DNA from: Kaistella carnis
GTDB lineage: Bacteria; Bacteroidota; Bacteroidia; Flavobacteriales; Weeksellaceae
Reading direction: 5' to 3'
NCBI RefSeq assembly: GCF_003860585.1
Contig: NZ_CP034159.1
Span: forward strand, 186,001-250,000
Length of the DNA: 64,000 bases
Below the pieces are notes generated by a model. It saw only the letters and a list, made by a program, of their open reading frames with translations. It searched no databases and was not told the DNA's origin. Made by a program: the position numbers and the translations under genes. This document shows positions 1-64,000 of this stretch, piece after piece. Each line of letters opens with the position of its first letter. The first letter of the stretch is position 1.

Positions 1-1256
1 TATTTCCCTCTCGAAAAATTACTCTTATTGTTAGGCTTCTTACTATGACTGTTGCTTGCATTCCCTTGGCCTTGCGGTCTTGGTCTGAAAGGTTTGTTAT
101 TAGAATCTCTTTTCTCAGCTACTAAATTATCTGTATGGAAAGGATGATCTCTTTCAACCGGAATTTTCTTACCGATCAATTTCTCTGTATTCTTCAGATT
201 CAATAAATCTAAACCATCAACGAAAGAGATTGAACTTCCTTCTGCGCCAGCTCTTCCTGTTCTACCAATACGGTGAACGTAAGTTTCAGACACATCAGAC
301 AATTCGAAATTCACGACGTATTTCAGTTCGTCAATATCAATTCCTCTAGCTGCAATATCAGTTGCAACCAAGATTCTGGTTTTCCCGGATTTAAAGTTGG
401 AAAGTGCATTCTGTCTTGCATTCTGAGACTTATTTCCGTGAATGGCTTCGGCAGAAATTTTATGACTCTGTAATTTTCGTGCAATTTTATCAGCACCATG
501 TTTTGTACGGGAAAATACCAATACAGATTCTTTGATGTCTTTTTGTAAAATATGCGTCAAAAGATCAAGTTTATCGTTTTTATCTACAAAATAAACTTTT
601 TGCTGAATGGTGTCTGCAGTTGCAGAAACCGGTGCTACTTCAATTTTTACAGGATTTGTAAGCATTGAATTTGCCAGTTTGTTAATTTCTTCCGGGAATG
701 TTGCCGAGAAGAAAAGGGTTTGTCTTTTGGGTGGCAGTAATTTGATGATTCTTTTCACATCGTGTACAAATCCCATATCGAGCATTCTGTCGGCTTCATC
801 TAAAACGAAAACTTCCAGATCTTTGAGGGAAATAATTCCTTGAGAAATAAAATCCAGCAATCTTCCCGGAGTCGCTACCAAGATATCAACACCTCTTTTT
901 AGCGCGGTTTCTTGGGAACCTTGTTTTACACCACCGAAAACAACGAGATTTCTTAATCTTAAGTGTCTTCCGTAGGATTTAAAACTTTCATCAATCTGAA
1001 TGGCCAATTCTCGTGTTGGCGTAAGAATCAAAACCTTGATGTTATTGTTTTTTTGGCTTTTAGTGGCTAAATTTTGTAAAATAGGAATCGCAAATGCTGC
1101 GGTTTTTCCTGTTCCTGTTTGTGCAGTTCCCAATAAATCTCTGCCCTGTAATATGTGCGGGATCGATTTTTCCTGAATAGGGGTTGGTTGGGTGTAACCC
1201 TCTTCCTTTAGCGCTTTTGCGATAGGATCAATTAGTTGTAGGTCGGTAAAATTCAA
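1..1256 (-). CDS. DEAD-box ATP-dependent RNA helicase (RhlE-like), 3'-truncated by window edge
   Basis: ATP-dependent RNA helicase that unwinds short RNA duplexes, probably in ribosome assembly or RNA turnover in the cytoplasm. About 418 codons are visible. The Q-motif region (PTPIQEKSIP) comes first, then Walker A (AQTGTGKT), the VLDEADRMLDMGF box, a SAT motif, and in the second RecA domain HRIGRTGRAG. A basic, Asn/Arg/Lys-rich tail then runs off at base 1 with no stop, as in RhlE-type proteins. No ATG or GTG fits the family N-terminus; a TTG at 1256-1254 begins a normal start (N-F-T-D-L) and an in-frame TAA lies six codons further upstream, so TTG is the likely start. The subfamily (RhlE versus CshA/DeaD) cannot be fixed without the missing C-terminus. 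Confidence 0.93.
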   Translation of the reverse strand, partial: MNFTDLQLIDPIAKALKEEGYTQPTPIQEKSIPHILQGRDLLGTAQTGTGKTAAFAIPILQNLATKSQKNNNIKVLILTPTRELAIQIDESFKSYGRHLRLRNLVVFGGVKQGSQETALKRGVDILVATPGRLLDFISQGIISLKDLEVFVLDEADRMLDMGFVHDVKRIIKLLPPKRQTLFFSATFPEEINKLANSMLTNPVKIEVAPVSATADTIQQKVYFVDKNDKLDLLTHILQKDIKESVLVFSRTKHGADKIARKLQSHKISAEAIHGNKSQNARQNALSNFKSGKTRILVATDIAARGIDIDELKYVVNFELSDVSETYVHRIGRTGRAGAEGSSISFVDGLDLLNLKNTEKLIGKKIPVERDHPFHTDNLVAEKRDSNNKPFRPRPQGQGNASNSHSKKPNNKSNFSRGK

Positions 1257-1287
1257 ATGAAATGTTTTTAATTAAAATGAAACTCGT

Positions 1288-1378
1288 GTCATTCTTAATA
1301 TCATGAAACGAAGAAAATGAAGCATAAAAACTTTTTGAGTTTTCAAATCCGCAGGGAAGCGGTTTCATCTAGAATGAC
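1288..1378. repeat. Degenerate palindromic element (GTCATTCT ends)
   Basis: GTCATTCT (1288-1295) and AGAATGAC (1371-1378) are perfect inverted ends about 90 bp apart, with CGT just before and ACG just after. The interior includes GAAACGAAGAA. This layout fits short dispersed palindromic repeats of Bacteroidetes. It lies between the helicase and the lipoprotein gene's terminator, so it is part of the helicase leader. Confidence 0.45.
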
Positions 1379-1382
1379 TACG

Positions 1383-1415
1383 TCCATAAAAAATCCTTCC
1401 GCAAAGAAGGAATTT
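1383..1415 (-). terminator. Rho-independent terminator of the lipoprotein gene
   Basis: Read on the minus strand, a six-pair stem (TCCTTC/GAAGGA) with a six-base loop is followed by a run of T. It lies about 50 bp after the stop of the DUF6438-type lipoprotein and upstream of the helicase, so the helicase needs its own promoter. A TAnnTTTG box (TATCTTTG, 1430-1423) with a TTG 16 bp before it overlaps this stretch and may be that promoter. Confidence 0.55.
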
Positions 1416-1464
1416 AGTTTTGCAAAGATAGTTTATTTATTTTTAGCAAATAATAACCATCTTA

Positions 1465-1941
1465 TTATTTGATTTTTGTCCAGGTTTGATTGGTTTTTAA
1501 TGCATCAAAGAACTGATAAAGCTTTTGTAATTCCGGAGTTCCGTGTTTTCCGTAATCCTCAATTTTCTTTTCTTTTCCATCTTTATAGGTGATGTTTAAA
1601 TTAGATGTTGGTAAATCGCTTACGTTCCTATTTCCGTAATGATCTTTCATTTTCGACAATTTTAAATCGTTCAAAATGGAAATCAATTCATCGTATTTAT
1701 CGTTACCAATTTTCCCCGTAAATGTGCCTTCATCTTCTTGTGAATCAGTGTCGCGGGAAAAATTAAATCGCTTTGCTTCAAATACTGCCGTTTGATCTGA
1801 GCTTATTGTCATTTTGTAAATTGGACAAAAGCCAAAGCAGGCACCTGCTGAATATTCAATTTTAGAATATGGTGTGTCCATCTTATTTGTTGAACATGAG
1901 AACAGGAATAAAAGTGTAAAAAGGGTAAGTAAATATTTCAT
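1465..1941 (-). CDS. Small lipoprotein with a DUF6438-like domain
   Basis: Predicted outer- or periplasmic-facing lipoprotein of 158 residues, function unknown. The N-terminus is a lipoprotein signal (MKYLLTLFTLLFLFSC) with the lipidated Cys at residue 16. The mature part has the pattern IEYSAGACFGFCPIYKMTI, which I associate with the DUF6438 family of Bacteroidetes. An in-frame ATG nine codons upstream (1968) would put charged residues before the signal peptide, so the internal ATG at 1941 is chosen. It stands alone between two terminators. Naming the family is from memory; the lipoprotein signal is clear. Confidence 0.75.
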   Translation of the reverse strand: MKYLLTLFTLLFLFSCSTNKMDTPYSKIEYSAGACFGFCPIYKMTISSDQTAVFEAKRFNFSRDTDSQEDEGTFTGKIGNDKYDELISILNDLKLSKMKDHYGNRNVSDLPTSNLNITYKDGKEKKIEDYGKHGTPELQKLYQFFDALKTNQTWTKIK

Positions 1942-1977
1942 AAGGTGATTTTCTTTCCATTGTTTCAAGTATTATTC

Positions 1978-2013
1978 CAAAAAAAAATAGGTTTGGAAAA
2001 TCCAAACCTATTT
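1978..2013 (-). terminator. Strong terminator after obg
   Basis: On the minus strand a perfect 13-pair stem (around AATAGGTTTGGA) with a three-base loop is followed by an uninterrupted T run. It lies just after the obg stop codon and closes the hpt-adk-obg set. Confidence 0.85.
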
Positions 2014-2032
2014 CTATATAAATAATGATTAA

Positions 2033-3016
2033 TTATCCGTGTAATTTTTTCCAGATCGCATCTTTCAATTCCATCAAACCTTCCTGCGTTACTGCGGAAA
2101 AGAAAATGGGCTGTCTGTTCTCCGGGAACTCTTTACAAACTTCCGCTTTTAATTCATCATCCAGTAAATCTGCTTTAGAGACAGAAATGATGTAATCTTT
2201 ATCAACAAGTTCAGGATTATATTCTTTCAACTCATTCTCCAGGATTTTAAATTCTTGAAAATGATCTTCAGAATCCGCAGGAATTAAGAATAATAATATC
2301 GAGTTTCTTTCGATATGACGTAAAAATCGGTGTCCTAAACCTTTTCCTTCTGCCGCACCTTCGATAATTCCCGGGATATCGGCCATTACAAAAGATTTGT
2401 AATTACGGTAGTCGACGATTCCTAAGTTGGGCGTCAATGTCGTAAAGGCATAATCTGCAATCTTCGGTTTCGCAGCAGACACAGCCGCTAAAAGTGTAGA
2501 TTTTCCAGCATTTGGAAATCCTACTAAACCAACATCTGCCAATAATTTTAATTCAAAAGTAATATAGCCTTCTTCACCCGGCATTCCCGGTTGTGCGTAT
2601 CTTGGCGTTTGATTGGTAGAAGATTTAAAATGCTCATTTCCTTTTCCTCCTTTTCCACCGTGCATCAGGATAATTTCCTGACCGTGTTCTAAAATTTCAG
2701 CAACAACTTCTCCTTCTTCATTTTTAGCAATGGTTCCCAGGGGAACTTCAATATAAACATCTTCACCGTAAGCACCTGTTAACTGGTTTTTACTTCCGTT
2801 CTTACCGCGTTCTGCTTTTACGTGTCTGGTATATCTCAGTGGAAGCAAAGTCCACTCATGTGCATTTCCTTTTAAAATTACGTGACCACCACGGCCACCA
2901 TCTCCACCATCCGGACCTCCTTTCGGAACATATTTTTCACGGTTAAGGTGAGCGGATCCTCCACCACCATGACCACTTTTACAATGGATTTTTACGTAAT
3001 CTACGAAATTTGACAT
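2033..3016 (-). CDS. obg: GTPase Obg/CgtA
   Basis: Ribosome-associated GTPase needed for maturation of the large ribosomal subunit and linked to growth control. The 327-residue protein starts [10 protein letters not shown]. It has the glycine-rich Obg fold in the first 155 residues ([22 protein letters not shown]), then a G domain with G1 [10 protein letters not shown]3 DIPGII, G4 SKAD and G5 SAV. No C-terminal OCT domain is present, as is usual in Bacteroidetes. An upstream in-frame ATG at 3061 would add 15 residues encoded by a degraded repeat, so the ATG at 3016 is preferred. It is the last gene of hpt-adk-obg. Confidence 0.96.
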
Positions 3017-3046
3017 ATTACCTTGATTGTTCAATGCTATAAAAAC

Positions 3047-3098
3047 AACGAAGCAACCCAATAGTTAAGATTGCTTGATCGCTGCGCTTGCAATGACG
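3047..3098. repeat. Degraded palindromic intergenic repeat (GCAATGACG type)
   Basis: Between adk and obg lies AACGAAGCAA... then AGATTGCTTG...GCGCTTGCAATGACG. The AAGCAA/TTGCTT arms and the terminal GCAATGACG match the form of short dispersed palindromes of Bacteroidetes that begin GTCATTGC and end GCAATGAC. The left end appears lost. The family assignment is from memory. Confidence 0.45.
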
Positions 3099-3102
3099 AT
3101 TT

Positions 3103-3681
3103 TTATTTTATTTTTTCTACTTCCGCAAAAAGTTTTTCTGAGATGTCTTCAATTGCACCAACTCCGTTCACTTCTACATATTTGCCCTGTTTTTTATAAA
3201 GCTCGGCAACTTCTGCAGTTTTTGCGTAATATTCTTTAATTCTATTGCTGATAATTTCTTTGTTAGAATCATCTGTCCGGCCACTGGTTTCACCTCTTTT
3301 TAATAGTCGCTCTACCAAAATTTCATCCTGCACTACCAGAGAAAGGCAAACATTAATTTCCGCGTTCAAAACCTCCTTTACAATTACTTCCAGAGCTTGC
3401 GTTTGATTCGCAGTTCTTGGGAAGCCATCGAAAATAAAGCCTTTCGCATCACATGGTTTTTTCAATTCATCCGTCAGCATGTCGATGGTTACCTGATCCG
3501 GAACGAGCTCGCCTTTGTCAATATAGGATTTTGCCAATTGACCCAAAGCAGTATCGTTTTTCATATTGTAACGAAACAGGTCGCCTGTGGAAATTTGTTT
3601 AAGATTGAATTTTTCAATTAAATTCTGTGCTTGTGTACCTTTTCCGCTTCCTGGAGGACCGAAGAGAACGATGTTTATCAT
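3103..3681 (-). CDS. adk: Adenylate kinase
   Basis: Interconverts ATP + AMP and 2 ADP in the cytoplasm, balancing adenine nucleotides. The 192-residue protein has the P-loop GPPGSGKGTQ near residue 8, the AMP-binding stretch STGDLFR, FDGFPRTANQ and the ERLLKRGETSGRTDD region. The LID is the short form without Cys zinc ligands, which explains why it is shorter than the 214-residue E. coli enzyme. It starts 16 bp after hpt stops, so the two are almost certainly co-transcribed. Together they provide purine salvage plus phosphorylation of the resulting nucleotides. Confidence 0.97.
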   Translation of the reverse strand: MINIVLFGPPGSGKGTQAQNLIEKFNLKQISTGDLFRYNMKNDTALGQLAKSYIDKGELVPDQVTIDMLTDELKKPCDAKGFIFDGFPRTANQTQALEVIVKEVLNAEINVCLSLVVQDEILVERLLKRGETSGRTDDSNKEIISNRIKEYYAKTAEVAELYKKQGKYVEVNGVGAIEDISEKLFAEVEKIK

Positions 3682-3697
3682 GTATATCAGATTTATT

Positions 3698-4255
3698 TTA
3701 ATGATTGATTCTTCCCTCAGACAATTGATAAAGATCCGGAAGGTTTCTTCCTAATTCATCATAATCCAGGCCGTAACCTAAGACAAATTTGTTGGGAATT
3801 TCTTTTGCAACGTAATCAATTTTGAATTCTTTTTTGTACACATCCGGCTTTAATAATAAAGATGCTACTTTTAAAGATTTTGGTCGTTGGGTATTTTTAA
3901 AATATTCAAAAAGACTTTCAATGGTGTTGCCGGTATCAATAATATCTTCCATTAAGATAATATGTCTGCCTTCCACTTCTTTTGTTAAGTCCATTTTTTT
4001 GTAGACAATTCCCGTAGATTGCAAACCACCCACATAGGAACTCATCTGAAGAAAAGCAATTTCGCAAGGACCCGGATAATGCTTAAGGAAATCAGCAAAA
4101 AACATAATTACACCGTTTAAAACTCCTATGAAAACTGGAGTTTCATCTTTATAATCCTCGTAAACTTTTAAGGCGAGATCTTTAATAAGGGTTTGAATTT
4201 CTTCGTTCTTAAGATAAGGAACGAACTCTTTATCGTGTATTTTAACTACTTCCAT
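3698..4255 (-). CDS. hpt: Hypoxanthine phosphoribosyltransferase
   Basis: Salvages hypoxanthine (and usually guanine) with PRPP to IMP or GMP. The 185-residue protein carries the PRPP-binding loop VEGRHIILMEDIIDTGNT, typical of type I phosphoribosyltransferases, and the C-terminal FVLGYGLDYDELGRNLPD segment of the hypoxanthine/guanine enzymes. It is first in hpt-adk-obg and divergent from purA (151 bp apart). A TAAATTTG box on the minus strand at 4279-4272 would place the transcript start about 10 nt before the ATG. Confidence 0.95.
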   Translation of the reverse strand: MEVVKIHDKEFVPYLKNEEIQTLIKDLALKVYEDYKDETPVFIGVLNGVIMFFADFLKHYPGPCEIAFLQMSSYVGGLQSTGIVYKKMDLTKEVEGRHIILMEDIIDTGNTIESLFEYFKNTQRPKSLKVASLLLKPDVYKKEFKIDYVAKEIPNKFVLGYGLDYDELGRNLPDLYQLSEGRINH

Positions 4256-4352
4256 ACGGTTTTCTAAAGTGCAAATTTACGGAAATTATTCGAAAGTGAA
4301 GTTGCCTAATTCAGACCCTATATAAAGGACGTAAATATTTTAGCCCTAAATT

Positions 4353-4383
4353 TTGTTCAAGATTATTATTAAAACTATTTTTG
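4353..4383 (+). promoter_or_regulatory. purA promoter, flavobacterial type
   Basis: TTG at 4353-4355, a 20-bp spacer, then TATTTTTG at 4376-4383, matching the Bacteroidetes sigma-A consensus. Predicted start is near 4389, giving a leader of about 20 nt before purA. The region is shared with the divergent hpt promoter. Confidence 0.65.
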
Positions 4384-4407
4384 TAGAAATCTAAAAAAAA
4401 GTAAATT

Positions 4408-5694
4408 ATGGCAACTTACGTTGTGGTTGGTCTTCAGTACGGTGACGAAGGCAAAGGGAAAATTACAGATGTACTTTCTGCAAAATCTGACTATGTAGTA
4501 CGTTTCCAAGGTGGTGATAACGCGGGTCATACAGTATATGTGGGGGATGAAAAATTCGTTTTACACTTGCTTCCATCGGGAGTTTTGCAATGTAAAGGAA
4601 AGTGTATCATTGCAAACGGAGTCGTAGTAAATCCAAAAGCATTTTTGAAAGAAATCGGTCAAATCGAAGAAAAAGGAATGCGTACCGATCACGTTTTTAT
4701 CAGCAGAAGAGCGCATGTCATTATGCCTTATCATATTTTGCTTGATACTTATCGGGAAGAAGAAGAAGGCGGAACCCAAATTGGAACCACTAAAAAAGGG
4801 ATTGGACCTTGTTATGAAGATAAGATCGCAAGAGTTGGAATTCGCATGGTGGATTTGCTGAATCCGGAAGTATTAGCAGAAAAAATCAAGAAGAATCTTA
4901 AAACTAAAAATTCACTTTTCGAAAAGTATTTTGAGAAACCGAAATTAGACTTTGATGAAATTTATAATGAATTTCTAGCTCTGGGCGAAACATTGAAAGA
5001 TCGAATTGTTGATACCGAAGTAGAATTAAATGAAGCAATTCATGACGGTAAAAATATCTTGTTTGAAGGTGCTCAGGCCGCAATGTTAGATATTGATTTC
5101 GGAACCTATCCATATGTAACTTCTTCTTCGCCAACAACGGGCGGTGTTTGTTCCGGAGCCGGAGTTCCACCAACAAGTCTGCAGAATTTGATCGGAGTGG
5201 CAAAAGCATACACAACCAGAGTTGGAAATGGTCCTTTTCCTACAGAACTAAACGACGAGATTGGAGCTGAGATGCGAAAAGTGGGTCATGAATTCGGTGC
5301 AACAACGGGAAGACCACGAAGATGTGGGTGGCTCGATTTGGTTTCGCTAAAACATGCAACCATGATCAATGGAATCAATAATTTGGTGATTACAAAACTG
5401 GATGTGCTTTCCGGGATTTCTACTTTGAAAATTGCGACGAAATATAAAACAGAAGACGGTAAAATAATCGATTACTTCACTTCATCAACTACAAAACTAT
5501 ACAACTATGAACCGATTTATGAGGAGTTGCAAGGTTGGACAGAAGATATCACGCATGCAAGAACCTACGATGAACTTCCGGAAAATGCTAAGAAATACAT
5601 CGAGTTTATTGAGAACCATTTAGGAATTAATGTTTACCTGGTTTCTGTAGGACCGGAAAGAAGTCAAAATATTATCCGAAAAGAATTATTTTAA
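4408..5694 (+). CDS. purA: Adenylosuccinate synthetase
   Basis: Catalyses IMP + aspartate + GTP to adenylosuccinate, the first committed step from IMP to AMP. The 428-residue protein has the diagnostic N-terminal loop VVGLQYGDEGKGKITD with the catalytic Asp, then GGDNAGHTV, GTTKKGIGPCYEDK, the mid-protein FEGAQAAMLDIDFGTYPYVTSSSPT signature and the C-terminal TTGRPRRCGW Arg loop. Length is standard. It is a single gene with its own promoter and a hairpin terminator, opposite the hpt salvage operon. The partner enzyme purB lies near 42.9 kb. Confidence 0.98.
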   Translation: MATYVVVGLQYGDEGKGKITDVLSAKSDYVVRFQGGDNAGHTVYVGDEKFVLHLLPSGVLQCKGKCIIANGVVVNPKAFLKEIGQIEEKGMRTDHVFISRRAHVIMPYHILLDTYREEEEGGTQIGTTKKGIGPCYEDKIARVGIRMVDLLNPEVLAEKIKKNLKTKNSLFEKYFEKPKLDFDEIYNEFLALGETLKDRIVDTEVELNEAIHDGKNILFEGAQAAMLDIDFGTYPYVTSSSPTTGGVCSGAGVPPTSLQNLIGVAKAYTTRVGNGPFPTELNDEIGAEMRKVGHEFGATTGRPRRCGWLDLVSLKHATMINGINNLVITKLDVLSGISTLKIATKYKTEDGKIIDYFTSSTTKLYNYEPIYEELQGWTEDITHARTYDELPENAKKYIEFIENHLGINVYLVSVGPERSQNIIRKELF

Positions 5695-5726
5695 TATTTT
5701 ACAATAATTTTACGAAAATTATAAAT

Positions 5727-5760
5727 CAAAACCACGCTGAAAAGTGTGGTTTTTATATTT
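5727..5760 (+). terminator. Terminator after purA
   Basis: Stem AAAACCAC/GTGGTTTT with a roughly ten-base loop is followed by T-rich sequence about 33 bp after the purA stop. The rest of the gap to 5914 is AT-rich with no recognisable signal. Confidence 0.7.
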
Positions 5761-5913
5761 TTAGGTTGAAATTATTCTTATGCTATGTTTTGAATTGTTT
5801 TAGTTTTTAATTGATAATAAATTGGTTTAGAATTTGATAATTGTTTAATAATATTTAACTAAAGCTAATAATCATTGAATTTTAAAAACAACCAATTAAA
5901 ATAATTTAGTGAT

Positions 5914-6732
5914 ATGAAAAATTTACTCCAAAACAACGAATTTCAACTAGATGAAATCCTCTTCGAAAACAGAAACAAAAATTATGGTGCGTATGCATTA
6001 AGAAACAATGCAGATCATATTCTTACAAAATCGATGTTTCTGGGAATTGGTGTTTTTGCAATGATTGCAATAACTCCTTTACTCATTAACGTCTTTAAAA
6101 GTACGGAACCAATTGTTACTGTACCGGAGCCACCGCCTTTTGTAATCACAGAGGTGAATGATCCGCCAGAAGTACCACCGGTAGTTCATGTAACGCCGCC
6201 GGCACAAACGAACGTAAATACAATTGATTCACGTTTAGTGACGCCAACAAGAAATGCAAAAGTAGAAACGGTAATGCCAAAACAATCGGATTATAAAGAT
6301 GCAGTAGTAGGAATAGAAAACGTGATTGGCGAACCACCAGTCATCACTTCAAATCCACCTGTTATAAATACTGTTCCTGGAAATAAAACAGAAATTGGTC
6401 CTCCTAAACCTGTTGACAACAGTCCGAAAACCCGTGTTGATATAGAAGCCAAATTTACGGGAGGAATTGACGCATTTAGAAACACAGTCGTCAATAAATT
6501 TGATACTTCTGTCATGGATGGAACTTCTGAAACGGTGAGAACTACGATAACTTTTATTGTAGAGAAAGATGGAACAATTAGTGATGTTAAAGCTTCAGGA
6601 CCAAATTCTGATTTTAACCGTCAGGCTGAAAAAACAGTGAAAGCGGTGAAAGGAAAATGGATTCCGGCAAAATTAAATGGGGAGAACGTGAGAAGCTATT
6701 TTAAATTTCCCATTACCATGCAGTTTGAGTAA
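5914..6732 (+). CDS. TonB-family energy transducer
   Basis: Inner-membrane protein that would carry proton-motive energy from an ExbB/ExbD complex across the periplasm to outer-membrane receptors. The 272-residue protein has a cytoplasmic N-terminus with the ENRNKNYGAYALR motif common in Bacteroidetes TonB proteins, one membrane helix at about residues 38-60, and a long Pro/Val-rich periplasmic spacer. The C-terminal TonB domain (from about residue 185) ends in YFKFPITMQFE. No exbB or exbD is in the window, so the partner proteins are encoded elsewhere. Which receptor it serves cannot be told. Confidence 0.9.
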   Translation: MKNLLQNNEFQLDEILFENRNKNYGAYALRNNADHILTKSMFLGIGVFAMIAITPLLINVFKSTEPIVTVPEPPPFVITEVNDPPEVPPVVHVTPPAQTNVNTIDSRLVTPTRNAKVETVMPKQSDYKDAVVGIENVIGEPPVITSNPPVINTVPGNKTEIGPPKPVDNSPKTRVDIEAKFTGGIDAFRNTVVNKFDTSVMDGTSETVRTTITFIVEKDGTISDVKASGPNSDFNRQAEKTVKAVKGKWIPAKLNGENVRSYFKFPITMQFE

Positions 6733-6855
6733 ATAAATGTTCAATTCAGTAAATAAAGAGTTATCCACAAAATATATTGTTTTGTGGATAATTTTTTTTA
6801 TTTCCAATCCTTTGTTTTATAATACTTTAACTTTATTTAAAGGTTTCGGAATCGT

Positions 6856-6883
6856 TTGAAAATGATAAAAAAGTGTATTTTTG
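6856..6883 (+). promoter_or_regulatory. parA promoter
   Basis: TTG at 6856-6858, a 17-bp spacer and TATTTTTG at 6876-6883. Predicted start near 6889 lies after the upstream in-frame GTG at 6873 and before the ATG at 6903, which supports the later start for parA. Confidence 0.65.
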
Positions 6884-6902
6884 GAGATTAAATTTTTATA
6901 CC

Positions 6903-7676
6903 ATGGCGAAAATTATAGGAGTTGCAAATCAGAAAGGTGGGGTAGGTAAAACAACCACCGCAGTTAATCTGGCAGCAGCATTAGGGGTTTTAGAGAAAAA
7001 AATTCTCTTGATCGATGCTGATCCTCAGGCAAATGCAACTTCGGGTTTGGGTATTGAAGACGCTACTTTTTCTACTTATCACTTGTTGGAACACAGTGTT
7101 GAAGTAGAAAAATGTATACAGAAAACAGCTTCTCCAAACCTGGATATTATTCCGTCACATATTGATTTGGTGGCGGCAGAAATTGAATTGGTAGATCGCG
7201 AGAATCGTGAATATATGCTTAAAAAGGCTTTGGAAACCATCAAAAATGACTACGATTACATCATTATTGACTGTGCGCCAAGTTTAGGTTTGATCACGGT
7301 AAATGCCTTAACTGCCTCAGATTCTGTCATCATTCCCATTCAGTGTGAATATTTTGCCTTGGAAGGTTTAGGTAAATTATTGAACACCATTAAAAACGTT
7401 CAGAAAATTCATAACCCTGATTTAGATATCGAAGGTTTGCTTTTAACCATGTTTGATTCTCGTTTGCGGCTTTCAAATCAAGTGGTAGAAGAAGTTCATC
7501 TTCATTTTCCGGAAATGGTTTTCGAAACAATTATCAGTCGAAATGTGCGTTTAAGTGAAGCTCCAAGTTTTGGAGAGAGCATTTTAAATTATGATGCGGA
7601 AAGTAAAGGTGCCATTCAGTATCTGCAATTGGCAGAAGAGGTTTTATTAAAAAATGAAAACCTTATTAATAATTAA
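6903..7676 (+). CDS. parA: Chromosome-partitioning ATPase ParA (Soj)
   Basis: DNA-binding P-loop ATPase that segregates the replication-origin region together with ParB. The 257-residue protein opens MAKIIGVANQKGGVGKTTT, a deviant Walker A with the signature Lys, followed by DADPQANAT, a Walker B DYIIIDCAPSLG, and ALEGLGKLL typical of chromosomal Soj proteins. An upstream GTG at 6873 lies inside the promoter -7 region and is rejected. parB follows 58 bp later, then a DUF5683 gene overlapping parB by four bases and dapB. Confidence 0.96.
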   Translation: MAKIIGVANQKGGVGKTTTAVNLAAALGVLEKKILLIDADPQANATSGLGIEDATFSTYHLLEHSVEVEKCIQKTASPNLDIIPSHIDLVAAEIELVDRENREYMLKKALETIKNDYDYIIIDCAPSLGLITVNALTASDSVIIPIQCEYFALEGLGKLLNTIKNVQKIHNPDLDIEGLLLTMFDSRLRLSNQVVEEVHLHFPEMVFETIISRNVRLSEAPSFGESILNYDAESKGAIQYLQLAEEVLLKNENLINN

Positions 7677-7734
7677 GAAAAATTTGAGGAGCTTGATACA
7701 TTTAAGCACCTGAAATCAACAAAATATTTTTAGA

Positions 7735-8622
7735 ATGAAGGATAAGAAAAGAGCAATGGGTCGCGGTTTAGGCGCAATTTTGAGTGCAGAATCCAAAGCG
7801 TCGGTCAACTCAGCTACAGATGAAGGAGCAGACAAATTTGTGGGTAATATTATGGAAGTCGCGATTGAAGATATCGAAGCGAATGCCTCCCAACCCAGAA
7901 CCTACTTTGATGAAAAAGCGCTGAATGATTTAGCACAGTCAATCCGAAATTTAGGCGTGATTCAGCCAATTACTTTACGAAAAGACGGAAGTAAATTCGA
8001 AATTATTTCCGGTGAACGTCGTTTTAGAGCCAGTAAAATTGCAGGATTGAAAAGTATTCCTGCCTACATACGTTTGGTTAATGATCAGGAATTGCTGGAA
8101 ATGGCTTTGGTTGAAAATATCCAGAGAGAAGATTTAGATGCAATCGAAATTGCTTTAACTTACCAAAGATTATTGGAGGAAATTGGCATGACTCAGGAAA
8201 ATTTAAGTCAACGCGTCGGGAAGGAAAGAAGTACCATTACCAATTCCATCCGTTTGCTGCGCTTAAGTCCCGATATTCAGAATGCTATTCGAAGTGGCGA
8301 AATTTCTGCCGGTCATGGCCGTGCCATCATCAGTGTCGAAGATCCTGAAAAACAACAGGAATTCTTTAATAAAATAGTTAAAGAAAATCTAAGTGTTCGT
8401 CAGGCAGAACAAGAAGCCAGTTTGATGAAGGAGCCGAAAGTTTCACTTAAAAAAACTCCTGCTGCAAAACCTAATCATTATAAAAAGTTCGAGAAAAATT
8501 TAGCGGATATTTTAGACGTAAAGGTTGAAATAAAAACCGCGGCCAATGGCAAGAAAGGGAAAATAGTGCTCGATTTTAAGAATGAAGAAGAGCTGGATCA
8601 AATTCTTTCACATTTTAGATGA
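7735..8622 (+). CDS. parB: Chromosome-partitioning protein ParB (Spo0J)
   Basis: Centromere-binding protein that loads on parS sites, spreads as a CTP-dependent clamp and stimulates ParA. The 295-residue protein starts with the GRGLGAIL motif, which in this family contacts ParA. The ParB/Srx domain includes NASQPRTYF and the CTP-binding ISGERRFRAS box at about residues 91-100. A helix-turn-helix region follows (MTQENLSQRVGKERSTITNSIRLLRL), and the C-terminal dimer domain ends the protein. No parS-like palindrome was seen by eye in the window. Confidence 0.96.
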   Translation: MKDKKRAMGRGLGAILSAESKASVNSATDEGADKFVGNIMEVAIEDIEANASQPRTYFDEKALNDLAQSIRNLGVIQPITLRKDGSKFEIISGERRFRASKIAGLKSIPAYIRLVNDQELLEMALVENIQREDLDAIEIALTYQRLLEEIGMTQENLSQRVGKERSTITNSIRLLRLSPDIQNAIRSGEISAGHGRAIISVEDPEKQQEFFNKIVKENLSVRQAEQEASLMKEPKVSLKKTPAAKPNHYKKFEKNLADILDVKVEIKTAANGKKGKIVLDFKNEEELDQILSHFR

Positions 8623-9251
8623 TGCAAAGATTCACCCTATTAATTTTATTCCTTTTTTCTCTACAGGTTTTCGCACAAATCAGTCCGAAAGATACGATCC
8701 GTGTAGAAAATTACCCTACGGATTCGGTGTCTACTAAAAAAGCACCCTCCGATATTGCAGTCTTAGAAGATATCAAGGAAGCAAATGCTCCTGCCAAAGC
8801 AATGAAATATAATCCTACCAAAGCGGGATTGTATTCTGCCGTATTGCCGGGGTTAGGACAATATTATAATCGAAAATACTGGAAAATACCTATTGTTTGG
8901 GGCGCAATCGGAACCGGTGTTGGCGTAACTTTGTGGAATCAAAAAAGGTATGACCGGTATCGTGATGCTTTTATAGCCGAATTGAATGGGCAGGAACATG
9001 AGTTTTCCGATATTCCGGGGGTTACCAAAGAAGTGTTGGGGCGAACACAGGATCGCGCAAAAAGACAACGGGATTATGCAATCGCAATTACAAGTTTAAT
9101 CTATGTTCTGAATATTGTAGATGCCGTAGTTGATGCGCATTTATATGAAGGTAGAAAAGATCCGGATTTAGCCTTAAAACCCACTGTGATTTTTGACGAG
9201 TTTGGTAAAACAAATTCAAAAGCAGGATTAAGTCTAAGTTATAATTTTTAA
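8619..9251 (+). CDS. DUF5683 envelope protein
   Basis: Protein of 210 residues with an N-terminal signal peptide (LLILFLFSLQVFAQ) and one or two hydrophobic segments around AGLYSAVLPGLGQYYNRKYW and a later ITSLIYVLNIVDAVVDAHLY helix. These match the DUF5683 family of Bacteroidetes, which has no assigned reaction. Its start overlaps the parB stop by four bases (ATGA), so translation is probably coupled; the ATG pair at the start leaves a one-codon ambiguity. The link between ParB and an envelope protein is common in this phylum but unexplained. Confidence 0.85.
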   Translation: MMQRFTLLILFLFSLQVFAQISPKDTIRVENYPTDSVSTKKAPSDIAVLEDIKEANAPAKAMKYNPTKAGLYSAVLPGLGQYYNRKYWKIPIVWGAIGTGVGVTLWNQKRYDRYRDAFIAELNGQEHEFSDIPGVTKEVLGRTQDRAKRQRDYAIAITSLIYVLNIVDAVVDAHLYEGRKDPDLALKPTVIFDEFGKTNSKAGLSLSYNF

Positions 9252-9260
9252 TTTAAAATC

Positions 9261-9276
9261 ATACGCCTGAGCGTAT
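9261..9276 (+). other. Perfect hairpin just before dapB
   Basis: ATACGC, a CTGA loop and GCGTAT form a perfect 6-bp hairpin ending seven bases before the dapB start codon, where ribosome entry occurs. No T run follows, so it is not a terminator. Confidence 0.4.
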
Positions 9277-9283
9277 TACCGTT

Positions 9284-9988
9284 ATGAAAATAGCATTGGT
9301 TGGTTACGGAAAAATGGGGCATATTATTGACGATATTGCCACCAAAAAAGGCCATGAAATTGTAGCCAGATTAAATGAGACGCCAACAAAGGATAATTTA
9401 AATAATCCGGATGTGATCATTGAGTTTTCTAATCCGGAAGTTGCTTTTGAAAATATTAAAGTAGGTCTGGAACATAACATTCCTGTAATTTGTGGAACAA
9501 CGGGTTGGCTGGACCGTAAATCTGAAATCGAGGAAATTGCCTTAAAAAATAATACCGCTTTTTTATATGGGTCAAATTTTTCTTTAGGCGTTAATCTTTT
9601 TTTTGCTTTGAATGAAAAATTAGCTGATTTAATGAAAGGTTTTCCAGAATACCAGGTTCAGCTCGAAGAAATTCACCACACGCACAAGAAAGATGCGCCA
9701 AGTGGAACCGCCATTTCCTTAGCGGAAGGAATTATAAAAAACGATGACCGTTTCGATGCCTGGAAACTGGACGAAACTCAAAATAAAGAACTCGGTATTT
9801 TTGCCTTGCGACAAGATGAAGTTCCTGGTACACACCGCGTCTCTTATAAAAGCGCCGTTGATGAACTTGAAATTAAACATACCGCTTTTAACAGAAATGG
9901 ATTTGCACTCGGTGCAGTAATTGCCGCAGAATGGATTATCGGCAAAAAAGGAAATTTCACCATAAAAGATGTCCTGTTTGATAAATAA
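9284..9988 (+). CDS. dapB: 4-hydroxy-tetrahydrodipicolinate reductase
   Basis: Reduces the DapA product with NAD(P)H in the lysine/diaminopimelate pathway, feeding peptidoglycan. The 234-residue protein has the nucleotide-binding start MKIALVGYGKMGHII, then CGTTGWLD, SNFSLGVNLF, and the catalytic EIHHTHKKDAPSGTA motif with the active-site His pair and substrate-binding Lys. It is shorter than the roughly 270-residue E. coli enzyme, normal for Bacteroidetes. It follows the ParB/DUF5683 genes in the same direction after 32 bp. Confidence 0.96.
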   Translation: MKIALVGYGKMGHIIDDIATKKGHEIVARLNETPTKDNLNNPDVIIEFSNPEVAFENIKVGLEHNIPVICGTTGWLDRKSEIEEIALKNNTAFLYGSNFSLGVNLFFALNEKLADLMKGFPEYQVQLEEIHHTHKKDAPSGTAISLAEGIIKNDDRFDAWKLDETQNKELGIFALRQDEVPGTHRVSYKSAVDELEIKHTAFNRNGFALGAVIAAEWIIGKKGNFTIKDVLFDK

Positions 9989-10009
9989 TAAAAGTTTTAC
10001 GAATTAATT

Positions 10010-10026
10010 AGTCATTCTAAATGACT
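10010..10026. repeat. Short palindrome AGTCATT-CTA-AATGACT
   Basis: A perfect seven-base inverted repeat with a three-base loop sits between dapB and lepB. No T run follows. Its arms resemble the ends of the GTCATTCT element at 1288-1378 and it may be a remnant of that repeat family. Confidence 0.35.
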
Positions 10027-10089
10027 TATAAAGCGTGGATCTGTAACAATATTCAATAAAATTAAACTAATAGCCATAAGCTACAAAAT

Positions 10090-11739
10090 ATGGATTACTT
10101 TCTTACTTATTCGGTTTACGTCCTGATTATTTCAGTGTTAATGGGACTTTCAACTTGGAAACTTTTCAAAATAATGGGTTATAACCCTCTTTTTGCTTTC
10201 GTTCCCTTTTATAATTATTATATTGTTTTAAAGGAAACGGGACATTCAAAATGGTGGGCGATACTTTCTTATCTTCCTATTATAGGACCTATTATGATGA
10301 CGGTTTTTCATTTGTTCTTAATGAGTCATTTTGGCAAATCTTCTTTTGTTCAGAAGCTTCTTACCATTATTCTTCCGTTTATTTATATGGCGTCAGTCAA
10401 TTACTCCAAAGATCCGGAGGTTCAGAAAGAAGAATTATATCTTACCAACGAAGAACACCTGGAAAAGAAAAAAGATACTTTTGTAGGATCAATTACTTTT
10501 GCGGTGGTATTCGCGACGGTTATTCATATTTTCGTTACCCAGCCTTTTGGTATTCCTACGGGATCTATGGAACGTACATTAATGGTCGGCGATTTTCTTT
10601 TTGTGAATAAATGGTCTTACGGCTACAGAATGCCAATGCGACCGGTTGCGATCCCATTCTTGCAGGGAACCATTATGGATACCGGGGAAAAAGGAAATCC
10701 GAAAGATGATCCAAAATCATATGTAGAAGGAGTTAAATTGCCTTACCTTAGGTTATTACAGTTAAAAAAGCCGAAGAAAAATGACATCGTCGTTTTTAAT
10801 TATCCTCAGGATTCGGTTCATACTGCAATTGACCGAAAAGATCCTTATGTTAAAAGATGTGTTGCAGTGGCAGGAGATGTTCTTGAATTTAGAGCAGGTA
10901 AACTTTCCATCAATGGAAAGCCTGAACAGATTTTAGGCGATCAGCAAATGCAGCACAAGTATATTGCAACAACCGGAAGTCAGCTCGATATTCCCGCATT
11001 ATACAGAACCTATGGATTTTTACCGGTTCAGGAAGTTCAGACTCAAAATGGATTTCTCTACGATTTCCAAGGTCTAACGGATAAGACTGCAAAAGAAATT
11101 AGAGAACTGCCTCAGATCATAGAACTAAAAGAGCATATTTGGGAAAAAGATACTCCCGGAGTTTCATATAAGGTTAATGCCGCAAGAGATGCTTACACCA
11201 AAAATATCGACACCACCCAATCGATCTTCCCTATCAATAAAGGCTGGAACCAAGATTGGTACGGACCGCTCAGAATTCCGAAAAAAGGCGACGTTGTTAC
11301 TTTAAATCAGGAAACTTTGCCCGAATATCAATGGATTATTTCTGAATACGAACATCATCATCTTGAAAATAAGAACGGTAAAATTTTTATCGATGGCAAA
11401 GAAGCAACCCAATATACCATTCAGCAGGATTACTATATGATGATCGGGGACAACCGTGATGCTTCCTTAGATGCCCGTTTTTTCGGCTTTGTTCCGGAAG
11501 AAAATATCGTAGGATCGCCTATGTTTACTTGGTTAAGTGTTGAGGGGCTTTTCGCCGACAACAGTTCTACCTATCAGCCGGCTGGTAAAACAATCCGTTG
11601 GGACCGTATGTTCAAAGCAACCAATACCGGAGAATTGCATAAAACATCCTATTGGTGGGTTGCGGTATTGATTTTAGGCCTCTTTTTCGGCTGGGATTAT
11701 ATTATGAAACTTTTCAAAAAGAAAGAAGAAGATATTTAA
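10090..11739 (+). CDS. lepB: Signal peptidase I, large Bacteroidetes form
   Basis: Membrane protease that removes Sec/Tat signal peptides at the outer face of the inner membrane. The N-terminal 100 residues hold several membrane helices (DUF5684-like), then a further helix precedes the S26 domain with catalytic Ser159 in PTGSMERTL and catalytic Lys255 in YVKRCVAVAGD. The GDNRDASLDARFFGFVP box follows at about 456, and a last membrane helix ends the protein near 525-545. About 180 residues are inserted between the Lys box and the GDNRD box. At 549 residues it is far longer than E. coli LepB (324), but such forms are usual in this phylum. Confidence 0.95.
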   Translation: MDYFLTYSVYVLIISVLMGLSTWKLFKIMGYNPLFAFVPFYNYYIVLKETGHSKWWAILSYLPIIGPIMMTVFHLFLMSHFGKSSFVQKLLTIILPFIYMASVNYSKDPEVQKEELYLTNEEHLEKKKDTFVGSITFAVVFATVIHIFVTQPFGIPTGSMERTLMVGDFLFVNKWSYGYRMPMRPVAIPFLQGTIMDTGEKGNPKDDPKSYVEGVKLPYLRLLQLKKPKKNDIVVFNYPQDSVHTAIDRKDPYVKRCVAVAGDVLEFRAGKLSINGKPEQILGDQQMQHKYIATTGSQLDIPALYRTYGFLPVQEVQTQNGFLYDFQGLTDKTAKEIRELPQIIELKEHIWEKDTPGVSYKVNAARDAYTKNIDTTQSIFPINKGWNQDWYGPLRIPKKGDVVTLNQETLPEYQWIISEYEHHHLENKNGKIFIDGKEATQYTIQQDYYMMIGDNRDASLDARFFGFVPEENIVGSPMFTWLSVEGLFADNSSTYQPAGKTIRWDRMFKATNTGELHKTSYWWVAVLILGLFFGWDYIMKLFKKKEEDI

Positions 11740-11746
11740 TTTTTTT

Positions 11747-11826
11747 AGGAGCTGTTTCCCGCTGTCCGCTCTATCTTTTATTCCACTGAAGTTTCATAAA
11801 AGGATGCCGCTTCCATCGGGGCTAGG
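11747..11826. repeat. Structured intergenic element after lepB
   Basis: Starting seven bases after the lepB stop. AGC (11750-11752) and CCCG (11758-11761) can pair with CGGG and GCT (11817-11823), leaving TGTTT bulged; inside this, ATCTTTTAT (11773-11781) pairs with ATAAAAGGAT (11796-11805) with one bulged base. The phrases GCTGTTTCCCGCT and GGATGCCGCTTC recall a dispersed element I remember from Chryseobacterium-type genomes. No open reading frame covers it. It could be a non-coding RNA or a REP-like repeat. Confidence 0.5.
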
Positions 11827-11892
11827 AATTTCGTTTTTTAAACAATGAATTTGTAATAATTTACAAGATCATCAATAAATCATTTGAATACA

Positions 11893-12504
11893 ATGCAAGT
11901 TTTATTACCCATATTTTATCTTCCACCAATTTCCTGGTTCTCCATTTTTTTAAACCCAGATCACGAAGTTATTTTTGAAAAATTTGAGAATTTTCCGAAG
12001 CAAACCTTCCGTAACAGAACCAATGTTTACGGTGCTAATGGTAAATTATCATTGATCATTCCTATTAATCATGATGGTACAAGACTGATCAGCGAAATTA
12101 ATGTTTCGCACCGGGAAAAGTGGCAACAGATTCATTGGAAATCTATAAAAACAGCGTATCAGAGCTCCCCATTTTTTGAATTTTATGAGGATCAACTCGA
12201 AAAAATCTTCACTTTTAAAACAAATTCTTTAATGGAATTTAACCTTCATGCTTTAAAAATCATCCAAAAGATCTTGAAAGTAGAAAAGGACTTTACATTC
12301 ACAGAAGAGTATTTCAAAGAACCGGAGCAACAGAACTACAGAGATCAATTCTCACCCAAACTCCAGACAAACTTCGACATGGAAGAATATTATCAGACAT
12401 TTTCTGATAAATATGGTTTTTTAGAGGACTTGTCCATAATTGATCTTCTTTGTAACAAAGGCCCGGAATCTTTGACTTATATAAATAATATTAAATCGAA
12501 ATAG
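11893..12504 (+). CDS. WbqC-like family protein
   Basis: Protein of 203 residues, probably cytoplasmic, with the N-terminal LLPIFYLPPISWFSIFL and the central FRNRTNVYGANGKLSLIIPI, HREKWQQIHWKSIKTAYQSSPFFEFY pattern that I associate with the WbqC family. WbqC-like proteins occur in O-antigen and surface-polysaccharide loci but their reaction is not settled. A TTG at 11884 is in frame; the ATG at 11893 is chosen because it begins the conserved part. The stop overlaps the alternative GTG start of the next gene. Confidence 0.85.
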   Translation: MQVLLPIFYLPPISWFSIFLNPDHEVIFEKFENFPKQTFRNRTNVYGANGKLSLIIPINHDGTRLISEINVSHREKWQQIHWKSIKTAYQSSPFFEFYEDQLEKIFTFKTNSLMEFNLHALKIIQKILKVEKDFTFTEEYFKEPEQQNYRDQFSPKLQTNFDMEEYYQTFSDKYGFLEDLSIIDLLCNKGPESLTYINNIKSK

Positions 12505-12512
12505 TGATACAT

Positions 12513-14216
12513 ATGAAAAAGATACTGATTGCAGCATGGTTTATGACAGGATTTGCAGCATTTGCACAAACTGCAGACACCACATTAGACCCAATGAAAG
12601 ACAAAGATTTGATGACTTGGTATCATCAGGACTTTGCCTCAAGTAATGTATATGGAGTCAATACCCAAAACGCTTATAAATTTTTAGAATCCAAAGGTCT
12701 GACACCAAAACCAGTTATTGTTGGTGTTTTGGATAGTGGAGTTCAGGTCGACCATCCCGGTTTGATTCAGAATATGTGGAAGAACCCTAATGAGGTTCCT
12801 AATAATGGGAAAGACGATGATGGCAATGGCTACATTGATGATGTATATGGCTGGAATTTCAGTGGTGGGAAAAATGGCGACATCGATATCGACAATATGG
12901 AAGTTACGCGGGTCGTTAAAAAATATCAACCCATTTTCGAAGGTCCAAATTCTACCGAAAACAAAGCAAATCAGGCAAAGATGCCTGCAGAATTTGCAAT
13001 GTACATGACCTCAAAAGAAATTTTTACCAAAAAAAGCGTTGAGGCTAAACAAAATTATGAAACCTATAAGAGAATCCAGCAAATGATTCCTTCTATGATT
13101 TCACTACTGAATGGTCAAAACCTTACTCCTGAAGTGCTTGCTACGATTAAACCAGCAACGCCGGAACAGATGATGGCGGTGAATGTTCTGGGACAAATCA
13201 GCAGAGATCCTTCTATGGCAGGGAAATCACCCGCTGAAGTTCAGAAAGCACTGGAAGGTCAAATGAAAGAAGCTTTAGATTATTATGAGCCACAGGCAAC
13301 AAAGCAGTATAACCTGGATTATGATCCGCGCGCTTCTATGGTTGGTGATGATTATGATAATTACAAAGAGAAAAATTACGGAAATAATCATTACGAAGGT
13401 CCTGATGCAAAACACGGTACACACGTGGCAGGAATTATTGCAGGATTACCACAAGGTGACCAGATACAATATGGTGTAGGATACAAAACGGCTAAGATTA
13501 TGACCGTGCGTGCGGTACCGGATGGTGATGAAAGAGATAAAGATGTTGCAAATGCCATTCGATATGCCGTGGATAACGGCGCAAGAATTCTGAACATGAG
13601 TTTTGGAAAACCGGTTTCTCCGGGGAAAGAGGTCGTTTGGGAAGCTTTTAAATATGCCGAATCCAAAGGAGTGCTTTTGGTAAAAGCCGCCGGAAATGAC
13701 AACGAAGATATTGCAGAGCATGTCTATTTTCCTACCAATTACAAGTCTGTAGAAGATGCGAAACCTTTTATTAACAATATGATTGTGGTAGGAGCTTCTA
13801 CAAAAGATAATGAATTTTTGAGAGCTAATTTTTCCAATTACAATCAGAAATTGGTAAACGTTTTCGCTCCAGGTACTGAAATTTATTCTACCGTTCCCAA
13901 AAATACGTATGAATATCTTCAGGGAACATCCATGGCTTCTCCGGTTGTTGCCGGTGCAGCCTCAGTTTTACTGGCTCATATGCCAAATTTAACTCCTGCC
14001 CAGATCATTGAATCTTTCGTAAAAACTTCGAATAAATCAACTGTTAACGCGATGATCAGTTCGAATACAAATAACAGATTCGACCTGATTTCTGAAGCAG
14101 GCGGTGTAATTGATTTGAAAAAAGCCGCAGAATACGCATATACTAATTTTTACAAGCCTACTTCGACTAAAATTGCTCCGAGTAAGGTGAAAAAGAAAAA
14201 GGTAAGCAGAAAATAA
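12513..14216 (+). CDS. Secreted subtilisin-like (S8) serine protease
   Basis: Exported serine protease of 567 residues. A signal peptide (MKKILIAAWFMTGFAAFAQ) is followed by the S8 domain with the catalytic triad Asp74 (GVLDSGV), His301 (HGTHVAG) and Ser473 (GTSMASP), plus the oxyanion Asn395 (AAGND). An insertion of about 180 residues separates Asp from His, including acidic DDDGNGYIDD, which may bind calcium. A basic Lys-rich tail ends the protein and no type IX sorting domain is seen. An in-frame GTG overlaps the previous stop at 12504; the ATG at 12513 starts the signal peptide and is preferred. Confidence 0.94.
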   Translation: MKKILIAAWFMTGFAAFAQTADTTLDPMKDKDLMTWYHQDFASSNVYGVNTQNAYKFLESKGLTPKPVIVGVLDSGVQVDHPGLIQNMWKNPNEVPNNGKDDDGNGYIDDVYGWNFSGGKNGDIDIDNMEVTRVVKKYQPIFEGPNSTENKANQAKMPAEFAMYMTSKEIFTKKSVEAKQNYETYKRIQQMIPSMISLLNGQNLTPEVLATIKPATPEQMMAVNVLGQISRDPSMAGKSPAEVQKALEGQMKEALDYYEPQATKQYNLDYDPRASMVGDDYDNYKEKNYGNNHYEGPDAKHGTHVAGIIAGLPQGDQIQYGVGYKTAKIMTVRAVPDGDERDKDVANAIRYAVDNGARILNMSFGKPVSPGKEVVWEAFKYAESKGVLLVKAAGNDNEDIAEHVYFPTNYKSVEDAKPFINNMIVVGASTKDNEFLRANFSNYNQKLVNVFAPGTEIYSTVPKNTYEYLQGTSMASPVVAGAASVLLAHMPNLTPAQIIESFVKTSNKSTVNAMISSNTNNRFDLISEAGGVIDLKKAAEYAYTNFYKPTSTKIAPSKVKKKKVSRK

Positions 14217-14230
14217 TTGAATACACTTCA

Positions 14231-14258
14231 AAAAAATCCGATTCGTCGGATTTTTTTG
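14231..14258 (+). terminator. Terminator after the S8 protease
   Basis: AATCCGA and TCGGATT arms flank a TTCG loop and a run of T follows, a textbook intrinsic terminator. Confidence 0.9.
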
Positions 14259-14313
14259 TTTTTAACATTATGGCACGGTTTTTTGTAAGTAATATCTAAT
14301 TAATTTTAATACT

Positions 14314-14793
14314 ATGAAAAATTTATTATTAGCAGGAATTATCGGAGCAGCAATGACTGTTTCATGTTCTACTGCAAAAACCGCACAAGCGAATAAGGCT
14401 GAATTTTTACAGTTGAAAGGAGATTGGGAAATTACAAGTGTTGATTACGACAGCAATTACAAAGTGAAGCCTTTTGATGAAAATGCAGATGCACAATGTT
14501 TCGTAGGCAGCCATTGGAGACTTATACCGAACAACTGGACGGGATCTTATACCATCAACGGTGGTGGTGATTGTCCGAGTGTTATACAGCCAATTAAATT
14601 CGAGGTCGTAAACGGAACTGAATTTAAGTTTAAAAAATTAATGGAAGGTTCAAAAGCAAAAGCAGTAACTTCCGGTTACTCTCTTAATTTAGTAAGTCAA
14701 ACCAATGACAATTTTAGCTTAGAACAAAATATTCCGTCAAATGGAGAAAATGTAAGAGTAGTTTACAATTTTTCTAGAACTGGAATGAAATAA
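14314..14793 (+). CDS. Lipocalin-like lipoprotein
   Basis: Lipoprotein of 159 residues with signal MKNLLLAGIIGAAMTVSC, lipidated on Cys18. The mature part begins LQLKGDWEITSVDYD and contains SHWRLIPNNWTGSYTI and late strand segments, fitting the lipocalin-like families common in Bacteroidetes outer membranes. Its ligand is unknown. It lies 29 bp upstream of an OmpA-family lipoprotein with no terminator between, so the two probably form an operon for an envelope function. Confidence 0.8.
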   Translation: MKNLLLAGIIGAAMTVSCSTAKTAQANKAEFLQLKGDWEITSVDYDSNYKVKPFDENADAQCFVGSHWRLIPNNWTGSYTINGGGDCPSVIQPIKFEVVNGTEFKFKKLMEGSKAKAVTSGYSLNLVSQTNDNFSLEQNIPSNGENVRVVYNFSRTGMK

Positions 14794-14822
14794 TAAATAT
14801 TAAAAAAATAAAATAAAACATT

Positions 14823-15515
14823 ATGAAATTTATTAACAAAACAAGTATAGCAGCCTTATTTATCTCCACTTCAATGGTGATGACAAGTTGTGAAGCTGTA
14901 AAAAATTCAAATAATCAACAGAGAGGAACTGTTATAGGAACCTCTGCTGGTGCAGTATTGGGAGGCGTTCTTGGTAACAATATCGGTAAAGGTAAAAATG
15001 CACCTTTAGGAGCAGTACTTGGAGGAATTGTAGGAGGAGTTGCAGGTAACGTCATCGGTAGCAAAATGGATAAGCAAGCCAAAGAAATCAAAGAAACCCT
15101 TCCTGGAGCTGAAGTAGAAAGAGTAGGAGAAGGAATTAGAGTGACAATGAAAGAAAATATGGTCAACTTTGCTTTTGATTCTTCAAATTTAACTTCATCT
15201 GCTATGGCTAACCTCGATAAATTGGTTCAGGTTTTATCAAATAATCCGGATACCAACATTAATATCTACGGTTATACCGACAGTAAAGGTAGCGACAGTT
15301 ATAACCTTTCATTATCTGACAGAAGAGCAGCTGCTGTAAAAAGCTATATGATGTCTAAAGGAATTGCTTCTTCCAGAATGATGACGATGGGTATGGGTGA
15401 GCAAGATCCAATTGCTTCTAATGATACCGATGCTGGTAGAGCAGAAAACAGAAGAGTAGAATTTGCAATTACTGCAAATGAAAATATGATCAACGATGCA
15501 AAATCAGGTCAATAA
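14823..15515 (+). CDS. OmpA-family lipoprotein with glycine-zipper domain
   Basis: Outer-membrane lipoprotein of 230 residues that would anchor the outer membrane to peptidoglycan. The signal ends at a lipobox (SMVMTSC, Cys23). Residues about 38-85 form a glycine-zipper (GTSAGAVLGGVLGNNIG, then GGIVGGVAGNVIG), followed by an OmpA C-terminal domain with FAFDSSNL, GYTDSKGSDSYNLSLSDRRA and the ending GRAENRRVEFAI. This domain order matches YiaD/YfiB-like proteins. It is the second gene of a likely two-gene envelope operon closed by a terminator. Confidence 0.93.
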   Translation: MKFINKTSIAALFISTSMVMTSCEAVKNSNNQQRGTVIGTSAGAVLGGVLGNNIGKGKNAPLGAVLGGIVGGVAGNVIGSKMDKQAKEIKETLPGAEVERVGEGIRVTMKENMVNFAFDSSNLTSSAMANLDKLVQVLSNNPDTNINIYGYTDSKGSDSYNLSLSDRRAAAVKSYMMSKGIASSRMMTMGMGEQDPIASNDTDAGRAENRRVEFAITANENMINDAKSGQ

Positions 15516-15539
15516 ATAAAGATTGAATAAGATCTATAG

Positions 15540-15564
15540 AAATCCGCTTCGGCGGATTTTTTTA
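15540..15564 (+). terminator. Terminator after the OmpA-like gene
   Basis: AATCCGC, a TTCG loop, GCGGATT and then a T run. It resembles the terminator at 14231 and separates the envelope pair from the prenyltransferase cluster. Confidence 0.9.
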
Positions 15565-15603
15565 TTATTAATTCACTAATTTTGCAACTGATTTTTTACA
15601 TAA

Positions 15604-16491
15604 ATGACGAAATATTTAAAACTGCTCCGTGTTGAACAATGGGTGAAAAACCTTTTTGTTTTTGCACCACTATTTTTTTCCGGAAATATTACCAATGTCG
15701 ATTTGCTGACCCGAAGTATTTTGGCATTTATCATTTTTTCGCTTACGGCCAGCAGTATTTATATTATTAATGATTATTCAGATATTGAATCAGACCGGAA
15801 GCATCCTCAAAAAAAAGACAGACCCTTAGCCAGCGGTGTAATTTCGAAGGTTACTGCAAAAATAATTTTAGGAATTTTATTAGCAATCGTTGTTACGGTC
15901 GTTTTTAGTGCGAAAGACTATTTTGGAGACCATCTTTGGAAGTTTTCCTCCATCATTTCCTTTTACTTTGTGATGAATTTAGCCTACACTTTTAAATTGA
16001 AGCATGTGGCGATTGTTGATGTTTGTATTATCGCTATCGGTTTTGTTTTACGGGTTTTGGCAGGAGGTTATGCCACCGGTATTTTAATCTCGCAGTGGGC
16101 AATATTACTTACTTTTGTATTGGCACTGGTTTTAGCAATAGGAAAGCGAAGAGGGGAACTTATAAATGCTCAGATTTCAGGCAGAACAAGAAAATCACTC
16201 GATGGTTACAATGTTCAGTTTGCAGATATCGCACTTTCCATCAGTTGTGCATTGGCAATCGTTTGTTATTTAATGTTTACCTTATCACCAGAAGTGCAAC
16301 AGAAATTCCATCCACGCGTTTTTTACACCGTATTTTTTGTAGTGTTTGCGTTTTTACGTTATCTGCAACAGACTTTGGTGTATAATAAAACCGAATCACC
16401 AACCAAAATTATTTACAAGGATCGTTATATTCAGGTAACCATGGTACTTTGGTTAGTTGCCTTTTTACTTCAAATTTATTTTAAAAAATGA
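15604..16491 (+). CDS. UbiA-family prenyltransferase, decaprenyl-phosphate phosphoribosyltransferase-like
   Basis: Integral membrane enzyme of 295 residues with about eight or nine hydrophobic segments. It has the first Asp-rich site INDYSDIESDRKHPQKKDRPLASG and a second region VDVCIIAIGFVLRVLAGG, as in mycobacterial UbiA (Rv3806c), which joins phosphoribosyl pyrophosphate to polyprenyl phosphate. The start LLRVEQWVKNLFVFAPLFF is typical of that subfamily rather than of menaquinone MenA. It overlaps the next gene by four bases, and the neighbours are DprE1/DprE2-like, which strongly supports this substrate class. The exact lipid is inferred. Confidence 0.88.
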   Translation: MTKYLKLLRVEQWVKNLFVFAPLFFSGNITNVDLLTRSILAFIIFSLTASSIYIINDYSDIESDRKHPQKKDRPLASGVISKVTAKIILGILLAIVVTVVFSAKDYFGDHLWKFSSIISFYFVMNLAYTFKLKHVAIVDVCIIAIGFVLRVLAGGYATGILISQWAILLTFVLALVLAIGKRRGELINAQISGRTRKSLDGYNVQFADIALSISCALAIVCYLMFTLSPEVQQKFHPRVFYTVFFVVFAFLRYLQQTLVYNKTESPTKIIYKDRYIQVTMVLWLVAFLLQIYFKK

Positions 16492-17801
16492 AACCAAATT
16501 ATAAACAGGAAGTAGCGAACTGGGGTAATTTTCCCGTAGTGGAAAAAGAAATGAAGTCTGAAGATTCTTTATCTAAAATAATAGACTTTGTAAAAAATCA
16601 TAACGAAATTATTGCCCGCGGGAACGGCAGATGTTATGGCGATTCGGCACTCTCGGAACATATATTTTCTACCAAAAGACTCAATAAATTCATCAGTTTC
16701 GACCGTTTAAACGGTGTGATCGAATGTGAATCTGGCGTCTTACTTTCTCAGGTCTTAGAAGTAATTGTACCGCAAGGTTATTTTCTCTTTGTAACGCCCG
16801 GAACCAAATTTGTGACCGTGGGTGGCGCAATTGCATCTGATGTTCACGGTAAAAATCATCATGCTGAAGGTTGCTTTTCAGAATATGTTTTAGAATTTTC
16901 ATTATTGAATGAAAGGGGAGAAGTCCTCAAATGTTCCCGAGATGAAAATCAGGAAAAATTTTGGGCAACCATTGGAGGAATGGGACTTACAGGAATCATT
17001 CTTTCGGCAAAATTCAAATTAAAAAATATAGAAACCTCTTATATTTATCAGGAAAGTATTAAAGCTGATAATTTAGACGAGATTTTCCGCCTCTTTGAAG
17101 AAAGTGAATCGTGGACTTATAATGTGGCCTGGATCGACTGTTTACAGAAAGATAAAAATTTGGGAAGAAGCATTCTGATGCGTGGCGAACATGCTTTTAA
17201 ACATCAGATCTCTCAAAAACAGCAACAGAATCCTTTAGAATTAAAAAAAGGAATTAATCCATCTGTCCCTTTTTATTTTCCCGGCTTTGTTCTAAATAAT
17301 CTGACGGTGAAATTGTTTAATTTGCTGTATTTCAATAAACAAAGAAAAAAAACAGTCAAAAATTTTGTTCATTACGAATCGTTTTTTTATCCGCTGGATA
17401 TCGTTAACGACTGGAATAAAATTTATGGCAAAAAAGGTTTCATCCAGTATCAAATGGTGATTCCGAAAGAGAAAGGGAAAGAAGGCATGAGGAAAATTTT
17501 AGAAACCATTGCCAAAAGTGGAAACGGTTCTTTTCTCGCGGTCTTAAAACTTTTTGGTAAAAACAATCCCGAAGCATATAATTCTTTCCCGCAGGAAGGT
17601 TACACCTTGGCTTTGGATTTTAAAGTGAATTCAAAACTTAAAAAACTGGTCGCACAACTTGATTCGATTGTAGAGGAATATGGAGGGCGAATTTATTTAA
17701 CCAAAGATTCTATGAGCAAATCTTCCTTGACCAATTATTTGGAGAATGTTCAAAATTCTAAATTTCAGTCTTTACAACAGAAAAGAATTCAAAATAGCTG
17801 A
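16488..17801 (+). CDS. FAD-linked oxidase, DprE1-like (decaprenylphosphoryl-ribose oxidase)
   Basis: Flavoenzyme of 437 residues that would oxidise the 2'-hydroxyl of a polyprenyl-phosphoryl-ribose. The FAD domain shows IIARGNGRCYGDSAL and the diagnostic TVGGAIASDVHGKNHH at about 110-125. Near the C-terminus, Lys406 in YLTKDS fits the catalytic Lys of Mycobacterium DprE1, and Ala375 (GYTLALDF) lies where I recall the Cys attacked by benzothiazinones. It is translationally coupled to the UbiA gene upstream and is followed after 52 bp by the DprE2-like gene. L-gulonolactone oxidase-type enzymes are related but fit less well. Confidence 0.88.
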   Translation: MKPNYKQEVANWGNFPVVEKEMKSEDSLSKIIDFVKNHNEIIARGNGRCYGDSALSEHIFSTKRLNKFISFDRLNGVIECESGVLLSQVLEVIVPQGYFLFVTPGTKFVTVGGAIASDVHGKNHHAEGCFSEYVLEFSLLNERGEVLKCSRDENQEKFWATIGGMGLTGIILSAKFKLKNIETSYIYQESIKADNLDEIFRLFEESESWTYNVAWIDCLQKDKNLGRSILMRGEHAFKHQISQKQQQNPLELKKGINPSVPFYFPGFVLNNLTVKLFNLLYFNKQRKKTVKNFVHYESFFYPLDIVNDWNKIYGKKGFIQYQMVIPKEKGKEGMRKILETIAKSGNGSFLAVLKLFGKNNPEAYNSFPQEGYTLALDFKVNSKLKKLVAQLDSIVEEYGGRIYLTKDSMSKSSLTNYLENVQNSKFQSLQQKRIQNS

Positions 17802-17853
17802 TCAAAAATATTTTCTTATCCGAAATTAAAATGCCGAAAATTACACTATCAAT

Positions 17854-18579
17854 ATGATCGTTCTAGGAAGCAATTCAGAAGTAGCACAGGCCTTTGTGGA
17901 AAAAGCCTTAGATGCCGGGGAAAAATTTTCTAAAATTTTCCTCCTCACTTCAAATAAAGAAACGACCGAAAAATTTTCAAAACATCTCGAAGTAAAATAT
18001 ATTCAACAGTCTGAGATTATCGAACTTGATCTGTTACAGGAACTTGATTTTAATATGCTTGATGATATTAATTCTCATCTTCTCTTCTGCGCGACGGGAT
18101 ATCTTGGGGAAGGAACCGAGGAAGGGCTGTATGATGATCGAAATACAAAGAAAATAATCGATGTAAATTATGCTAAATTAATTCCTGTTCTTAATTTTTT
18201 TGCAGAGAAAATGGAAAGACAGCGTAGTGGTACCATGATCGTACTTTCCTCCGTAGCGGGTGACCGCGGTCGACAAAGTAATTTTATTTACGGCAGTGCA
18301 AAGGCTGGTTTAACTGCATATTTGAGCGGTTTGCGGAATTATCTTTTTAGTAAAAAAGTCCACGTGCTCACCATAAAGCCAGGTTTTATGGCGACTAAAA
18401 TGACCGAAGGTTTGCCGCTCAATCCAAAATTAACGGCAAGTCCGAAACAGGCAGCTGAAGCCATTTACAAAGCTTACAAAAATAAAAAGAATGTAGCATA
18501 TGTTTTACCGATATGGTCTATTATTATGTTGGTTATTAGAAATATACCCGAATTTATTTTTAAGAAATTTAAACTTTAA
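17854..18579 (+). CDS. Short-chain dehydrogenase, DprE2-like
   Basis: NAD(P)H-dependent SDR of 241 residues. In this context it would reduce the keto intermediate made by the DprE1-like oxidase, completing epimerisation of the ribose unit to arabinose. The N-terminal nucleotide motif is unusual for an SDR (VLGSNSEVAQAF), the catalytic region has VLSSVAGDRGRQSNFIYGSAKAGL with the Tyr-x3-Lys pair, and KPGFMATKMTEGLP follows. A C-terminal hydrophobic helix (IIMLVIRNIPEFIF) could touch the membrane. Function is inferred mainly from the order UbiA-DprE1-DprE2. Confidence 0.85.
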   Translation: MIVLGSNSEVAQAFVEKALDAGEKFSKIFLLTSNKETTEKFSKHLEVKYIQQSEIIELDLLQELDFNMLDDINSHLLFCATGYLGEGTEEGLYDDRNTKKIIDVNYAKLIPVLNFFAEKMERQRSGTMIVLSSVAGDRGRQSNFIYGSAKAGLTAYLSGLRNYLFSKKVHVLTIKPGFMATKMTEGLPLNPKLTASPKQAAEAIYKAYKNKKNVAYVLPIWSIIMLVIRNIPEFIFKKFKL

Positions 18580-18630
18580 TAAAATAAATTGTAAGTTTAA
18601 AGGAAACTTCTTAAAATCTATTTAAAAAAA

Positions 18631-19218
18631 ATGAAAAAATTATACTGTTTTGATTTTGATGGAACTTTAACCTACAATGATACCATGTTTCTCTATCTCA
18701 AATTTTACAATTCCTCGAAATTCCGAATGCAGTTTGTGAAACATGTTCCTCTTTTTGTTTTATTAAAATTAAAGCTGGTAGAAGCTGAAAAAATCAAAAA
18801 GAGTTTTATTGCTTCTATTTTAAAGGGAGAATCAAAAGAGAAAATTGAAAAAAAATCCCAACAGTTTTTTGAAAAATACTATCCGGAAATTTTTCGGACA
18901 AATGCTTTAGAATTTATAGAGAGTATTGACCGGAACCACACTGAAAGTTATATTGTTTCTGCCTCTCTCGATATTTGGGTTCAACCTTTTGCAGAAAAAT
19001 TTAAGATGAATCTGCTGGCGACCCGTGCGGAGTTTGTTGATGATATTTTCACGGGTAATTTTATTGGTAAAAATTGCAACGGAGCTGAAAAAGTAGAGCG
19101 GTTAAAAGAAGCGACTAAAGGTAAAAAATACGATAAAATTATTGCTTTTGGAGATACTTCGGGGGATCGTGAAATGATGGAGTGGGCAGATGAGAGTCAG
19201 TTTAAATTTTTTCATTAA
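18631..19218 (+). CDS. HAD-superfamily (IB) phosphatase in the DprE cluster
   Basis: Haloacid-dehalogenase phosphatase of 195 residues. It has motif I FDFDGTLTYND with the nucleophile Asp near residue 8, motif II YIVSAS and motif III GDTSGDREMM. It resembles the HAD-IB phosphoserine phosphatase group. Position directly after the DprE2-like gene (51 bp) suggests it removes the 5-phosphate from polyprenyl-phosphoryl-phosphoribose before oxidation, a job done in mycobacteria by an unrelated protein (Rv3807c). That role is inference; the phosphatase fold is clear. Confidence 0.85.
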   Translation: MKKLYCFDFDGTLTYNDTMFLYLKFYNSSKFRMQFVKHVPLFVLLKLKLVEAEKIKKSFIASILKGESKEKIEKKSQQFFEKYYPEIFRTNALEFIESIDRNHTESYIVSASLDIWVQPFAEKFKMNLLATRAEFVDDIFTGNFIGKNCNGAEKVERLKEATKGKKYDKIIAFGDTSGDREMMEWADESQFKFFH

Positions 19219-19257
19219 TTTTATGCTCCGAAAAATCTTATTAAGAAAATCTAATAA

Positions 19258-20433
19258 ATGAATAAAATATATTTGGATAACGCGGCAACAACGCCACTTT
19301 CCGAAGAAGTAATAGATGCCATGGTTAATGTTCTAAAAAATAACTACGGCAATCCATCCTCCACGCACAGCTTAGGGCAGGAAGCTAAAATTTTAATTGA
19401 AAATGTTCGTAGGCAAGTAGCAGAATATTTAAAAGTTACGCCGGCGGAAATTATTTTTACGTCATGTGGAACAGAATCCAATAATATGATCATCAAATCT
19501 TGCGTGGATCATTGTGGAGTCGAAAGAATTATCACTTCACCTATGGAACATAAATGTGTTTCAGAAACCGTGATGGACCTGAAGAAAAGAAAAGGCATTG
19601 AAGTCGTTTATTTGCGTCCGGATAGCAGAGGAGATATCAGTATAGAAGAATTGGCAGAGGTTCTGAAGAATTCTGAAAAGAAAACTTTGGTTACTTTAAT
19701 GCATGCAAATAACGAGATAGGAAATCTGTTAGACATTAAAAAGGTTGCGGAACTCTGCAAGGAGAATAATGCCCTGTTCCACTCTGATACGGTGCAATCA
19801 ATGGCACATATGGATTTGGATTTCTCTGATATTCCGGTAGATTTTGCATCGTGCAGTGCCCATAAATTTCACGGTCCAAAAGGAAGTGGTTTTGCCTTTA
19901 TCAGAAAAGCAACGGGCTTAAAAGGAATTATCACCGGAGGACCACAGGAAAGAAGTTTACGTGCAGGCACAGAAAACGTGTGTGGAATTGTAGGTTTAGG
20001 AAAAGCGCTGGAACTGTATTTAAATAATATGGATTCCTACGCAAATTACATCAAAGAAATTAAGCAATATGCCATTACGCAGCTTTCAGAAAAAATAAAG
20101 GGAGTTAAATTTAACGGCAGAAGTTCTGAAATGGACAAGAGCCTTTATACGGTATTAAGCGTTTTACTTCCTTTCAAAGATCCGATGATCGGTTTGAAAT
20201 TAGATATGCAGGGAATCGCAATATCGCAGGGAAGTGCCTGTTCATCTGGCGCGTCTAAACCATCTATGGTGATGATGATGATTTTGGATGAGGAAGAGAT
20301 GATGGAAACAACTCCATTGCGGGTTTCTTTCAGTCACTTGACCACCAAAGCGGAAATTGATGCGCTGGTAAGTGGTGTAGCGGAAATTGCACACGGCTTC
20401 GAGATAGAAAAAACAAATGTGGAGCATAGATAA
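19258..20433 (+). CDS. Cysteine desulfurase (NifS/IscS type)
   Basis: Pyridoxal-phosphate enzyme of 391 residues that takes sulfur from cysteine as an enzyme persulfide for Fe-S clusters or tRNA thiolation. It has the N-terminal YLDNAATTPLSEEV, the PLP Lys in SCSAHKFHGPKGSGF, and the active Cys in SQGSACSSGASKPS, whose position in a short loop marks the group I (IscS/NifS) class. No iscU or other assembly gene lies beside it. Thioredoxin follows after 77 bp. NifS and IscS cannot be separated without a tree. Confidence 0.92.
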   Translation: MNKIYLDNAATTPLSEEVIDAMVNVLKNNYGNPSSTHSLGQEAKILIENVRRQVAEYLKVTPAEIIFTSCGTESNNMIIKSCVDHCGVERIITSPMEHKCVSETVMDLKKRKGIEVVYLRPDSRGDISIEELAEVLKNSEKKTLVTLMHANNEIGNLLDIKKVAELCKENNALFHSDTVQSMAHMDLDFSDIPVDFASCSAHKFHGPKGSGFAFIRKATGLKGIITGGPQERSLRAGTENVCGIVGLGKALELYLNNMDSYANYIKEIKQYAITQLSEKIKGVKFNGRSSEMDKSLYTVLSVLLPFKDPMIGLKLDMQGIAISQGSACSSGASKPSMVMMMILDEEEMMETTPLRVSFSHLTTKAEIDALVSGVAEIAHGFEIEKTNVEHR

Positions 20434-20510
20434 ATCAATCCCGAAATTGGCAGGAATATTGTAAATTTGACAAAGAAATTAGATACAAAAAAAATTTAAA
20501 AATTAGAAAA

Positions 20511-20828
20511 ATGGCATTAGAGATTACAGATCAATCGTTTCAGGAAACGGTATTGAATTCAGATAAACCAGTATTAGTAGATTTTTGGGCAGTATGGTGT
20601 GGACCATGTAGAATGTTAGGACCCATCATCGAAGAAGTTGCTAATGATTTTGAAGGAAAAGCAATCGTAGGAAAAGTAGATGTTGATAACAATCAGCAGG
20701 TTTCTGTAGATTACGGAATTAGAAATATTCCTACTGTTTTGATTTTCAAAAACGGAGAAGTAGTAGACAAAATCGTTGGTGTAGCTTCAAAAGAAGTAAT
20801 TACTGAAAAATTATCTGCACATTTATAA
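20511..20828 (+). CDS. trxA: Thioredoxin
   Basis: Small cytoplasmic disulfide reductase of 105 residues with the WCGPC active site (VDFWAVWCGPCRM), the conserved cis-Pro in NIPTVLIFKNG, and normal length. It supplies electrons to ribonucleotide reductase and other enzymes. It has a terminator right after it. A TAAATTTG box lies at 20462-20469 but without a well-placed TTG, so the promoter is uncertain. Confidence 0.97.
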   Translation: MALEITDQSFQETVLNSDKPVLVDFWAVWCGPCRMLGPIIEEVANDFEGKAIVGKVDVDNNQQVSVDYGIRNIPTVLIFKNGEVVDKIVGVASKEVITEKLSAHL

Positions 20829-20850
20829 AATTAAGGTGCTTGAAAATGAG

Positions 20851-20880
20851 TGCTTTCCTAATTAGGGAAGCATTTTTTTT
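20851..20880 (+). terminator. Terminator after trxA
   Basis: TGCTTTCC pairs with GGGAAGCA (one G-T pair) around a TAATTA loop and is followed by a T run. Confidence 0.85.
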
Positions 20881-20889
20881 GAAAATTGT

Positions 20890-20919
20890 TTGGAGTGTCT
20901 GATAAAATTTGTACTTTTG
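20890..20919 (+). promoter_or_regulatory. tRNA-Asp promoter
   Basis: TTG at 20890-20892, a 19-bp spacer and TACTTTTG at 20912-20919, followed by CACTC. This strong form is typical of stable-RNA promoters in flavobacteria. A leader of about 127 nt separates it from the first tRNA; nothing else was recognised in that leader. Confidence 0.7.
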
Positions 20920-21052
20920 CACTCACCAAAAAGAAAGACGTTCTTACAAACTAAAATATTCGATAATTCACCTGGTTGAAATCTATGATCAGTCATCTTA
21001 ACAAGAGTTGACGACAGGTTTTCAAACGTGGTTTAAATTATTTATTCTAATT

Positions 21053-21126
21053 GATCCGGTAGTTCAGCTGGTTAGAATGCCGCCCTGTCACGGCGGAGGT
21101 CGCGGGTTCGAATCCCGTCCGGATCG
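21053..21126 (+). tRNA. tRNA-Asp (GTC), copy 1
   Basis: A 74-nt cloverleaf with acceptor arms GATCCGG/CCGGATC, a D arm with AGCTGGTTAGA, the anticodon stem CCGCC/GGCGG around CTGTCAC (anticodon GTC at 21087-21089), and the T arm CGGG TTCGAAT CCCG. Discriminator base G; the CCA end is not encoded. Confidence 0.97.
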
Positions 21127-21158
21127 CATAAGGTTTACAATTTTACTTTTACAAAATT

Positions 21159-21232
21159 GATCCGGTAGTTCAGCTGGTTAGAATGCCGCCCTGTCACGGC
21201 GGAGGTCGCGGGTTCGAATCCCGTCCGGATCG
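21159..21232 (+). tRNA. tRNA-Asp (GTC), copy 2
   Basis: Identical over all 74 bases to the copy 32 bp upstream, so both give the same tRNA. The two are probably made as one transcript from the promoter at 20890 and ended by the hairpin at 21255. Confidence 0.97.
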
Positions 21233-21254
21233 CAACTGCATAACAAGTAGTTCA

Positions 21255-21290
21255 AATGCTTTAAAACATTGTTTTTAAAGCATTTTTTTT
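21255..21290 (+). terminator. Terminator after the tRNA pair
   Basis: AATGCTTTAAAA pairs with TTTTAAAGCATT around a short loop and a long T run follows. It may also slow minus-strand transcription leaving the polymerase gene at 21343. Confidence 0.85.
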
Positions 21291-21342
21291 GGTGCCTACT
21301 TGATAATCATATCCACAAAATTTTCTTTAAATATTTTCAAAT

Positions 21343-24300
21343 TTATAAGGTTATAGTATTTATTTTCATTCTGGGTAAGCCAATTTCATGCTCTTGTGGA
21401 TAAGGTTTTCGCGAAGTCATGCTTACGTCTTCCTTTAATTTATGCTGTGCTTCAGCAGATTTTTCTTTATCCATTGAATATCGGGGATCTGGTATAAACG
21501 GCATCTTTGCCATTTTATGAATGGTAATGGTGGGAAAATGAAAATCAACTTCTACCGTTCCCAGAAGCAAATAGCAGCCACCACCCTGAAATGGATATTG
21601 TGCAAGACAATCTGAAAAATGAGCGGTATCAAAATATTCTCCTTCCGCATCAATCCATGTTCCGAAAAACATGATTCCTCTTTTTGTGGGAACATGTTTT
21701 CTGGAAATAAGGTACGCCAGCATTTTTACCTGCTTTTTATGATATTTAATCAGATCTTTTGCCATTACTGTTCCTCGATATTTGGTCTGTAACAAATCAA
21801 AAGGACTGTAGGAAACGGGAAAACCTAAGATTTCAATTTCATCAAATGCATCTTCAAAAGGATTCCTGTTAATTTCCGGTAACTGATAGTTTTTTTGTGG
21901 CTCATCGAGTAAAGTGGCCTGTTTGAAAACGGTCTTATTGTTGGCCAATAAAAATCGTGCTTCTATTAACAGTTCGTGTTTTTGCTTTCCCGTAAATCGG
22001 AAAGCTCCAATAAAAATCAAAATCTGTAAAGTTTCAATACCGATCGGAATTCTTTTGGTAAAGTTTTCCAGGGATTCGTAATCTCCGTTAAGTTTTCTTT
22101 CTTCGGGAATCAGCATGCCAATTTTCTGATCCAGCTTTTCAATATGCATTAATCCGAGATAAACCTCGATTCCGTAAACGGTGGTTTGATATTCACTCAG
22201 ATTAACACAAGGGTTGTTAATTATTGCGCCAGACATTTTAGCTTCATGAATATAAACTTCCGTTCTGTAGAAACCTCCACCATTATTGATGGCACACACC
22301 ATAAACTCAATTGGATAATAAACTTTTAGATAGAGACTCTGATAGCTTTCTACGGCATAGGAAGCGGAATGAGCTTTGCAGAAAGAATATCCCGCAAATG
22401 ATTCAATCTGACGGTAAACTTCTGAAGATAATTGCTCGGGATGTCCCAGTTTCTGACAGGATTCAAAGAAATGGTCTTTCACTTTTTGTAATGCTGATAA
22501 AGATCTTCCTTTACCGCTCATTGCGCGTCTCAATACATCTCCATCAGTGGCAGATAATCCACCGAAATGCAAGGCTATTTTAATTACATCTTCCTGATAG
22601 ACCATAATTCCATACGTTTCGCCCAATTCCTTTTTAAAGACGTCATGAAAATATTCGAATTGGGTAGGATTGTTATGGCGGAAAATATATTCTTTCATCA
22701 TTCCACTCTGCGCTACACCCGGCCGTATAATAGAAGATGCAGCGACCAATACTTTATAATTGTCACATTTTAGTCTTCTCAATAAGCCGCGCATGGCGGG
22801 ACTTTCGATATAAAAGCACCCAATGGTTTTTCCGATACTCAGATATTCATTGCATTTTGTTTCGTTTTTTGAAAGCGTAGTATCTTTAATATCGATGGTT
22901 ATTCCTCTTTTTTCTTTAACAAGGTCCACTGTATCTTTAATGGTACCCAATCCTCTCTGCGATAAAATATCAAATTTTTCCAAACCGATATCTTCTGCGG
23001 TGTGCATGTCAAACTGCACAATAGGAAAACCTTTGGGTGGCATTTCTAAAGCGGTATAATTGGTAATCGGTTCTTCGGAGATGAGGATTCCACATGAATG
23101 CATGCTTCTTTGATTGGGATATTTTTCTAAGAGCTTTCCGTATTTGTGAACCAATCGTGATACAGAATTTATATCGTGAGATTCCAGTGGTTTTGTAGCT
23201 AAAGCATCTAATTCTTCTTTAGGCAAACCAAAAGCTTTACCCACTTCCCGAAAAATAGATTTGTATTTAAATTCTACATTCGTTCCGCAGAATGCCACAT
23301 GGTCTTTTCCATATTTATTAAAAATGTATTCTAAAATGGTATCTCTTGTTTGCCAGCTCCAGTCGATATCGAAATCGGGTGGCGTTTTTCGGTTAAGGTT
23401 TAAAAATCTCTCAAAATACAAGTCCAGTTCCAGTGGACAAATATCGGTGATGCCTATACAATAACTGACAATGGAATTGGCGCCGCTTCCCCTTCCCATA
23501 TGCATAAAACCCATGCGGTTGCTGTACTGAATAATATCCCAGGTAATAAGGAAATAAGCACAGAAATTAAGCTGGTCTATAACGCCCAATTCTTTCTCCA
23601 TTCTTGCTTTTGCTGCTATATTATCTGCGGAATATTTTCTGCTCAATCCTTCATAAGCCAGCTTTTCCAGCATTTTAAAGTCGTTTTTCTTACTGTCTGT
23701 AAAGTGTTTCTTGTTTTTAGGCGTGGAGAAATCAAAATCAAAACTGCATTCATTGACAATGTATTTGGTGTTCTCAATAATTTGGGGGTAATCCTTGAAC
23801 TTATTTAAAAGCGCTTTCTTATTGACAAAAATTTCGGTGTCTTTACAATAATCATTTTCTGAAAGTTTACTGATTAAAGTATTTTGATCTATCGCTCTTA
23901 ATATTTTATGCAGGTCATATTCCTCCTTCGTTTTAAAGGTAATGGGATGCAGAATCACCATTTTATGAAGCCAAGCCTTGAGTTCAGGTTTTATTAACAG
24001 GTTTAATTCTTCCGGTCTGATTCCAATAAATTCATGGTCCAGTAATTTTTCCGGAATATCTTGAAGAGAATAAATAACAATGGTGTTTTTTAAGATTGGG
24101 TTTTGTTTGGGAATATCGATGCCTTCACAATTGTAATCGGTTAAAAGCCTGTTGATCTCTGCAATACTTTTTTGATTCTTCGCCAGACAAATGTAGTAGA
24201 ATTGGTTTTCAACCCGTGCTTCAACGCCTACAATAGGTTTGATGTTGCGGTCTTTGCAAAGTTTATAAAAATCATAGATTCCGGTAACAGTATTGATATC

Positions 24301-24408
24301 AGTGAGTGCCAATACTTTAATTTTAAAATCAGCAGCCTGCTTAACCAAATCCTGAACAGAAATGGTTCCATAACGTAAACTGTGATAAGAATGACAATTC
24401 AGAAACAT
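21343..24408 (-). CDS. DNA polymerase III alpha subunit, error-prone DnaE2-like
   Basis: C-family DNA polymerase of 1021 residues, probably used for translesion synthesis. The N-terminal PHP domain begins LNCHSYHSLRYGTI, where the first His of the usual HxH pair is Asn, so proofreading activity is doubtful. The catalytic palm has PPDFDIDW with Asp347 and Asp349, GRGSGANSIVSY and a third acidic site in QFDMHTAEDIGLEKFDIL, so the polymerase should be active. It is shorter than replicative DnaE (about 1160 or more). It starts nine bases after dinB and is read in the same direction; the pair with the divergent S24 repressor is a mutasome-type cassette. Confidence 0.93.
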   Translation of the reverse strand: MFLNCHSYHSLRYGTISVQDLVKQAADFKIKVLALTDINTVTGIYDFYKLCKDRNIKPIVGVEARVENQFYYICLAKNQKSIAEINRLLTDYNCEGIDIPKQNPILKNTIVIYSLQDIPEKLLDHEFIGIRPEELNLLIKPELKAWLHKMVILHPITFKTKEEYDLHKILRAIDQNTLISKLSENDYCKDTEIFVNKKALLNKFKDYPQIIENTKYIVNECSFDFDFSTPKNKKHFTDSKKNDFKMLEKLAYEGLSRKYSADNIAAKARMEKELGVIDQLNFCAYFLITWDIIQYSNRMGFMHMGRGSGANSIVSYCIGITDICPLELDLYFERFLNLNRKTPPDFDIDWSWQTRDTILEYIFNKYGKDHVAFCGTNVEFKYKSIFREVGKAFGLPKEELDALATKPLESHDINSVSRLVHKYGKLLEKYPNQRSMHSCGILISEEPITNYTALEMPPKGFPIVQFDMHTAEDIGLEKFDILSQRGLGTIKDTVDLVKEKRGITIDIKDTTLSKNETKCNEYLSIGKTIGCFYIESPAMRGLLRRLKCDNYKVLVAASSIIRPGVAQSGMMKEYIFRHNNPTQFEYFHDVFKKELGETYGIMVYQEDVIKIALHFGGLSATDGDVLRRAMSGKGRSLSALQKVKDHFFESCQKLGHPEQLSSEVYRQIESFAGYSFCKAHSASYAVESYQSLYLKVYYPIEFMVCAINNGGGFYRTEVYIHEAKMSGAIINNPCVNLSEYQTTVYGIEVYLGLMHIEKLDQKIGMLIPEERKLNGDYESLENFTKRIPIGIETLQILIFIGAFRFTGKQKHELLIEARFLLANNKTVFKQATLLDEPQKNYQLPEINRNPFEDAFDEIEILGFPVSYSPFDLLQTKYRGTVMAKDLIKYHKKQVKMLAYLISRKHVPTKRGIMFFGTWIDAEGEYFDTAHFSDCLAQYPFQGGGCYLLLGTVEVDFHFPTITIHKMAKMPFIPDPRYSMDKEKSAEAQHKLKEDVSMTSRKPYPQEHEIGLPRMKINTITL

Positions 24409-24417
24409 AATCGATCA

Positions 24418-25560
24418 CTATTTTAGTAAACCCGAGGCTCTGCCTACACTGGACGTGCCGAACCTGTTCTTAATTTTATCCATGGTTTGATATAAAGAGA
24501 TGAGTTCTTCTGTATCATCAAACAAATTCATTTGATGACAGCCGTGCACCAAACCGGTGAATTTGATTCCAATCAGGCGAATTCTCATTCTTCGGGTATA
24601 CACTTTTTTAAAAAGTTCCAAAACATATTTCAGCAAAGTGTGATCTGCTGAAGTGTATGGAATTTTGCACTGTTTGGTTTCTGTATCAAAATTTGAATAT
24701 CTGATTTTTACAGAAATTGTTGAGGTAAGCCATTTTTCCTGTCTCAGCTGAAAAGCCAATTGTTCTACCATTCCGGACAATACACATCTGATTTGATGAA
24801 TATCGATCGTGTCCTGAGAAAATGTGTTTTCCGTGGAGATTGATTTTCTTTCAGAATAGGGAATTACAGGAGTTTCATCGATGCCATTGGCTTTTTTCCA
24901 AAGGGTATGTCCATTTTTCCCTACAAGCTGCTGCAATACTTCGACAGGCATTTCAGAAAGGGTTTTTATCGTTTTTATTCCTAATCTTGAGAACAACTGA
25001 AAGGTTTCAGGTCCCACCATCGGAATCTTTCTTACAGACAAAGGATTTAAGAAATTTTGAATATTGGGTGCGGTCACTTCCAGCTTTCCTAGGGGTTTAG
25101 ATTCTCCGGTCCCAATTTTTGAAACTGTTTTATTTGTCGATAAAGCAAAACTGATGGGAAGGCCGGTGTTTTTAAGGATCGATTCCGCAATTTCTGTGGT
25201 CCATTGATAGCACCCAAAAAACTGATCCATTCCGGAAAGATCCATATAAAATTCATCAATGCTTGCCTTTTCCAATACCGGAACTTTTTCTTTAATGATT
25301 TCTGTAACCGTATGTGACATATTGGAGTAGTATTCCATATCTCCTTTAATTACTTTTGCTTCCGGACATAATCTGAGCGCCATTTTTATAGGCATAGCGC
25401 TTCTTACCCCAAAATATCGTGCTTCATAAGAACAGGAGGCAACAACTCCACGATCTCCACCTCCCACGATAACAGGTGATTTTTCTAATGCTGAGTTTTT
25501 CAATCTTTCACAGGAGACAAAAAAGGTGTCTAAATCCATATGTGCAATCGCTCTTTCCAT
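24418..25560 (-). CDS. dinB: Y-family DNA polymerase (DinB/Pol IV-like)
   Basis: Translesion polymerase of 380 residues. The palm has the first metal-binding motif AHMDLDTFFVSCE (Asp9) and KASIDEFYMDLSG with Asp102 and Glu103, so unlike ImuB the active site looks intact. A helix-hairpin-helix region (VRKIPMVGPETFQLFSRLGI) and a little-finger domain follow; no clear beta-clamp motif was recognised at the C-terminus. A TAATTTTG box on the minus strand (25572-25565) ends four bases before the start codon, so the message may be leaderless. It is first in an operon with the DnaE2-like gene. Confidence 0.94.
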   Translation of the reverse strand: MERAIAHMDLDTFFVSCERLKNSALEKSPVIVGGGDRGVVASCSYEARYFGVRSAMPIKMALRLCPEAKVIKGDMEYYSNMSHTVTEIIKEKVPVLEKASIDEFYMDLSGMDQFFGCYQWTTEIAESILKNTGLPISFALSTNKTVSKIGTGESKPLGKLEVTAPNIQNFLNPLSVRKIPMVGPETFQLFSRLGIKTIKTLSEMPVEVLQQLVGKNGHTLWKKANGIDETPVIPYSERKSISTENTFSQDTIDIHQIRCVLSGMVEQLAFQLRQEKWLTSTISVKIRYSNFDTETKQCKIPYTSADHTLLKYVLELFKKVYTRRMRIRLIGIKFTGLVHGCHQMNLFDDTEELISLYQTMDKIKNRFGTSSVGRASGLLK

Positions 25561-25605
25561 GTTGCAAAATTAGATTCATTTTGTATCATTTTTATTATAT
25601 TTGCA

Positions 25606-25620
25606 GATACAATTTGTATC
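25606..25620. promoter_or_regulatory. Palindromic operator between dinB and the S24 repressor
   Basis: GATACAATTTGTATC is a perfect seven-base inverted repeat around one T, directly downstream of the repressor's TATATTTG box (25596-25603) and one base before its ATG. A further half site TTGTATC lies at 25581-25587, exactly 33 bp (about three helical turns) before the right arm and upstream of dinB's -7 box. The placement fits binding by the adjacent repressor to control both directions. Confidence 0.6.
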
Positions 25621-25621
25621 A

Positions 25622-26398
25622 ATGTCAATATTTTCAGATAACATCAGGTTTCTACGGAACAAAAAAAACTTATCCCAACAGAGCTTTGCAGAAAGTCTTG
25701 GGATGAGCAGGGTACGCTATTCAAAATACGAAGATGGCCGTTCTGAGCCGCCCTATGAAATATTAATAAGGATCTCTAAATTTTTTCAGGTCAGTATTGA
25801 TTTACTCCTGACTTTAGACATTAGAAAATATCCTATAGATGATATGGTCAACCTGCCAGATAATAATAAAGTCTTGCCCGTAGTGGTAGATTCAGAGGGG
25901 AATAATTATATTGAAATCGTTCCTCAAAAAGCTACAATGGGATATCTGAATGGCTACAGCGATCCCGAATATATTGAGAGTCTCCCCCGTATTTATCTCC
26001 CTTTTTTGGGTCACGGAAAGTTTAGAGGATTTATGGCTGATGGTGATTCTATGCCTCCATTTATTAACGGAACCTGTGTGGTAGGAGAGTATGTGGAAAG
26101 TTTGAAAGATCTAAAACCGGGTAAAGAATATATATTTGTGACTGCCGAAGGAACCACTTTTAAAACCTATGTTAAAAGTAAAAAGAACAGTTTAACGGTA
26201 GCTGCAGATAATTCATTTTATGATCCTTATGACATTCAGTTATCAGATATTTTGCAGGTATGGACTTATACCATTGGTATTTTACCAAAAGATTATAAAC
26301 CTTATCTGCCCGATTATGCCCATTTAAAAGATATGATAGGTGATCTGAAAAAAACAGTTCAAGATCTGGAAGGCAAGATTTCAAGATTTCCATCTTAG
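25622..26398 (+). CDS. XRE-family repressor with S24 (LexA/UmuD-like) domain
   Basis: Transcription regulator of 258 residues. An XRE helix-turn-helix covers residues 5-62 (NLSQQSFAESLGMSRVRYSKYE) and the S24 domain follows, with the catalytic Ser143 in DGDSMPPF and Lys181 in TTFKTYVK, 38 residues apart as in LexA. Where LexA-type proteins have an Ala-Gly cleavage pair, this one has Met106-Gly107 (KATMGYLNGY), so self-cleavage is uncertain. A Leu-rich coiled tail ends it. The start is the ATG at 25622, not the TTG-type start at 25601 that lies in the promoter. It is divergent from dinB by 61 bp and likely represses both genes. Confidence 0.9.
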   Translation: MSIFSDNIRFLRNKKNLSQQSFAESLGMSRVRYSKYEDGRSEPPYEILIRISKFFQVSIDLLLTLDIRKYPIDDMVNLPDNNKVLPVVVDSEGNNYIEIVPQKATMGYLNGYSDPEYIESLPRIYLPFLGHGKFRGFMADGDSMPPFINGTCVVGEYVESLKDLKPGKEYIFVTAEGTTFKTYVKSKKNSLTVAADNSFYDPYDIQLSDILQVWTYTIGILPKDYKPYLPDYAHLKDMIGDLKKTVQDLEGKISRFPS

Positions 26399-26684
26399 GT
26401 TTAAACAAAAATTCTCCCCTGGAAAAGCAGAATATTATTTATATAATGAGTTTTGAAAGTGAAATTTTTTCTGTCATTTAAATGGAAAAAGATTCAATAC
26501 TTATATTATTTTTTATTCACACAGAGCAATAATCTTTTCTTTCTCCCTAATTTTATAATAGAAATTTTAGTGCCCGTCAAATTCGCAAAGAATATCATTT
26601 GTCACCATAATTTATTTTGATTAGTACAGGAAAAGCAGTAATATTGTTAAGCATCATTTTTACATTAAATTAAAATATAATTAT
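26399..26684. other. AT-rich gap before glgC
   Basis: 286 bp without an open reading frame. No clear promoter, terminator or repeat was found; several T-rich tracts are present. The glgC-like gene must be started from here, but no TTG/TAnnTTTG pair with good spacing was seen. Confidence 0.5.
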
Positions 26685-27953
26685 ATGAAACCCAGCGTCA
26701 TTTCAATTGTTCTTGGTGGAGGAAGAGGAACACGGCTATCTCCATTAACCAATACACGTTCTAAACCAGCGGTTCCCATTGCCGGGAAGTATCGGTTAGT
26801 TGATATTCCTATTTCTAATTGTCTTAATTCTGGATTTAATAGAATTCTGGTACTGACCCAGTTTAACTCTGCTTCTTTGAATTCCCACATCAAAAATTCC
26901 TTTCACTTTGATATTTTCAGCAAAGGTTTTGTCGATATTTTAGCCGCAGAACAAAATATAGAAAGTGATGAGTGGTATCAAGGGACCGCAGATGCAGTTC
27001 GTCAATCCATGAAGCATTTAGATAAATATGACTACGACTATATATTAATTCTTTCGGGTGATCAGCTCTATCAAATGGATTTTCGCGAAATGATCGATTT
27101 CCATTGCCGCAATGAAGCTGATATTACCATCGCCACAATTCCCGTAAATGCACAGGACGCCACTGGATTCGGTATTTTAAAATCTGATGAAGAAGGAAAT
27201 GTAACTTCATTTATTGAGAAACCTTCCGGCGAGCTTTTAAATGACTGGAAATCTGAAGTATCTGAAAAAAATAAAGCGGAAGGTAAAGAATATCTAGCCT
27301 CCATGGGGATTTATGTCTTCAATAAAAATGGATTGAAGAAAATGTTTGATGAAGATGCCGGTGATGATTTCGGAGGAGAATTAATTCCGAATGGTATTGG
27401 AAAATACAAAACCCTGAGTTTTCAATATGATGGTTACTGGACGGATATTGGAACAATTCAATCTTTCTTTGATGCCAACTTGGATCTAACAACAGATTTC
27501 CCCAAATTCAATCTGTTCAGTAAATGTCCCATTTATACCCGGGCCAGAATGCTTCCTCCTTCCAAAATTCTGGGTTCCTATGTGAGCAAAGCAATTTTTG
27601 GTGATGGTTGTATTGTCATGGCAGATAAAATAGAGAACTCAATTGTCGGAAACCGTAGCCGTGTTGACCGCGGAAGTACCATCATGAATTCTTATATGAT
27701 GGGGGCCGATTTTTATCAGGAAACCGATGAGATTGTATCCAATGATAAATCAGGGATTCCTAATTTGGGCGTCGGTAAATATTGTTATATCGAACGCGCC
27801 ATTTTAGATAAAAACTGTAGAATTGGTGACAACGTGAGAATTATTGGCGGTACTCATCTTCAAGATGGTGATTATGAAACCCATTCTATTAAAGATGGTA
27901 TTATTGTCGTGAAAAAGAATGCGGTGATTCAACCGGGTACGCAAATTTCCTGA
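26685..27953 (+). CDS. glgC: Glucose-1-phosphate adenylyltransferase (ADP-glucose pyrophosphorylase)
   Basis: Makes ADP-glucose from glucose-1-phosphate and ATP, the glycogen-precursor step. The 422-residue protein begins SIVLGGGRGTRLSPLTNTRSKPAVPIAGKYRLVDIPISNC, the full nucleotide and glucose-phosphate binding signature of GlgC, then SGDQLYQMDF, FIEKPSGE and YWTDIGTI. A left-handed beta-helix C-terminal domain (IGDNVRIIGGTHL) completes it. No glycogen synthase or branching enzyme is next to it, and the gene stands alone with a terminator, so glycogen storage is inferred from the enzyme family only. Confidence 0.93.
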   Translation: MKPSVISIVLGGGRGTRLSPLTNTRSKPAVPIAGKYRLVDIPISNCLNSGFNRILVLTQFNSASLNSHIKNSFHFDIFSKGFVDILAAEQNIESDEWYQGTADAVRQSMKHLDKYDYDYILILSGDQLYQMDFREMIDFHCRNEADITIATIPVNAQDATGFGILKSDEEGNVTSFIEKPSGELLNDWKSEVSEKNKAEGKEYLASMGIYVFNKNGLKKMFDEDAGDDFGGELIPNGIGKYKTLSFQYDGYWTDIGTIQSFFDANLDLTTDFPKFNLFSKCPIYTRARMLPPSKILGSYVSKAIFGDGCIVMADKIENSIVGNRSRVDRGSTIMNSYMMGADFYQETDEIVSNDKSGIPNLGVGKYCYIERAILDKNCRIGDNVRIIGGTHLQDGDYETHSIKDGIIVVKKNAVIQPGTQIS

Positions 27954-27975
27954 GGATCCCTTTGATTTTTAATAA

Positions 27976-28011
27976 TACAACACGGCATATTTTGATTTCC
28001 GTGTTTTTTTT
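27976..28011 (+). terminator. Terminator after glgC
   Basis: AACACGG (27979-27985) pairs with CCGTGTT (27999-28005) around a 13-base loop and a T run follows. Confidence 0.75.
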
Positions 28012-28038
28012 GGTCATGTTTTTATGTATTTTTGTCCC

Positions 28039-29076
28039 ATGCGTTGGTTAAAATTTGGATTTTTCATAGTTATTTTATTTGGGGCAGTTTATGCTGTTTC
28101 TATGTTTTTTGTCGCGGAAAATAAAAACTTCACGATCGAAAAAGAAATCGCTTATCCTGTAGATAAAGTATTTCCCCAGTTTACCAATCTCCAGAATTTT
28201 GCACGTTGGAATACCTTTTTTTCAGATAACAAAAATATGAAGGTAGAGTTTTTCTCACCTTATGAAGGAAAAGGAAGCTCTATGACTTTTCATGATATGA
28301 AAGATGAAGATGTTTTTGGAGATGTCTTTATTAGTTATGAAAACCCTTTAAAAACTTTAAAATACCAATTATTTGAAGGTAAGAAAAATACGCCCTATTT
28401 AATTGATTTAAAATTTATACCGAAAGGCGAAAGTACCAAAGTAATCTGGTACATTCAGACTCCAAAGCAACCTTTACTTAAAAGATCTCTGAATTTAGTT
28501 TCCGAAGATTTTTTTGTGGAAAGTGTAGATCAGAGTATGAAAAAACTCTATCAAATTTTAGGGAATAAAGTAGATAAAGAAACCCGGCGGGAAAATTTGA
28601 AATTTGACAGTCTGATAGTGGAAGAACAGGAAAGCCAGTTGCTGTTAGGTGTAAATGTGAGCGCCAAAAATGTGAAAGACGCACTTTTCAAAAGTATTGT
28701 GATGAATCATAATAAAGTATTGAACTTTGTAAAGATGGATCTTTCAAAAAAAGACGATGAGTATGGCGAACCTGTCCTAATTACAGATCCGGATAATTTT
28801 AAGGATAAAGAGGTTTCTTATTTTTATGGAATTCCAATTTCTAAAAAGGAAAGTGTTTCGGATAATAATTTCAGTTTTAGAACTTTAAATGCCTCTCAGA
28901 ATTACGTTATTTTTTATCAGGGAACGTATGCAAACCGTATAAAATCCATTCAGCAAATAATCAATCAAGCGAAAAAAGACAGTATGCGGATCGGTGATTT
29001 ACAGCAAACATTTTTAGAAGAACCAACAACCGATGGCAAAGTGGTTTTAAAATTATCCATCCCCGTTTTCAAGTAA
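28039..29076 (+). CDS. SRPBCC / polyketide-cyclase-like membrane-anchored protein
   Basis: Protein of 345 residues with an N-terminal membrane helix (WLKFGFFIVILFGAVYAVSMFF) and then a START-like SRPBCC fold (FTIEKEIAYPVDKVFPQFTNLQNFARWN), which binds hydrophobic ligands in relatives. The second half is less conserved. The ATG at 28039 is preferred over one at 28024, because a TATTTTTG box covers 28027-28034; transcription would begin at or just before the 28039 ATG, giving a leaderless message. It is a single gene between glgC and sucA. No reaction can be assigned. Confidence 0.8.
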   Translation: MRWLKFGFFIVILFGAVYAVSMFFVAENKNFTIEKEIAYPVDKVFPQFTNLQNFARWNTFFSDNKNMKVEFFSPYEGKGSSMTFHDMKDEDVFGDVFISYENPLKTLKYQLFEGKKNTPYLIDLKFIPKGESTKVIWYIQTPKQPLLKRSLNLVSEDFFVESVDQSMKKLYQILGNKVDKETRRENLKFDSLIVEEQESQLLLGVNVSAKNVKDALFKSIVMNHNKVLNFVKMDLSKKDDEYGEPVLITDPDNFKDKEVSYFYGIPISKKESVSDNNFSFRTLNASQNYVIFYQGTYANRIKSIQQIINQAKKDSMRIGDLQQTFLEEPTTDGKVVLKLSIPVFK

Positions 29077-29176
29077 TTACTTAACGGGCTCCTTTTATGT
29101 TTTTTTAGCTTTAATACTTCACTTATTTTTGTTAAATTTGTTCTTTAAATCAAAATCAACAGATAATTAGTAAATA

Positions 29177-31984
29177 ATGGATAAATTTTCATTCCTAAAT
29201 GCTGCGCACTCCCAGTTAATAGAAGACTTATACCAACAATATTTAAAATACCCAGACTCCCTTGAACCTTCCTGGAAAGCCTTTTTCCAGGGATTCGATT
29301 TTGCACTCGAAGGTTACGGTGACGATTTTGGGAGAAATAATGAAACCGAACCGGTTTCTGCGCCAGTTCAAATGGCAAATAAAGCTGCTGAAAGTGGCAA
29401 TATTCCTGATGACATTCAAAAGGAATTTAAAATTTTAAATTTAATTGAAGCTTACAGACATCGTGGTCATTTATTTACCAAGACCAATCCGGTGCGTGAG
29501 AGAAGACATTACGAACCAACTTTAGATATTGAAAACTTTGGATTAAGTAAAGATGACTTAAACAAAAAATTCAATTCTGCTGCCGAAACAGGTTTGCCGG
29601 GCGCTGCTACTTTACAGGAAATTTTGAATCACCTTAACAAGATTTATTGTGAGTCAATTGGTGTGGAGTATATGCATGTGAATAATGTTGCCGAAAGAAA
29701 ATTCATTCGTGAATGGTTGCAGGTCAATGAAAACCATCCCAAATTAAATGCCGCTGAGAAAACCGAAATTTTGGAGAAACTCAATCAGGCAGTGGCTTTT
29801 GAGAATTACCTGCATACCAAATTTGTAGGACAAAAAAGATTCTCTCTGGAAGGAGGTGAATCTTTAATTCCCGCTTTGGATCAACTCATCAGCCGTTCTT
29901 CTCAGTTGGGCGTCGATGAGGTGGTTTTAGGAATGGCTCACCGTGGAAGACTGAATGTACTAACCAATATTTTTGGTAAATCTTACAAGCAGATTTTCTC
30001 AGAATTCGAAGGAAAAGAATTTGAAGAAGACGTTTTCTCAGGGGATGTAAAATACCACTTGGGTTCGTCTAAAAAAATAAAAACAGAAAGTGGGGAAGAG
30101 GTTTCTATCAACCTGACACCAAATCCTTCTCACTTAGAAACTGTTGCAGCATTGGTTGAAGGAATTTGCCGTGCGAAAGTGGACAACAAATACAAAGATT
30201 TCAAAAAAGTTTTACCAATCGTTATTCATGGAGACGGTGCAATTGCCGGACAGGGAATTGTATATGAAGTTGCCCAAATGATGACTTTGGAAGGATATAG
30301 AACCGGTGGAACGGTACATATCGTTGTAAATAACCAGGTTTCATTTACTACGAATTTTTTAGATGCCAGATCTTCAAATTATTGTACAGACATTGCTAAA
30401 GTTACTGAATCACCCGTTATGCATGTAAATGCTGATGATGTTGAAGCAGTGGTTCATGCTATGAGATTTGCTGCTGATTTCCGTGCAAAATTTGGTAAAG
30501 ACGTTTACATTGATCTTTTAGGATATAGAAAATATGGTCACAATGAAGGTGATGAACCTCGTTTCACACAGCCTAATTTGTATAAATTAATTTCTAAACA
30601 TCCGAACCCAAGAGAGATTTATAAAGATCAGTTGATCAAAGAAGGAATATTGTCAAACGATGTTCTGAAAGAGATGGAAGTGAAGTTTAAAAATCTTTTG
30701 GATGACAATTACGATGCTTCCAAAGAAATTGAAAAAAACACCATGGATCTTTTCATGTCCGACGACTGGAAAGATTTACCTATCTCTTTAAAAGGAGAAA
30801 TTAAAATTCCGGTTGACACAAAATTTGATCTAAAAGCACTAAAGGAATTGGCAATCAGAATGTCAACTTTGCCAGTTGATAAGAAATTTATAAAAAAAGT
30901 AACCCGTCTTTTTGAGAACAGAATCAAAATGATTGAGGACAATACGATTGACTGGGCACTAAGTGAGTGGTTAGCGTATGCGACGTTGCTTACAGAAGGT
31001 CACAATGTGCGTATCTCTGGTGAAGATGTTGAAAGAGGAACATTCTCTCACCGTCATGCCGTTGTAAAAACCGAAGATACCGAAGAAGAATACATTCCGT
31101 TAAGACATATTACAGAAAACAGATTCGATATTTATAATTCCCATCTTTCCGAATATGGAGTGCTTGGTTTTGATTATGGATATGCGATGGCCTCCCCAAA
31201 TACTTTGACAATTTGGGAAGCACAATTTGGTGATTTTGTAAATGGAGCTCAAATCATTATTGACCAATATCTGGTTGCAGCAGAAGAAAAATGGAAAATT
31301 CAGGCCGGTTTGGTCATGCTTCTTCCACATGGTTTTGAAGGCCAGGGAGCAGAACATTCTTCCGCTCGTTTAGAAAGATTTTTGGGACTTTGTGCCAATG
31401 ATAATATGGTTGTGGCCAACGCTACAACACCTGCAAATTATTTCCACTTGTTGAGAAGACAAATGAAATGGAACTTCAGAAAACCTTTGGTGGTAATGTC
31501 TCCAAAATCATTGTTGCGTCATCCAAAAGTAATTTCTCCACTCGAAGATTTGGCAAACGGACAGTTCCAGCCAATTCTTGATGATGAAACGGCAAACGCG
31601 GACAAAATTGAAAAACTGGTATTGTGTTCAGGTAAAATTTATTACGAACTTTTAGCGAAGAAAGAAGAGCTGAACTGCGAAAATATCGCTTTGGTAAGGT
31701 TCGAGCAATTATATCCTTTACAGCAAGATAAGATTAAAGAAGTCCTGGAAAAGTACGGCAACAGAAAACAATTGCTTTGGGTGCAGGAAGAACCGGAGAA
31801 TATGGGAGCTTGGGGTTATATTCTAAGACATTTCCGAGATACAGGAATTGAGGTGATCGCACCGGTACCAAGTGGTTCACCAGCGCCGGGAAGTCATAAA
31901 ATGTTTGAAAGAAATCAGAATAACGTCATCAACAGAGTTTTTGACAGAAATGATGAGCCAGCGAAAAGACCCGTAACTGCATAA
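29177..31984 (+). CDS. sucA: 2-oxoglutarate dehydrogenase E1 component
   Basis: Thiamine-diphosphate-dependent E1 of the 2-oxoglutarate dehydrogenase complex, decarboxylating 2-oxoglutarate in the TCA cycle. The 935-residue protein opens FLNAAHSQLIEDLYQQYLKYPDSL (family N-terminal lipoyl-contact region), with RHRGHL, GMAHRGRLNVL and HGDGAIAGQGIVYE (thiamine pyrophosphate site), and YGHNEGDEPRFTQP. The late EPENMGAWGYI motif is also present. Size fits. It is followed by a small secreted-protein gene and then sucB, all on plus with short gaps. Confidence 0.98.
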   Translation: MDKFSFLNAAHSQLIEDLYQQYLKYPDSLEPSWKAFFQGFDFALEGYGDDFGRNNETEPVSAPVQMANKAAESGNIPDDIQKEFKILNLIEAYRHRGHLFTKTNPVRERRHYEPTLDIENFGLSKDDLNKKFNSAAETGLPGAATLQEILNHLNKIYCESIGVEYMHVNNVAERKFIREWLQVNENHPKLNAAEKTEILEKLNQAVAFENYLHTKFVGQKRFSLEGGESLIPALDQLISRSSQLGVDEVVLGMAHRGRLNVLTNIFGKSYKQIFSEFEGKEFEEDVFSGDVKYHLGSSKKIKTESGEEVSINLTPNPSHLETVAALVEGICRAKVDNKYKDFKKVLPIVIHGDGAIAGQGIVYEVAQMMTLEGYRTGGTVHIVVNNQVSFTTNFLDARSSNYCTDIAKVTESPVMHVNADDVEAVVHAMRFAADFRAKFGKDVYIDLLGYRKYGHNEGDEPRFTQPNLYKLISKHPNPREIYKDQLIKEGILSNDVLKEMEVKFKNLLDDNYDASKEIEKNTMDLFMSDDWKDLPISLKGEIKIPVDTKFDLKALKELAIRMSTLPVDKKFIKKVTRLFENRIKMIEDNTIDWALSEWLAYATLLTEGHNVRISGEDVERGTFSHRHAVVKTEDTEEEYIPLRHITENRFDIYNSHLSEYGVLGFDYGYAMASPNTLTIWEAQFGDFVNGAQIIIDQYLVAAEEKWKIQAGLVMLLPHGFEGQGAEHSSARLERFLGLCANDNMVVANATTPANYFHLLRRQMKWNFRKPLVVMSPKSLLRHPKVISPLEDLANGQFQPILDDETANADKIEKLVLCSGKIYYELLAKKEELNCENIALVRFEQLYPLQQDKIKEVLEKYGNRKQLLWVQEEPENMGAWGYILRHFRDTGIEVIAPVPSGSPAPGSHKMFERNQNNVINRVFDRNDEPAKRPVTA

Positions 31985-31992
31985 ATTTTAAA

Positions 31993-32559
31993 ATGAAAAA
32001 ACTGCTTTTATTTTTATGTATTTCTTTCTCTGTTCTCTCTTTCTCCCAGACGATTCAGTCGGATATAGAAGGTCAGTTTAGAGATTTTAATGCTTTAATT
32101 GCAGAGAAAAATTTTGATAAAGCTTTGGATCTTTATGTGAATGAAGATTTTCTGAAAATATTTCCGAAAGACCAGATGGTTCAATTGATGGATCAAATGT
32201 TCAATATGGAAGGTATTGACTTCAAAATTTATAAGCCGGAAGATATCGCTGTAAGCAAAGATGTTGTAAAAGAAGGTGATAAATCATATATCAAAATTAA
32301 TTACAGGCAGAGTTTAGATATAAAACTCAATATGCCAAATGTAACAAATGATCAGTTTTATGCCGCTCTTCAGGAAGAATTTGGAGCAGATCATGTAAAG
32401 TTTAATGACAGTACAAAGTTTTTTGAAGTGCGCATGGGAAAAGAAGCAATAGCCAGTTCTCATAACCTAAAAAACTGGAAATTTACCGTTATTGAAAAAA
32501 AACAGATTCCGATCCTTAGACAGTTTATACCAATACAGTTTTTAAAAGAATTAAAATAA
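31993..32559 (+). CDS. Secreted protein of unknown function between sucA and sucB
   Basis: A 188-residue protein with a clear signal peptide (MKKLLLFLCISFSVLSFSQ) and no lipobox. The mature part, with ALIAEKNFDKALDLY and FLKIFPKDQMVQLMDQMF, looks like a small alpha+beta domain of unknown type. I do not recognise a family with confidence. It begins eight bases after the sucA stop and ends 24 bases before sucB, so it is co-transcribed with a cytoplasmic enzyme complex although its product is exported. Confidence 0.85.
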   Translation: MKKLLLFLCISFSVLSFSQTIQSDIEGQFRDFNALIAEKNFDKALDLYVNEDFLKIFPKDQMVQLMDQMFNMEGIDFKIYKPEDIAVSKDVVKEGDKSYIKINYRQSLDIKLNMPNVTNDQFYAALQEEFGADHVKFNDSTKFFEVRMGKEAIASSHNLKNWKFTVIEKKQIPILRQFIPIQFLKELK

Positions 32560-32583
32560 TAAACAAAAATAAAAATATATCCG

Positions 32584-33822
32584 ATGTCAATATTAGAAAT
32601 GAAAGTCCCTTCACCGGGAGAATCCATCACAGAAGTTGAAATCGCGACGTGGTTAGTAAAAGACGGCGATTACGTAGAAAAAGATCAACCCATCGCAGAA
32701 GTAGATTCTGATAAAGCAACTTTGGAACTGCCCGCAGAAGAGAGCGGAATCATCACTTTGAAAGCAGAAGAAGGTGACGCCGTAGAAGTAGGTCAAGTCG
32801 TATGCTTGATCGACACCTCTGCTGCAAAACCTAGTGGTGATGCTGCACCAAAATCTGAAGAAAAAGCAGCAGAACCTGTAAAAGAAGCTCCGAAAGCAGA
32901 AGCTCCCAAAGCAGAACCTAAAGCAGCTGCAACTTATGCAACAGGAACTCCTTCGCCTGCAGCCAAGAAAATTTTAGACGAAAAAGGAATTGATGCTGCT
33001 CAAGTATCAGGTTCCGGAAAAGATGGAAGAATTACGAAACAGGATGCTGATGTAGCTTCTGTTCCGGCCATGGGGTCTGTGACTTCTACAAGTGGATCCA
33101 GAGCTTCCAGCACTACAAAACTTTCTGTACTTCGTAGAAAAGTAGCCGCCAGATTGGTGACAGTGAAAAACGAAACAGCGATGTTGACTACTTTTAATGA
33201 AGTGGATATGTCGGAAATTTTTAGACTTAGAAAACAATATAAAGAAGAATTTGCCCAAAAACATGGTGTAGGTTTAGGATTTATGTCATTCTTCACGAAA
33301 GCCGTGACCAGAGCATTACAAATGTATCCTGATGTTAACGCGTCAATTGATGGCGATTTCAAAGTTAATTATGATTTCTGCGATATTTCTATTGCCGTTT
33401 CAGGACCGAAAGGATTGATGGTTCCGGTATTGAGAAATGCAGAAACGATGTCTTTCCGTGGTATTGAGAGCAATATTAAATCGTTGGCAGAAAAAGTAAG
33501 AGACGGTAGAATTACCGTTGATGAAATGACTGGTGGTACATTTACTATAACTAATGGTGGTACTTTCGGATCAATGATGTCTACGCCAATTATCAACCCG
33601 CCACAATCTGCAATTTTAGGAATGCACAACATTCTTCAAAGACCAATGGCGATTGATGGACAAGTGGTCATTCGCCCAATGATGTATGTTGCGATGTCGT
33701 ATGATCACCGAATTATCGACGGTAAAGAGTCTGTAGGATTCCTTGTTGCAGTAAAAGAAGCAATCGACAATCCTGTTGAATTTTTAATGGATGGCGACGA
33801 AAGAAAAGCCTTAGAACTTTAA
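32584..33822 (+). CDS. sucB: Dihydrolipoyllysine succinyltransferase (2-oxoglutarate dehydrogenase E2)
   Basis: Core E2 that transfers the succinyl group to CoA. The 412-residue protein has one lipoyl domain with the modified Lys in [13 protein letters not shown] (near residue 43), an Ala/Lys/Pro-rich hinge ([18 protein letters not shown]), and a peripheral-subunit-binding domain ([19 protein letters not shown]). The catalytic domain ends with the active His in [14 protein letters not shown]. Length is normal. It follows sucA and the small secreted gene; the E3 lipoamide dehydrogenase is not in the window. Confidence 0.98.
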
Positions 33823-33850
33823 TCAGAAGATTATTTTTTCTAAATTATAT

Positions 33851-33880
33851 AAAATCCCGTCTATAAAGGCGGGATTTTTG
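33851..33880 (+). terminator. Terminator after sucB
   Basis: AAAATCCCG pairs with CGGGATTTT and is followed by T-rich sequence, closing the sucA-sucB set. Confidence 0.85.
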
Positions 33881-33905
33881 TACTTACAGATTCAAAATTT
33901 TTTCC

Positions 33906-34292
33906 ATGTTTTCAACAACTACTTTCGATATCAAAGTCACGGTTATTCCCGAATATGATGTGAAAAACAGTTTCCCGTCAGCAAATCGCTTTGTGTTTCG
34001 GTACACCATTACCATTGAAAATCTGGGAAAAGATCCCATTCAGCTTTTGCGCAGAAAATGGCTCATCTATGATTTGGGTTTTGGATTTACAGAAGTTTCC
34101 GGAGACGGCGTAATAGGTTTAACACCTGAGATTTTACCGGGCGACAATTTTACTTACTTTTCAAATGTGATGTTACGCTCAGGGGTTGGAAATATGCAGG
34201 GGATTTATTACTGCGTGAATCAATCTACTAAAGAACAGCTGGAAATTGAAGTTCCGAAATTTAATTTGGTATCGCAGGTTTTAAATAATTAA
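33906..34292 (+). CDS. apaG: ApaG-like protein
   Basis: Protein of 128 residues of the ApaG (DUF525) family, a small beta-sandwich. The ApaG core shows DIKVTVIPEYD, RYTITIENLGKDPIQLLRRKWLIYD, EVSGDGVIGLTPEILPGDNF and the late GNMQGIYYCVN. In E. coli apaG is linked to cobalt resistance and Ap4A-related phenotypes, but its molecular action is unclear. It converges with the exonuclease gene; the 50-bp gap between them holds complementary stretches (GCACTTT/AAAGTGT) that may serve as a weak shared terminator. Confidence 0.9.
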   Translation: MFSTTTFDIKVTVIPEYDVKNSFPSANRFVFRYTITIENLGKDPIQLLRRKWLIYDLGFGFTEVSGDGVIGLTPEILPGDNFTYFSNVMLRSGVGNMQGIYYCVNQSTKEQLEIEVPKFNLVSQVLNN

Positions 34293-34342
34293 AGCACTTT
34301 TTCTTCAATTACTCACCGAAATTTTTCACGCGCTAAAGTGTT

Positions 34343-34900
34343 TTACAATACTTTCAAATTCTTTTTCAATACTTCATTCACTTCATCATTTCTGGTTAGC
34401 ATCAATTGATTAAAAGCCAGAAGGGAAATCTTTGCACAAACTTCTGCATCTGCGCCCGCTCGGTGATGAGTAAACTGAATATTATGATTTTCAGCTAGAC
34501 TTTTTAAACCATATTTTGGCAGATTTTTCCAGGATTTTTTGGCTAATGAAATACTGCACAAATAGTTCAATTTTGGTTTAAAGAAACCATAATAGTCCAG
34601 ACAACTTCGCAGAACTCCTGCGTCGAAACCCGCATTGTGAGCGATCATTAAATTTCCATACATCAGTTCCTGCGCTTCATGCCAAATTTCATCAAAAGTC
34701 GGTGCGTTTTTCACTTCTTGCGGCGTAATTCCATGTACATCGATATTTCTGGGATGAAAATAAGGATAACTTGGAGGTTTAATGAGCCATGTTTTTGTAG
34801 AAACAATTTCACCATTTTCAACCACACAGATTCCCATTTCACAGGCAGAATTCCGTTCGTGAGTGGCAGTTTCAAAATCAATGGCGCAAAAATCTAGCAT
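34343..34900 (-). CDS. DnaQ-like 3'-5' exonuclease
   Basis: DEDDh-type nuclease of 185 residues. Exo I is FCAIDFETATHE (Asp/Glu pair), Exo II IAHNAGFDAGVL, and Exo III HHRAGADAEVCAKISL supplies the His and last Asp. It is like the epsilon-type exonuclease domain but stands alone, without a polymerase or UvrC-like fusion. Substrate and partner are unknown: proofreading, RNase T-like or DNA repair roles are all possible. It lies downstream of the hydrolase/CorC genes on minus, 43 bp after the first hydrolase starts. Confidence 0.9.
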   Translation of the reverse strand: MLDFCAIDFETATHERNSACEMGICVVENGEIVSTKTWLIKPPSYPYFHPRNIDVHGITPQEVKNAPTFDEIWHEAQELMYGNLMIAHNAGFDAGVLRSCLDYYGFFKPKLNYLCSISLAKKSWKNLPKYGLKSLAENHNIQFTHHRAGADAEVCAKISLLAFNQLMLTRNDEVNEVLKKNLKVL

Positions 34901-34943
34901 AGGGAATAATTATTTTTAGTAAAGAATTAAATTCTTTTTAAAG

Positions 34944-35717
34944 TTATGGAGTAGATAATATCTTTTTTATTTCGGTCACAAATTCTTCGAACTTAATTAA
35001 ATCATTGTGCGTGGCACCCGATATTTCGATGAATTTTTTTTCCACTTTAGGTTGCTTTTTCTCAAACAGCTCAAAAAGTTTTTTTCCGGATCTTAAAGGA
35101 ACCACAAAATCTTTAGTTCCATGAAAATGATAGAGTGGGACTTCAACATTTGAAATATATTCATTGGATAAAAAATGATACGTCATGGTCGGGGAAACTT
35201 TGTCGGTCACTTTTTTCGGTAACCAGCGATTCACAATATCTTGAAGATTATAAAAAGTAGCCTCCAAAATTACGGCTTTCGGTTTGTTTTCTGCTGCAAT
35301 TTTTATAGCAAATGAACCTCCCAAACTTCTTCCGTAGACAATCGTTCTTTTTTCGCCATATTCTTTTTTGGCAAAATCATAAAAATACTGCGCATCAGAA
35401 AAGAGAAAATCCTCATTTCGAGGTCCTGCGCTTTTTCCGTAGCCTCGGTAATCCATGACAAGAACGTCATATCCGAACTTGGTATATTCATTTGCGATTT
35501 TCCCCCAACGAAGAAGATTGTCTGCATTCCCGTGAAAATAAGCAATGACGCCTTTAGGATTCTTGATTTTAAAATGAAGAACATTGATCTTACCTTCAAA
35601 TGGGGTGTCCCAAAGATATTCTTCAAATTCTTCCTCAAAGTCAAATTCATGATCTGTCGGTAAAGCTACCGGCAGAAAAACAACTTTTTCCTGAAAATAT
35701 TGAAGAAGCTTACTCAT
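34944..35717 (-). CDS. Alpha/beta hydrolase (serine aminopeptidase-like), copy A
   Basis: Soluble-looking hydrolase of 257 residues without a signal peptide. It has the oxyanion region AYFHGNADNLLRWG, VMDYRGYGKSAG, and the nucleophile elbow YGRSLGGSF. A late His in SGATHNDLIKF and the Asp in FHGTKDFVVPLR complete the triad. It is a clear paralogue of the hydrolase at 37063-37926. It begins three bases after the stop of the CorC-like gene, so the three are likely one transcript. The substrate is unknown; esterase or thioesterase action is possible. Confidence 0.88.
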   Translation of the reverse strand: MSKLLQYFQEKVVFLPVALPTDHEFDFEEEFEEYLWDTPFEGKINVLHFKIKNPKGVIAYFHGNADNLLRWGKIANEYTKFGYDVLVMDYRGYGKSAGPRNEDFLFSDAQYFYDFAKKEYGEKRTIVYGRSLGGSFAIKIAAENKPKAVILEATFYNLQDIVNRWLPKKVTDKVSPTMTYHFLSNEYISNVEVPLYHFHGTKDFVVPLRSGKKLFELFEKKQPKVEKKFIEISGATHNDLIKFEEFVTEIKKILSTP

Positions 35718-35720
35718 TTA

Positions 35721-37010
35721 TTAAGCGGATACCTGTGGTTTTCTGGTGATTAAAATTTTATCAACCCGTTGTCTGTCTTTATCAATAATTTCTAACTCCA
35801 GATCTTCAATCGTTACAAGGTCGCCCACTTCCGTGGTGCCGTTATGTTCATTTAGAAAAAAGCCAACCAGCGTGGTATAGTTATCTTTATTATCAAATTC
35901 GTAGTCCAGGTGAAAATATTTAAGAAACTCTACGATGGGAAATTGTGCATCTGCAAGCCAGCTGTTTTGACTTCTCTGGACAATTCGGTAATCGAAATTC
36001 TCATTGGTCGCCGTATTTCCCACCAAAGCATCAAGTACGTCATGCATGGTGACGATCCCTACCGTGTTCCCATATTCATCGATTACGATTCCGTAATGAT
36101 TTTTTTCTTTTTTAAAAATTTCCAACACCTTATAAGCATAGTAATTTTCATTAAGATAAATGGGTTGTCGCAAATATTTTTTTAAATCGAAATTCATCGG
36201 ATCTTCAATCGGAAAAATATCTTTCAACATTACGATCCCTAAAATATCATCCAAATTATTACCAGAGGTAACAGGATATGCATTGTGCTTTTCATTTTTT
36301 AATTTCGCTAAAATCTCGTCCAAACTTTCATTAATGTTGAAAAAGGTTATTGCGGTTCTATGCGTTAAAAGCGTGTTTATTTTACGGTCTCCCAATTCAA
36401 AAACACGTTCTACGATATTGTGCTCAATATGCTCAATCTGCCCTTCCTGTGCACTTTCTCTTACCATAGATTTTATTTCTTCCTCGGTTACAATACTGTC
36501 TGATGTATTTTTTATTCCAAATAATTTCAATAATAAATTATTGGAACTGGTGAGTAGAAAAACAAAGGGAGAAGTGACTTTAGATAAAATATCCATCGGT
36601 TTTGCAAGCAAGGTGATGATACGCTCGGGGAAAGTCATCGCGATTCTTTTGGGCAAAAGTTCCCCCAATAAGATGGAAAGATAGGTAATGAAAATTACAA
36701 CTCCAACGGTTGCTAAAGGTTTAGAGTAGGGTTGGATGACCTCAAAATGATCCAGGAATTGTTTGAAGTTATTGGTCAGATTTTCCCCAGAATAAACTCC
36801 AAGTAAAATTCCGATGAGCGTGATTCCGATTTGTACTGTTGATAGAAATTTGGTGGGATTCTCGGAAAGTTCAATTGCTTTTTTTGCCGCGGTGCTTCCT
36901 TTTCTTGCGGCATTCTCTAACTTAAATTTTCGGGAGGACACCAGCGACATTTCCGACATTGCAAAAACTCCGTTAAGAAGCACAAGTAATATTATGATAA
37001 TTAATTCCAT
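35721..37010 (-). CDS. CorC/HlyC-type CNNM domain membrane protein (hemolysin family)
   Basis: Membrane protein of 429 residues with the DUF21 (CNNM) transmembrane domain (three helices in the first 140 residues), followed by two CBS domains (residues about 200-325) and a C-terminal CorC_HlyC domain (LADAQFPIVEFLKYF and VGDLVTIEDLELEII). Related proteins export magnesium or affect its homeostasis. The hemolysin label is historical and no toxin activity is implied. It sits between two alpha/beta hydrolase genes on the same strand. Confidence 0.92.
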   Translation of the reverse strand: MELIIIILLVLLNGVFAMSEMSLVSSRKFKLENAARKGSTAAKKAIELSENPTKFLSTVQIGITLIGILLGVYSGENLTNNFKQFLDHFEVIQPYSKPLATVGVVIFITYLSILLGELLPKRIAMTFPERIITLLAKPMDILSKVTSPFVFLLTSSNNLLLKLFGIKNTSDSIVTEEEIKSMVRESAQEGQIEHIEHNIVERVFELGDRKINTLLTHRTAITFFNINESLDEILAKLKNEKHNAYPVTSGNNLDDILGIVMLKDIFPIEDPMNFDLKKYLRQPIYLNENYYAYKVLEIFKKEKNHYGIVIDEYGNTVGIVTMHDVLDALVGNTATNENFDYRIVQRSQNSWLADAQFPIVEFLKYFHLDYEFDNKDNYTTLVGFFLNEHNGTTEVGDLVTIEDLELEIIDKDRQRVDKILITRKPQVSA

Positions 37011-37062
37011 TAAAAATTTTTAATTAAGCAAATATAATTTTTTTGATTTTATAATGAGGGTT

Positions 37063-37926
37063 TTACTTTCGGTGAGAGTAGCCGAAACTTGTTTTATCAG
37101 TGTCGATAAAAACTTTCCGTTCTTCGAAAATCTCTTCCATCACGCGGTGGTATTCCTCAAACTGATGAACATCAATGTGACCAGCGCCCAAAATCACATA
37201 AAGCCGCGTCAGTTTTGGGTTTATTTCAGACAAATCAACTGCTGTATTAATGGGGACAAGCTTGTCATCACTTCCATGAATGATTTTAATAGGACAACGC
37301 ACATTCTTCAAATATTGAAAGGTGGGAATATTATACCGAAGAAACGGCTTTGCCGGCATGAAAGGGAGATATCGATGAATTGTTCTGAGTAAAGAGTAAA
37401 TGGGAGAGGTCAATATCAATAATCGTGGATTGTTTTTGGAGGCAAGTCTGGCCGCAAATCCGGAACCCAATGAACGTCCATAAACAATAATCTTATCTTC
37501 GCTAAATTCATTTTTTACAATCTCGTAAATGAATTGTGAATCTCTTTTCATGGCCTCTACCGTCCTTTTCCCTGTGCTTTTACCAAAACCCCGGTAATCC
37601 ATCATTACAACCTCATATCCCAAACGCGTGAAGTCGATCGCAAATTTTCCCCAACCTTTAATGCTTTTGGTATTTCCTTTTAGATAAATGACAACGCCTT
37701 TTGGATCATCAACTTGAAAATGCAGATAACTGATTGTAGCGCCCTTTTCAGGTTCTGCAAATTTCTCCTCTGCTTTTAAATGGTCGTATGCGAATTTGAA
37801 ATCTGGCGGCAGTTTTTCGGGATGAAAGAAAAATTTGTGTTGAAAAAAATAGATAAATAAACCAATAGCGAGAATAAATGCTACAATAATAATGGAAATT
37901 AAATATAAATCTACTTTTATAAACAT
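37063..37926 (-). CDS. Alpha/beta hydrolase with N-terminal membrane anchor, copy B
   Basis: Hydrolase of 287 residues with an N-terminal helix (LISIIIVAFILAIGLFIYFF) that should anchor it in the inner membrane. The fold parallels copy A: VVIYLKGNTKSIKGWG, MMDYRGFGKSTG, the nucleophile YGRSLGSGF, HGSDDKLVPIN and GAGHIDVHQF for the catalytic acid and His. In copy A the oxyanion-region FHGNADN is YLKGNTKS here. It is 52 bp upstream of the CorC-like gene. Substrate unknown. Confidence 0.88.
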   Translation of the reverse strand: MFIKVDLYLISIIIVAFILAIGLFIYFFQHKFFFHPEKLPPDFKFAYDHLKAEEKFAEPEKGATISYLHFQVDDPKGVVIYLKGNTKSIKGWGKFAIDFTRLGYEVVMMDYRGFGKSTGKRTVEAMKRDSQFIYEIVKNEFSEDKIIVYGRSLGSGFAARLASKNNPRLLILTSPIYSLLRTIHRYLPFMPAKPFLRYNIPTFQYLKNVRCPIKIIHGSDDKLVPINTAVDLSEINPKLTRLYVILGAGHIDVHQFEEYHRVMEEIFEERKVFIDTDKTSFGYSHRK

Positions 37927-37986
37927 ATCATAAATGTAGAGAATATATTTCAGATTTTTAAATAAACATCAAGTATACCGAAATAT

Positions 37987-38949
37987 TTATAGGAAATTTT
38001 TAAAAACCAGCCATTTATCTTTATAAAAGTGAGCTATTTGATGATTTTGTCTTAATTTAAAGCTCGTCCTTATCTGTGAATAGAAAGAAAAGTGTGCTCT
38101 AATTACAGCCCAAAAATGGGGCATTCCATTTTTAAAAGCAAAATAAATTCCGGCAAAACCATCCAATACAAAACGTATGAAAATAATCCAGATCAACTCT
38201 GGGAAAGGAAGGTTTTTTAATAACATCGAAAGATTATTTCTAATGTTAAGAAAAGTTTTCTGCGGACTTTGCTTATTTAAAGTTCCACCGCCCACATGAT
38301 AAACACTGGATTTTCCAGTATAAAATATCTTCTTACCTGCGTTTTTTAAGCGCCAGCACAAATCGATTTCTTCCTGATGTGCAAAAAATCTCGCATCAAA
38401 ACCATTCTGCGCCCAAAAATCTTTTGAACGGATAAAGAAACAACACCCGGAAGCCCAGAAAATCTCGATCTCATCATTGTACTGTCCCAGGTCTTCTTCT
38501 ATATTTTCAAAAATTCTCCCACGGCAATAGGGAAAACCGAGATTGTCGATAAAGCCTCCGCCAGCACCCGCAAATTCAAAATAATTTCTTTTGTTAAAAT
38601 CTAAAATTTTGGGCTGAACAGCAGCAATGTTTTCGTCCAGCTCAAAAAGAGACATCACCGGAGGGATCCAGTTTTCAGTAACTTCTACATCAGAATTTAA
38701 GAGACAGTAAATGTCGCTTTCAATTTTTTTCAGTCCTTCATTGTAACCCCCAGCAAAACCGTAGTTGCGATCATTCTGTACGATTTTCACATTCGTAAAA
38801 TTTAATTTTAGATATGAAACAGAATCGTCCGTCGATGCATTATCGATGATATAAAGTTCAGCGTCTCCAGAATTTTGAATGACGTTTGGAAGAAAATTTT
38901 CTAACCAGTTTCGACCATTCCAGTTCAGTATAACAATTGCTAATTTCAA
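37987..38949 (-). CDS. GT2-family glycosyltransferase
   Basis: Family 2 glycosyltransferase of 320 residues, probably adding a sugar (rhamnose or related) to a surface glycan. The start LAIVILNWNGRNWLENFL and IIDNASTDDSV form the nucleotide-sugar fold; CLLNSDVEVTENW carries the DxD-like site, and FFAHQEEIDLCWRLKNAG the ED catalytic motif. A hydrophobic C-terminal segment (ELIWIIFIRFVLDGFAGIYFA) may touch the membrane. It is 27 bp downstream of the acyltransferase gene, so both probably act on lipid A or another envelope glycolipid. Confidence 0.92.
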   Translation of the reverse strand: MKLAIVILNWNGRNWLENFLPNVIQNSGDAELYIIDNASTDDSVSYLKLNFTNVKIVQNDRNYGFAGGYNEGLKKIESDIYCLLNSDVEVTENWIPPVMSLFELDENIAAVQPKILDFNKRNYFEFAGAGGGFIDNLGFPYCRGRIFENIEEDLGQYNDEIEIFWASGCCFFIRSKDFWAQNGFDARFFAHQEEIDLCWRLKNAGKKIFYTGKSSVYHVGGGTLNKQSPQKTFLNIRNNLSMLLKNLPFPELIWIIFIRFVLDGFAGIYFAFKNGMPHFWAVIRAHFSFYSQIRTSFKLRQNHQIAHFYKDKWLVFKNFL

Positions 38950-38976
38950 AATGCTAGTATAAAGAATGTTAAAGAG

Positions 38977-39852
38977 TTAGGAGCCCATTACTTTGATTGC
39001 CTGCTGATATTTCCATCTTCTGTGGGACCACAAATAATTATCTGGCCTTTTATTAATAGTATTTTCAAGTAAATGATGGAATTTTTTAACAACTTCGTGC
39101 TCTACAAACTTTTCTCCGTCGGGATAAATTCGGTGATAGTTTATCTGATAATACCCGCGTTTTACTTTTTTCATTTCACAGAATACAAAGGCCAAATCCA
39201 TTCTTGTGGAAAGTTTATCATACCCTACAAAAACCGGTGTTTTCTGATTTAGGAAATTTAAACCATAGGTAACTTCTGAACTGTGCGGCGTTTGATCAGC
39301 AACAAACATGTAAACAGAATTACCATCGTTCGGATTCCGGAAAATGTGCCGAACCACTTCTTTAGCTTCTAAAGCCTGATTGCCAAATCTATTTCGTAAA
39401 GTTTTAATATTTTCCTCCCAAAATCCATTTTGAACTTTTCGATATACAGGAAAGCTGTTTTCCTGTGGAATAATGGTAGCCAAGGCATTATACCATTCCC
39501 AGTTAAAAATGTGACCCGCGAGTAAGATCACGTTTTTATTTTCAGCCTTCGCCTCATGAAAAATTTCTTGATTGATATGCTGTACGCGAACCCGAAGTTC
39601 TGTAGAAGAAATAGTAAATGATTTGAATGTTTCTACGATATAATCGCAGAAGTTCACGTAAAATTTCTTCTGAATTTCTTTAATTTCGAATGGTGATTTT
39701 GTGGGAAATGAATTTTGTAAATTTTCTAAAATCACTTTTCTCCGGTACCCGACAATATGATAGATCACAAGATACATAAGATCTGAAATCATATAAAACA
39801 CCCGGAGCGGAAGCTTTGAGAATAAGAGGCTAACTTTAAATAGAAATTTCAT
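38977..39852 (-). CDS. Lysophospholipid/lipid A acyltransferase (LpxL/HtrB-like)
   Basis: Acyltransferase of 291 residues with the HxxxxE catalytic motif (GHIFNWEW), typical of late lipid A acyltransferases, plus an N-terminal membrane-associated region (RVFYMISDLMYLVIYHIVGY) and MFVADQTP for substrate binding. It should add a secondary acyl chain to lipid A at the inner membrane. A TAAATTTG box on minus at 39870-39863 gives a short leader. It starts a likely operon with the glycosyltransferase. Confidence 0.9.
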   Translation of the reverse strand: MKFLFKVSLLFSKLPLRVFYMISDLMYLVIYHIVGYRRKVILENLQNSFPTKSPFEIKEIQKKFYVNFCDYIVETFKSFTISSTELRVRVQHINQEIFHEAKAENKNVILLAGHIFNWEWYNALATIIPQENSFPVYRKVQNGFWEENIKTLRNRFGNQALEAKEVVRHIFRNPNDGNSVYMFVADQTPHSSEVTYGLNFLNQKTPVFVGYDKLSTRMDLAFVFCEMKKVKRGYYQINYHRIYPDGEKFVEHEVVKKFHHLLENTINKRPDNYLWSHRRWKYQQAIKVMGS

Positions 39853-39935
39853 AAATATGGTGCAAATTTAACGATAATAAATGTTATGGTTGGCTCCTTT
39901 TTTGTTAATTTGCAATCATTAAATAAGGAAAAAAT

Positions 39936-40526
39936 ATGATTAACAGTAAAGTAAAAATATTTGGATTGTCCGCGATCTTGTTTGCAGGTTTAGCGTGTTC
40001 TCAAAAAACAGAAGATATAAAAGTAAAAAAAGCAGAAACAGATAAATCCCTTATGGTGGAGTCTGACAGTTTAGCAATCCTTGAAGCCAAAAAGAAAGCG
40101 GCAGCGGAGGAGAAAGCCAAACTTCCGAAACCATATAACGATAAAGAAGACGCAGAAGCGAAAATAGCTGAATTGGTTAAACAAGCCCAGGCAGAAAATA
40201 AAAATATTATTTTGCAAGCCGGCGGAAACTGGTGTATTTGGTGTTTACGTTTTAATAATTATGTACAGACAACACCGGAATTAAAGGAAATCGTAGATAA
40301 AAACTATCTGTACTATCATTTAAATTATTCTCCGGAAAATAAAAATGAGAAAGTTTTTGCGAAATACGGAAATCCAGGGGAGAAATTTGGCTACCCCGTT
40401 TTTATAGTGTTGGATAAAAATGGAAAACAAATCCACACCCAGGACAGTGCAATCCTTGAGGATGGAAAAGGATACAGCTTAGAAAAAGTAAAAGATTTCT
40501 TTACGAAGTTTGCACCAAAATCATAA
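39936..40526 (+). CDS. Thioredoxin-like lipoprotein (CIWC active site)
   Basis: Envelope lipoprotein of 196 residues. The signal ends at GLACSQ (lipidated Cys21). A charged, Lys/Glu/Ala-rich linker (residues about 28-65) leads to a thioredoxin-like fold with the redox motif WCIWC in QAGGNWCIWCLRF, and cis-Pro in GYPVFIVLDKNG. It should act as a periplasmic thiol oxidoreductase, like thioredoxin-7 type proteins. The partner is unknown. It is convergent with the aldehyde dehydrogenase across a shared terminator. Confidence 0.9.
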   Translation: MINSKVKIFGLSAILFAGLACSQKTEDIKVKKAETDKSLMVESDSLAILEAKKKAAAEEKAKLPKPYNDKEDAEAKIAELVKQAQAENKNIILQAGGNWCIWCLRFNNYVQTTPELKEIVDKNYLYYHLNYSPENKNEKVFAKYGNPGEKFGYPVFIVLDKNGKQIHTQDSAILEDGKGYSLEKVKDFFTKFAPKS

Positions 40527-40527
40527 T

Positions 40528-40558
40528 AAAAAACCGAGAATTAATTCTCGGTTTTTTT
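40528..40558. terminator. Bidirectional terminator
   Basis: AAACCGAGAATT and AATTCTCGGTTT form a perfect palindrome, with T runs on both strands, between the two converging genes. Confidence 0.9.
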
Positions 40559-41919
40559 TATAAAAATTTCTTAATGATATTAAGTTTTTTGTCAGTATAA
40601 GGAGGATATTTAATATCGGGTTCACCCCAGGTCAAACGATCCAAAACTGCTTTCTGGTGAGAAAAAGCTTCAAAGCCATACTTCCCATGATAATTGCCGA
40701 TACCGGAATTTCCTACGCCTCCAAACGGCAAGTAATCATTGCTTAAATGCATCACTACATCATTAATACAGCCGCCCCCAAAAAAAATCTTAGCGATAAA
40801 ACTTTCTTTCTCTTCGGAGTTATCTGTGAAAAGATAAGCAGAAAGCGGCTTTTCATAATTCGAGATCTGCATCAAAGCTTCATTAAAATTTGTAAAAGTT
40901 AGAATCGGCAAAATAGGTCCGAAAATTTCTTCCTTCATTACTGCATCATCCCAAGATACATTGTGTAAAATAGTGGGTTCAATATATCTGTTAGACGCAT
41001 CTGTTTTCCCGCCTACAAATATTTTTTCCGGATCAATTAATTTACGGAGCCTTTCGAAATTCCTCTGATTAATTATTTTGGTGTATTGTTCTGAATCAGG
41101 TTGATAGTCAAATTTTTGAATAAATGATTTTAAAGAATCCATGAAACTGTCTTTCACTTTCTCATCAACTAAAATGTAGTCGGGCGCAACACACGTTTGT
41201 CCCGCATTCAAAAATTTTCCCCAAACTATTCTTTTTGCCGCAACTTCAAAATCAGCACTTGAGGTTACAATAGCCGGGCTTTTTCCACCCAATTCCAAAG
41301 TAACTGGTGTTAAATTTTTTGCGGCAGCTTCATAAACGATTTGACCAACTTTCGGACTTCCCGTAAAGAATATTTTGTCAAACTTTAGTTTTAAAATCTC
41401 CGTTGTTTCTTCTACACCGCCTTCTGCGACAAATAAATATTCTCTAGGGAAATTTTCATTGATGATTTTCGACATTGCTTTCATGGTATTTTCTGCAATC
41501 TCGCTGGGTTTTAAAATACAGGTGTTTCCTGCAGCCAAAGCAGCTACAACTGGTGAAAGCGACAATTGATAAGGATAATTCCAAGCTCCAATAACCAAAG
41601 CACAACCCAGAGGTTCCGGGTAAATTCTGCTGGAACCCAACTGATTGGCTAAATTTGTACGTACCTTTTTGGGTTTTGCTAAGGATTTGAGATTCTTCAA
41701 AAAGTAATCAATGTCTTTAATAACAAAAGAAATCTCCGTGGTGTAAGTGTCGAATTTAGATTTGCCAAAGTCCTTATAGATTGCTTCGTAGAGTAAGTCT
41801 TCATTTTTTTGAATTACCTCTTTTAGTTTCTCCAGATACATTTTTCTAAAGTTCAGACTTTTTGTTTTTTGACTGTTAAAAAATTCTTTTTGCTCAATGA
41901 AAATATCTTGAAAATTCAT
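40558..41919 (-). CDS. Aldehyde dehydrogenase (class 3, fatty-aldehyde type)
   Basis: NAD(P)-dependent aldehyde dehydrogenase of 453 residues. It has NYPYQLSLSPVVAALAAGNTCILKPSE (nucleotide/aldehyde site), FFTGSPKVG, the general-base Glu in TLELGGKSPAIV and the catalytic Cys in NAGQTCVAPDY. The short length without the N-terminal extension and the C-terminal PPYTDKK fit the ALDH3/FALDH group acting on medium or long-chain aldehydes. Substrate is inferred from class only. It is a single gene. Confidence 0.93.
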   Translation of the reverse strand: MNFQDIFIEQKEFFNSQKTKSLNFRKMYLEKLKEVIQKNEDLLYEAIYKDFGKSKFDTYTTEISFVIKDIDYFLKNLKSLAKPKKVRTNLANQLGSSRIYPEPLGCALVIGAWNYPYQLSLSPVVAALAAGNTCILKPSEIAENTMKAMSKIINENFPREYLFVAEGGVEETTEILKLKFDKIFFTGSPKVGQIVYEAAAKNLTPVTLELGGKSPAIVTSSADFEVAAKRIVWGKFLNAGQTCVAPDYILVDEKVKDSFMDSLKSFIQKFDYQPDSEQYTKIINQRNFERLRKLIDPEKIFVGGKTDASNRYIEPTILHNVSWDDAVMKEEIFGPILPILTFTNFNEALMQISNYEKPLSAYLFTDNSEEKESFIAKIFFGGGCINDVVMHLSNDYLPFGGVGNSGIGNYHGKYGFEAFSHQKAVLDRLTWGEPDIKYPPYTDKKLNIIKKFL

Positions 41920-42047
41920 TACTTTTATTTATTAAAATTAGTGGGTGTAATATGCACTGCATTGCGAATATTGCAGTGTTTGTATAAAATTCACAGCAAC
42001 TTTAATCCAAACAAATTTAGCTTAAAAATAATTGACATCTTTACGAA

Positions 42048-42854
42048 ATGGATTTTAAAAATAAAATAGTTCTTATCACAGGCGGCTGTTCCGGAATTGG
42101 AAAAATTATGGGCCGTAAATCTCTGGAAAGAGGTTGCTCTAAATTGATCATTTGGGATATTAACGAAGAAGGTTTGACTCAAACTAAATCAGAATTTTCC
42201 AAATTGGGTGGTGAAATTTTCACTTATAAAGTGGATGTTTCCAATCTTGATGACATTAAAATCAATGCACAACGTGTCAGAACAGAAGTTGGTTCTGTGG
42301 ATATTCTAGTTAATAATGCCGGAATTGTGGTCGGGAAATATTTCCATGAACATACGCACGAGCAGATCGAAAAAAGCATGCTGATCAATTCGAATGCACC
42401 AATGCATCTTACACTGGAGTTTTTACCCGGAATGATTTCAAAGAATTCTGGAGCGATTTGCAATATTGCTTCCTCGGCTGGACTGATTTCAAATCCGAAG
42501 ATGTCTGTTTATGCAGCGTCAAAGTGGGCGACAATTGGTTGGGGAGATAGTGTTCGCCTCGAGATGGGACAGTTAAAGAAAAATGTTTCGGTAACGACCA
42601 TCATGCCTTTCTTTATTAATACAGGTATGTTCGATGGTGTGAAGTCGAAAGTGCTTCCGATTTTAGAACCTGAAAAGACGTCTGAACGAATTATTAAAGC
42701 AATCGAGAACGAAACAAAAATGCTGGCAATGCCGCTTCCATATTGGTTTATTCGCTTTTCGCAAGGGATTTTACCCATTCCTGCTTTTGATTGGGTGATG
42801 GAAAATGTTTTTGGAATTTACGACACGATGAAGGAATTTACGGGAAGAAAATAA
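42048..42854 (+). CDS. Short-chain dehydrogenase/reductase
   Basis: SDR of 268 residues with TGGCSGIGKIMG for NAD(P) binding, NNAGIVVG, the catalytic Ser in IASSAGLIS and Tyr-x3-Lys in YAASKWATIGW. The late PFFINTGMFDGV and a hydrophobic C-terminal part resemble the 11-beta/retinol-dehydrogenase-like group, which work on lipophilic substrates. Substrate unknown. It is upstream of purB by 56 bp but has no metabolic link that I can see. The region before it (41920-42047) contains no clear promoter. Confidence 0.88.
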   Translation: MDFKNKIVLITGGCSGIGKIMGRKSLERGCSKLIIWDINEEGLTQTKSEFSKLGGEIFTYKVDVSNLDDIKINAQRVRTEVGSVDILVNNAGIVVGKYFHEHTHEQIEKSMLINSNAPMHLTLEFLPGMISKNSGAICNIASSAGLISNPKMSVYAASKWATIGWGDSVRLEMGQLKKNVSVTTIMPFFINTGMFDGVKSKVLPILEPEKTSERIIKAIENETKMLAMPLPYWFIRFSQGILPIPAFDWVMENVFGIYDTMKEFTGRK

Positions 42855-42910
42855 GTTTTAAGGCTCAAAAATTTTACTTAAATTTGTGCAAGTAAAAAGT
42901 AAAAGAAAGA

Positions 42911-44338
42911 ATGAATTCCTACAAAAACCCTCTTGAAGAACGCTATTCAAGTGAGGAAATGCTCTATAATTTCTCTCCCAACAACAAGTTTAGAAACTGG
43001 CGAAAATTATGGATCGCTCTGGCCGAAATCGAAAAAGATTTAGGTTTAGATATTTCCGACGAACAAATTGCACAACTCAAAGAAAACGCTGAAGACATTG
43101 ATTATGTAAAGGCTGCTGAATACGAAAAGAAATTCCGTCACGACGTGATGGCACATGTTCACACGTATGGCGACGCTGCTCCTTTAGCAAAAGGAATAAT
43201 TCACCTTGGAGCCACTTCGGCTTTTGTTGGCGATAATACCGACTTAATTCAAATGCGCGACGGTCTTCTATTGATCAGAAAACAATTGGTCAATGTGATG
43301 AAAAATCTGGCTGATTTCGCTCTTCAATACAAAGATTTACCGACTTTAGGTTTTACCCATTATCAACCGGCACAGTTAACAACCGTCGGAAAACGGGCCA
43401 CTTTATGGTTACAATCTCTAGTTTTAGATTTTGAAGAATTAGAATTTTTCATTGAAACTTTAAGATTTAGAGGTGTAAAAGGAACGACTGGAACAGCCGC
43501 AAGTTTTTTAGAATTGTTTGATGGTGATTATTCCAAAGTAAAACATTTGGATAAAGAACTTTCAAAGCGTTTTGGTTTTGATAAAGTGTTCGGAGTTTCG
43601 GGACAAACTTACGATCGAAAAATCGATGCAAAAGTGGTCGCATTGCTTTCTAACATTGCGCAATCTGCTCATAAATTTACAAATGATTTACGGTTGCTTC
43701 AGAATTTAAAAGAAATTGAAGAACCTTTCGAAAAGAATCAAATTGGTTCTTCTGCGATGGCTTATAAACGAAATCCAATGCGTTCGGAAAGAATAGGCGC
43801 TTTGGCAAAATTTGTGATGTCATTGTCTACAAGTTCCGCAATGGTCGCATCTACACAATGGTTTGAAAGAACTTTGGATGATTCTGCCAATAAGAGATTA
43901 ACCATTCCCCAAGCGTTTCTTTCAGTTGATGCTATTCTGATGATTTGGAATAATATCATGAACGGAATCGTGGTTTATGAAAACAGAATTCAGAAACATA
44001 TTATGGATGAACTTCCATTTATGGCGACCGAATATATTATTATGGAAGAAGTGAAAGCCGGCGGTGACCGTCAGGAAATTCACGAAACCATCCGCGTTCA
44101 TTCGATGGAAGCGAGTAAAAAAGTTAAAGAGGAAGGAAAAGAAAATGATTTAATTGCCAGAATCATGAACGACACTTCCTTAAAAATGGATAAATCGAAA
44201 ATTAGAGAAGTGCTCGACCCGAAAAACTTCATCGGATTCGCGCCGATTCAGACGCAGGAGTTTATTGAAAATGAGGTAAATCCAATTCTGCAAAAGTATG
44301 CCGACCTAATCGGGTTAAAAGCCGACCTTAAAGTATAA
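42911..44338 (+). CDS. purB: Adenylosuccinate lyase
   Basis: Removes fumarate in two purine steps: SAICAR to AICAR, and adenylosuccinate to AMP. The 475-residue protein has the fumarase/aspartase superfamily signature SSAMAYKRNPMRSERI (flexible loop), with FRHDVMAHVHTYG, HLGATSAFVGDNTD and TLGFTHYQPAQLTT contributing to the active site. Length is normal. A TAAATTTG box lies at 42879-42886. It heads the purine region purB-purL-(satD-like, DUF3307)-purC-purF. Confidence 0.97.
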   Translation: MNSYKNPLEERYSSEEMLYNFSPNNKFRNWRKLWIALAEIEKDLGLDISDEQIAQLKENAEDIDYVKAAEYEKKFRHDVMAHVHTYGDAAPLAKGIIHLGATSAFVGDNTDLIQMRDGLLLIRKQLVNVMKNLADFALQYKDLPTLGFTHYQPAQLTTVGKRATLWLQSLVLDFEELEFFIETLRFRGVKGTTGTAASFLELFDGDYSKVKHLDKELSKRFGFDKVFGVSGQTYDRKIDAKVVALLSNIAQSAHKFTNDLRLLQNLKEIEEPFEKNQIGSSAMAYKRNPMRSERIGALAKFVMSLSTSSAMVASTQWFERTLDDSANKRLTIPQAFLSVDAILMIWNNIMNGIVVYENRIQKHIMDELPFMATEYIIMEEVKAGGDRQEIHETIRVHSMEASKKVKEEGKENDLIARIMNDTSLKMDKSKIREVLDPKNFIGFAPIQTQEFIENEVNPILQKYADLIGLKADLKV

Positions 44339-44344
44339 ATTATT

Positions 44345-44373
44345 AATGCAGTCTTTTTGGCTGCATTTTTTTT
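44345..44373 (+). terminator. Terminator after purB
   Basis: AATGCAG pairs with CTGCATT and a T run follows. purL is therefore probably transcribed from its own promoter. Confidence 0.8.
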
Positions 44374-44405
44374 ATATTTTTTATCAAGTAAATGAATCTT
44401 ATAAA

Positions 44406-44448
44406 GTCCTGAAGGGACGCTTTAATAAAGAATAGGATAAGATCCTAT
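44406..44448. repeat. Two-hairpin element, copy 1 (before purL)
   Basis: Hairpin 1 is GTCCT-GAA-GGGAC (44406-44418); after a 13-base spacer, hairpin 2 is ATAGGAT-AAG-ATCCTAT (44432-44448). It ends 15 bases before the purL ATG. Copy 2 at 49605 has the same 13-base spacing and similar spacer but different paired bases, so the structure is under selection or descends from a common element. Confidence 0.6.
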
Positions 44449-44463
44449 TTATAAAAATTAAAA

Positions 44464-47400
44464 ATGAAAAAAAGAATCTTCGTAGAAAAAAAAGGAATTT
44501 TCGATGTTGAAAGTCCGCAGGTTTTTAATGAAATAAAAAATATTGTTCCGACTATTAAAGATGTTAAAGTCTATAATGTGTATGATGTTTTCGGTGTTAA
44601 TGACAATGAGTTCTCAAGGGTTATCAACAGTACTTTTGTAGATCCGGTGACCGATATTTTGCATGAAGAAAATCCGGCAAAAAGCACTCATTTCGCGACT
44701 GAATATCTGCCTGGACAATATGATCAACGTGCAGATTCAGCACAGCAATGTATTGCCTTATTAACTGCAAATGAGAACGGTAAAGTAAGAAGTGGAAAAC
44801 TCGTCGAATTATTCGGAGTTTCTGAATCTGACGTAGAAACCATTAAGAATCATTTGATTAATAAGGTTGAATCTCAAGTTAAGGATTTATCAAAATTAGA
44901 AATTCCGTCAGAAGAAACTCCTGATCCGGTTATTGTTCATGAAGGCTTCACTGATTTTTCTTCAGAAGAATTGAAAGCCTTTTATGACCATCACGGTTTT
45001 GCTTTAGATATAGATGATTTAGAATTTATTCAGAATTATTTTAAAACAGAAAATAGAAATCCAACAGAAACAGAACTTAAAGTTCTAGATACGTATTGGA
45101 GCGACCATTGCCGACATACGACTTTTGAAACTGAACTGACTGATATTCAGTTTAATGATTCTTTTAAATCGACTTTAAAAACGATTTTTAATGATTATTT
45201 AGAAAAGAGAAAATTCTTGGGCCGTGAAGCGAAACCAGTTTCTTTGATGGATTTGGCTACGGTTTGCGCAAGATATTTTCATAAGACAGGTAGATTGGAA
45301 AACCTGGTTGTTTCCGATGAAATAAATGCCTGTACGATTGAAATAGAAGCAGAATTCGACGGTAAGAAAGAACCATGGTATCTGTTATTTAAAAATGAAA
45401 CCCATAATCACCCAACTGAAATTGAACCTTTTGGTGGTGCCTCAACTTGTTTAGGTGGTGCAATTCGTGATCCTTTATCCGGACGTGCTTTCGTTTATCA
45501 AGCGATGCGTTTGTCCGGAGCAGCCAATGTTTTAGAACCAATTTCTGAAACTTTACCAGGTAAACTTCCACAACGTACCATTTCGAAGCAAGCCGCAAAC
45601 GGTTATTCTTCCTATGGAAATCAAATTGGTTTAGCCACGACTTCAGTCAATGAAATTTACCACGATGGCTACAAAGCAAAACGAATGGAAGTTGGTTTTG
45701 TCGTTGGTGCAGTTAAAAAAGATTGGGTGAAAAGAGAGCAGCCTCAAAATGGTGATCTCGTTATTTTATTAGGTGGCGCAACCGGAAGAGATGGCGTTGG
45801 AGGCGCAAGTGGCAGTTCTAAAGTGCAGGATGAAACCTCGATTCATACCTTGTCAACTGAAGTTCAGAAAGGAAATGCAGTGGAAGAACGTAAAATTCAA
45901 AGACTCTTTAGAAATCCTGAAGTCACGACTTTAATTAAAAAATCAAATGATTTTGGTGCGGGCGGAGTTTCTGTGGCAATTGGTGAAATTGCTGATTCAC
46001 TGGAAATTAACCTCGATATTCTTCCTTTAAAATATGAAGGTTTAAATGGAACTGAACTTGCGATTTCTGAATCACAGGAAAGAATGGCAGTTGTTATTGA
46101 ACCGAAAGACAAAGAAAAATTCATCAGATTCTGTGAAAAAGAAAATATAAAAGCCGTAGAAGTTGCGAAGGTGACCGATTCTGATAGAATGCAAATGTTT
46201 TGGCAGGGAAATAAAATTGTCGATTTAAGCCGCGCGTTTTTAGATACCAATGGTTGTGCAAAAACTCAGCATGCAGAAGTTTCGCACTTGCAACTAGTTG
46301 AAAATGAGTTGGTAAAATTCGATGAAGAAAATTTTTTCAAAATCCTTTCCAGTAAAAATGTCGCTTCCCAAAAAGGATTGGCTGAAATGTTCGATGCTTC
46401 TGTAGGCGGAACTTCTGTGGCGATGCCATTTGGCGGAAAACATCAGTTAACCGAAATGGAAGGAAGTGTACAAACGCTGCCGATTTTAAATGCTAAAAAC
46501 ATCGAAACAGTGTCTATGGCCTCTTGGGGATTTGATGCTGATATATCATCGCAAAACTCTTTGGTTGGCGCTGCGAATGCCGTCGTTGAAAGTGTTGCGA
46601 AGATTGTTGCGATGGGTGGAGATTATAAAAACATCCGTTTGAGTTTCCAGGAGTATTTTGAGAAATTAGGAAATCAGCCTGAGAAGTGGGGGAAACCATT
46701 GACTTCTTTGCTTGGTGCGTATGATGCGCAAATGAATTTTGAATTGGCCGCGATTGGTGGTAAGGATTCAATGAGTGGAAGTTTCCAGGATATTCACGTT
46801 CCACCGACCTTGATTTCTTTTGCTTGTGCGAACGGAGAAAAGAAAAATATCATTTCACCGGAGTTCAAAAAAGTCGGAAATAAACTATACTTATTCAACC
46901 ATATTTCGCAAGAAAATGGAATGCCGAATTATGAAGATTTGAAACACATATTTGATTTTATATTTGAAAATATTAAGTCTAAAAAGATTGTTTCGGTGAA
47001 GACGATTAAAGAGGGTGGAGTTTCAGTTGCCTTAGCAAAAATGAGTTTTGGTAATCATCTTGGAGCAGAAATTAAAGTAGACGAAGATTTACTTTTAACA
47101 AAGAATATTGGAAGTTTAATCATAGAAAGTTCAGAGGATTTAGAAAATGATTTACTTCAAGTTATTGGTGAAGTGTCAAATTCTAATAGTTTGAAAATCA
47201 GTGGTTTTGAATTCAAAATCGAAAAATTACTTGAAGTATGGAAAGGCACTTTTGAAGAACTGTTTCCAACCAAAGAAAAAGCGAAAATGGTTGTTGAAAT
47301 TGATTCAAAATTGAATTCGATTCAGCCAAGAACCATTCATATCTTGAAACATCAATTAGCAAAACCGAAAGTTTTTGCACCGATTTTCCCGGGAACAAAT

Positions 47401-48153
47401 TGTGAATATGAAACTCAAAATGCGTTTAGAAAAGAAGGCGCTGAAGTTTCAGGGTTACCCTTAATTAATCTCAATCACCAACTTTTAAATGAAAGTTTGG
47501 ATGCCATGATTTCGGAAATTAATCAGTCCCAAATTTTAGTTTTATCGGGTGGATTTTCTGCCGGAGATGAGCCCGACGGTTCAGCAAAATTCATCGTCAA
47601 TGTTTTGAAAAATGAGAAGATGAAAAATGCAGTTCATCAATTATTGGAACGTGACGGAATGATTCTCGGAATATGTAACGGTTTCCAGGCGTTGGTAAAA
47701 TCTGGATTGTTGCCTTATGGTGAGATTCGGGATTTGGATGCGGATTCGCCGACTTTAGCACATAACGCAATCGGACGTCATATTTCTCAAATGGTTGATG
47801 TGAAAGTAGTCAATGACGATTCTCCTTGGTTAAAAGGAATGAAAGATCAGGTCTTCACTATTCCGATTTCACACGGTGAAGGACGGTTTATGGCTTCCGA
47901 GAAGGTGATTCAGGAATTGTACGAAAATGGTCAGATTGCAACGCAATACATTGATCACGACGGAAAGATTGTACACGGAATGCCGTTCAATCCAAATAAC
48001 TCACTGTTCGGAATTGAAGGTCTTACTTCAAAATCCGGAAAAATATTTGGTAGAATGGGCCATCCGGAAAGATATGCCGAAGGGTTGATGAAAAATATTC
48101 CAACTGCGAATTATCATAATATTTTTAAAAACGGAGTGGAATATTTTAAATAA
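44464..48153 (+). CDS. purL: Phosphoribosylformylglycinamidine synthase, single-chain
   Basis: Fourth de novo purine step: FGAR + glutamine + ATP to FGAM. The 1229-residue chain is the large (proteobacterial/Bacteroidetes) form with synthetase and glutaminase fused. It shows YWSDHCRHTTF, ETHNHPTEIEPFGGASTCLGG, GGKDSMSGSF in the second half, and a C-terminal class I amidotransferase with FPGTNCEYE, the Cys nucleophile in ILGICNGFQAL and late SHGEGRF/GHPERYAEG. Small-subunit PurS/PurQ genes are not needed. The two-hairpin element lies directly upstream. Confidence 0.98.
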   Translation: MKKRIFVEKKGIFDVESPQVFNEIKNIVPTIKDVKVYNVYDVFGVNDNEFSRVINSTFVDPVTDILHEENPAKSTHFATEYLPGQYDQRADSAQQCIALLTANENGKVRSGKLVELFGVSESDVETIKNHLINKVESQVKDLSKLEIPSEETPDPVIVHEGFTDFSSEELKAFYDHHGFALDIDDLEFIQNYFKTENRNPTETELKVLDTYWSDHCRHTTFETELTDIQFNDSFKSTLKTIFNDYLEKRKFLGREAKPVSLMDLATVCARYFHKTGRLENLVVSDEINACTIEIEAEFDGKKEPWYLLFKNETHNHPTEIEPFGGASTCLGGAIRDPLSGRAFVYQAMRLSGAANVLEPISETLPGKLPQRTISKQAANGYSSYGNQIGLATTSVNEIYHDGYKAKRMEVGFVVGAVKKDWVKREQPQNGDLVILLGGATGRDGVGGASGSSKVQDETSIHTLSTEVQKGNAVEERKIQRLFRNPEVTTLIKKSNDFGAGGVSVAIGEIADSLEINLDILPLKYEGLNGTELAISESQERMAVVIEPKDKEKFIRFCEKENIKAVEVAKVTDSDRMQMFWQGNKIVDLSRAFLDTNGCAKTQHAEVSHLQLVENELVKFDEENFFKILSSKNVASQKGLAEMFDASVGGTSVAMPFGGKHQLTEMEGSVQTLPILNAKNIETVSMASWGFDADISSQNSLVGAANAVVESVAKIVAMGGDYKNIRLSFQEYFEKLGNQPEKWGKPLTSLLGAYDAQMNFELAAIGGKDSMSGSFQDIHVPPTLISFACANGEKKNIISPEFKKVGNKLYLFNHISQENGMPNYEDLKHIFDFIFENIKSKKIVSVKTIKEGGVSVALAKMSFGNHLGAEIKVDEDLLLTKNIGSLIIESSEDLENDLLQVIGEVSNSNSLKISGFEFKIEKLLEVWKGTFEELFPTKEKAKMVVEIDSKLNSIQPRTIHILKHQLAKPKVFAPIFPGTNCEYETQNAFRKEGAEVSGLPLINLNHQLLNESLDAMISEINQSQILVLSGGFSAGDEPDGSAKFIVNVLKNEKMKNAVHQLLERDGMILGICNGFQALVKSGLLPYGEIRDLDADSPTLAHNAIGRHISQMVDVKVVNDDSPWLKGMKDQVFTIPISHGEGRFMASEKVIQELYENGQIATQYIDHDGKIVHGMPFNPNNSLFGIEGLTSKSGKIFGRMGHPERYAEGLMKNIPTANYHNIFKNGVEYFK

Positions 48154-48155
48154 AA

Positions 48156-48280
48156 TATAAGTGATTTAGCTTATATTAGTGGATTATAAGTGAAATCGAT
48201 TATGTTTTGTTATTAGTGTAAAAGTATAAATTATTAGCTTTTTACCTTATATTTTATACTTATAAGGAATATTGCTTATA
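48156..48280 (+). promoter_or_regulatory. satD-like promoter with repeated inverted-repeat sites
   Basis: TATAAG-N8-CTTATA occurs exactly at 48156-48175 and 48261-48280; TATTAG-N8-CTTATA at 48232-48251 has one mismatch, and TATAAG-N8-ATTATG at 48185-48204 is degenerate. The last exact site overlaps the -7 box TATATTTG (48277-48284), placing bound protein where RNA polymerase sits. The downstream gene encodes a protein with a C-terminal HTH, making autoregulation likely. Confidence 0.55.
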
Positions 48281-48288
48281 TTTGTAGC

Positions 48289-48894
48289 ATGATTGCAATT
48301 ATTACGGGTGATATTATTAATTCTCAAAAGTCCGATACCGAAATTTGGCTGCCAAAATTGAAAGAATTAATGGCGTCTTGGTCATCGACTCCAGAAAATT
48401 GGGAAGTGTATAGAGGAGATGAATTTCAATTGAAATGTAGTGTTGATGGCGTGTTCCATAAAGCGTTGCTTTTAAAATCACTCATTAAAACCTTTGAAAA
48501 TTTAGATGTTCGTCTCGCAATTGGTATAGGAAACGAAGTGTTTCGCTCGGAAAAAATCACAGAATCTAATGGTTCTGCTTATGTGAATTCCGGCAGATTG
48601 TTAACGGATATTAAGTTAAACGGAAGAACATTAGCCATACAAACAGAAAATGAAAAAGTAAACCGTGATTTAAATATTCTTTTCAAATGGGCTTCCATTG
48701 ATTTTGATAACTGGACGGCCGCAACTGCAGAAATTATTCATCAGTTATTACGCAATTCCGAATTAACACAAGAAGAATTGGCAAAAGAACTTAATATTAC
48801 GCAATCATCAGTAAGTCAAAGGCTTAAAAGAGCGAATTTCGATCTATTACAAGAGACCAATCAATTTTTCAAAAAGAAAATAGCAGAATTATAA
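48289..48894 (+). CDS. SatD-like protein with C-terminal helix-turn-helix
   Basis: Protein of 201 residues starting MIAIITGDIINSQKSD, which fits the SatD family (named from the acid-tolerance sat locus of Streptococcus mutans). The first part has YRGDEFQLKC, resembling a nucleotide-cyclase-like fold, though this is a weak impression. A C-terminal HTH (ELTQEELAKELNITQSSVSQ) suggests DNA binding. The stop is directly adjacent to the next gene's ATG, so it forms a two-gene unit with the DUF3307 protein. Its place inside a purine cluster is unexplained. Confidence 0.82.
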   Translation: MIAIITGDIINSQKSDTEIWLPKLKELMASWSSTPENWEVYRGDEFQLKCSVDGVFHKALLLKSLIKTFENLDVRLAIGIGNEVFRSEKITESNGSAYVNSGRLLTDIKLNGRTLAIQTENEKVNRDLNILFKWASIDFDNWTAATAEIIHQLLRNSELTQEELAKELNITQSSVSQRLKRANFDLLQETNQFFKKKIAEL

Positions 48895-49596
48895 ATGATT
48901 TTTATCCCTCTCATATTAGCGCATTTATTAGGAGATTTTATTCTTCAGCCTAATTCTTGGGTGGCTGATAAGGAGAACAAAAAAGGTGGAAGCATCTATT
49001 TATATATTCACGTTCTTTTACACACCATTCTCGCTTTCATATTTTTGTGGGATCGCAATTTATGGTGGATCGCTTTAATCATAGGCATTACCCATTTTTT
49101 GATTGATTGGGCAAAACTTCAGTTTCAGAATCCAAAAACGAAACGCAATTGGTTTTTTATTGACCAAATTGCACACATCTTGGTTATTGGAGTGCTGTCA
49201 ATTATCTATTTCCCTTTCTTTAGATGGGAAGATTTCTTTAATCTTAGAAATTTAGAACTCATCACCGCCTTTGTTTTTCTGACCGTGCCATCTTCAATAC
49301 TAATCAAAACGATTATTTCGATCTGGACACCCGTCACCGTAGAACACAGTAAAATACAGACAGAATCCCTGGTCAATGCCGGAAAATACATTGGAATTCT
49401 TGAAAGACTTTTAGTTTTCGTTTTTATCTTGGTGAATCATTGGGAAGGCGTAGGATTTATGATTGCCGCAAAGTCGGTTTTCAGATTCAGTGATTTAGCA
49501 GAAGCAAAACAGAGGAAGCTCACAGAGTATGTATTAATAGGAACTTTGCTAAGTTTTGGCATCGCGGTTCTTACAGGAATTTTAGTTAAATTATAA
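48895..49596 (+). CDS. DUF3307 membrane protein (SatE-like partner)
   Basis: Integral membrane protein of 233 residues with about six hydrophobic helices. It begins MIFIPLILAHLLGDFILQPNSWV, the typical DUF3307 start, with HFLIDWAKL in the first third. Its function is unknown; such proteins are often encoded beside SatD-like proteins, as here, with no gap between the two genes. The two may form a membrane-plus-regulator pair. Confidence 0.85.
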   Translation: MIFIPLILAHLLGDFILQPNSWVADKENKKGGSIYLYIHVLLHTILAFIFLWDRNLWWIALIIGITHFLIDWAKLQFQNPKTKRNWFFIDQIAHILVIGVLSIIYFPFFRWEDFFNLRNLELITAFVFLTVPSSILIKTIISIWTPVTVEHSKIQTESLVNAGKYIGILERLLVFVFILVNHWEGVGFMIAAKSVFRFSDLAEAKQRKLTEYVLIGTLLSFGIAVLTGILVKL

Positions 49597-49604
49597 TTCC
49601 TCAA

Positions 49605-49648
49605 GCCACGGAGTGGCGATTTAAAAAAGAGTAGGGTTTTAACCCTAC
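49605..49648. repeat. Two-hairpin element, copy 2 (before purC)
   Basis: Hairpin 1 is GCCAC-GGA-GTGGC (49605-49617), then a 13-base spacer, then hairpin 2 GTAGGGTT-TT-AACCCTAC (49631-49648). It ends 38 bases before purC. Compared with copy 1, most stem bases differ on both sides of each stem but stay paired. Confidence 0.6.
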
Positions 49649-49686
49649 AAAATAAATAGAAAGTAAAAATTTAATAAAAAGTAAAA

Positions 49687-50406
49687 ATGACAAAAGGAGC
49701 AATGCTTTATGAAGGAAAGGCAAAGCAAGTTTTCGAAACTGATAATCCCAATGAAGTGATTGTCCGTTTTAAAGATGATGCAACCGCTTTCAATGCGCAA
49801 AAAAAAGGACAATTTGATTTAAAAGGGGAAATGAATAATGCCATTACCACCTTGATTTTCGAATACTTGAATAAAAAAGGAATTCCTACTCACTTCATCA
49901 AAAAGTTAGACGAAAGAGAACAGTTGGTGAAAAAAGTTCATATTATTCCATTGGAAATGGTGGTTCGTAATTACGCTGCCGGAAGTATGGCGCAAAGATT
50001 AGGCGTAGAAGAAGGAGTAAAATCTCCCGTAACTATTTTTGATCTCTGTTATAAAAGAGACGATCTGGGAGATCCGCTAATTAACGATCACCACGCAGTT
50101 TTTCTTGGTGCAGCCAGTTACGAGGAATTGGATGAGATGTATGAATTGACGTCAGACATTAATGATATTTTGATTGACCTTTTTGATCAAATGAATATTA
50201 TTTTGGTTGATTTCAAAATTGAATTGGGTAAAGATTCAAATGGTAAAATTATCCTGGCTGACGAAATTTCACCAGATACTTGCAGACTTTGGGATAAAGA
50301 TACGATGAAGAAACTCGACAAAGACCGTTTCAGACGTGATTTGGGTGAAGTAACCGAAGCGTATGTAGAAATTTATGAACGATTGAAAAAAGTTCTTCAA
50401 AAATAA
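49687..50406 (+). CDS. purC: SAICAR synthase
   Basis: Joins CAIR and aspartate with ATP to SAICAR in de novo purine synthesis. The 239-residue protein begins [29 protein letters not shown], with [33 protein letters not shown] and [14 protein letters not shown], all family signatures. Length is standard for the single-domain bacterial enzyme. purF follows after a short gap, so the two are likely one transcript. purL and purB lie upstream on the same strand. Confidence 0.98.
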
Positions 50407-50424
50407 TTTTTGGGAACACTAAAA

Positions 50425-51915
50425 ATGAAAGATTTACAACAACACAGAGAAGATTATTTAAATCAGTTTAAGGAGAATACGTACGGTAGAAATCTTCTTA
50501 AAATAGATGATCCGTTTGATGCGCCTGCTGAGGAATGTGGGATTTTCGGAATCTATTCAGATAACGATGTTGATACGTTTTCGATGTCTCAATTTGGACT
50601 TTTTGCTTTGCAGCACCGTGGTCAGGAAGCCTGTGGGATCTCTGTAATGAAACAGGGCAAAATTTTCAATATTAAAGATGAAGGTTTGGTGCTCGATGTG
50701 TTCAAAGAAATCCGAGAACCGGAAACCTTTATGGGAAATTGTGCGATTGGACATACGAGATATACCACGGCAGGCGACAAGAAAAAATATAATTTCCAGC
50801 CCTTTTTTGCCAAGAATGAATATGATCAGACCATTCTTACGATTGCACACAACGGAAATTTGACCAACGCTGCTGAACTAAAAAAAGAACTGGAAGAGGA
50901 AGGCGTAGTTTTTAGGGCAACTTCTGACTCTGAAGTCATTCTGAGATTAATTCAGAAACATCTTGATTTAGGTTTGCGTGCGGCGATTAAAACTACGATG
51001 GGAAAAATTCAAGGTGCGTATTCTGTCGTTGGAATGACGAGAAATAAGTTCTTTGCTTTCCGTGATTTTCATGGAATTCGTCCGTTGGTTTTAGGAGCGA
51101 TTGATGAGAAGACTTATGTTGTGGCTTCAGAATCTGTAGCGCTGGACGCTGTTGGAGCGCAATATGTTCGTGATATTTTACCTGGAGAAATTATTTATAC
51201 CAATGAAAATGAAGCCGGTTTACAAAGTTTCATGGCCAAAGAAAACTGCGAGAAAAGAACGTGTGCTTTCGAATATATTTATTTCGCCCGTCCGGATTCT
51301 ATAATGGAAGGGCTTAATGTTCACGAAATTCGGGAGAAATCCGGAATGAAAATTTGGGAGCAAGCACCTGTAGAAGCAGATATCGTCATCGGAGTTCCTG
51401 ATTCTGGAGTTCCTGCGGCGATTGGTTTTTCTATTGCGTCCGGTATTCCTTTTCGTCCGGTTTTAATTAAGAACAGATATATTGGTAGAAGTTTCATCGT
51501 TCCCACTCAGGAGATGCGTGAGCGAATTGTGAATCTAAAACTGAATCCAATTATTTCCGAAATTAAAGGAAAGAGAGTAGTGATCATCGACGATTCGATC
51601 GTTCGTGGGACAACTTCAAAACGTTTGGTGAAGATTTTAAAAGATGCGGGAGTTAAGGAAATTCATTTCCGAAGCGTTTCGCCGCCGATTATTGCGCCGT
51701 GTTATCTGGGAATCGATACCCCAACAAAAGATGACTTGATTTCTGCCAATATGACCGTTGAAGAATTACGAAAATACCTGGGCGTTGATTCCCTGGAGTT
51801 TTTAAGTATGGAAAATCTCAAGGAAATTCTTGGAAGCACGTACCATTGCTTTGGGTGTTTTACTGAAGAATATCCAGTTCCTGCAGGTCCTCATCCTGAT
51901 TACACCGATAAGTAA
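50425..51915 (+). CDS. purF: Amidophosphoribosyltransferase
   Basis: First committed step of de novo purines: PRPP + glutamine to phosphoribosylamine. The 496-residue protein carries an N-terminal nucleophile Cys (AEECGIFGIY) that becomes the first residue after processing, implying a propeptide of about 37 residues, longer than the 11 of Bacillus subtilis. Cys residues in ENCEKRTCAF, IAPCYLG and YHCFGCF suggest the B. subtilis type [4Fe-4S] form. The PRPP loop is VVIIDDSIVRGTTSKRL. A TTG start at 50410 is in frame; the ATG at 50425 is preferred. Confidence 0.96.
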   Translation: MKDLQQHREDYLNQFKENTYGRNLLKIDDPFDAPAEECGIFGIYSDNDVDTFSMSQFGLFALQHRGQEACGISVMKQGKIFNIKDEGLVLDVFKEIREPETFMGNCAIGHTRYTTAGDKKKYNFQPFFAKNEYDQTILTIAHNGNLTNAAELKKELEEEGVVFRATSDSEVILRLIQKHLDLGLRAAIKTTMGKIQGAYSVVGMTRNKFFAFRDFHGIRPLVLGAIDEKTYVVASESVALDAVGAQYVRDILPGEIIYTNENEAGLQSFMAKENCEKRTCAFEYIYFARPDSIMEGLNVHEIREKSGMKIWEQAPVEADIVIGVPDSGVPAAIGFSIASGIPFRPVLIKNRYIGRSFIVPTQEMRERIVNLKLNPIISEIKGKRVVIIDDSIVRGTTSKRLVKILKDAGVKEIHFRSVSPPIIAPCYLGIDTPTKDDLISANMTVEELRKYLGVDSLEFLSMENLKEILGSTYHCFGCFTEEYPVPAGPHPDYTDK

Positions 51916-51921
51916 AAAATG

Positions 51922-51949
51922 AAAAGGTTGGGAATTAATCCCAACCTTC
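51922..51949. terminator. Terminator between purF and the outer-membrane barrel gene
   Basis: AAGGTTGGGA/TCCCAACCTT forms a stable hairpin in the gap between converging genes. The T-rich flank is clearest on the minus strand, ending the barrel gene. Confidence 0.75.
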
Positions 51950-51985
51950 TCTATATAAATTGTGTTTTTGATATGAAGTGTGCTA

Positions 51986-52609
51986 TTACTTACTGAATTT
52001 GTAAGCTAAACCAACTTGGAATACATTGTTTTTAACTGAATCACCTGGGTTATCTTTGATAATGTCTGATAATCCTGCAGTATATCTAGCAGTTAAACCT
52101 AAATTAGGTGTGAAATAATATCCAGCTCCTAAACCAATTCCAAAATCAAAAGTGTTGAAATTGTCTTTGTCCAAAGCAACGATAGTAGCATTGTCTGTAC
52201 TTCCGTTAGTAGAGTTTTTGAATTTGTCTTTAGCACTTACTAAGAAACCAAACTGTGGTCCTGCTTCAAGGTAGAATCCTGGAGTTGCATTGTACTGGAA
52301 CATTACCGGTACTGAAATGTAACCTAAGTTTCTAGAATAATCTGCAGAGTAAGTGTTGCCTAAAATTTCTGTACTTCTTGTCACTTTTGAACCAAGGTCA
52401 TTATATAATACCTCTGGCTGAATGCTGAAGTTCTCTGCTAAAGGAGCATTCATAAATACACCGGCGTTAAATCCAATTTTAGATTCTTGGTCGCTTAATG
52501 TTGCATCATCTGAAAGTGAAGAAACATTCATACCACCTTTAACACCAAATTGCTGTGCGAATGTCAATGAACTCATTGCGATTGCTGCACCTAAAAATAA
52601 CTTTTTCAT
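51986..52609 (-). CDS. Outer-membrane beta-barrel protein (porin family)
   Basis: Outer-membrane protein of 207 residues with a signal peptide (MKKLFLGAAIAMSSLTFAQ) and alternating strands, such as FGVKGGMNVSSL, SIQPEVLYNDLG, GYISVPVMFQYN, FYLEAGPQFGFL and a last aromatic strand NVFQVGLAYKFSK. This matches the PorT/OMP_b-brl_2 small barrels common in Bacteroidetes. Transport or structural role cannot be assigned. It has no partner gene on its strand nearby; aroB is separated by 301 bp. Confidence 0.88.
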   Translation of the reverse strand: MKKLFLGAAIAMSSLTFAQQFGVKGGMNVSSLSDDATLSDQESKIGFNAGVFMNAPLAENFSIQPEVLYNDLGSKVTRSTEILGNTYSADYSRNLGYISVPVMFQYNATPGFYLEAGPQFGFLVSAKDKFKNSTNGSTDNATIVALDKDNFNTFDFGIGLGAGYYFTPNLGLTARYTAGLSDIIKDNPGDSVKNNVFQVGLAYKFSK

Positions 52610-52910
52610 AATCTTAAATTTTTCTGATTAACTTTTTTGTTTTCAATAATTTGGATCACGTTATTTTTAAAAATCAATTTCTTTTCATTTTAAAAACTTA
52701 CTAATCCTCGTTACCGTTACATTTTTAATTTTGTTTTACGATTGGAGTACTTTCAAATGCTGTGCCAAAAACACCTCGTCATGTAAAAAATTAAACAGTA
52801 GTTTAATAAGTTATTATTGTAAAACTGTGTATTACAGTTCTTTAAGTATGGTAAAAATAAAAAAGCCCTAAAATTAATCAGGACTTTAAAATTGACAGAG
52901 AATTCGTTTT
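52610..52910. other. Intergenic region upstream of the barrel gene
   Basis: 301 bp without a gene. It holds the minus-strand terminator of aroB near 52852-52890 and a small hairpin AACTGT-GTATT-ACAGTT (52823-52839). The barrel gene's promoter is not obvious; no TTG/TAnnTTTG pair with good spacing was seen. Confidence 0.5.
52852..52890 (-). terminator. Terminator after aroB
   Basis: On the minus strand AAAGTCCT pairs with AGGGCTTT (one G-T pair) around a ten-base loop and a T run follows. Confidence 0.7.
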
Positions 52911-53951
52911 TTACCCTAAATTTTGATAATAATGCAATGCATAATTTATTTTTTCGTTGCTTACAGACGAATTAAAAGTAGCATTACCAATATTTTTAAG
53001 TAGAGAAAAGCTCACATTCCCGAAAGAATTTTTTTTATCATTCTTCATGAAATCTAAAATTTCTTCTGCTGAAAAGTCACTGATATCTAGATCAGGAAAG
53101 AACTTTCTTATATTAAAGACAATATTTTCCGCTGTATCTTTTGAAATTAAATGTTCTAAAAAAGAAAGGTGCGTTTCACAAATCATTCCTAAAGCAACTG
53201 CCTCACCATGCATGATGGGTTTCCCTTTCAGTAAAAACAGACTTTCGATCGCATGTCCTATGGTATGACCGAAATTCAGGGTTTTCCGAATATGCTGTTC
53301 TTTAAAATCCTCCTCAACCACTTTTTCTTTGATCTTCATCGAAGTTTCGATAAAAGGTTTAATATTTTCCGGAACTAATGTTTCGATAGAAATAAGATCC
53401 TTCCAGTGATTTTGATCTGCAATTAAGCCATGTTTCAACATTTCAGCAAAACCGCTCCGAATTTCGTTCAAAGGCAAAGTCTTAAGAAATTCCGGAAATA
53501 CAAAAATATGTTCCGGATGCGCAAATGTTCCAATGATGTTCTTTAAATATCGATGGTCGATGCCGGTTTTTCCACCAATAGAGGCGTCGCACATTCCTAA
53601 AAGTGTGGTGGGAATATTGATAAACGGAATTCCTCTTTTATAGGTTGAGGCAACAAAACCACCCATATCTGTAATTACTCCGCCACCCAAATTGATCATT
53701 AAAGCTTTTCGGTCGGTTTCAAATTCGGTGAGAATCTCCCAAAGTTGCGCCGCGGTTTCCAGATTTTTCATCTCTTCACCGGCCGCAATTTCTATAATTT
53801 CAAAAGGGATTTCGGTTTCTAAATTTCCCAGCAAAATTGGCAGACAGTGTTCGTGCGTATTTTCATCAACCAGAATAAGAAGTTTCGTGGGTTTTAAAGT
53901 CTCTAAAAAATCGTTGAGTTGAGAAAAATCCTCGTCTAAAATTGAAATCAT
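52911..53951 (-). CDS. aroB: 3-dehydroquinate synthase
   Basis: Second enzyme of the shikimate pathway, turning DAHP into 3-dehydroquinate with NAD and a divalent metal. The 346-residue protein starts MISILDEDF, has LGGGVITDMGGFVASTYKRGIPFINIPTTLLG for NAD and metal sites, GKTGID, and LNFGHTIGHAIE with the metal-binding His residues. A longer reading frame begins at 54095 but would overlap the divergent putA gene; the ATG at 53951 is chosen, matched by a minus-strand promoter (TTG 53999-53997, 19 bp, TAATTTTG 53977-53970). Confidence 0.96.
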   Translation of the reverse strand: MISILDEDFSQLNDFLETLKPTKLLILVDENTHEHCLPILLGNLETEIPFEIIEIAAGEEMKNLETAAQLWEILTEFETDRKALMINLGGGVITDMGGFVASTYKRGIPFINIPTTLLGMCDASIGGKTGIDHRYLKNIIGTFAHPEHIFVFPEFLKTLPLNEIRSGFAEMLKHGLIADQNHWKDLISIETLVPENIKPFIETSMKIKEKVVEEDFKEQHIRKTLNFGHTIGHAIESLFLLKGKPIMHGEAVALGMICETHLSFLEHLISKDTAENIVFNIRKFFPDLDISDFSAEEILDFMKNDKKNSFGNVSFSLLKNIGNATFNSSVSNEKINYALHYYQNLG

Positions 53952-53969
53952 TTTCACTGAAGTTTGTCG

Positions 53970-53999
53970 CAAAATTAAACTATAATTTAGTTTTACCAA
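53970..53999 (-). promoter_or_regulatory. aroB promoter
   Basis: On the minus strand: TTG (53999-53997), a 19-bp spacer and TAATTTTG (53977-53970). Predicted start is about 12 nt before the ATG at 53951. The divergent proline dehydrogenase has a TAAATTTG box at 54015-54022. Confidence 0.6.
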
Positions 54000-54041
54000 T
54001 TCATTCAATATGATTAAATTTGCGCAACTATAATAATTATC

Positions 54042-55211
54042 ATGAGCATTTTTAATAATACCCAAATTGCCTTCGCAGATAAAACGGATTCTCAACTGAA
54101 AAAAGCGTATTGGATGTTCAAAGCCATTGAACAGCCCTTGCTGACAAAATTTGGGATCTCTGCCCTTAATTTTACGGTGACTAACAATTTTCCTTTTGTA
54201 ACAGATGTCGTAAAAAACACTTTATTTGAGCAGTTTTGTGGCGGCGAAACGCGTGAAGAAAGCATGAAAGTGGTGAAACAAATGTTTAAACATCACGTCG
54301 GGAGTATTTTCGATTATGCGATTGAAGGAAAGGCAGAAGAGAAAGTTTTTGATGATACCTGTGAAGAAATTAAACAAAACATAAAATTTGCAGAAGGTAA
54401 TCCCGCAATTCCTTTTGTGGTTTTTAAACCTACAGGTTTCGGTAGAATTGAAATCTATGAAGAAATAGGACGAAAGGTAGAATTGACCAATTCTCAAAAG
54501 CAAGAATGGGAGAGAGTAGTGAACAGATTCAATGAAGTTTGTCAAATGGCTTACGACAGAAATGTTATTTTAATGGTCGACGCAGAAGAAACCTGGATGC
54601 AGGATTCCACAGATGATTTAGTGAACTCCATGATGGAGAAATATAATACACAAAGAGCAATCATCTGGAATACCGTTCAAATGTACCGAAAAGGCCGCCT
54701 GGAATATCTTGCAAAAGATTTAGAGCGGGCAAAACAGAAAAATTATTTCTTGGGGTATAAATTTGTTCGTGGTGCTTACATGGAAAAAGAAAGAGCACGT
54801 GCGGCTGCAATGAATTATCCGGATCCAATTCAGCCAACAAAACAGGCGTCTGATGACAATTACAATTCGGCCATCGATTTTGTTTTGCAAAACCTAGATA
54901 AAGTGTCTGCTTTTTTTGGAACGCACAACGAAAAATCTACGGAATTGGTCATGAATAAAATGCAGGAAATGGGCTTGCCACACGATCATGCGCAAATTCA
55001 CTTCGGACAGTTATATGGAATGAGTGACAATATTACCTACTTTTTGGGCGCAGAAAAATATAATGTCTGTAAATATTTACCTTATGGTCCTGTAAAAGAT
55101 GTGGTTCCTTATTTAACAAGAAGGGCTCAGGAAAATACTTCCGTTGCAGGTCAAACCGGTCGTGAATTAGGATTAATTCAAAAAGAATTGGAGAGAAGAA
55201 AAGGAAGATAA
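54042..55211 (+). CDS. putA: Proline dehydrogenase
   Basis: FAD enzyme that oxidises proline to pyrroline-5-carboxylate. The 389-residue protein is the monofunctional PRODH barrel, with VDAEETWMQ, the substrate-side YKFVRGAYMEKER and the late GTHNEKSTEL, then CKYLPYGPVKDVVPYLTRRAQENTS, the typical C-terminal signature. The P5C dehydrogenase domain of fused PutA is absent, so that step must be encoded elsewhere. It is divergent from aroB with 90 bp between starts. The short gene name follows common usage for the PRODH alone. Confidence 0.94.
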   Translation: MSIFNNTQIAFADKTDSQLKKAYWMFKAIEQPLLTKFGISALNFTVTNNFPFVTDVVKNTLFEQFCGGETREESMKVVKQMFKHHVGSIFDYAIEGKAEEKVFDDTCEEIKQNIKFAEGNPAIPFVVFKPTGFGRIEIYEEIGRKVELTNSQKQEWERVVNRFNEVCQMAYDRNVILMVDAEETWMQDSTDDLVNSMMEKYNTQRAIIWNTVQMYRKGRLEYLAKDLERAKQKNYFLGYKFVRGAYMEKERARAAAMNYPDPIQPTKQASDDNYNSAIDFVLQNLDKVSAFFGTHNEKSTELVMNKMQEMGLPHDHAQIHFGQLYGMSDNITYFLGAEKYNVCKYLPYGPVKDVVPYLTRRAQENTSVAGQTGRELGLIQKELERRKGR

Positions 55212-55261
55212 TTTAAAAGTTATTTTTTGTTTCAATTTTATAAAACAATCTTTATCAATAG

Positions 55262-55284
55262 GAACGGGCTTTAGCCCGTTTTTT
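55262..55284 (+). terminator. Terminator after proline dehydrogenase
   Basis: AACGGGCT-TT-AGCCCGTT followed by T. It lies 50 bp after the stop. Confidence 0.8.
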
Positions 55285-55339
55285 AATGGAGAAAAGCAGT
55301 TGGCTGCAGCGAAAATTTATTTCTAAATTTGTAACTTGA

Positions 55340-55474
55340 CTTTTCAGAATCCGTACATCACAAAACCATCGCATCATCAAATCAACGTTTGCCCAAGTCA
55401 TTCTTCCCTTAAACTTAAAAGGAACTTTTACGTATAAAGTCCCTGTTGAACTCCTGGAATCCATCCAGGTTGGA
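55340..55474 (+). other. Open frame continuous with priA, likely its true N-terminus
   Basis: In frame with priA and open back to a TGA at 55337-55339. The translation FAQVILPLNLKGTFTYKVP is the normal PriA N-terminus, yet no ATG, GTG or TTG occurs in frame before 55475. A TAAATTTG box at 55324-55331 places the transcript start just upstream. An ATC pair at 55373-55378 is the best-placed candidate start. Confidence 0.65.
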
Positions 55475-57829
55475 ATGCGCGTTCTGGTTTCTTTCCGCGG
55501 AAAAAAAATATATACCGGAATTGTTTTCGAACTTCATAGTGAGGAACCCGAAACTTTTGTACCGAAAGAGATCATTAATATTTTAGATGATTTCCCGATT
55601 TTACCGCCGGAGCAACTGCTTTTTTGGAAATGGCTTTCCGAATATTATCTCAGTAATCTGGGGGAGATTTACCGTTTTTCTTTTCCCGGTTCTTTAAAAC
55701 TTGAAAGTGAAACCTATTTAAAATTAAAACCCAATATTCAAGTCGATTTTGAGAATTTAGATGTGAATGAAATGTATCTGATTCAAGCCTTGGAGGTTCG
55801 CCAACTTGTAAATTTATCAGAAATTGAAGCTTTTATTCCTAAAAAAGAAATTGTAAAAACGATTAAATCTTTAATCGATTTACAATATATTGAGGTTGAT
55901 GAAAAAATTTCGGAAAAATATAAAGCAAAAGAAGTTGCCTATATAAAACTCAACGAAGAAGTTTTAAAAAACTCCCAACTTCAGGAAATTCTTTTGTCCC
56001 TAAAAAGGTCACCAAAACAACAGGAACTTTTTCTGACACTTTTAGAACAACATACCGAAAATCCAGACAAACTGTTAAAAAAGTCTACGCTCTTGGAAGA
56101 TGGTAATTTCGCTCATGCGCAGTTGAAGTCTTTAGTGGAAAAAGATTTGGTTCACGAATATTATCTGCAGAAAGACCGACTTCAGAGCTATGAAGGCACA
56201 ACTGAAGAACTGGAGAAGTTAAGTCCGCTGCAGCAACAAGCCAAAACCGAAATCGATGAAGCCTTTAATGAAGGTAAGAATGTACTGTTGCATGGCGTAA
56301 CTTCTTCCGGTAAGACGCATTTGTATCTGGAAAAAATTGAAGAAACAGTCGCAGAAGGAAAGAACGTTCTATTTCTGCTTCCGGAAATTGCATTAACCAA
56401 ACAAATTGTCCAGCGTTTAGAAAAAAATTACGGCAAACAACTGGGTTTTTATCATCAGAAATTGACAGACTTTGAAAGAGTAGAAGTTTGGCGAAGGATT
56501 AAAAATAATGAAATTAAAGTGTTGATCGGAACTCGAAACGCTTTGTTTTTGCCTTTTGAAAACCTTGGTTTAATAGTGGTTGATGAAGAACATGATTCCA
56601 ATTACAAGCCGCGCGAAATTTCTCCGTTTTTCAATGCAAAAGATGCGGCACAGGTTCTGGCGAACTTTTATAATTCAAATGTTATTTTAGGTTCAGCGAC
56701 TCCTTCGGTAGAATCTTATTATGCATCAAAGAAAGAAAAACTTAGATATGTTTATCTGGCAGAGCGTTTTGGGAGTGTTAAAATTCCGGAGTTTGAGCTG
56801 ATCAATTTTAAAGAAGCGCAGGATTCTAAAAAATTGGTGGGCAGTTTTTCTCTGCAGTTGATTGATGATATAAAATTGGAAATCGACCGTAAAAAACAGA
56901 TCATGATCCTTCACAATCGCCGTGGCTATGCAAATGTCGTAGAATGTGAAAGTTGCGGTTATGTAAACTATTGCTCAAATTGTGATGTGGTGATGACATA
57001 TCACAAGTTTTCGAATGAAATGAAATGTCATTACTGTGGCCAGAAAGCAGCAAAACCGAGAACTTGTCCCAAATGTAATTCGGAGAAATTAAATGTTCGG
57101 GGAGTTGGTGTTGAACAAATTCATGAAGAGGTCTCTAAGATTTTCCCCGATGCAGAGGTCGATCGTATGGATGTAGATTCTATGCGGAGAAAATTTGCCT
57201 ACGAAAAGTTGTATGAAAAAATTGAAGAGGGCGAAACTGATATTATTGTAGGTACTCAGATGATTTCTAAAGGTTTGGATTTTGATAATATTGAACTGGT
57301 CGCCATTCCGAAAGCAGATTCTCTGTTGTATGTTCAGGATTTTCGGGCGGAAGAAAGAGCTTTTCAGTTGATCACGCAGGTTTCCGGAAGAGCGGGTAGA
57401 ATTTCAGGCACAGGAAAAGTTTTAATTCAGACTTATAATCCGCAACACTCTATTTTTCAAATGCTTAAAGATCATGATACTGCAAACATCTATGAACATC
57501 TATTAAATGAGCGAAAGAAGTTTTTGTATCCTCCTTTTGTAAAATTGATCATGATTGAATTGAAGCACCGTCGGGAAGATAAAGTGAATCGGGCATCTCA
57601 GTTTTTCGGTTCTATTTTACGTAAATATTTGCCGGAAGAATGTATTTTGGGTCCGGAAAAATCACCTATTGGAAAAATTAATTTAATGTATCAATATCAA
57701 CTTTTATTGAAATTTCCACGTGGCAAAAAGTACCCTGAATATAAAATGTTACTGAACAAAAGTTTAGATGAATTTAATGAGATTTCTGCTTACCACAGCA
57801 TCAAAAAACTGATTTTCGTGGATTTTTAA
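55475..57829 (+). CDS. priA: Primosomal protein N' (replication restart helicase PriA)
   Basis: Superfamily 2 helicase that reloads the replisome at stalled forks. From the first canonical ATG it is 784 residues, but homology clearly continues upstream to about 55373 (818 residues). Motifs are GVTSSGKTHLYL (Walker A), LIVVDEEHDSNYK (DEEH box), LGSATPSVES, and the zinc-binding Cys set CESCGYVNYCSNCD and CHYCGQKAAKPRTCPKC. Helicase motif VI is in QVSGRAGR. The coordinates given use the ATG, though translation probably begins earlier at a non-standard codon. Confidence 0.95.
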   Translation: MRVLVSFRGKKIYTGIVFELHSEEPETFVPKEIINILDDFPILPPEQLLFWKWLSEYYLSNLGEIYRFSFPGSLKLESETYLKLKPNIQVDFENLDVNEMYLIQALEVRQLVNLSEIEAFIPKKEIVKTIKSLIDLQYIEVDEKISEKYKAKEVAYIKLNEEVLKNSQLQEILLSLKRSPKQQELFLTLLEQHTENPDKLLKKSTLLEDGNFAHAQLKSLVEKDLVHEYYLQKDRLQSYEGTTEELEKLSPLQQQAKTEIDEAFNEGKNVLLHGVTSSGKTHLYLEKIEETVAEGKNVLFLLPEIALTKQIVQRLEKNYGKQLGFYHQKLTDFERVEVWRRIKNNEIKVLIGTRNALFLPFENLGLIVVDEEHDSNYKPREISPFFNAKDAAQVLANFYNSNVILGSATPSVESYYASKKEKLRYVYLAERFGSVKIPEFELINFKEAQDSKKLVGSFSLQLIDDIKLEIDRKKQIMILHNRRGYANVVECESCGYVNYCSNCDVVMTYHKFSNEMKCHYCGQKAAKPRTCPKCNSEKLNVRGVGVEQIHEEVSKIFPDAEVDRMDVDSMRRKFAYEKLYEKIEEGETDIIVGTQMISKGLDFDNIELVAIPKADSLLYVQDFRAEERAFQLITQVSGRAGRISGTGKVLIQTYNPQHSIFQMLKDHDTANIYEHLLNERKKFLYPPFVKLIMIELKHRREDKVNRASQFFGSILRKYLPEECILGPEKSPIGKINLMYQYQLLLKFPRGKKYPEYKMLLNKSLDEFNEISAYHSIKKLIFVDF

Positions 57830-57977
57830 CAAAGTTTAACTAATTTTAAAGGGATTTATCAGGGTTAAAGGTCTGTGGGTCAACAATATTTTATATTTTT
57901 GAACGTTTCAAAGATGTTTTGGAAAACAAATTTGTGTTTTAACAAACTTCTAAACGATAATCAAATAATAAAATTAA

Positions 57978-59432
57978 ATGATTAACATCAAAAAAATCTT
58001 GGTTTCTTCCGCATTTACCATTTCAGCAATGGCCTTCGGACAGGGAACCTTTGCAAGTTCTAATTATCCTCAATCTTACGAAAATCAAAATTCCAATAAA
58101 GACGTCGTTTCGGCAGATAAATTACTGAGTGCGAAAGAGCTCGTAGACATCAAGCTGAATTCGATGATGAATGATCCTGTTTTGCGAAATGCAAATTGGG
58201 GATTCGTCGTTTACGATCCAAAGACAATGAAAGTGATCAGCTCTTACAATGAGAATACTTCTTTGGTACCGGCATCTACAACTAAATTACTGACTACCGA
58301 AACCGCCATGAATCTTTTGGGAGAGCAATTCCGCTGGATCACGCAACTGGAGTATTCCGGAAGCATTAATGAAGACGGCGTGTTGGATGGTAATTTGTAC
58401 ATTGTCGGAAGTGGCGATCCTTCTTTAGGAACAAATAAAGGCGGTGCTTATACTTATCGCGAAATTGTTTCAGATTTTATTTCGGCAATTTCAAAGAAAG
58501 GAATTAATAAAGTTAACGGTGATATAATCATACAGACGGCAGTTTTTAAAGCAAATAAGACCCAGACTTTACCGGAAAATGTAGTATGGTTAGAAAACGG
58601 AAATTACTATTTGCCTGTAGGGACAACGTACGAGATCAATCCTGAAAATGAAAAGTTAATTGCGAAGAAAGGAAATCCTTTTTCAGCAAATAAAAATTTT
58701 TACTACATCTCTCCTTATATAGGACAGATGGTTTATGCAGATAAATTTGAAGGAAAATATCTTACGACAAAACTGCCTGATGCTCCGGCCTATTTAGCCA
58801 ACAGCTTGCGTGCAACTCTGTTAAAAAGCGCCATACCTGTTACCGGAAAAGTAGTGACAAAGATGACCGATATTGAACCGGAGAAAAGAGAAGTAATTAC
58901 GAACTATCAGTCTCCTACGCTGGCAGAAATTGTTTTTTACACCAATCAGCACAGTGATAATGCGTTAGCAGAAGCAACTTTAAGAATGGTAGGATTTCAG
59001 AAATTCGGAGATCAAACTTTAGAAAGTGGTCGTAAAGCTGTGATGGATCATTTGCAAAAAGTGGCTTTTGAAACGCAAGGACTAAATTATTATGATGGCA
59101 GTGGTTTGTCGCGCAGTAATGTAGTTACGCCAATTTCACAGGTTAAATTTTTGTCGCACTTAATGAACGAGAAATATTACCGAACCTTTTTCAATTCTCT
59201 ACCGATCGGTGGACAAACCGGAACATTGAAGAAAACGTTTTCCAACGTAGGAAACGGCCAGATTTTTGCCAAAACCGGAACTTTAAATAAAGTAAAAACA
59301 TTGGCAGGATATATGAAAACCAATTCTGGGAAAACCCTGGTTTTCTCTTTGTTGATTAACAATTATGCAGGATCTGTGGATCAGGTTAAAAGCAGAATGG
59401 AACAAATCCTGGAACCGGCATTAAGTCTGTAA
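57978..59432 (+). CDS. dacB: D-alanyl-D-alanine carboxypeptidase/endopeptidase (PBP4, S13)
   Basis: Periplasmic penicillin-binding enzyme that trims or opens peptidoglycan crosslinks. The 484-residue protein has a signal peptide (ending near FGQG), the SxxK motif at Ser100/Lys103 (PASTTKLL), the SxN motif as SDN in QHSDNALAEA, and KTG in IFAKTGTLNK. The large insertion between SxxK and SxN is typical of PBP4. It is single, with a TATTTTTG box at 57894-57901 and a strong terminator after. Confidence 0.94.
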   Translation: MINIKKILVSSAFTISAMAFGQGTFASSNYPQSYENQNSNKDVVSADKLLSAKELVDIKLNSMMNDPVLRNANWGFVVYDPKTMKVISSYNENTSLVPASTTKLLTTETAMNLLGEQFRWITQLEYSGSINEDGVLDGNLYIVGSGDPSLGTNKGGAYTYREIVSDFISAISKKGINKVNGDIIIQTAVFKANKTQTLPENVVWLENGNYYLPVGTTYEINPENEKLIAKKGNPFSANKNFYYISPYIGQMVYADKFEGKYLTTKLPDAPAYLANSLRATLLKSAIPVTGKVVTKMTDIEPEKREVITNYQSPTLAEIVFYTNQHSDNALAEATLRMVGFQKFGDQTLESGRKAVMDHLQKVAFETQGLNYYDGSGLSRSNVVTPISQVKFLSHLMNEKYYRTFFNSLPIGGQTGTLKKTFSNVGNGQIFAKTGTLNKVKTLAGYMKTNSGKTLVFSLLINNYAGSVDQVKSRMEQILEPALSL

Positions 59433-59453
59433 CGTATTCAAATAAAAATACCC

Positions 59454-59486
59454 AACCTTTCAATACATATTGAAAGGTTTTTTTTA
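59454..59486 (+). terminator. Terminator after dacB
   Basis: AACCTTTCAATA pairs with TATTGAAAGGTT over a tight loop and a T run follows. Confidence 0.9.
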
Positions 59487-59510
59487 TCTTTATCAGTAAA
59501 TAATTATCCA

Positions 59511-61442
59511 ATGAAAAAACTTTATGTACTTCCTTTCTTGCTCTTTTTCATGCACACTTTTGCACAAAATGAAGAGGCTCAAAGAAAAAGTATGATGAAA
59601 AGCGAAAGCAGTCAGTATTCCAAAATGCTTAATTACAATGTGAATCCAAACACATTAAATTACGACCTTAAATATCAGCGTTTAGAGCTTAGTCTGGATC
59701 CAGCACAATATTATGTAAGTGGTACAGTCACTAATCACTTTATCCCGAATGCCACCATGTCGAGTATATATTTCGACCTGTCTCATTTGCTTACGGTTTC
59801 TGAAGTGAAATATCACGGAACAAATTTATCGTTCACTCAACTGTCAACAAAAGAACTTAAAATTGATTTCATTACGCCGATTGCAGCTGCAACCTTGGAT
59901 TCTTTGTCGATAAAATATGCTGGAGTTCCTGATTCTTCCGGAAGTGCGGGCGACGCATTTACCATTTCTACACAGGGAGGAACGCCTGTCCTTTATACCC
60001 TTTCTGAGCCTTATGGTGCACAAGAGTGGTTTCCTACCAAACAAAGCATGAATGATAAGATTGAGAAAGTAGATATTAAAATCACATCACCCGCGCAATA
60101 TAATGTTGCCTCAAACGGTAAACTTTTATCAGAGACTGCTCTGCCTAACAATAAGAAATTGACTTTCTGGCAAACAAATTATCCAATCCCTGCCTATTTA
60201 ATTGCTTTGGGGATTACAAATTACACGAAGTTTAACGACACCATGGGAACACCACCTTTTCCCTTTGTAAATTATGTGTATCCTTCCACCGCCAACAATT
60301 CATCTACGATGGCTACGATCAACTGGACCAAAGATATTATCAATGTTTATGAGCAGTATTTTGGTGCATACCCTTACAGGAATGAAAAATACGGTCACAT
60401 GCAGTTCGGCTGGGGTGGCGGAATGGAACATGCAACAATGTCTTCTATGGGTGGTTTTGGTAAAGGAATAATTGCACATGAATTAGCCCACCAATGGTTT
60501 GGAGATAAAGTAACGTGTGGAGCTTGGAATGACATTTGGCTGAGTGAAGGTTTTGCGACTTTCGGTGAGCATTTGGCAAATGAAAAACTGATCATGAGTA
60601 ATAGTGAGTTTATGAACTACCTTTCTTCAGAAATGAATTATATTACCAGTTCATCCGGTGGAAGTGTGTATGTTTCCGATAGCAATTTGGGGAATATCAA
60701 CGCTATTTTTGATAGTAGACTAAGTTATTCCAAAGGAGGTTATGTTTTGAGAATGATGAAATGGATTCTAGGAGAGGAAGCATTTTATCAAGCGATTAAA
60801 GATTATCACAATAGACCTAATTTAGCCTATAATTATGTGGTAACCAATGATTTGAAAAATTCAATTCTTCAGTCCACCGGAAAAGATTTGACAGAATTCT
60901 TCAACGACTGGATTTACGGTCAGGGATATCCAACCTATAAAATTAAGTGGAATCAAACGGCAGATAAAGTCATCCGATTTAATGTAGAACAAACCCAAAG
61001 TCATTCTTCCGTGAACTTTTTCGAACTGCCTTTGCCAATTAAAGTTACAGGAACCGGTGGAGAAACAGCGTTTTTGGTTTTGGATAATACAACCAATAAT
61101 CAAAACTTTTCAAATGCATTAAATTTCAATGTCGCATCAGTTCAGTTTAATTATGAAAAGCAAATTGTGACTCGAAATTCAACCGTTATAAATGATACCG
61201 GAATTTTAGGAGTGGATGATATAACGAAAAACGAACTTAGGATCTATCCGAATCCGGTGAAGAATGAGTTGTATGTTTCAGGAACGACAAAAGATCAACC
61301 ATATCAAATCATCAGCATTGAAGGACGATTGGTGAAATCAGGTGTTCTTGCTTCCAAGCAATCTCTTCAATTGAATGACCTTCCGAAAGGCGTTTATATT
61401 TTGAAGATAGAAGACCGAAATTTAAAATTCATCAAAGAATAA
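59511..61442 (+). CDS. Secreted M1-family aminopeptidase with T9SS sorting domain
   Basis: Zinc aminopeptidase of 643 residues. A signal peptide (MKKLYVLPFLLFFMHTFAQ) leads to an M1 N-terminal domain, GGMEHATMSS (the GxMEN-like exopeptidase motif with His for Asn), and HELAHQWFGDKV with the downstream zinc Glu in WLSEGFATFGEH. A C-terminal type IX sorting domain (LRIYPNPVKNELYVSG to KGVYILKIE) directs it through the gliding/T9SS secretion machine to the surface or medium. A peptidase for nutrient capture is the likely role. Confidence 0.93.
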   Translation: MKKLYVLPFLLFFMHTFAQNEEAQRKSMMKSESSQYSKMLNYNVNPNTLNYDLKYQRLELSLDPAQYYVSGTVTNHFIPNATMSSIYFDLSHLLTVSEVKYHGTNLSFTQLSTKELKIDFITPIAAATLDSLSIKYAGVPDSSGSAGDAFTISTQGGTPVLYTLSEPYGAQEWFPTKQSMNDKIEKVDIKITSPAQYNVASNGKLLSETALPNNKKLTFWQTNYPIPAYLIALGITNYTKFNDTMGTPPFPFVNYVYPSTANNSSTMATINWTKDIINVYEQYFGAYPYRNEKYGHMQFGWGGGMEHATMSSMGGFGKGIIAHELAHQWFGDKVTCGAWNDIWLSEGFATFGEHLANEKLIMSNSEFMNYLSSEMNYITSSSGGSVYVSDSNLGNINAIFDSRLSYSKGGYVLRMMKWILGEEAFYQAIKDYHNRPNLAYNYVVTNDLKNSILQSTGKDLTEFFNDWIYGQGYPTYKIKWNQTADKVIRFNVEQTQSHSSVNFFELPLPIKVTGTGGETAFLVLDNTTNNQNFSNALNFNVASVQFNYEKQIVTRNSTVINDTGILGVDDITKNELRIYPNPVKNELYVSGTTKDQPYQIISIEGRLVKSGVLASKQSLQLNDLPKGVYILKIEDRNLKFIKE

Positions 61443-61481
61443 TTTTTTAATGAATTAGGAACTGAATTTTTAATAGAATTG

Positions 61482-61510
61482 AAAAGCCTTCCGAAAGAGG
61501 GCTTTTTTTC
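61482..61510 (+). terminator. Terminator after the M1 peptidase
   Basis: AAGCCTTC pairs with GAGGGCTT around CGAAA (one G-T pair), followed by a T run. Confidence 0.8.
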
Positions 61511-61538
61511 TTAAATTAGCATTTCAAAAATTATAAAT

Positions 61539-62732
61539 ATGATTTCTAAAAATTATCTGGAAAATCTTCAGAACGAACTTCAAAATATAAAAAATGATGG
61601 TTTGTTTAAAACCGAACGCATCATTACTTCACAGCAATCTGCCGTGATTGAAGCCAATGGAAAAACTCTTTTGAATTTCTGTGCGAATAACTATTTAGGA
61701 TTATCTAATAATCCCGAAGTGATGAAAGCTTCCCAGGATATGATCGAAAGTCGTGGGTACGGATTATCGTCTGTCCGTTTTATTTGTGGAACTCAGGATA
61801 TTCACAAGGAATTAGAAGCCAAGATTTCTAAGTTTTTAGGTTTGGAAGATACCATTTTATATGCTGCTTGTTTTGATGCAAATGGTGGCGTTTTCGAACC
61901 TTTGTTTACTGATCAGGATGCCATTATCTCTGATGAATTAAATCACGCTTCAATCATTGATGGCGTGCGTTTGTGTAAAGCAACCAGATACCGTTACAAA
62001 AATAATAATATGGCAGATTTGGAAGAGCAGTTAATTGAGGCTTCCAAAATTAATCACCGTTTTAAAATCATCGTTACCGACGGAGTTTTCTCCATGGACG
62101 GAATCGTTGCTGATCTGAAAGGACTTTGCGATTTAGCAGAAAAATATGATTGTTTGGTCATGGTTGATGATTCTCACGCTACAGGATTTATCGGGAAAAC
62201 CGGTCGTGGAACTCATGAAGCAAACGATGTAATGGGTAGAGTAGATATCATCACTTCAACCTTAGGAAAAGCATTAGGCGGCGCGCTTGGCGGATTTACT
62301 TCCGGTAAAAAAGAAATCATCGATATGTTGAGACAGCGTTCCAGACCTTATTTATTCTCGAATTCATTGGCTCCGGGAATTGTTGGGGCAGCGATTAAAG
62401 TGTTGGATATGATTTCCGAGGATACGACTTTGAGGGATAAAGTAATGGAAAATGCGGAATACTTCAGAAAAGAAATGAAAGCCAAAGGTTTTGATATTCC
62501 TGACGGTGATGCAGCAATTGTTCCGGTAATGTTATACGACGCACCTTTAGCCCAAAAAATGGCGGAAAAATTAATGGATGAAGGAATTTATGTCATCGGC
62601 TTCTTTTATCCGGTTGTGCCAAAAGGAAAAGCCAGAATCAGAGTTCAACTTTCTGCGGCTCATACCAGAGAACAGTTAGACAAAGCGATTGCTGCTTTCG
62701 AAAAGGTAGGAAAAGATTTAGGAGTTATTTAA
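61539..62732 (+). CDS. kbl: Glycine C-acetyltransferase (2-amino-3-ketobutyrate CoA ligase)
   Basis: PLP enzyme of the alpha-oxoamine synthase group, converting 2-amino-3-ketobutyrate and CoA to glycine and acetyl-CoA in threonine breakdown. The 397-residue protein has [36 protein letters not shown] and the PLP Lys in [17 protein letters not shown] length near 397 and the early [13 protein letters not shown] match Kbl better than KBL-like sphingolipid or 7-keto-8-aminopelargonate enzymes, though that call is not absolute. No threonine dehydrogenase is adjacent. Confidence 0.93.
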
Positions 62733-62754
62733 AAACTTGTTCCGAAATATATTT

Positions 62755-62781
62755 AAAAACCTTCTGTAATGGAAGGTTTTT
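62755..62781 (+). terminator. Terminator after kbl
   Basis: AAAACCTTC pairs with GAAGGTTTT around a seven-base loop, then T-rich sequence. Confidence 0.8.
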
Positions 62782-63101
62782 ATATTTTAACCGTAAAAGA
62801 AGTAAAAGGTAATTGAAAAAAATAGTACAAAAGAATGTAAATAATTAAGAGCGTTATTCCTAGCACCTTTTACAACCTTTTGAATGTCCTGATAAATAAA
62901 CCTTTTGGATTTTCTGCGGTCAAAAATTTTCAAGAAATATTTTGTGAACTTTTCATCAGCGTTATTTTAAACTTCAGCCATTAAAAACTTTTGTGACTTT
63001 TTGTTTAAATAACTTTTCAATAGACGTTTTGTGAACTTTCAGCAGCATTATTTTAAACTTCGGCCATTAAAAACTTTTGTGACTTTTGTGATTAAAAAAA
63101 A
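62782..63101. repeat. Intergenic tract with two diverged copies of a 62-64 bp repeat
   Basis: The gap between converging kbl and the permease holds two similar units, 62940-63003 and about 63027-63090, offset by 86-87 bp. Each runs TTTTGTGAACTTT, CAGC(A/G), TTATTTTAAACTTC, GGCCATTAAAAAC, TTTTGTGACTTTT. They differ at a few positions and by one base in length. No frame is open across them, and 62782-62939 shows nothing else. Confidence 0.7.
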
Positions 63102-64000
63102 CTAAGTCAACGATTTTACAATCGAAATAACACTCAAACTAATTATAAGAATCCCAATAACCACAAACATTTTCTTAATCGGAATTCTGCTCGTAAGCAT
63201 TGCTGCAAAAGGTGCGGTAACAATTCCACCAATTAAAAGACCGAGAACTATATTCCAATGCTGAATACCGATTGTTATTACAAAAGTAATTGCGCTGGTA
63301 ATGGTCAGAATAAATTTAGAAAGGGTAGAACTTCCAATCACGTATCTTGGCGTTCGTCCGTCCTTTAATAAACTTCCCGTAACCATCGGTCCCCAACCGC
63401 CGCCGGTAAAGGAATCGATAAACCCGCCGAATAATCCTAAAACTTTGATGTTTCGACTAGATTTCTGAGTGCGTTTTTTCTTTCTATTATTTTTGAAAGC
63501 GTTCCGCAAAATATTAATTCCAAGATATAAAGTGTAACAGGAAATAATTGGTTTTACAATATGCGCATAATGTTGACCAAAATAAGTAAGAGATAATGCG
63601 CCGATAATCGCACCAATAATTGCCGGAATCGCCAAGGCTTTCACCAGTTTCATATTCACATTCTTTAAGCGGAAATGGCTGATGCTTCCCGCTGCAGACG
63701 TAAATGTTTCTGCCGAGTGAATACTTGCGCTAATAATTGGTGGTGCAATATTCAACATTAATAGAATCGTGGTGCAAATAATTCCGTAACCCATTCCCGT
63801 ACTTCCGACAACCAGTTCTGCGACGAAACCAACCGCCAGCATTTTATAAAAAATATGATTGTCGGCATTTAGAAATGCATTGATATCCGGGAATAATTGA
63901 AATTCAAAAAGAATATAAGACAAAACGCCAATTAAAACCATGACGCCGATAATACCAAGATAGATATTAGAACGACGGCGAACGGCTTTCGTTATTTTTT
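63102..64000 (-). CDS. TSUP-family permease (TauE/SafE-like), 5'-truncated by window edge
   Basis: Integral membrane protein with at least seven hydrophobic segments. The region AVGFVAELVVGSTGMGYGIICTTILL and the later GGFIDSFTGGGWGPMVTGSL are the two pseudo-repeats of sulfite-exporter TauE/SafE proteins. An ATG at 63941 is possible, but the frame stays open to the window edge (translated KAVRRRSNIYLGIIGV), continuing a membrane helix, so the true start probably lies beyond base 64000. The substrate is not known. It converges with kbl. Confidence 0.88.
   Translation of the reverse strand, partial: KITKAVRRRSNIYLGIIGVMVLIGVLSYILFEFQLFPDINAFLNADNHIFYKMLAVGFVAELVVGSTGMGYGIICTTILLMLNIAPPIISASIHSAETFTSAAGSISHFRLKNVNMKLVKALAIPAIIGAIIGALSLTYFGQHYAHIVKPIISCYTLYLGINILRNAFKNNRKKKRTQKSSRNIKVLGLFGGFIDSFTGGGWGPMVTGSLLKDGRTPRYVIGSSTLSKFILTITSAITFVITIGIQHWNIVLGLLIGGIVTAPFAAMLTSRIPIKKMFVVIGILIISLSVISIVKSLT

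Follow-up and report, generated by a model that had tools for sequence, protein, structure and literature searches.

We propose that four adjoining genes of Kaistella carnis probably make a polyprenyl-phosphate-linked D-arabinofuranose, which would be used outside the membrane by GT-C glycosyltransferases encoded elsewhere in the genome. The genes lie within the window (the whole analysed stretch, 64,000 nucleotides of contig NZ_CP034159.1) as four intact open reading frames on one strand, the first two overlapping, just as a preliminary description of this DNA had it; the stop of the UbiA gene and the start of the DprE1-like gene have four bases (16488-16491) in common. That description read the locus as a DPA-like pathway, in which transfer from PRPP, dephosphorylation, oxidation and reduction would lead to polyprenyl-phosphoryl-arabinose. 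Family matches and PDB relatives of all four proteins support this assignment, and homology gives the reading good support, but it is not new in kind. Lipid-bound D-arabinofuranose is known above all from the tuberculosis cell wall and has meanwhile been described in other bacteria. The four genes correspond to the pathway steps in their families but not in their arrangement, as the gene order is transferase, oxidase, reductase and phosphatase and differs from the order of the reactions. Further support comes from a conserved neighbourhood, from a genomic association with GT-C families and from a transitive link to the arabinosyltransferase AftB.

Table 1. Genes of the donor locus and other genes discussed in the text.
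Feature	Location	Strand	Details
UbiA-type polyprenyl-phosphate 5-phosphoribosyltransferase (putative)	15604..16491	+	295 aa; NF008978 219.9 bits, cut-off 207; PDB 8j8j
DprE1-like FAD-dependent oxidase	16488..17801	+	437 aa; NF053785 E 5e-119; PDB 4aut
DprE2-like short-chain reductase	17854..18579	+	241 aa; PDB 21gq chain C; NF053786 147 bits
HAD-IB phosphatase, proposed 5-phosphate phosphatase of lipid-linked ribose	18631..19218	+	195 aa; TIGR01490
GT-C-like family A protein, candidate arabinofuranosyltransferase	G000:C1:2499631-2501169		512 aa; heads exopolysaccharide operon
GtrA-like gene	G000:C1:1639555-1640013		one in genome; unlinked to donor cluster
Seven flanking polytopic genes in other genomes	L321-L324, L326, L327, L329		genera g17, g22, g28

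In the mechanism that we infer, which extends to all activities, the lipid carrier, the identity and anomer of the sugar, its flipping and the acceptor, the donor would be polyprenyl- (probably undecaprenyl-) phosphate beta-D-arabinofuranose, made at the cytoplasmic face of the inner membrane. The UbiA-type enzyme would transfer phosphoribose from PRPP to polyprenyl phosphate and the HAD enzyme would take off the 5-phosphate. Oxidation at C2 by the DprE1-like protein and reduction with inversion by the DprE2-like protein would then turn ribofuranose into arabinofuranose. The donor would be flipped across the membrane; no flippase gene was seen in the donor cluster, and the only GtrA-like gene is unlinked (Table 1). 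On the outside, GT-C arabinofuranosyltransferases encoded elsewhere would use the donor, and the best candidate in this genome is the 512-aa protein, whose place at the head of an exopolysaccharide operon suggests an arabinofuranosylated exopolysaccharide as the likely product.

Beyond its match to the decaprenyl-phosphate phosphoribosyltransferase model NF008978, the UbiA protein falls narrowly under the sister model NF008977 (232.9 bits, cut-off 234). In the PDB, 8j8j (E 5.7e-41) and 8j8k are its sole relatives at E 0.001; both are structures of decaprenyl-phosphate phosphoribosyltransferase, and the loop ND..D...DR.HP.K..RP aligns to the solved enzyme. Judged by its sequence, the protein would be the UbiA-type phosphoribosyltransferase expected of a three-component pentofuranose system. 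Two further UbiA genes lie elsewhere in the genome (loci L136, L137).

The top NCBIfam model of the oxidase is DprE1 (NF053785, 398.3 bits), at a score below the equivalog cut-off of 500, which is reached in none of the 296 sampled genomes of the phylum. Its top PDB match is likewise DprE1 (4aut, E 2e-77), as are all nine of the closest solved sequences. The HGKN motif and K406, which aligns with K418 of DprE1, are invariant in 19/19 aligned homologues, whereas the alignment places an alanine where mycobacterial DprE1 has cysteine 387. The reductase matches DprE2 (NF053786, E 6e-43, 147.2 bits; equivalog cut-off 250) less well than an unnamed SDR model (NF005489, 241.9 bits, cut-off 267), while among PDB entries DprE2 (21gq chain C, E 7e-24) comes first, followed by a 3-oxoacyl-ACP reductase (5e-10). 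Homology to solved DprE1 and DprE2 thus points to epimerisation towards arabinofuranose, with both proteins under their equivalog cut-offs. These scores would also suit a cluster that makes a polyprenyl-phosphate pentofuranose in which oxidase and reductase give another sugar, such as xylofuranose or the 2-keto intermediate, or mixed products; in Kelly et al. 2024 (PMC11127046), xylofuranose is reached from the same entry step by one SDR epimerase. We consider this improbable, given the nine nearest solved sequences of the oxidase and the DprE2 homologue that accompanies DprE1 in 32 of the 40 fetched loci (≤20 kb each); the same paper ties DprE1/E2 homologues to glycans containing arabinofuranose and an ORF13-type SDR to xylose.

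The fourth protein scores above the cut-off for HAD-IB (TIGR01490, 114.8/98.3) and carries the motif FDFDGT. As shown in PMC11127046, a UbiA-type domain makes farnesyl-P-ribose-5-phosphate and a HAD domain dephosphorylates it, so that a UbiA-type enzyme and a HAD phosphatase domain give polyprenyl-P-ribofuranose; mycobacterial Rv3807c is described there as unrelated to HAD phosphatases. The preliminary description had cast the HAD protein as a non-homologous replacement for the mycobacterial phosphatase. Homology upholds the role, but its novelty falls, since it had already been published in that paper. HAD-IB phosphatases are a broad class, the only PDB similarity of this one is weak (E 3.5e-4, to a phosphoserine phosphohydrolase-like protein), and in three family loci (L084, L087, L096) a HAD homologue was not seen close to the cluster, all of which would fit an unrelated housekeeping phosphatase that merely adjoins the other three genes. 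This appears very unlikely in view of the same step being carried out by a HAD domain fused to a UbiA-type enzyme in the published case, and of the gene neighbourhoods: 21/40 and 45/75 loci have a separate HAD near DprE1, and elsewhere the phosphatase is either part of a HAD-UbiA fusion or a PAP2 of divergent sequence. Two of these types never occur together in the 115 partly overlapping loci (0/115), 30 of which have none of the three nearby. On the genomic side, this favours a HAD enzyme for removal of the 5-phosphate. The idea that four unrelated enzymes lie together by chance was rejected in view of the conservation over the 40 + 75 loci.

A DprE1 orthologue is present in 121 of the 148 sampled Weeksellaceae genomes (127 matches minus six genomes with weak hits only). 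In a quick tree, a single clade (SH-aLRT 99) unites 42 Weeksellaceae DprE1 rows with one from a Prevotellaceae MAG. Our best reading is that the donor module is largely vertically inherited and that its GT-C users are interchangeable. On this reading, a pathway for a D-arabinofuranose donor would be widely conserved in Weeksellaceae, including Chryseobacterium, Epilithonimonas, Kaistella and Apibacter. In genus g2, UbiA and DprE1 alone are linked in three loci (L084, L330, L331). Outside the family, Methylococcaceae, Desulfamplus and Sulfurospirillum (L273, L278, L288) carry rows of UbiA, GtrA, DprE1, DprE2, a protein of 495-518 aa with 8-10 TM helices, and HAD; the polytopic proteins in these rows are GT-C-like as judged by size and helices alone.

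The preliminary description suggested looking for GT-C arabinosyltransferases in the genome, and a homology search yielded a candidate. An unnamed GT-C-like family, here family A, adjoins donor genes in three other Weeksellaceae genera, and in L095 and L099, which belong to two other genera, the HAD gene has a 502-aa GT-C-like gene beside it; the 512-aa protein of K. carnis is a homologue of this 502-aa protein (40% identity, E 1e-103). By coordinates, family A lies within about 3 kb of DprE1 in 11/79 genomes, namely nine of genus g22, G028 and G007, in the last of which the gene is split over two frames. The predicted structure of the 512-aa protein is confident (pLDDT 89.2, pTM 0.89). It has no Pfam family (496 of 512 residues searched) and no NCBIfam match at E 0.01, the AftB-type model NF041481 included.

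Family A and its remote homologue family B, likewise unnamed and GT-C-like, accompany the donor genes across genomes. One or the other is found in 101/121 DprE1-positive and 2/27 DprE1-negative genomes (p 5.8e-14), and counted per genus in 22/24 and 2/9 (Fisher p 2.6e-4), both uncorrected for kinship. EpsG, a general exopolysaccharide control gene, is also associated with DprE1 but far less so (115/121 against 19/27, p 6.5e-4, again uncorrected for kinship), which argues against an equal association of any exopolysaccharide gene. Both families are absent from 20 of the 121 DprE1-positive genomes. A hidden family B there was considered, and its profile found none in 38 genomes (those 20, K. carnis and 17 DprE1-negative ones), an empty result that shows little, as the search had no positive control and did not reach the K. 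carnis family A protein either. In 7/20 of the cluster flanks in these genomes, another polytopic gene (451-559 aa, 9-12 predicted helices; Table 1) lies at most three genes from DprE1; among the other flanks, no gene was judged GT-C-like. Three of the 20 flanks are those of G004, G006 and G025 (L085, L086, L097). A 614-aa gene (L334) and a 509-aa five-helix gene (L097) were also observed in flanks of genomes lacking both families.

In Pseudomonas indica, a locus with GtrA, DprE1 and DprE2 has next to its UbiA gene the gene for L263_11, a protein that the profile of family A matches at 22.5 bits (91.8%, profile against single sequence). L263_11 in turn matches AftB (9dlf, E 3.7e-12) and the terminal beta-arabinofuranosyltransferase model NF041481 (E 1.9e-10), and by this transitive route family A would be linked to AftB. 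When the profile was run against 23 sequences of cassette-borne GT-C-like genes, clear scores were obtained only for L277_2, L263_11 and the family's own L095_13; the GT-C-like genes of L273, L278 and L288 were not detected. Direct matches to AftB in the PDB were not significant (L095 protein, E 0.14; 35-sequence GT-C profile, E 0.29). A mycobacterial-type arabinan was considered and rejected: up to E 10, AftB was the sole, non-significant PDB hit of the 35-sequence profile, with no Emb chain. Two unnamed GT-C-like families are thereby brought forward, family A, tied to AftB by a bridge protein, and family B, remotely homologous to family A, and a concrete candidate transferase and operon can be named for testing.

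The family A gene of Kaistella lies inside the exopolysaccharide operon in K. carnis and in 5/5 fetched relatives. In K. carnis the wzc-like gene of this operon is split by a transposase gene, so that the strain may be unable to export the polymer. Three Kaistella genomes have retained DprE1 though the whole exopolysaccharide block is missing (G129 has family B, the other two neither family), suggesting that the operon is not the sole user of the donor. These genomes would also fit an alternative that is compatible with the donor part of our proposal, in which the main Weeksellaceae acceptor is a protein O-glycan begun by a TMEM260-like O-mannosyltransferase and exopolysaccharide is secondary in Kaistella. 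In 11/20 fetched family A loci, the GT-C-like gene directly adjoins a protein of 1160-1179 aa with 12-13 predicted helices, TMEM260-like (PF11028) in both cases tested, and K. carnis also has a TMEM260-like protein. We regard this acceptor as rather unlikely to be the main one, as the Kaistella family A gene sits in the exopolysaccharide operon and the TMEM260-like gene of K. carnis (L189) has no GT-C-like gene after it; by word search, "arabinos" and "pent" are absent from the main text of the review PMC12871550, glycan drawings aside. A broader form of our proposal, which we put forward tentatively and hold to be possible rather than probable, is that polyprenyl-P-D-arabinofuranose serves as a currency throughout Weeksellaceae. 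A fixed, largely vertical donor locus would supply interchangeable, as yet unnamed AftB-related GT-C enzymes plugged into differing glycan systems, with D-arabinofuranose placed on exopolysaccharides and possibly on glycoproteins. The systems in question would be exopolysaccharide operons in Kaistella, an Epilithonimonas-like genome and one Chryseobacterium, while in other genera a TMEM260-like locus for protein O-mannosylation would take this place.

With the three-component pentofuranose systems described in PMC11127046 (GT136 prototype, Citrobacter youngae), the locus would share the UbiA-type phosphoribosyltransferase and HAD phosphatase, the optional epimerases (DprE1/E2 for arabinofuranose) and the extramembrane use by GT-C enzymes; that paper notes DprE1/E2 homologues in systems for arabinofuranose-containing glycans. 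In contrast to these systems, the HAD is a separate protein here, the cluster has no flippase gene next to it, the donor genes form a locus widely conserved over a bacterial family, and the GT-C-like candidate belongs to an unnamed family and lies far off in an exopolysaccharide operon. With the mycobacterial DPA pathway, the proposed chemistry of each step is the same and UbiA, DprE1 and DprE2 are homologous, but the 5-phosphatase here comes from another family (HAD), the link to AftB runs through the Pseudomonas cassette protein with the AftB model itself unmatched, and there is no sign of arabinogalactan. In Pseudomonas pilus arabinosylation, for which the same paper reports a UbiA-type PPPRS proposed to make undP-Araf, a Gram-negative use of lipid-linked arabinofuranose would be common to both. 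The Pseudomonas loci L263 and L276 contain UbiA, a divergent PAP2, GtrA, DprE1, DprE2 and an adjoining GT-C-like gene, whereas no pilin gene was identified near the K. carnis cluster and its GT-C-like gene lies outside the cassette.

The preliminary description had also held that a flavobacterium has no known arabinogalactan and that the final glycan would be new or poorly described. The former agrees with our search of open-licence PMC papers, which returned no arabinogalactan or other arabinofuranose glycan for Weeksellaceae, and the literature searched contained no sugar chemistry for this organism. As to the latter, the likely use, by analogy with the three-component systems, is modification of exopolysaccharide or another extracytoplasmic glycan rather than a mycobacterial-type arabinan. 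If D-arabinose were confirmed, it would suggest a non-mycobacterial source of substrates for bacterial D-arabinanases (PMC10115798). D-arabinose, Chryseobacterium and lipopolysaccharide are all named in PMC4052302 and PMC10429481, where the sugar appears in other contexts.

The four genes that the preliminary description read as a DPA-like pathway, and with them the overlap of the UbiA-type and DprE1-like genes (4 bases), were confirmed in the window. All four are intact and share one strand.

Genes of the proposed donor cluster, in window positions
Gene	Position	Strand	State
UbiA-type gene	15604-16491	+	intact
DprE1-like gene	16488-17801	+	intact
DprE2-like gene	17854-18579	+	intact
HAD gene	18631-19218	+	intact

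The UbiA protein passes the cut-off of the NCBIfam model NF008978, decaprenyl-phosphate phosphoribosyltransferase (219.9 bits vs 207), and falls about 1 bit short of that of the sister model NF008977. Its sole solved relatives in the PDB, at E 0.001, are decaprenyl-phosphate phosphoribosyltransferase entries. The nine solved sequences nearest to the DprE1-like protein are DprE1 without exception, with 4aut at E 1.8e-77; nearest to the DprE2-like protein is chain C of the DprE2 structure 21gq (E 7e-24). Neither protein reaches its equivalog cut-off in NCBIfam: the DprE1-like protein scores 398 bits against a cut-off of 500, the DprE2-like protein 147 against 250, and an unnamed SDR model outscores the DprE2 model on the latter protein. 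The HAD protein passes the cut-off of TIGR01490. Aligned with the solved chain of DprE1, the DprE1-like protein retains lysine 418, which we take to be the catalytic residue, as K406, whereas cysteine 387, presumably the benzothiazinone target, is replaced by alanine (A375). Neither column varies among the 19 homologues aligned.

In the proposed mechanism, the HAD protein would carry out the dephosphorylation and the DprE1-like and DprE2-like proteins together would invert C2. The lipid-linked sugar would then be flipped across the membrane by some protein, and a GT-C enzyme would attach D-arabinofuranose to an extracytoplasmic glycan. In other bacteria, a single row holds UbiA, GtrA, DprE1, DprE2, HAD and a GT-C-like gene (loci L273, L278 and L288), in keeping with this set of components. 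The K. carnis genome has one GtrA-like gene (1639555-1640013), unlinked to the donor cluster. The pathway type and the HAD step are already known in kind and are not new. Kelly et al. 2024 demonstrated removal of the 5-phosphate by a HAD domain from a lipid-linked ribose phosphate made by a UbiA-type domain, and note DprE1/E2 homologues in systems making arabinofuranose-containing glycans, as well as further candidate systems whose glycans are unknown, some of which have more than one epimerase or GT-C gene (PMC11127046). The terms 'Bacteroid-' and 'Flavobacter-' are absent from the main text of that paper; Bacteroidota examples may be in its supplements.

Phosphatase types were compared in two sets of loci that share some members, among the genes up to six positions away from DprE1. 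A separate HAD gene occurs in 21 of the 40 whole-genome loci, a HAD-UbiA fusion in 7 and a divergent PAP2 gene in 2, with none in 10. The corresponding counts for the 75 named loci (80 loci, five of which were dropped for want of a callable DprE1 gene) are 45, 5, 5 and 20. Two phosphatase types never occur together near DprE1 (0/115 loci, the sets partly overlapping). Fusions were defined by a length of at least 440 aa and UbiA similarity; the four of 12 tested with Pfam are all HAD plus UbiA, and the one of seven PAP2 proteins tested is DUF212, 'divergent PAP2 family'. Two loci have a divergent PAP2 (DUF212) gene between UbiA and DprE1 and no HAD gene there (L073:10356-10787 and L074:8667-9074); in loci of Pseudomonas and Thiothrix, too, UbiA is accompanied by genes of a similar kind. 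Such swapping of HAD, fusion and PAP2 at one place is what would be expected for a required 5-phosphatase.

DprE1 matches were found in 127 of 148 sampled Weeksellaceae genomes, six of them with weak hits only, leaving 121 DprE1-positive genomes. Phylum-wide, 63 of 296 sampled genomes match DprE1 at E 1e-30, none of them over the equivalog cut-off; the 20 negatives listed all belong to a single different family within the order, and another 213 are unlisted. An OmpA-like gene and a cysteine desulfurase gene flank the donor cluster in 20 of 22 named Weeksellaceae loci (exceptions L240 and L241). A quick tree built from 111 DprE1 rows places the 42 Weeksellaceae rows in one clade (SH-aLRT 99), together with one Prevotellaceae MAG. 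The window's DprE1 falls close to a Kaistella sp. DprE1 in it, and genus g9 resembles Epilithonimonas by its placement. Given these conserved flanks and the single Weeksellaceae clade, the donor set looks mostly vertically inherited within the family. Linkage of the donor genes is not universal: three loci of genus g2 (L084, L330 and L331) have just UbiA and DprE1 together, and L096 has no HAD homologue at that gene's usual place.

A search of the genome for GT-C arabinosyltransferases, which the preliminary description had proposed as a check, yielded a GT-C-like candidate. In the related loci L095 and L099, the HAD gene is directly followed by a gene for a 502-aa, ten-helix protein. K. carnis has one homologue of this protein (512 aa, 2499631-2501169; 40% identity, E 1e-103), here called family A, 2.3 Mb along the contig from the donor cluster or, on a circular contig, about 0.9 Mb in the opposite direction. 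The protein belongs to no Pfam and no NCBIfam family. Its AlphaFold model is confident (pLDDT 89.2, pTM 0.89) and shows numerous helices, with an alpha/beta region at the C-terminal end. Its QED residues 34-36 are invariant. We infer a GT-C fold from the protein's length, its helices, the motif and homology.

Family A is present in 79 of the 148 Weeksellaceae genomes. In 11 of these, the coordinates put it no more than about 3 kb from DprE1, namely in nine genomes of genus g22, G028 and G007, in the last of which the family A gene is split into two frames. A second GT-C-like family, family B, occupies the same exopolysaccharide place in Epilithonimonas-like G008 (L200) and Chryseobacterium G082 (L316); the profiles of the two families are remotely homologous (98.1%, E 1.2e-13). 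Family B occurs in 46 of 148 genomes, every one DprE1-positive. Many family B genes lie near conserved genes of about 137, 158, 705 and 101 aa (L303-L308, L310, L312, L313, L315, L318-L320).

Family A or B is found in 101 of 121 DprE1-positive vs 2 of 27 DprE1-negative genomes, and the two latter are assemblies only about 80% complete. Counted per genus, the figures are 22/24 vs 2/9 (Fisher p 2.6e-4, deeper shared ancestry uncorrected). The general exopolysaccharide gene EpsG, our control, also gave a significant but much weaker association (115/121 vs 19/27, p 6.5e-4, likewise uncorrected for deeper shared ancestry). Twenty DprE1-positive genomes have neither A nor B. Seven of them, all of genera g17, g22 and g28, have another polytopic gene of 451-559 aa at most three genes from DprE1; the remaining 13 have no such gene within that distance. 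Two of these polytopic genes in L326 carry the motif EDAY...LEGATDFLW.

A transitive link to known arabinosyltransferases runs through a Pseudomonas protein. The 35-sequence family A profile has a sole PDB hit up to E 10, AftB, which is not significant (E 0.29); the same holds for the L095 protein against AftB (E 0.14), and a PDB search with the family B profile gives nothing up to E 10. From cassettes in other phyla, two proteins match the family A profile in a set of only 23 sequences, L277_2 at 36.2 bits and L263_11 at 22.5 bits, while most other cassette-borne GT-C-like genes, including those of L273, L278 and L288, do not. L263_11 adjoins UbiA within a GtrA-DprE1-DprE2 locus of Pseudomonas indica. 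It matches AftB (9dlf) at E 3.7e-12 and the NCBIfam terminal beta-arabinofuranosyltransferase model at E 1.9e-10, with 39.5 of 1050 bits, far under the cut-off.

Searches of open-licence PMC papers turned up no Weeksellaceae arabinofuranose glycan or transferase. Capsule loci are described in Riemerella and other Weeksellaceae, in a paper whose main text lacks 'arabin-', 'UbiA' and 'decaprenyl' (PMC10787497). In Kaistella, the acceptor is probably an exopolysaccharide. The K. carnis family A gene is the first in a run with genes for a GT2-like glycosyltransferase (so called from inspection only), EpsG, an enzyme of the Glycos_transf_4 family, a Poly_export protein and a Wzc-like protein (Pfam AAA_31), and the same run surrounds family A in all five other fetched loci of the genus (L138-L142). 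A DDE transposase gene lies within the wzc-like gene of K. carnis (G000:C1:2505563-2506465; L135:3663-4565, minus strand), and both flanking parts match one relative's protein. With this gene split, the strain may be compromised in polymer export or in control of chain length.

In three Kaistella genomes (G075, G100 and G129; loci L198, L199 and L204), the whole exopolysaccharide block, from GT-C to Wzc, is absent from its place between two conserved neighbours, but the donor cluster is retained. G129 has family B, and the other two have neither A nor B, so another donor user must exist there.

Family A may be connected with protein O-glycosylation. Of the 20 loci fetched, 11 (L145-L153, L155, L156), all from other genera, have family A adjoining a protein of 1160-1179 aa with 12-13 predicted helices, and the two tested (L145, L147) are both TMEM260-like O-mannosyltransferases. 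A further polytopic protein type (449-453 aa, 10-13 predicted helices), its members judged by eye to be similar, occurs in several loci (L193:5322-6671, L200:16172-17521, L207:10001-11362, L321-L324); the one tested, from L321, belongs to no NCBIfam family. This type sits beside a TMEM260-like gene, in or near an exopolysaccharide run, or adjoining the donor cluster.
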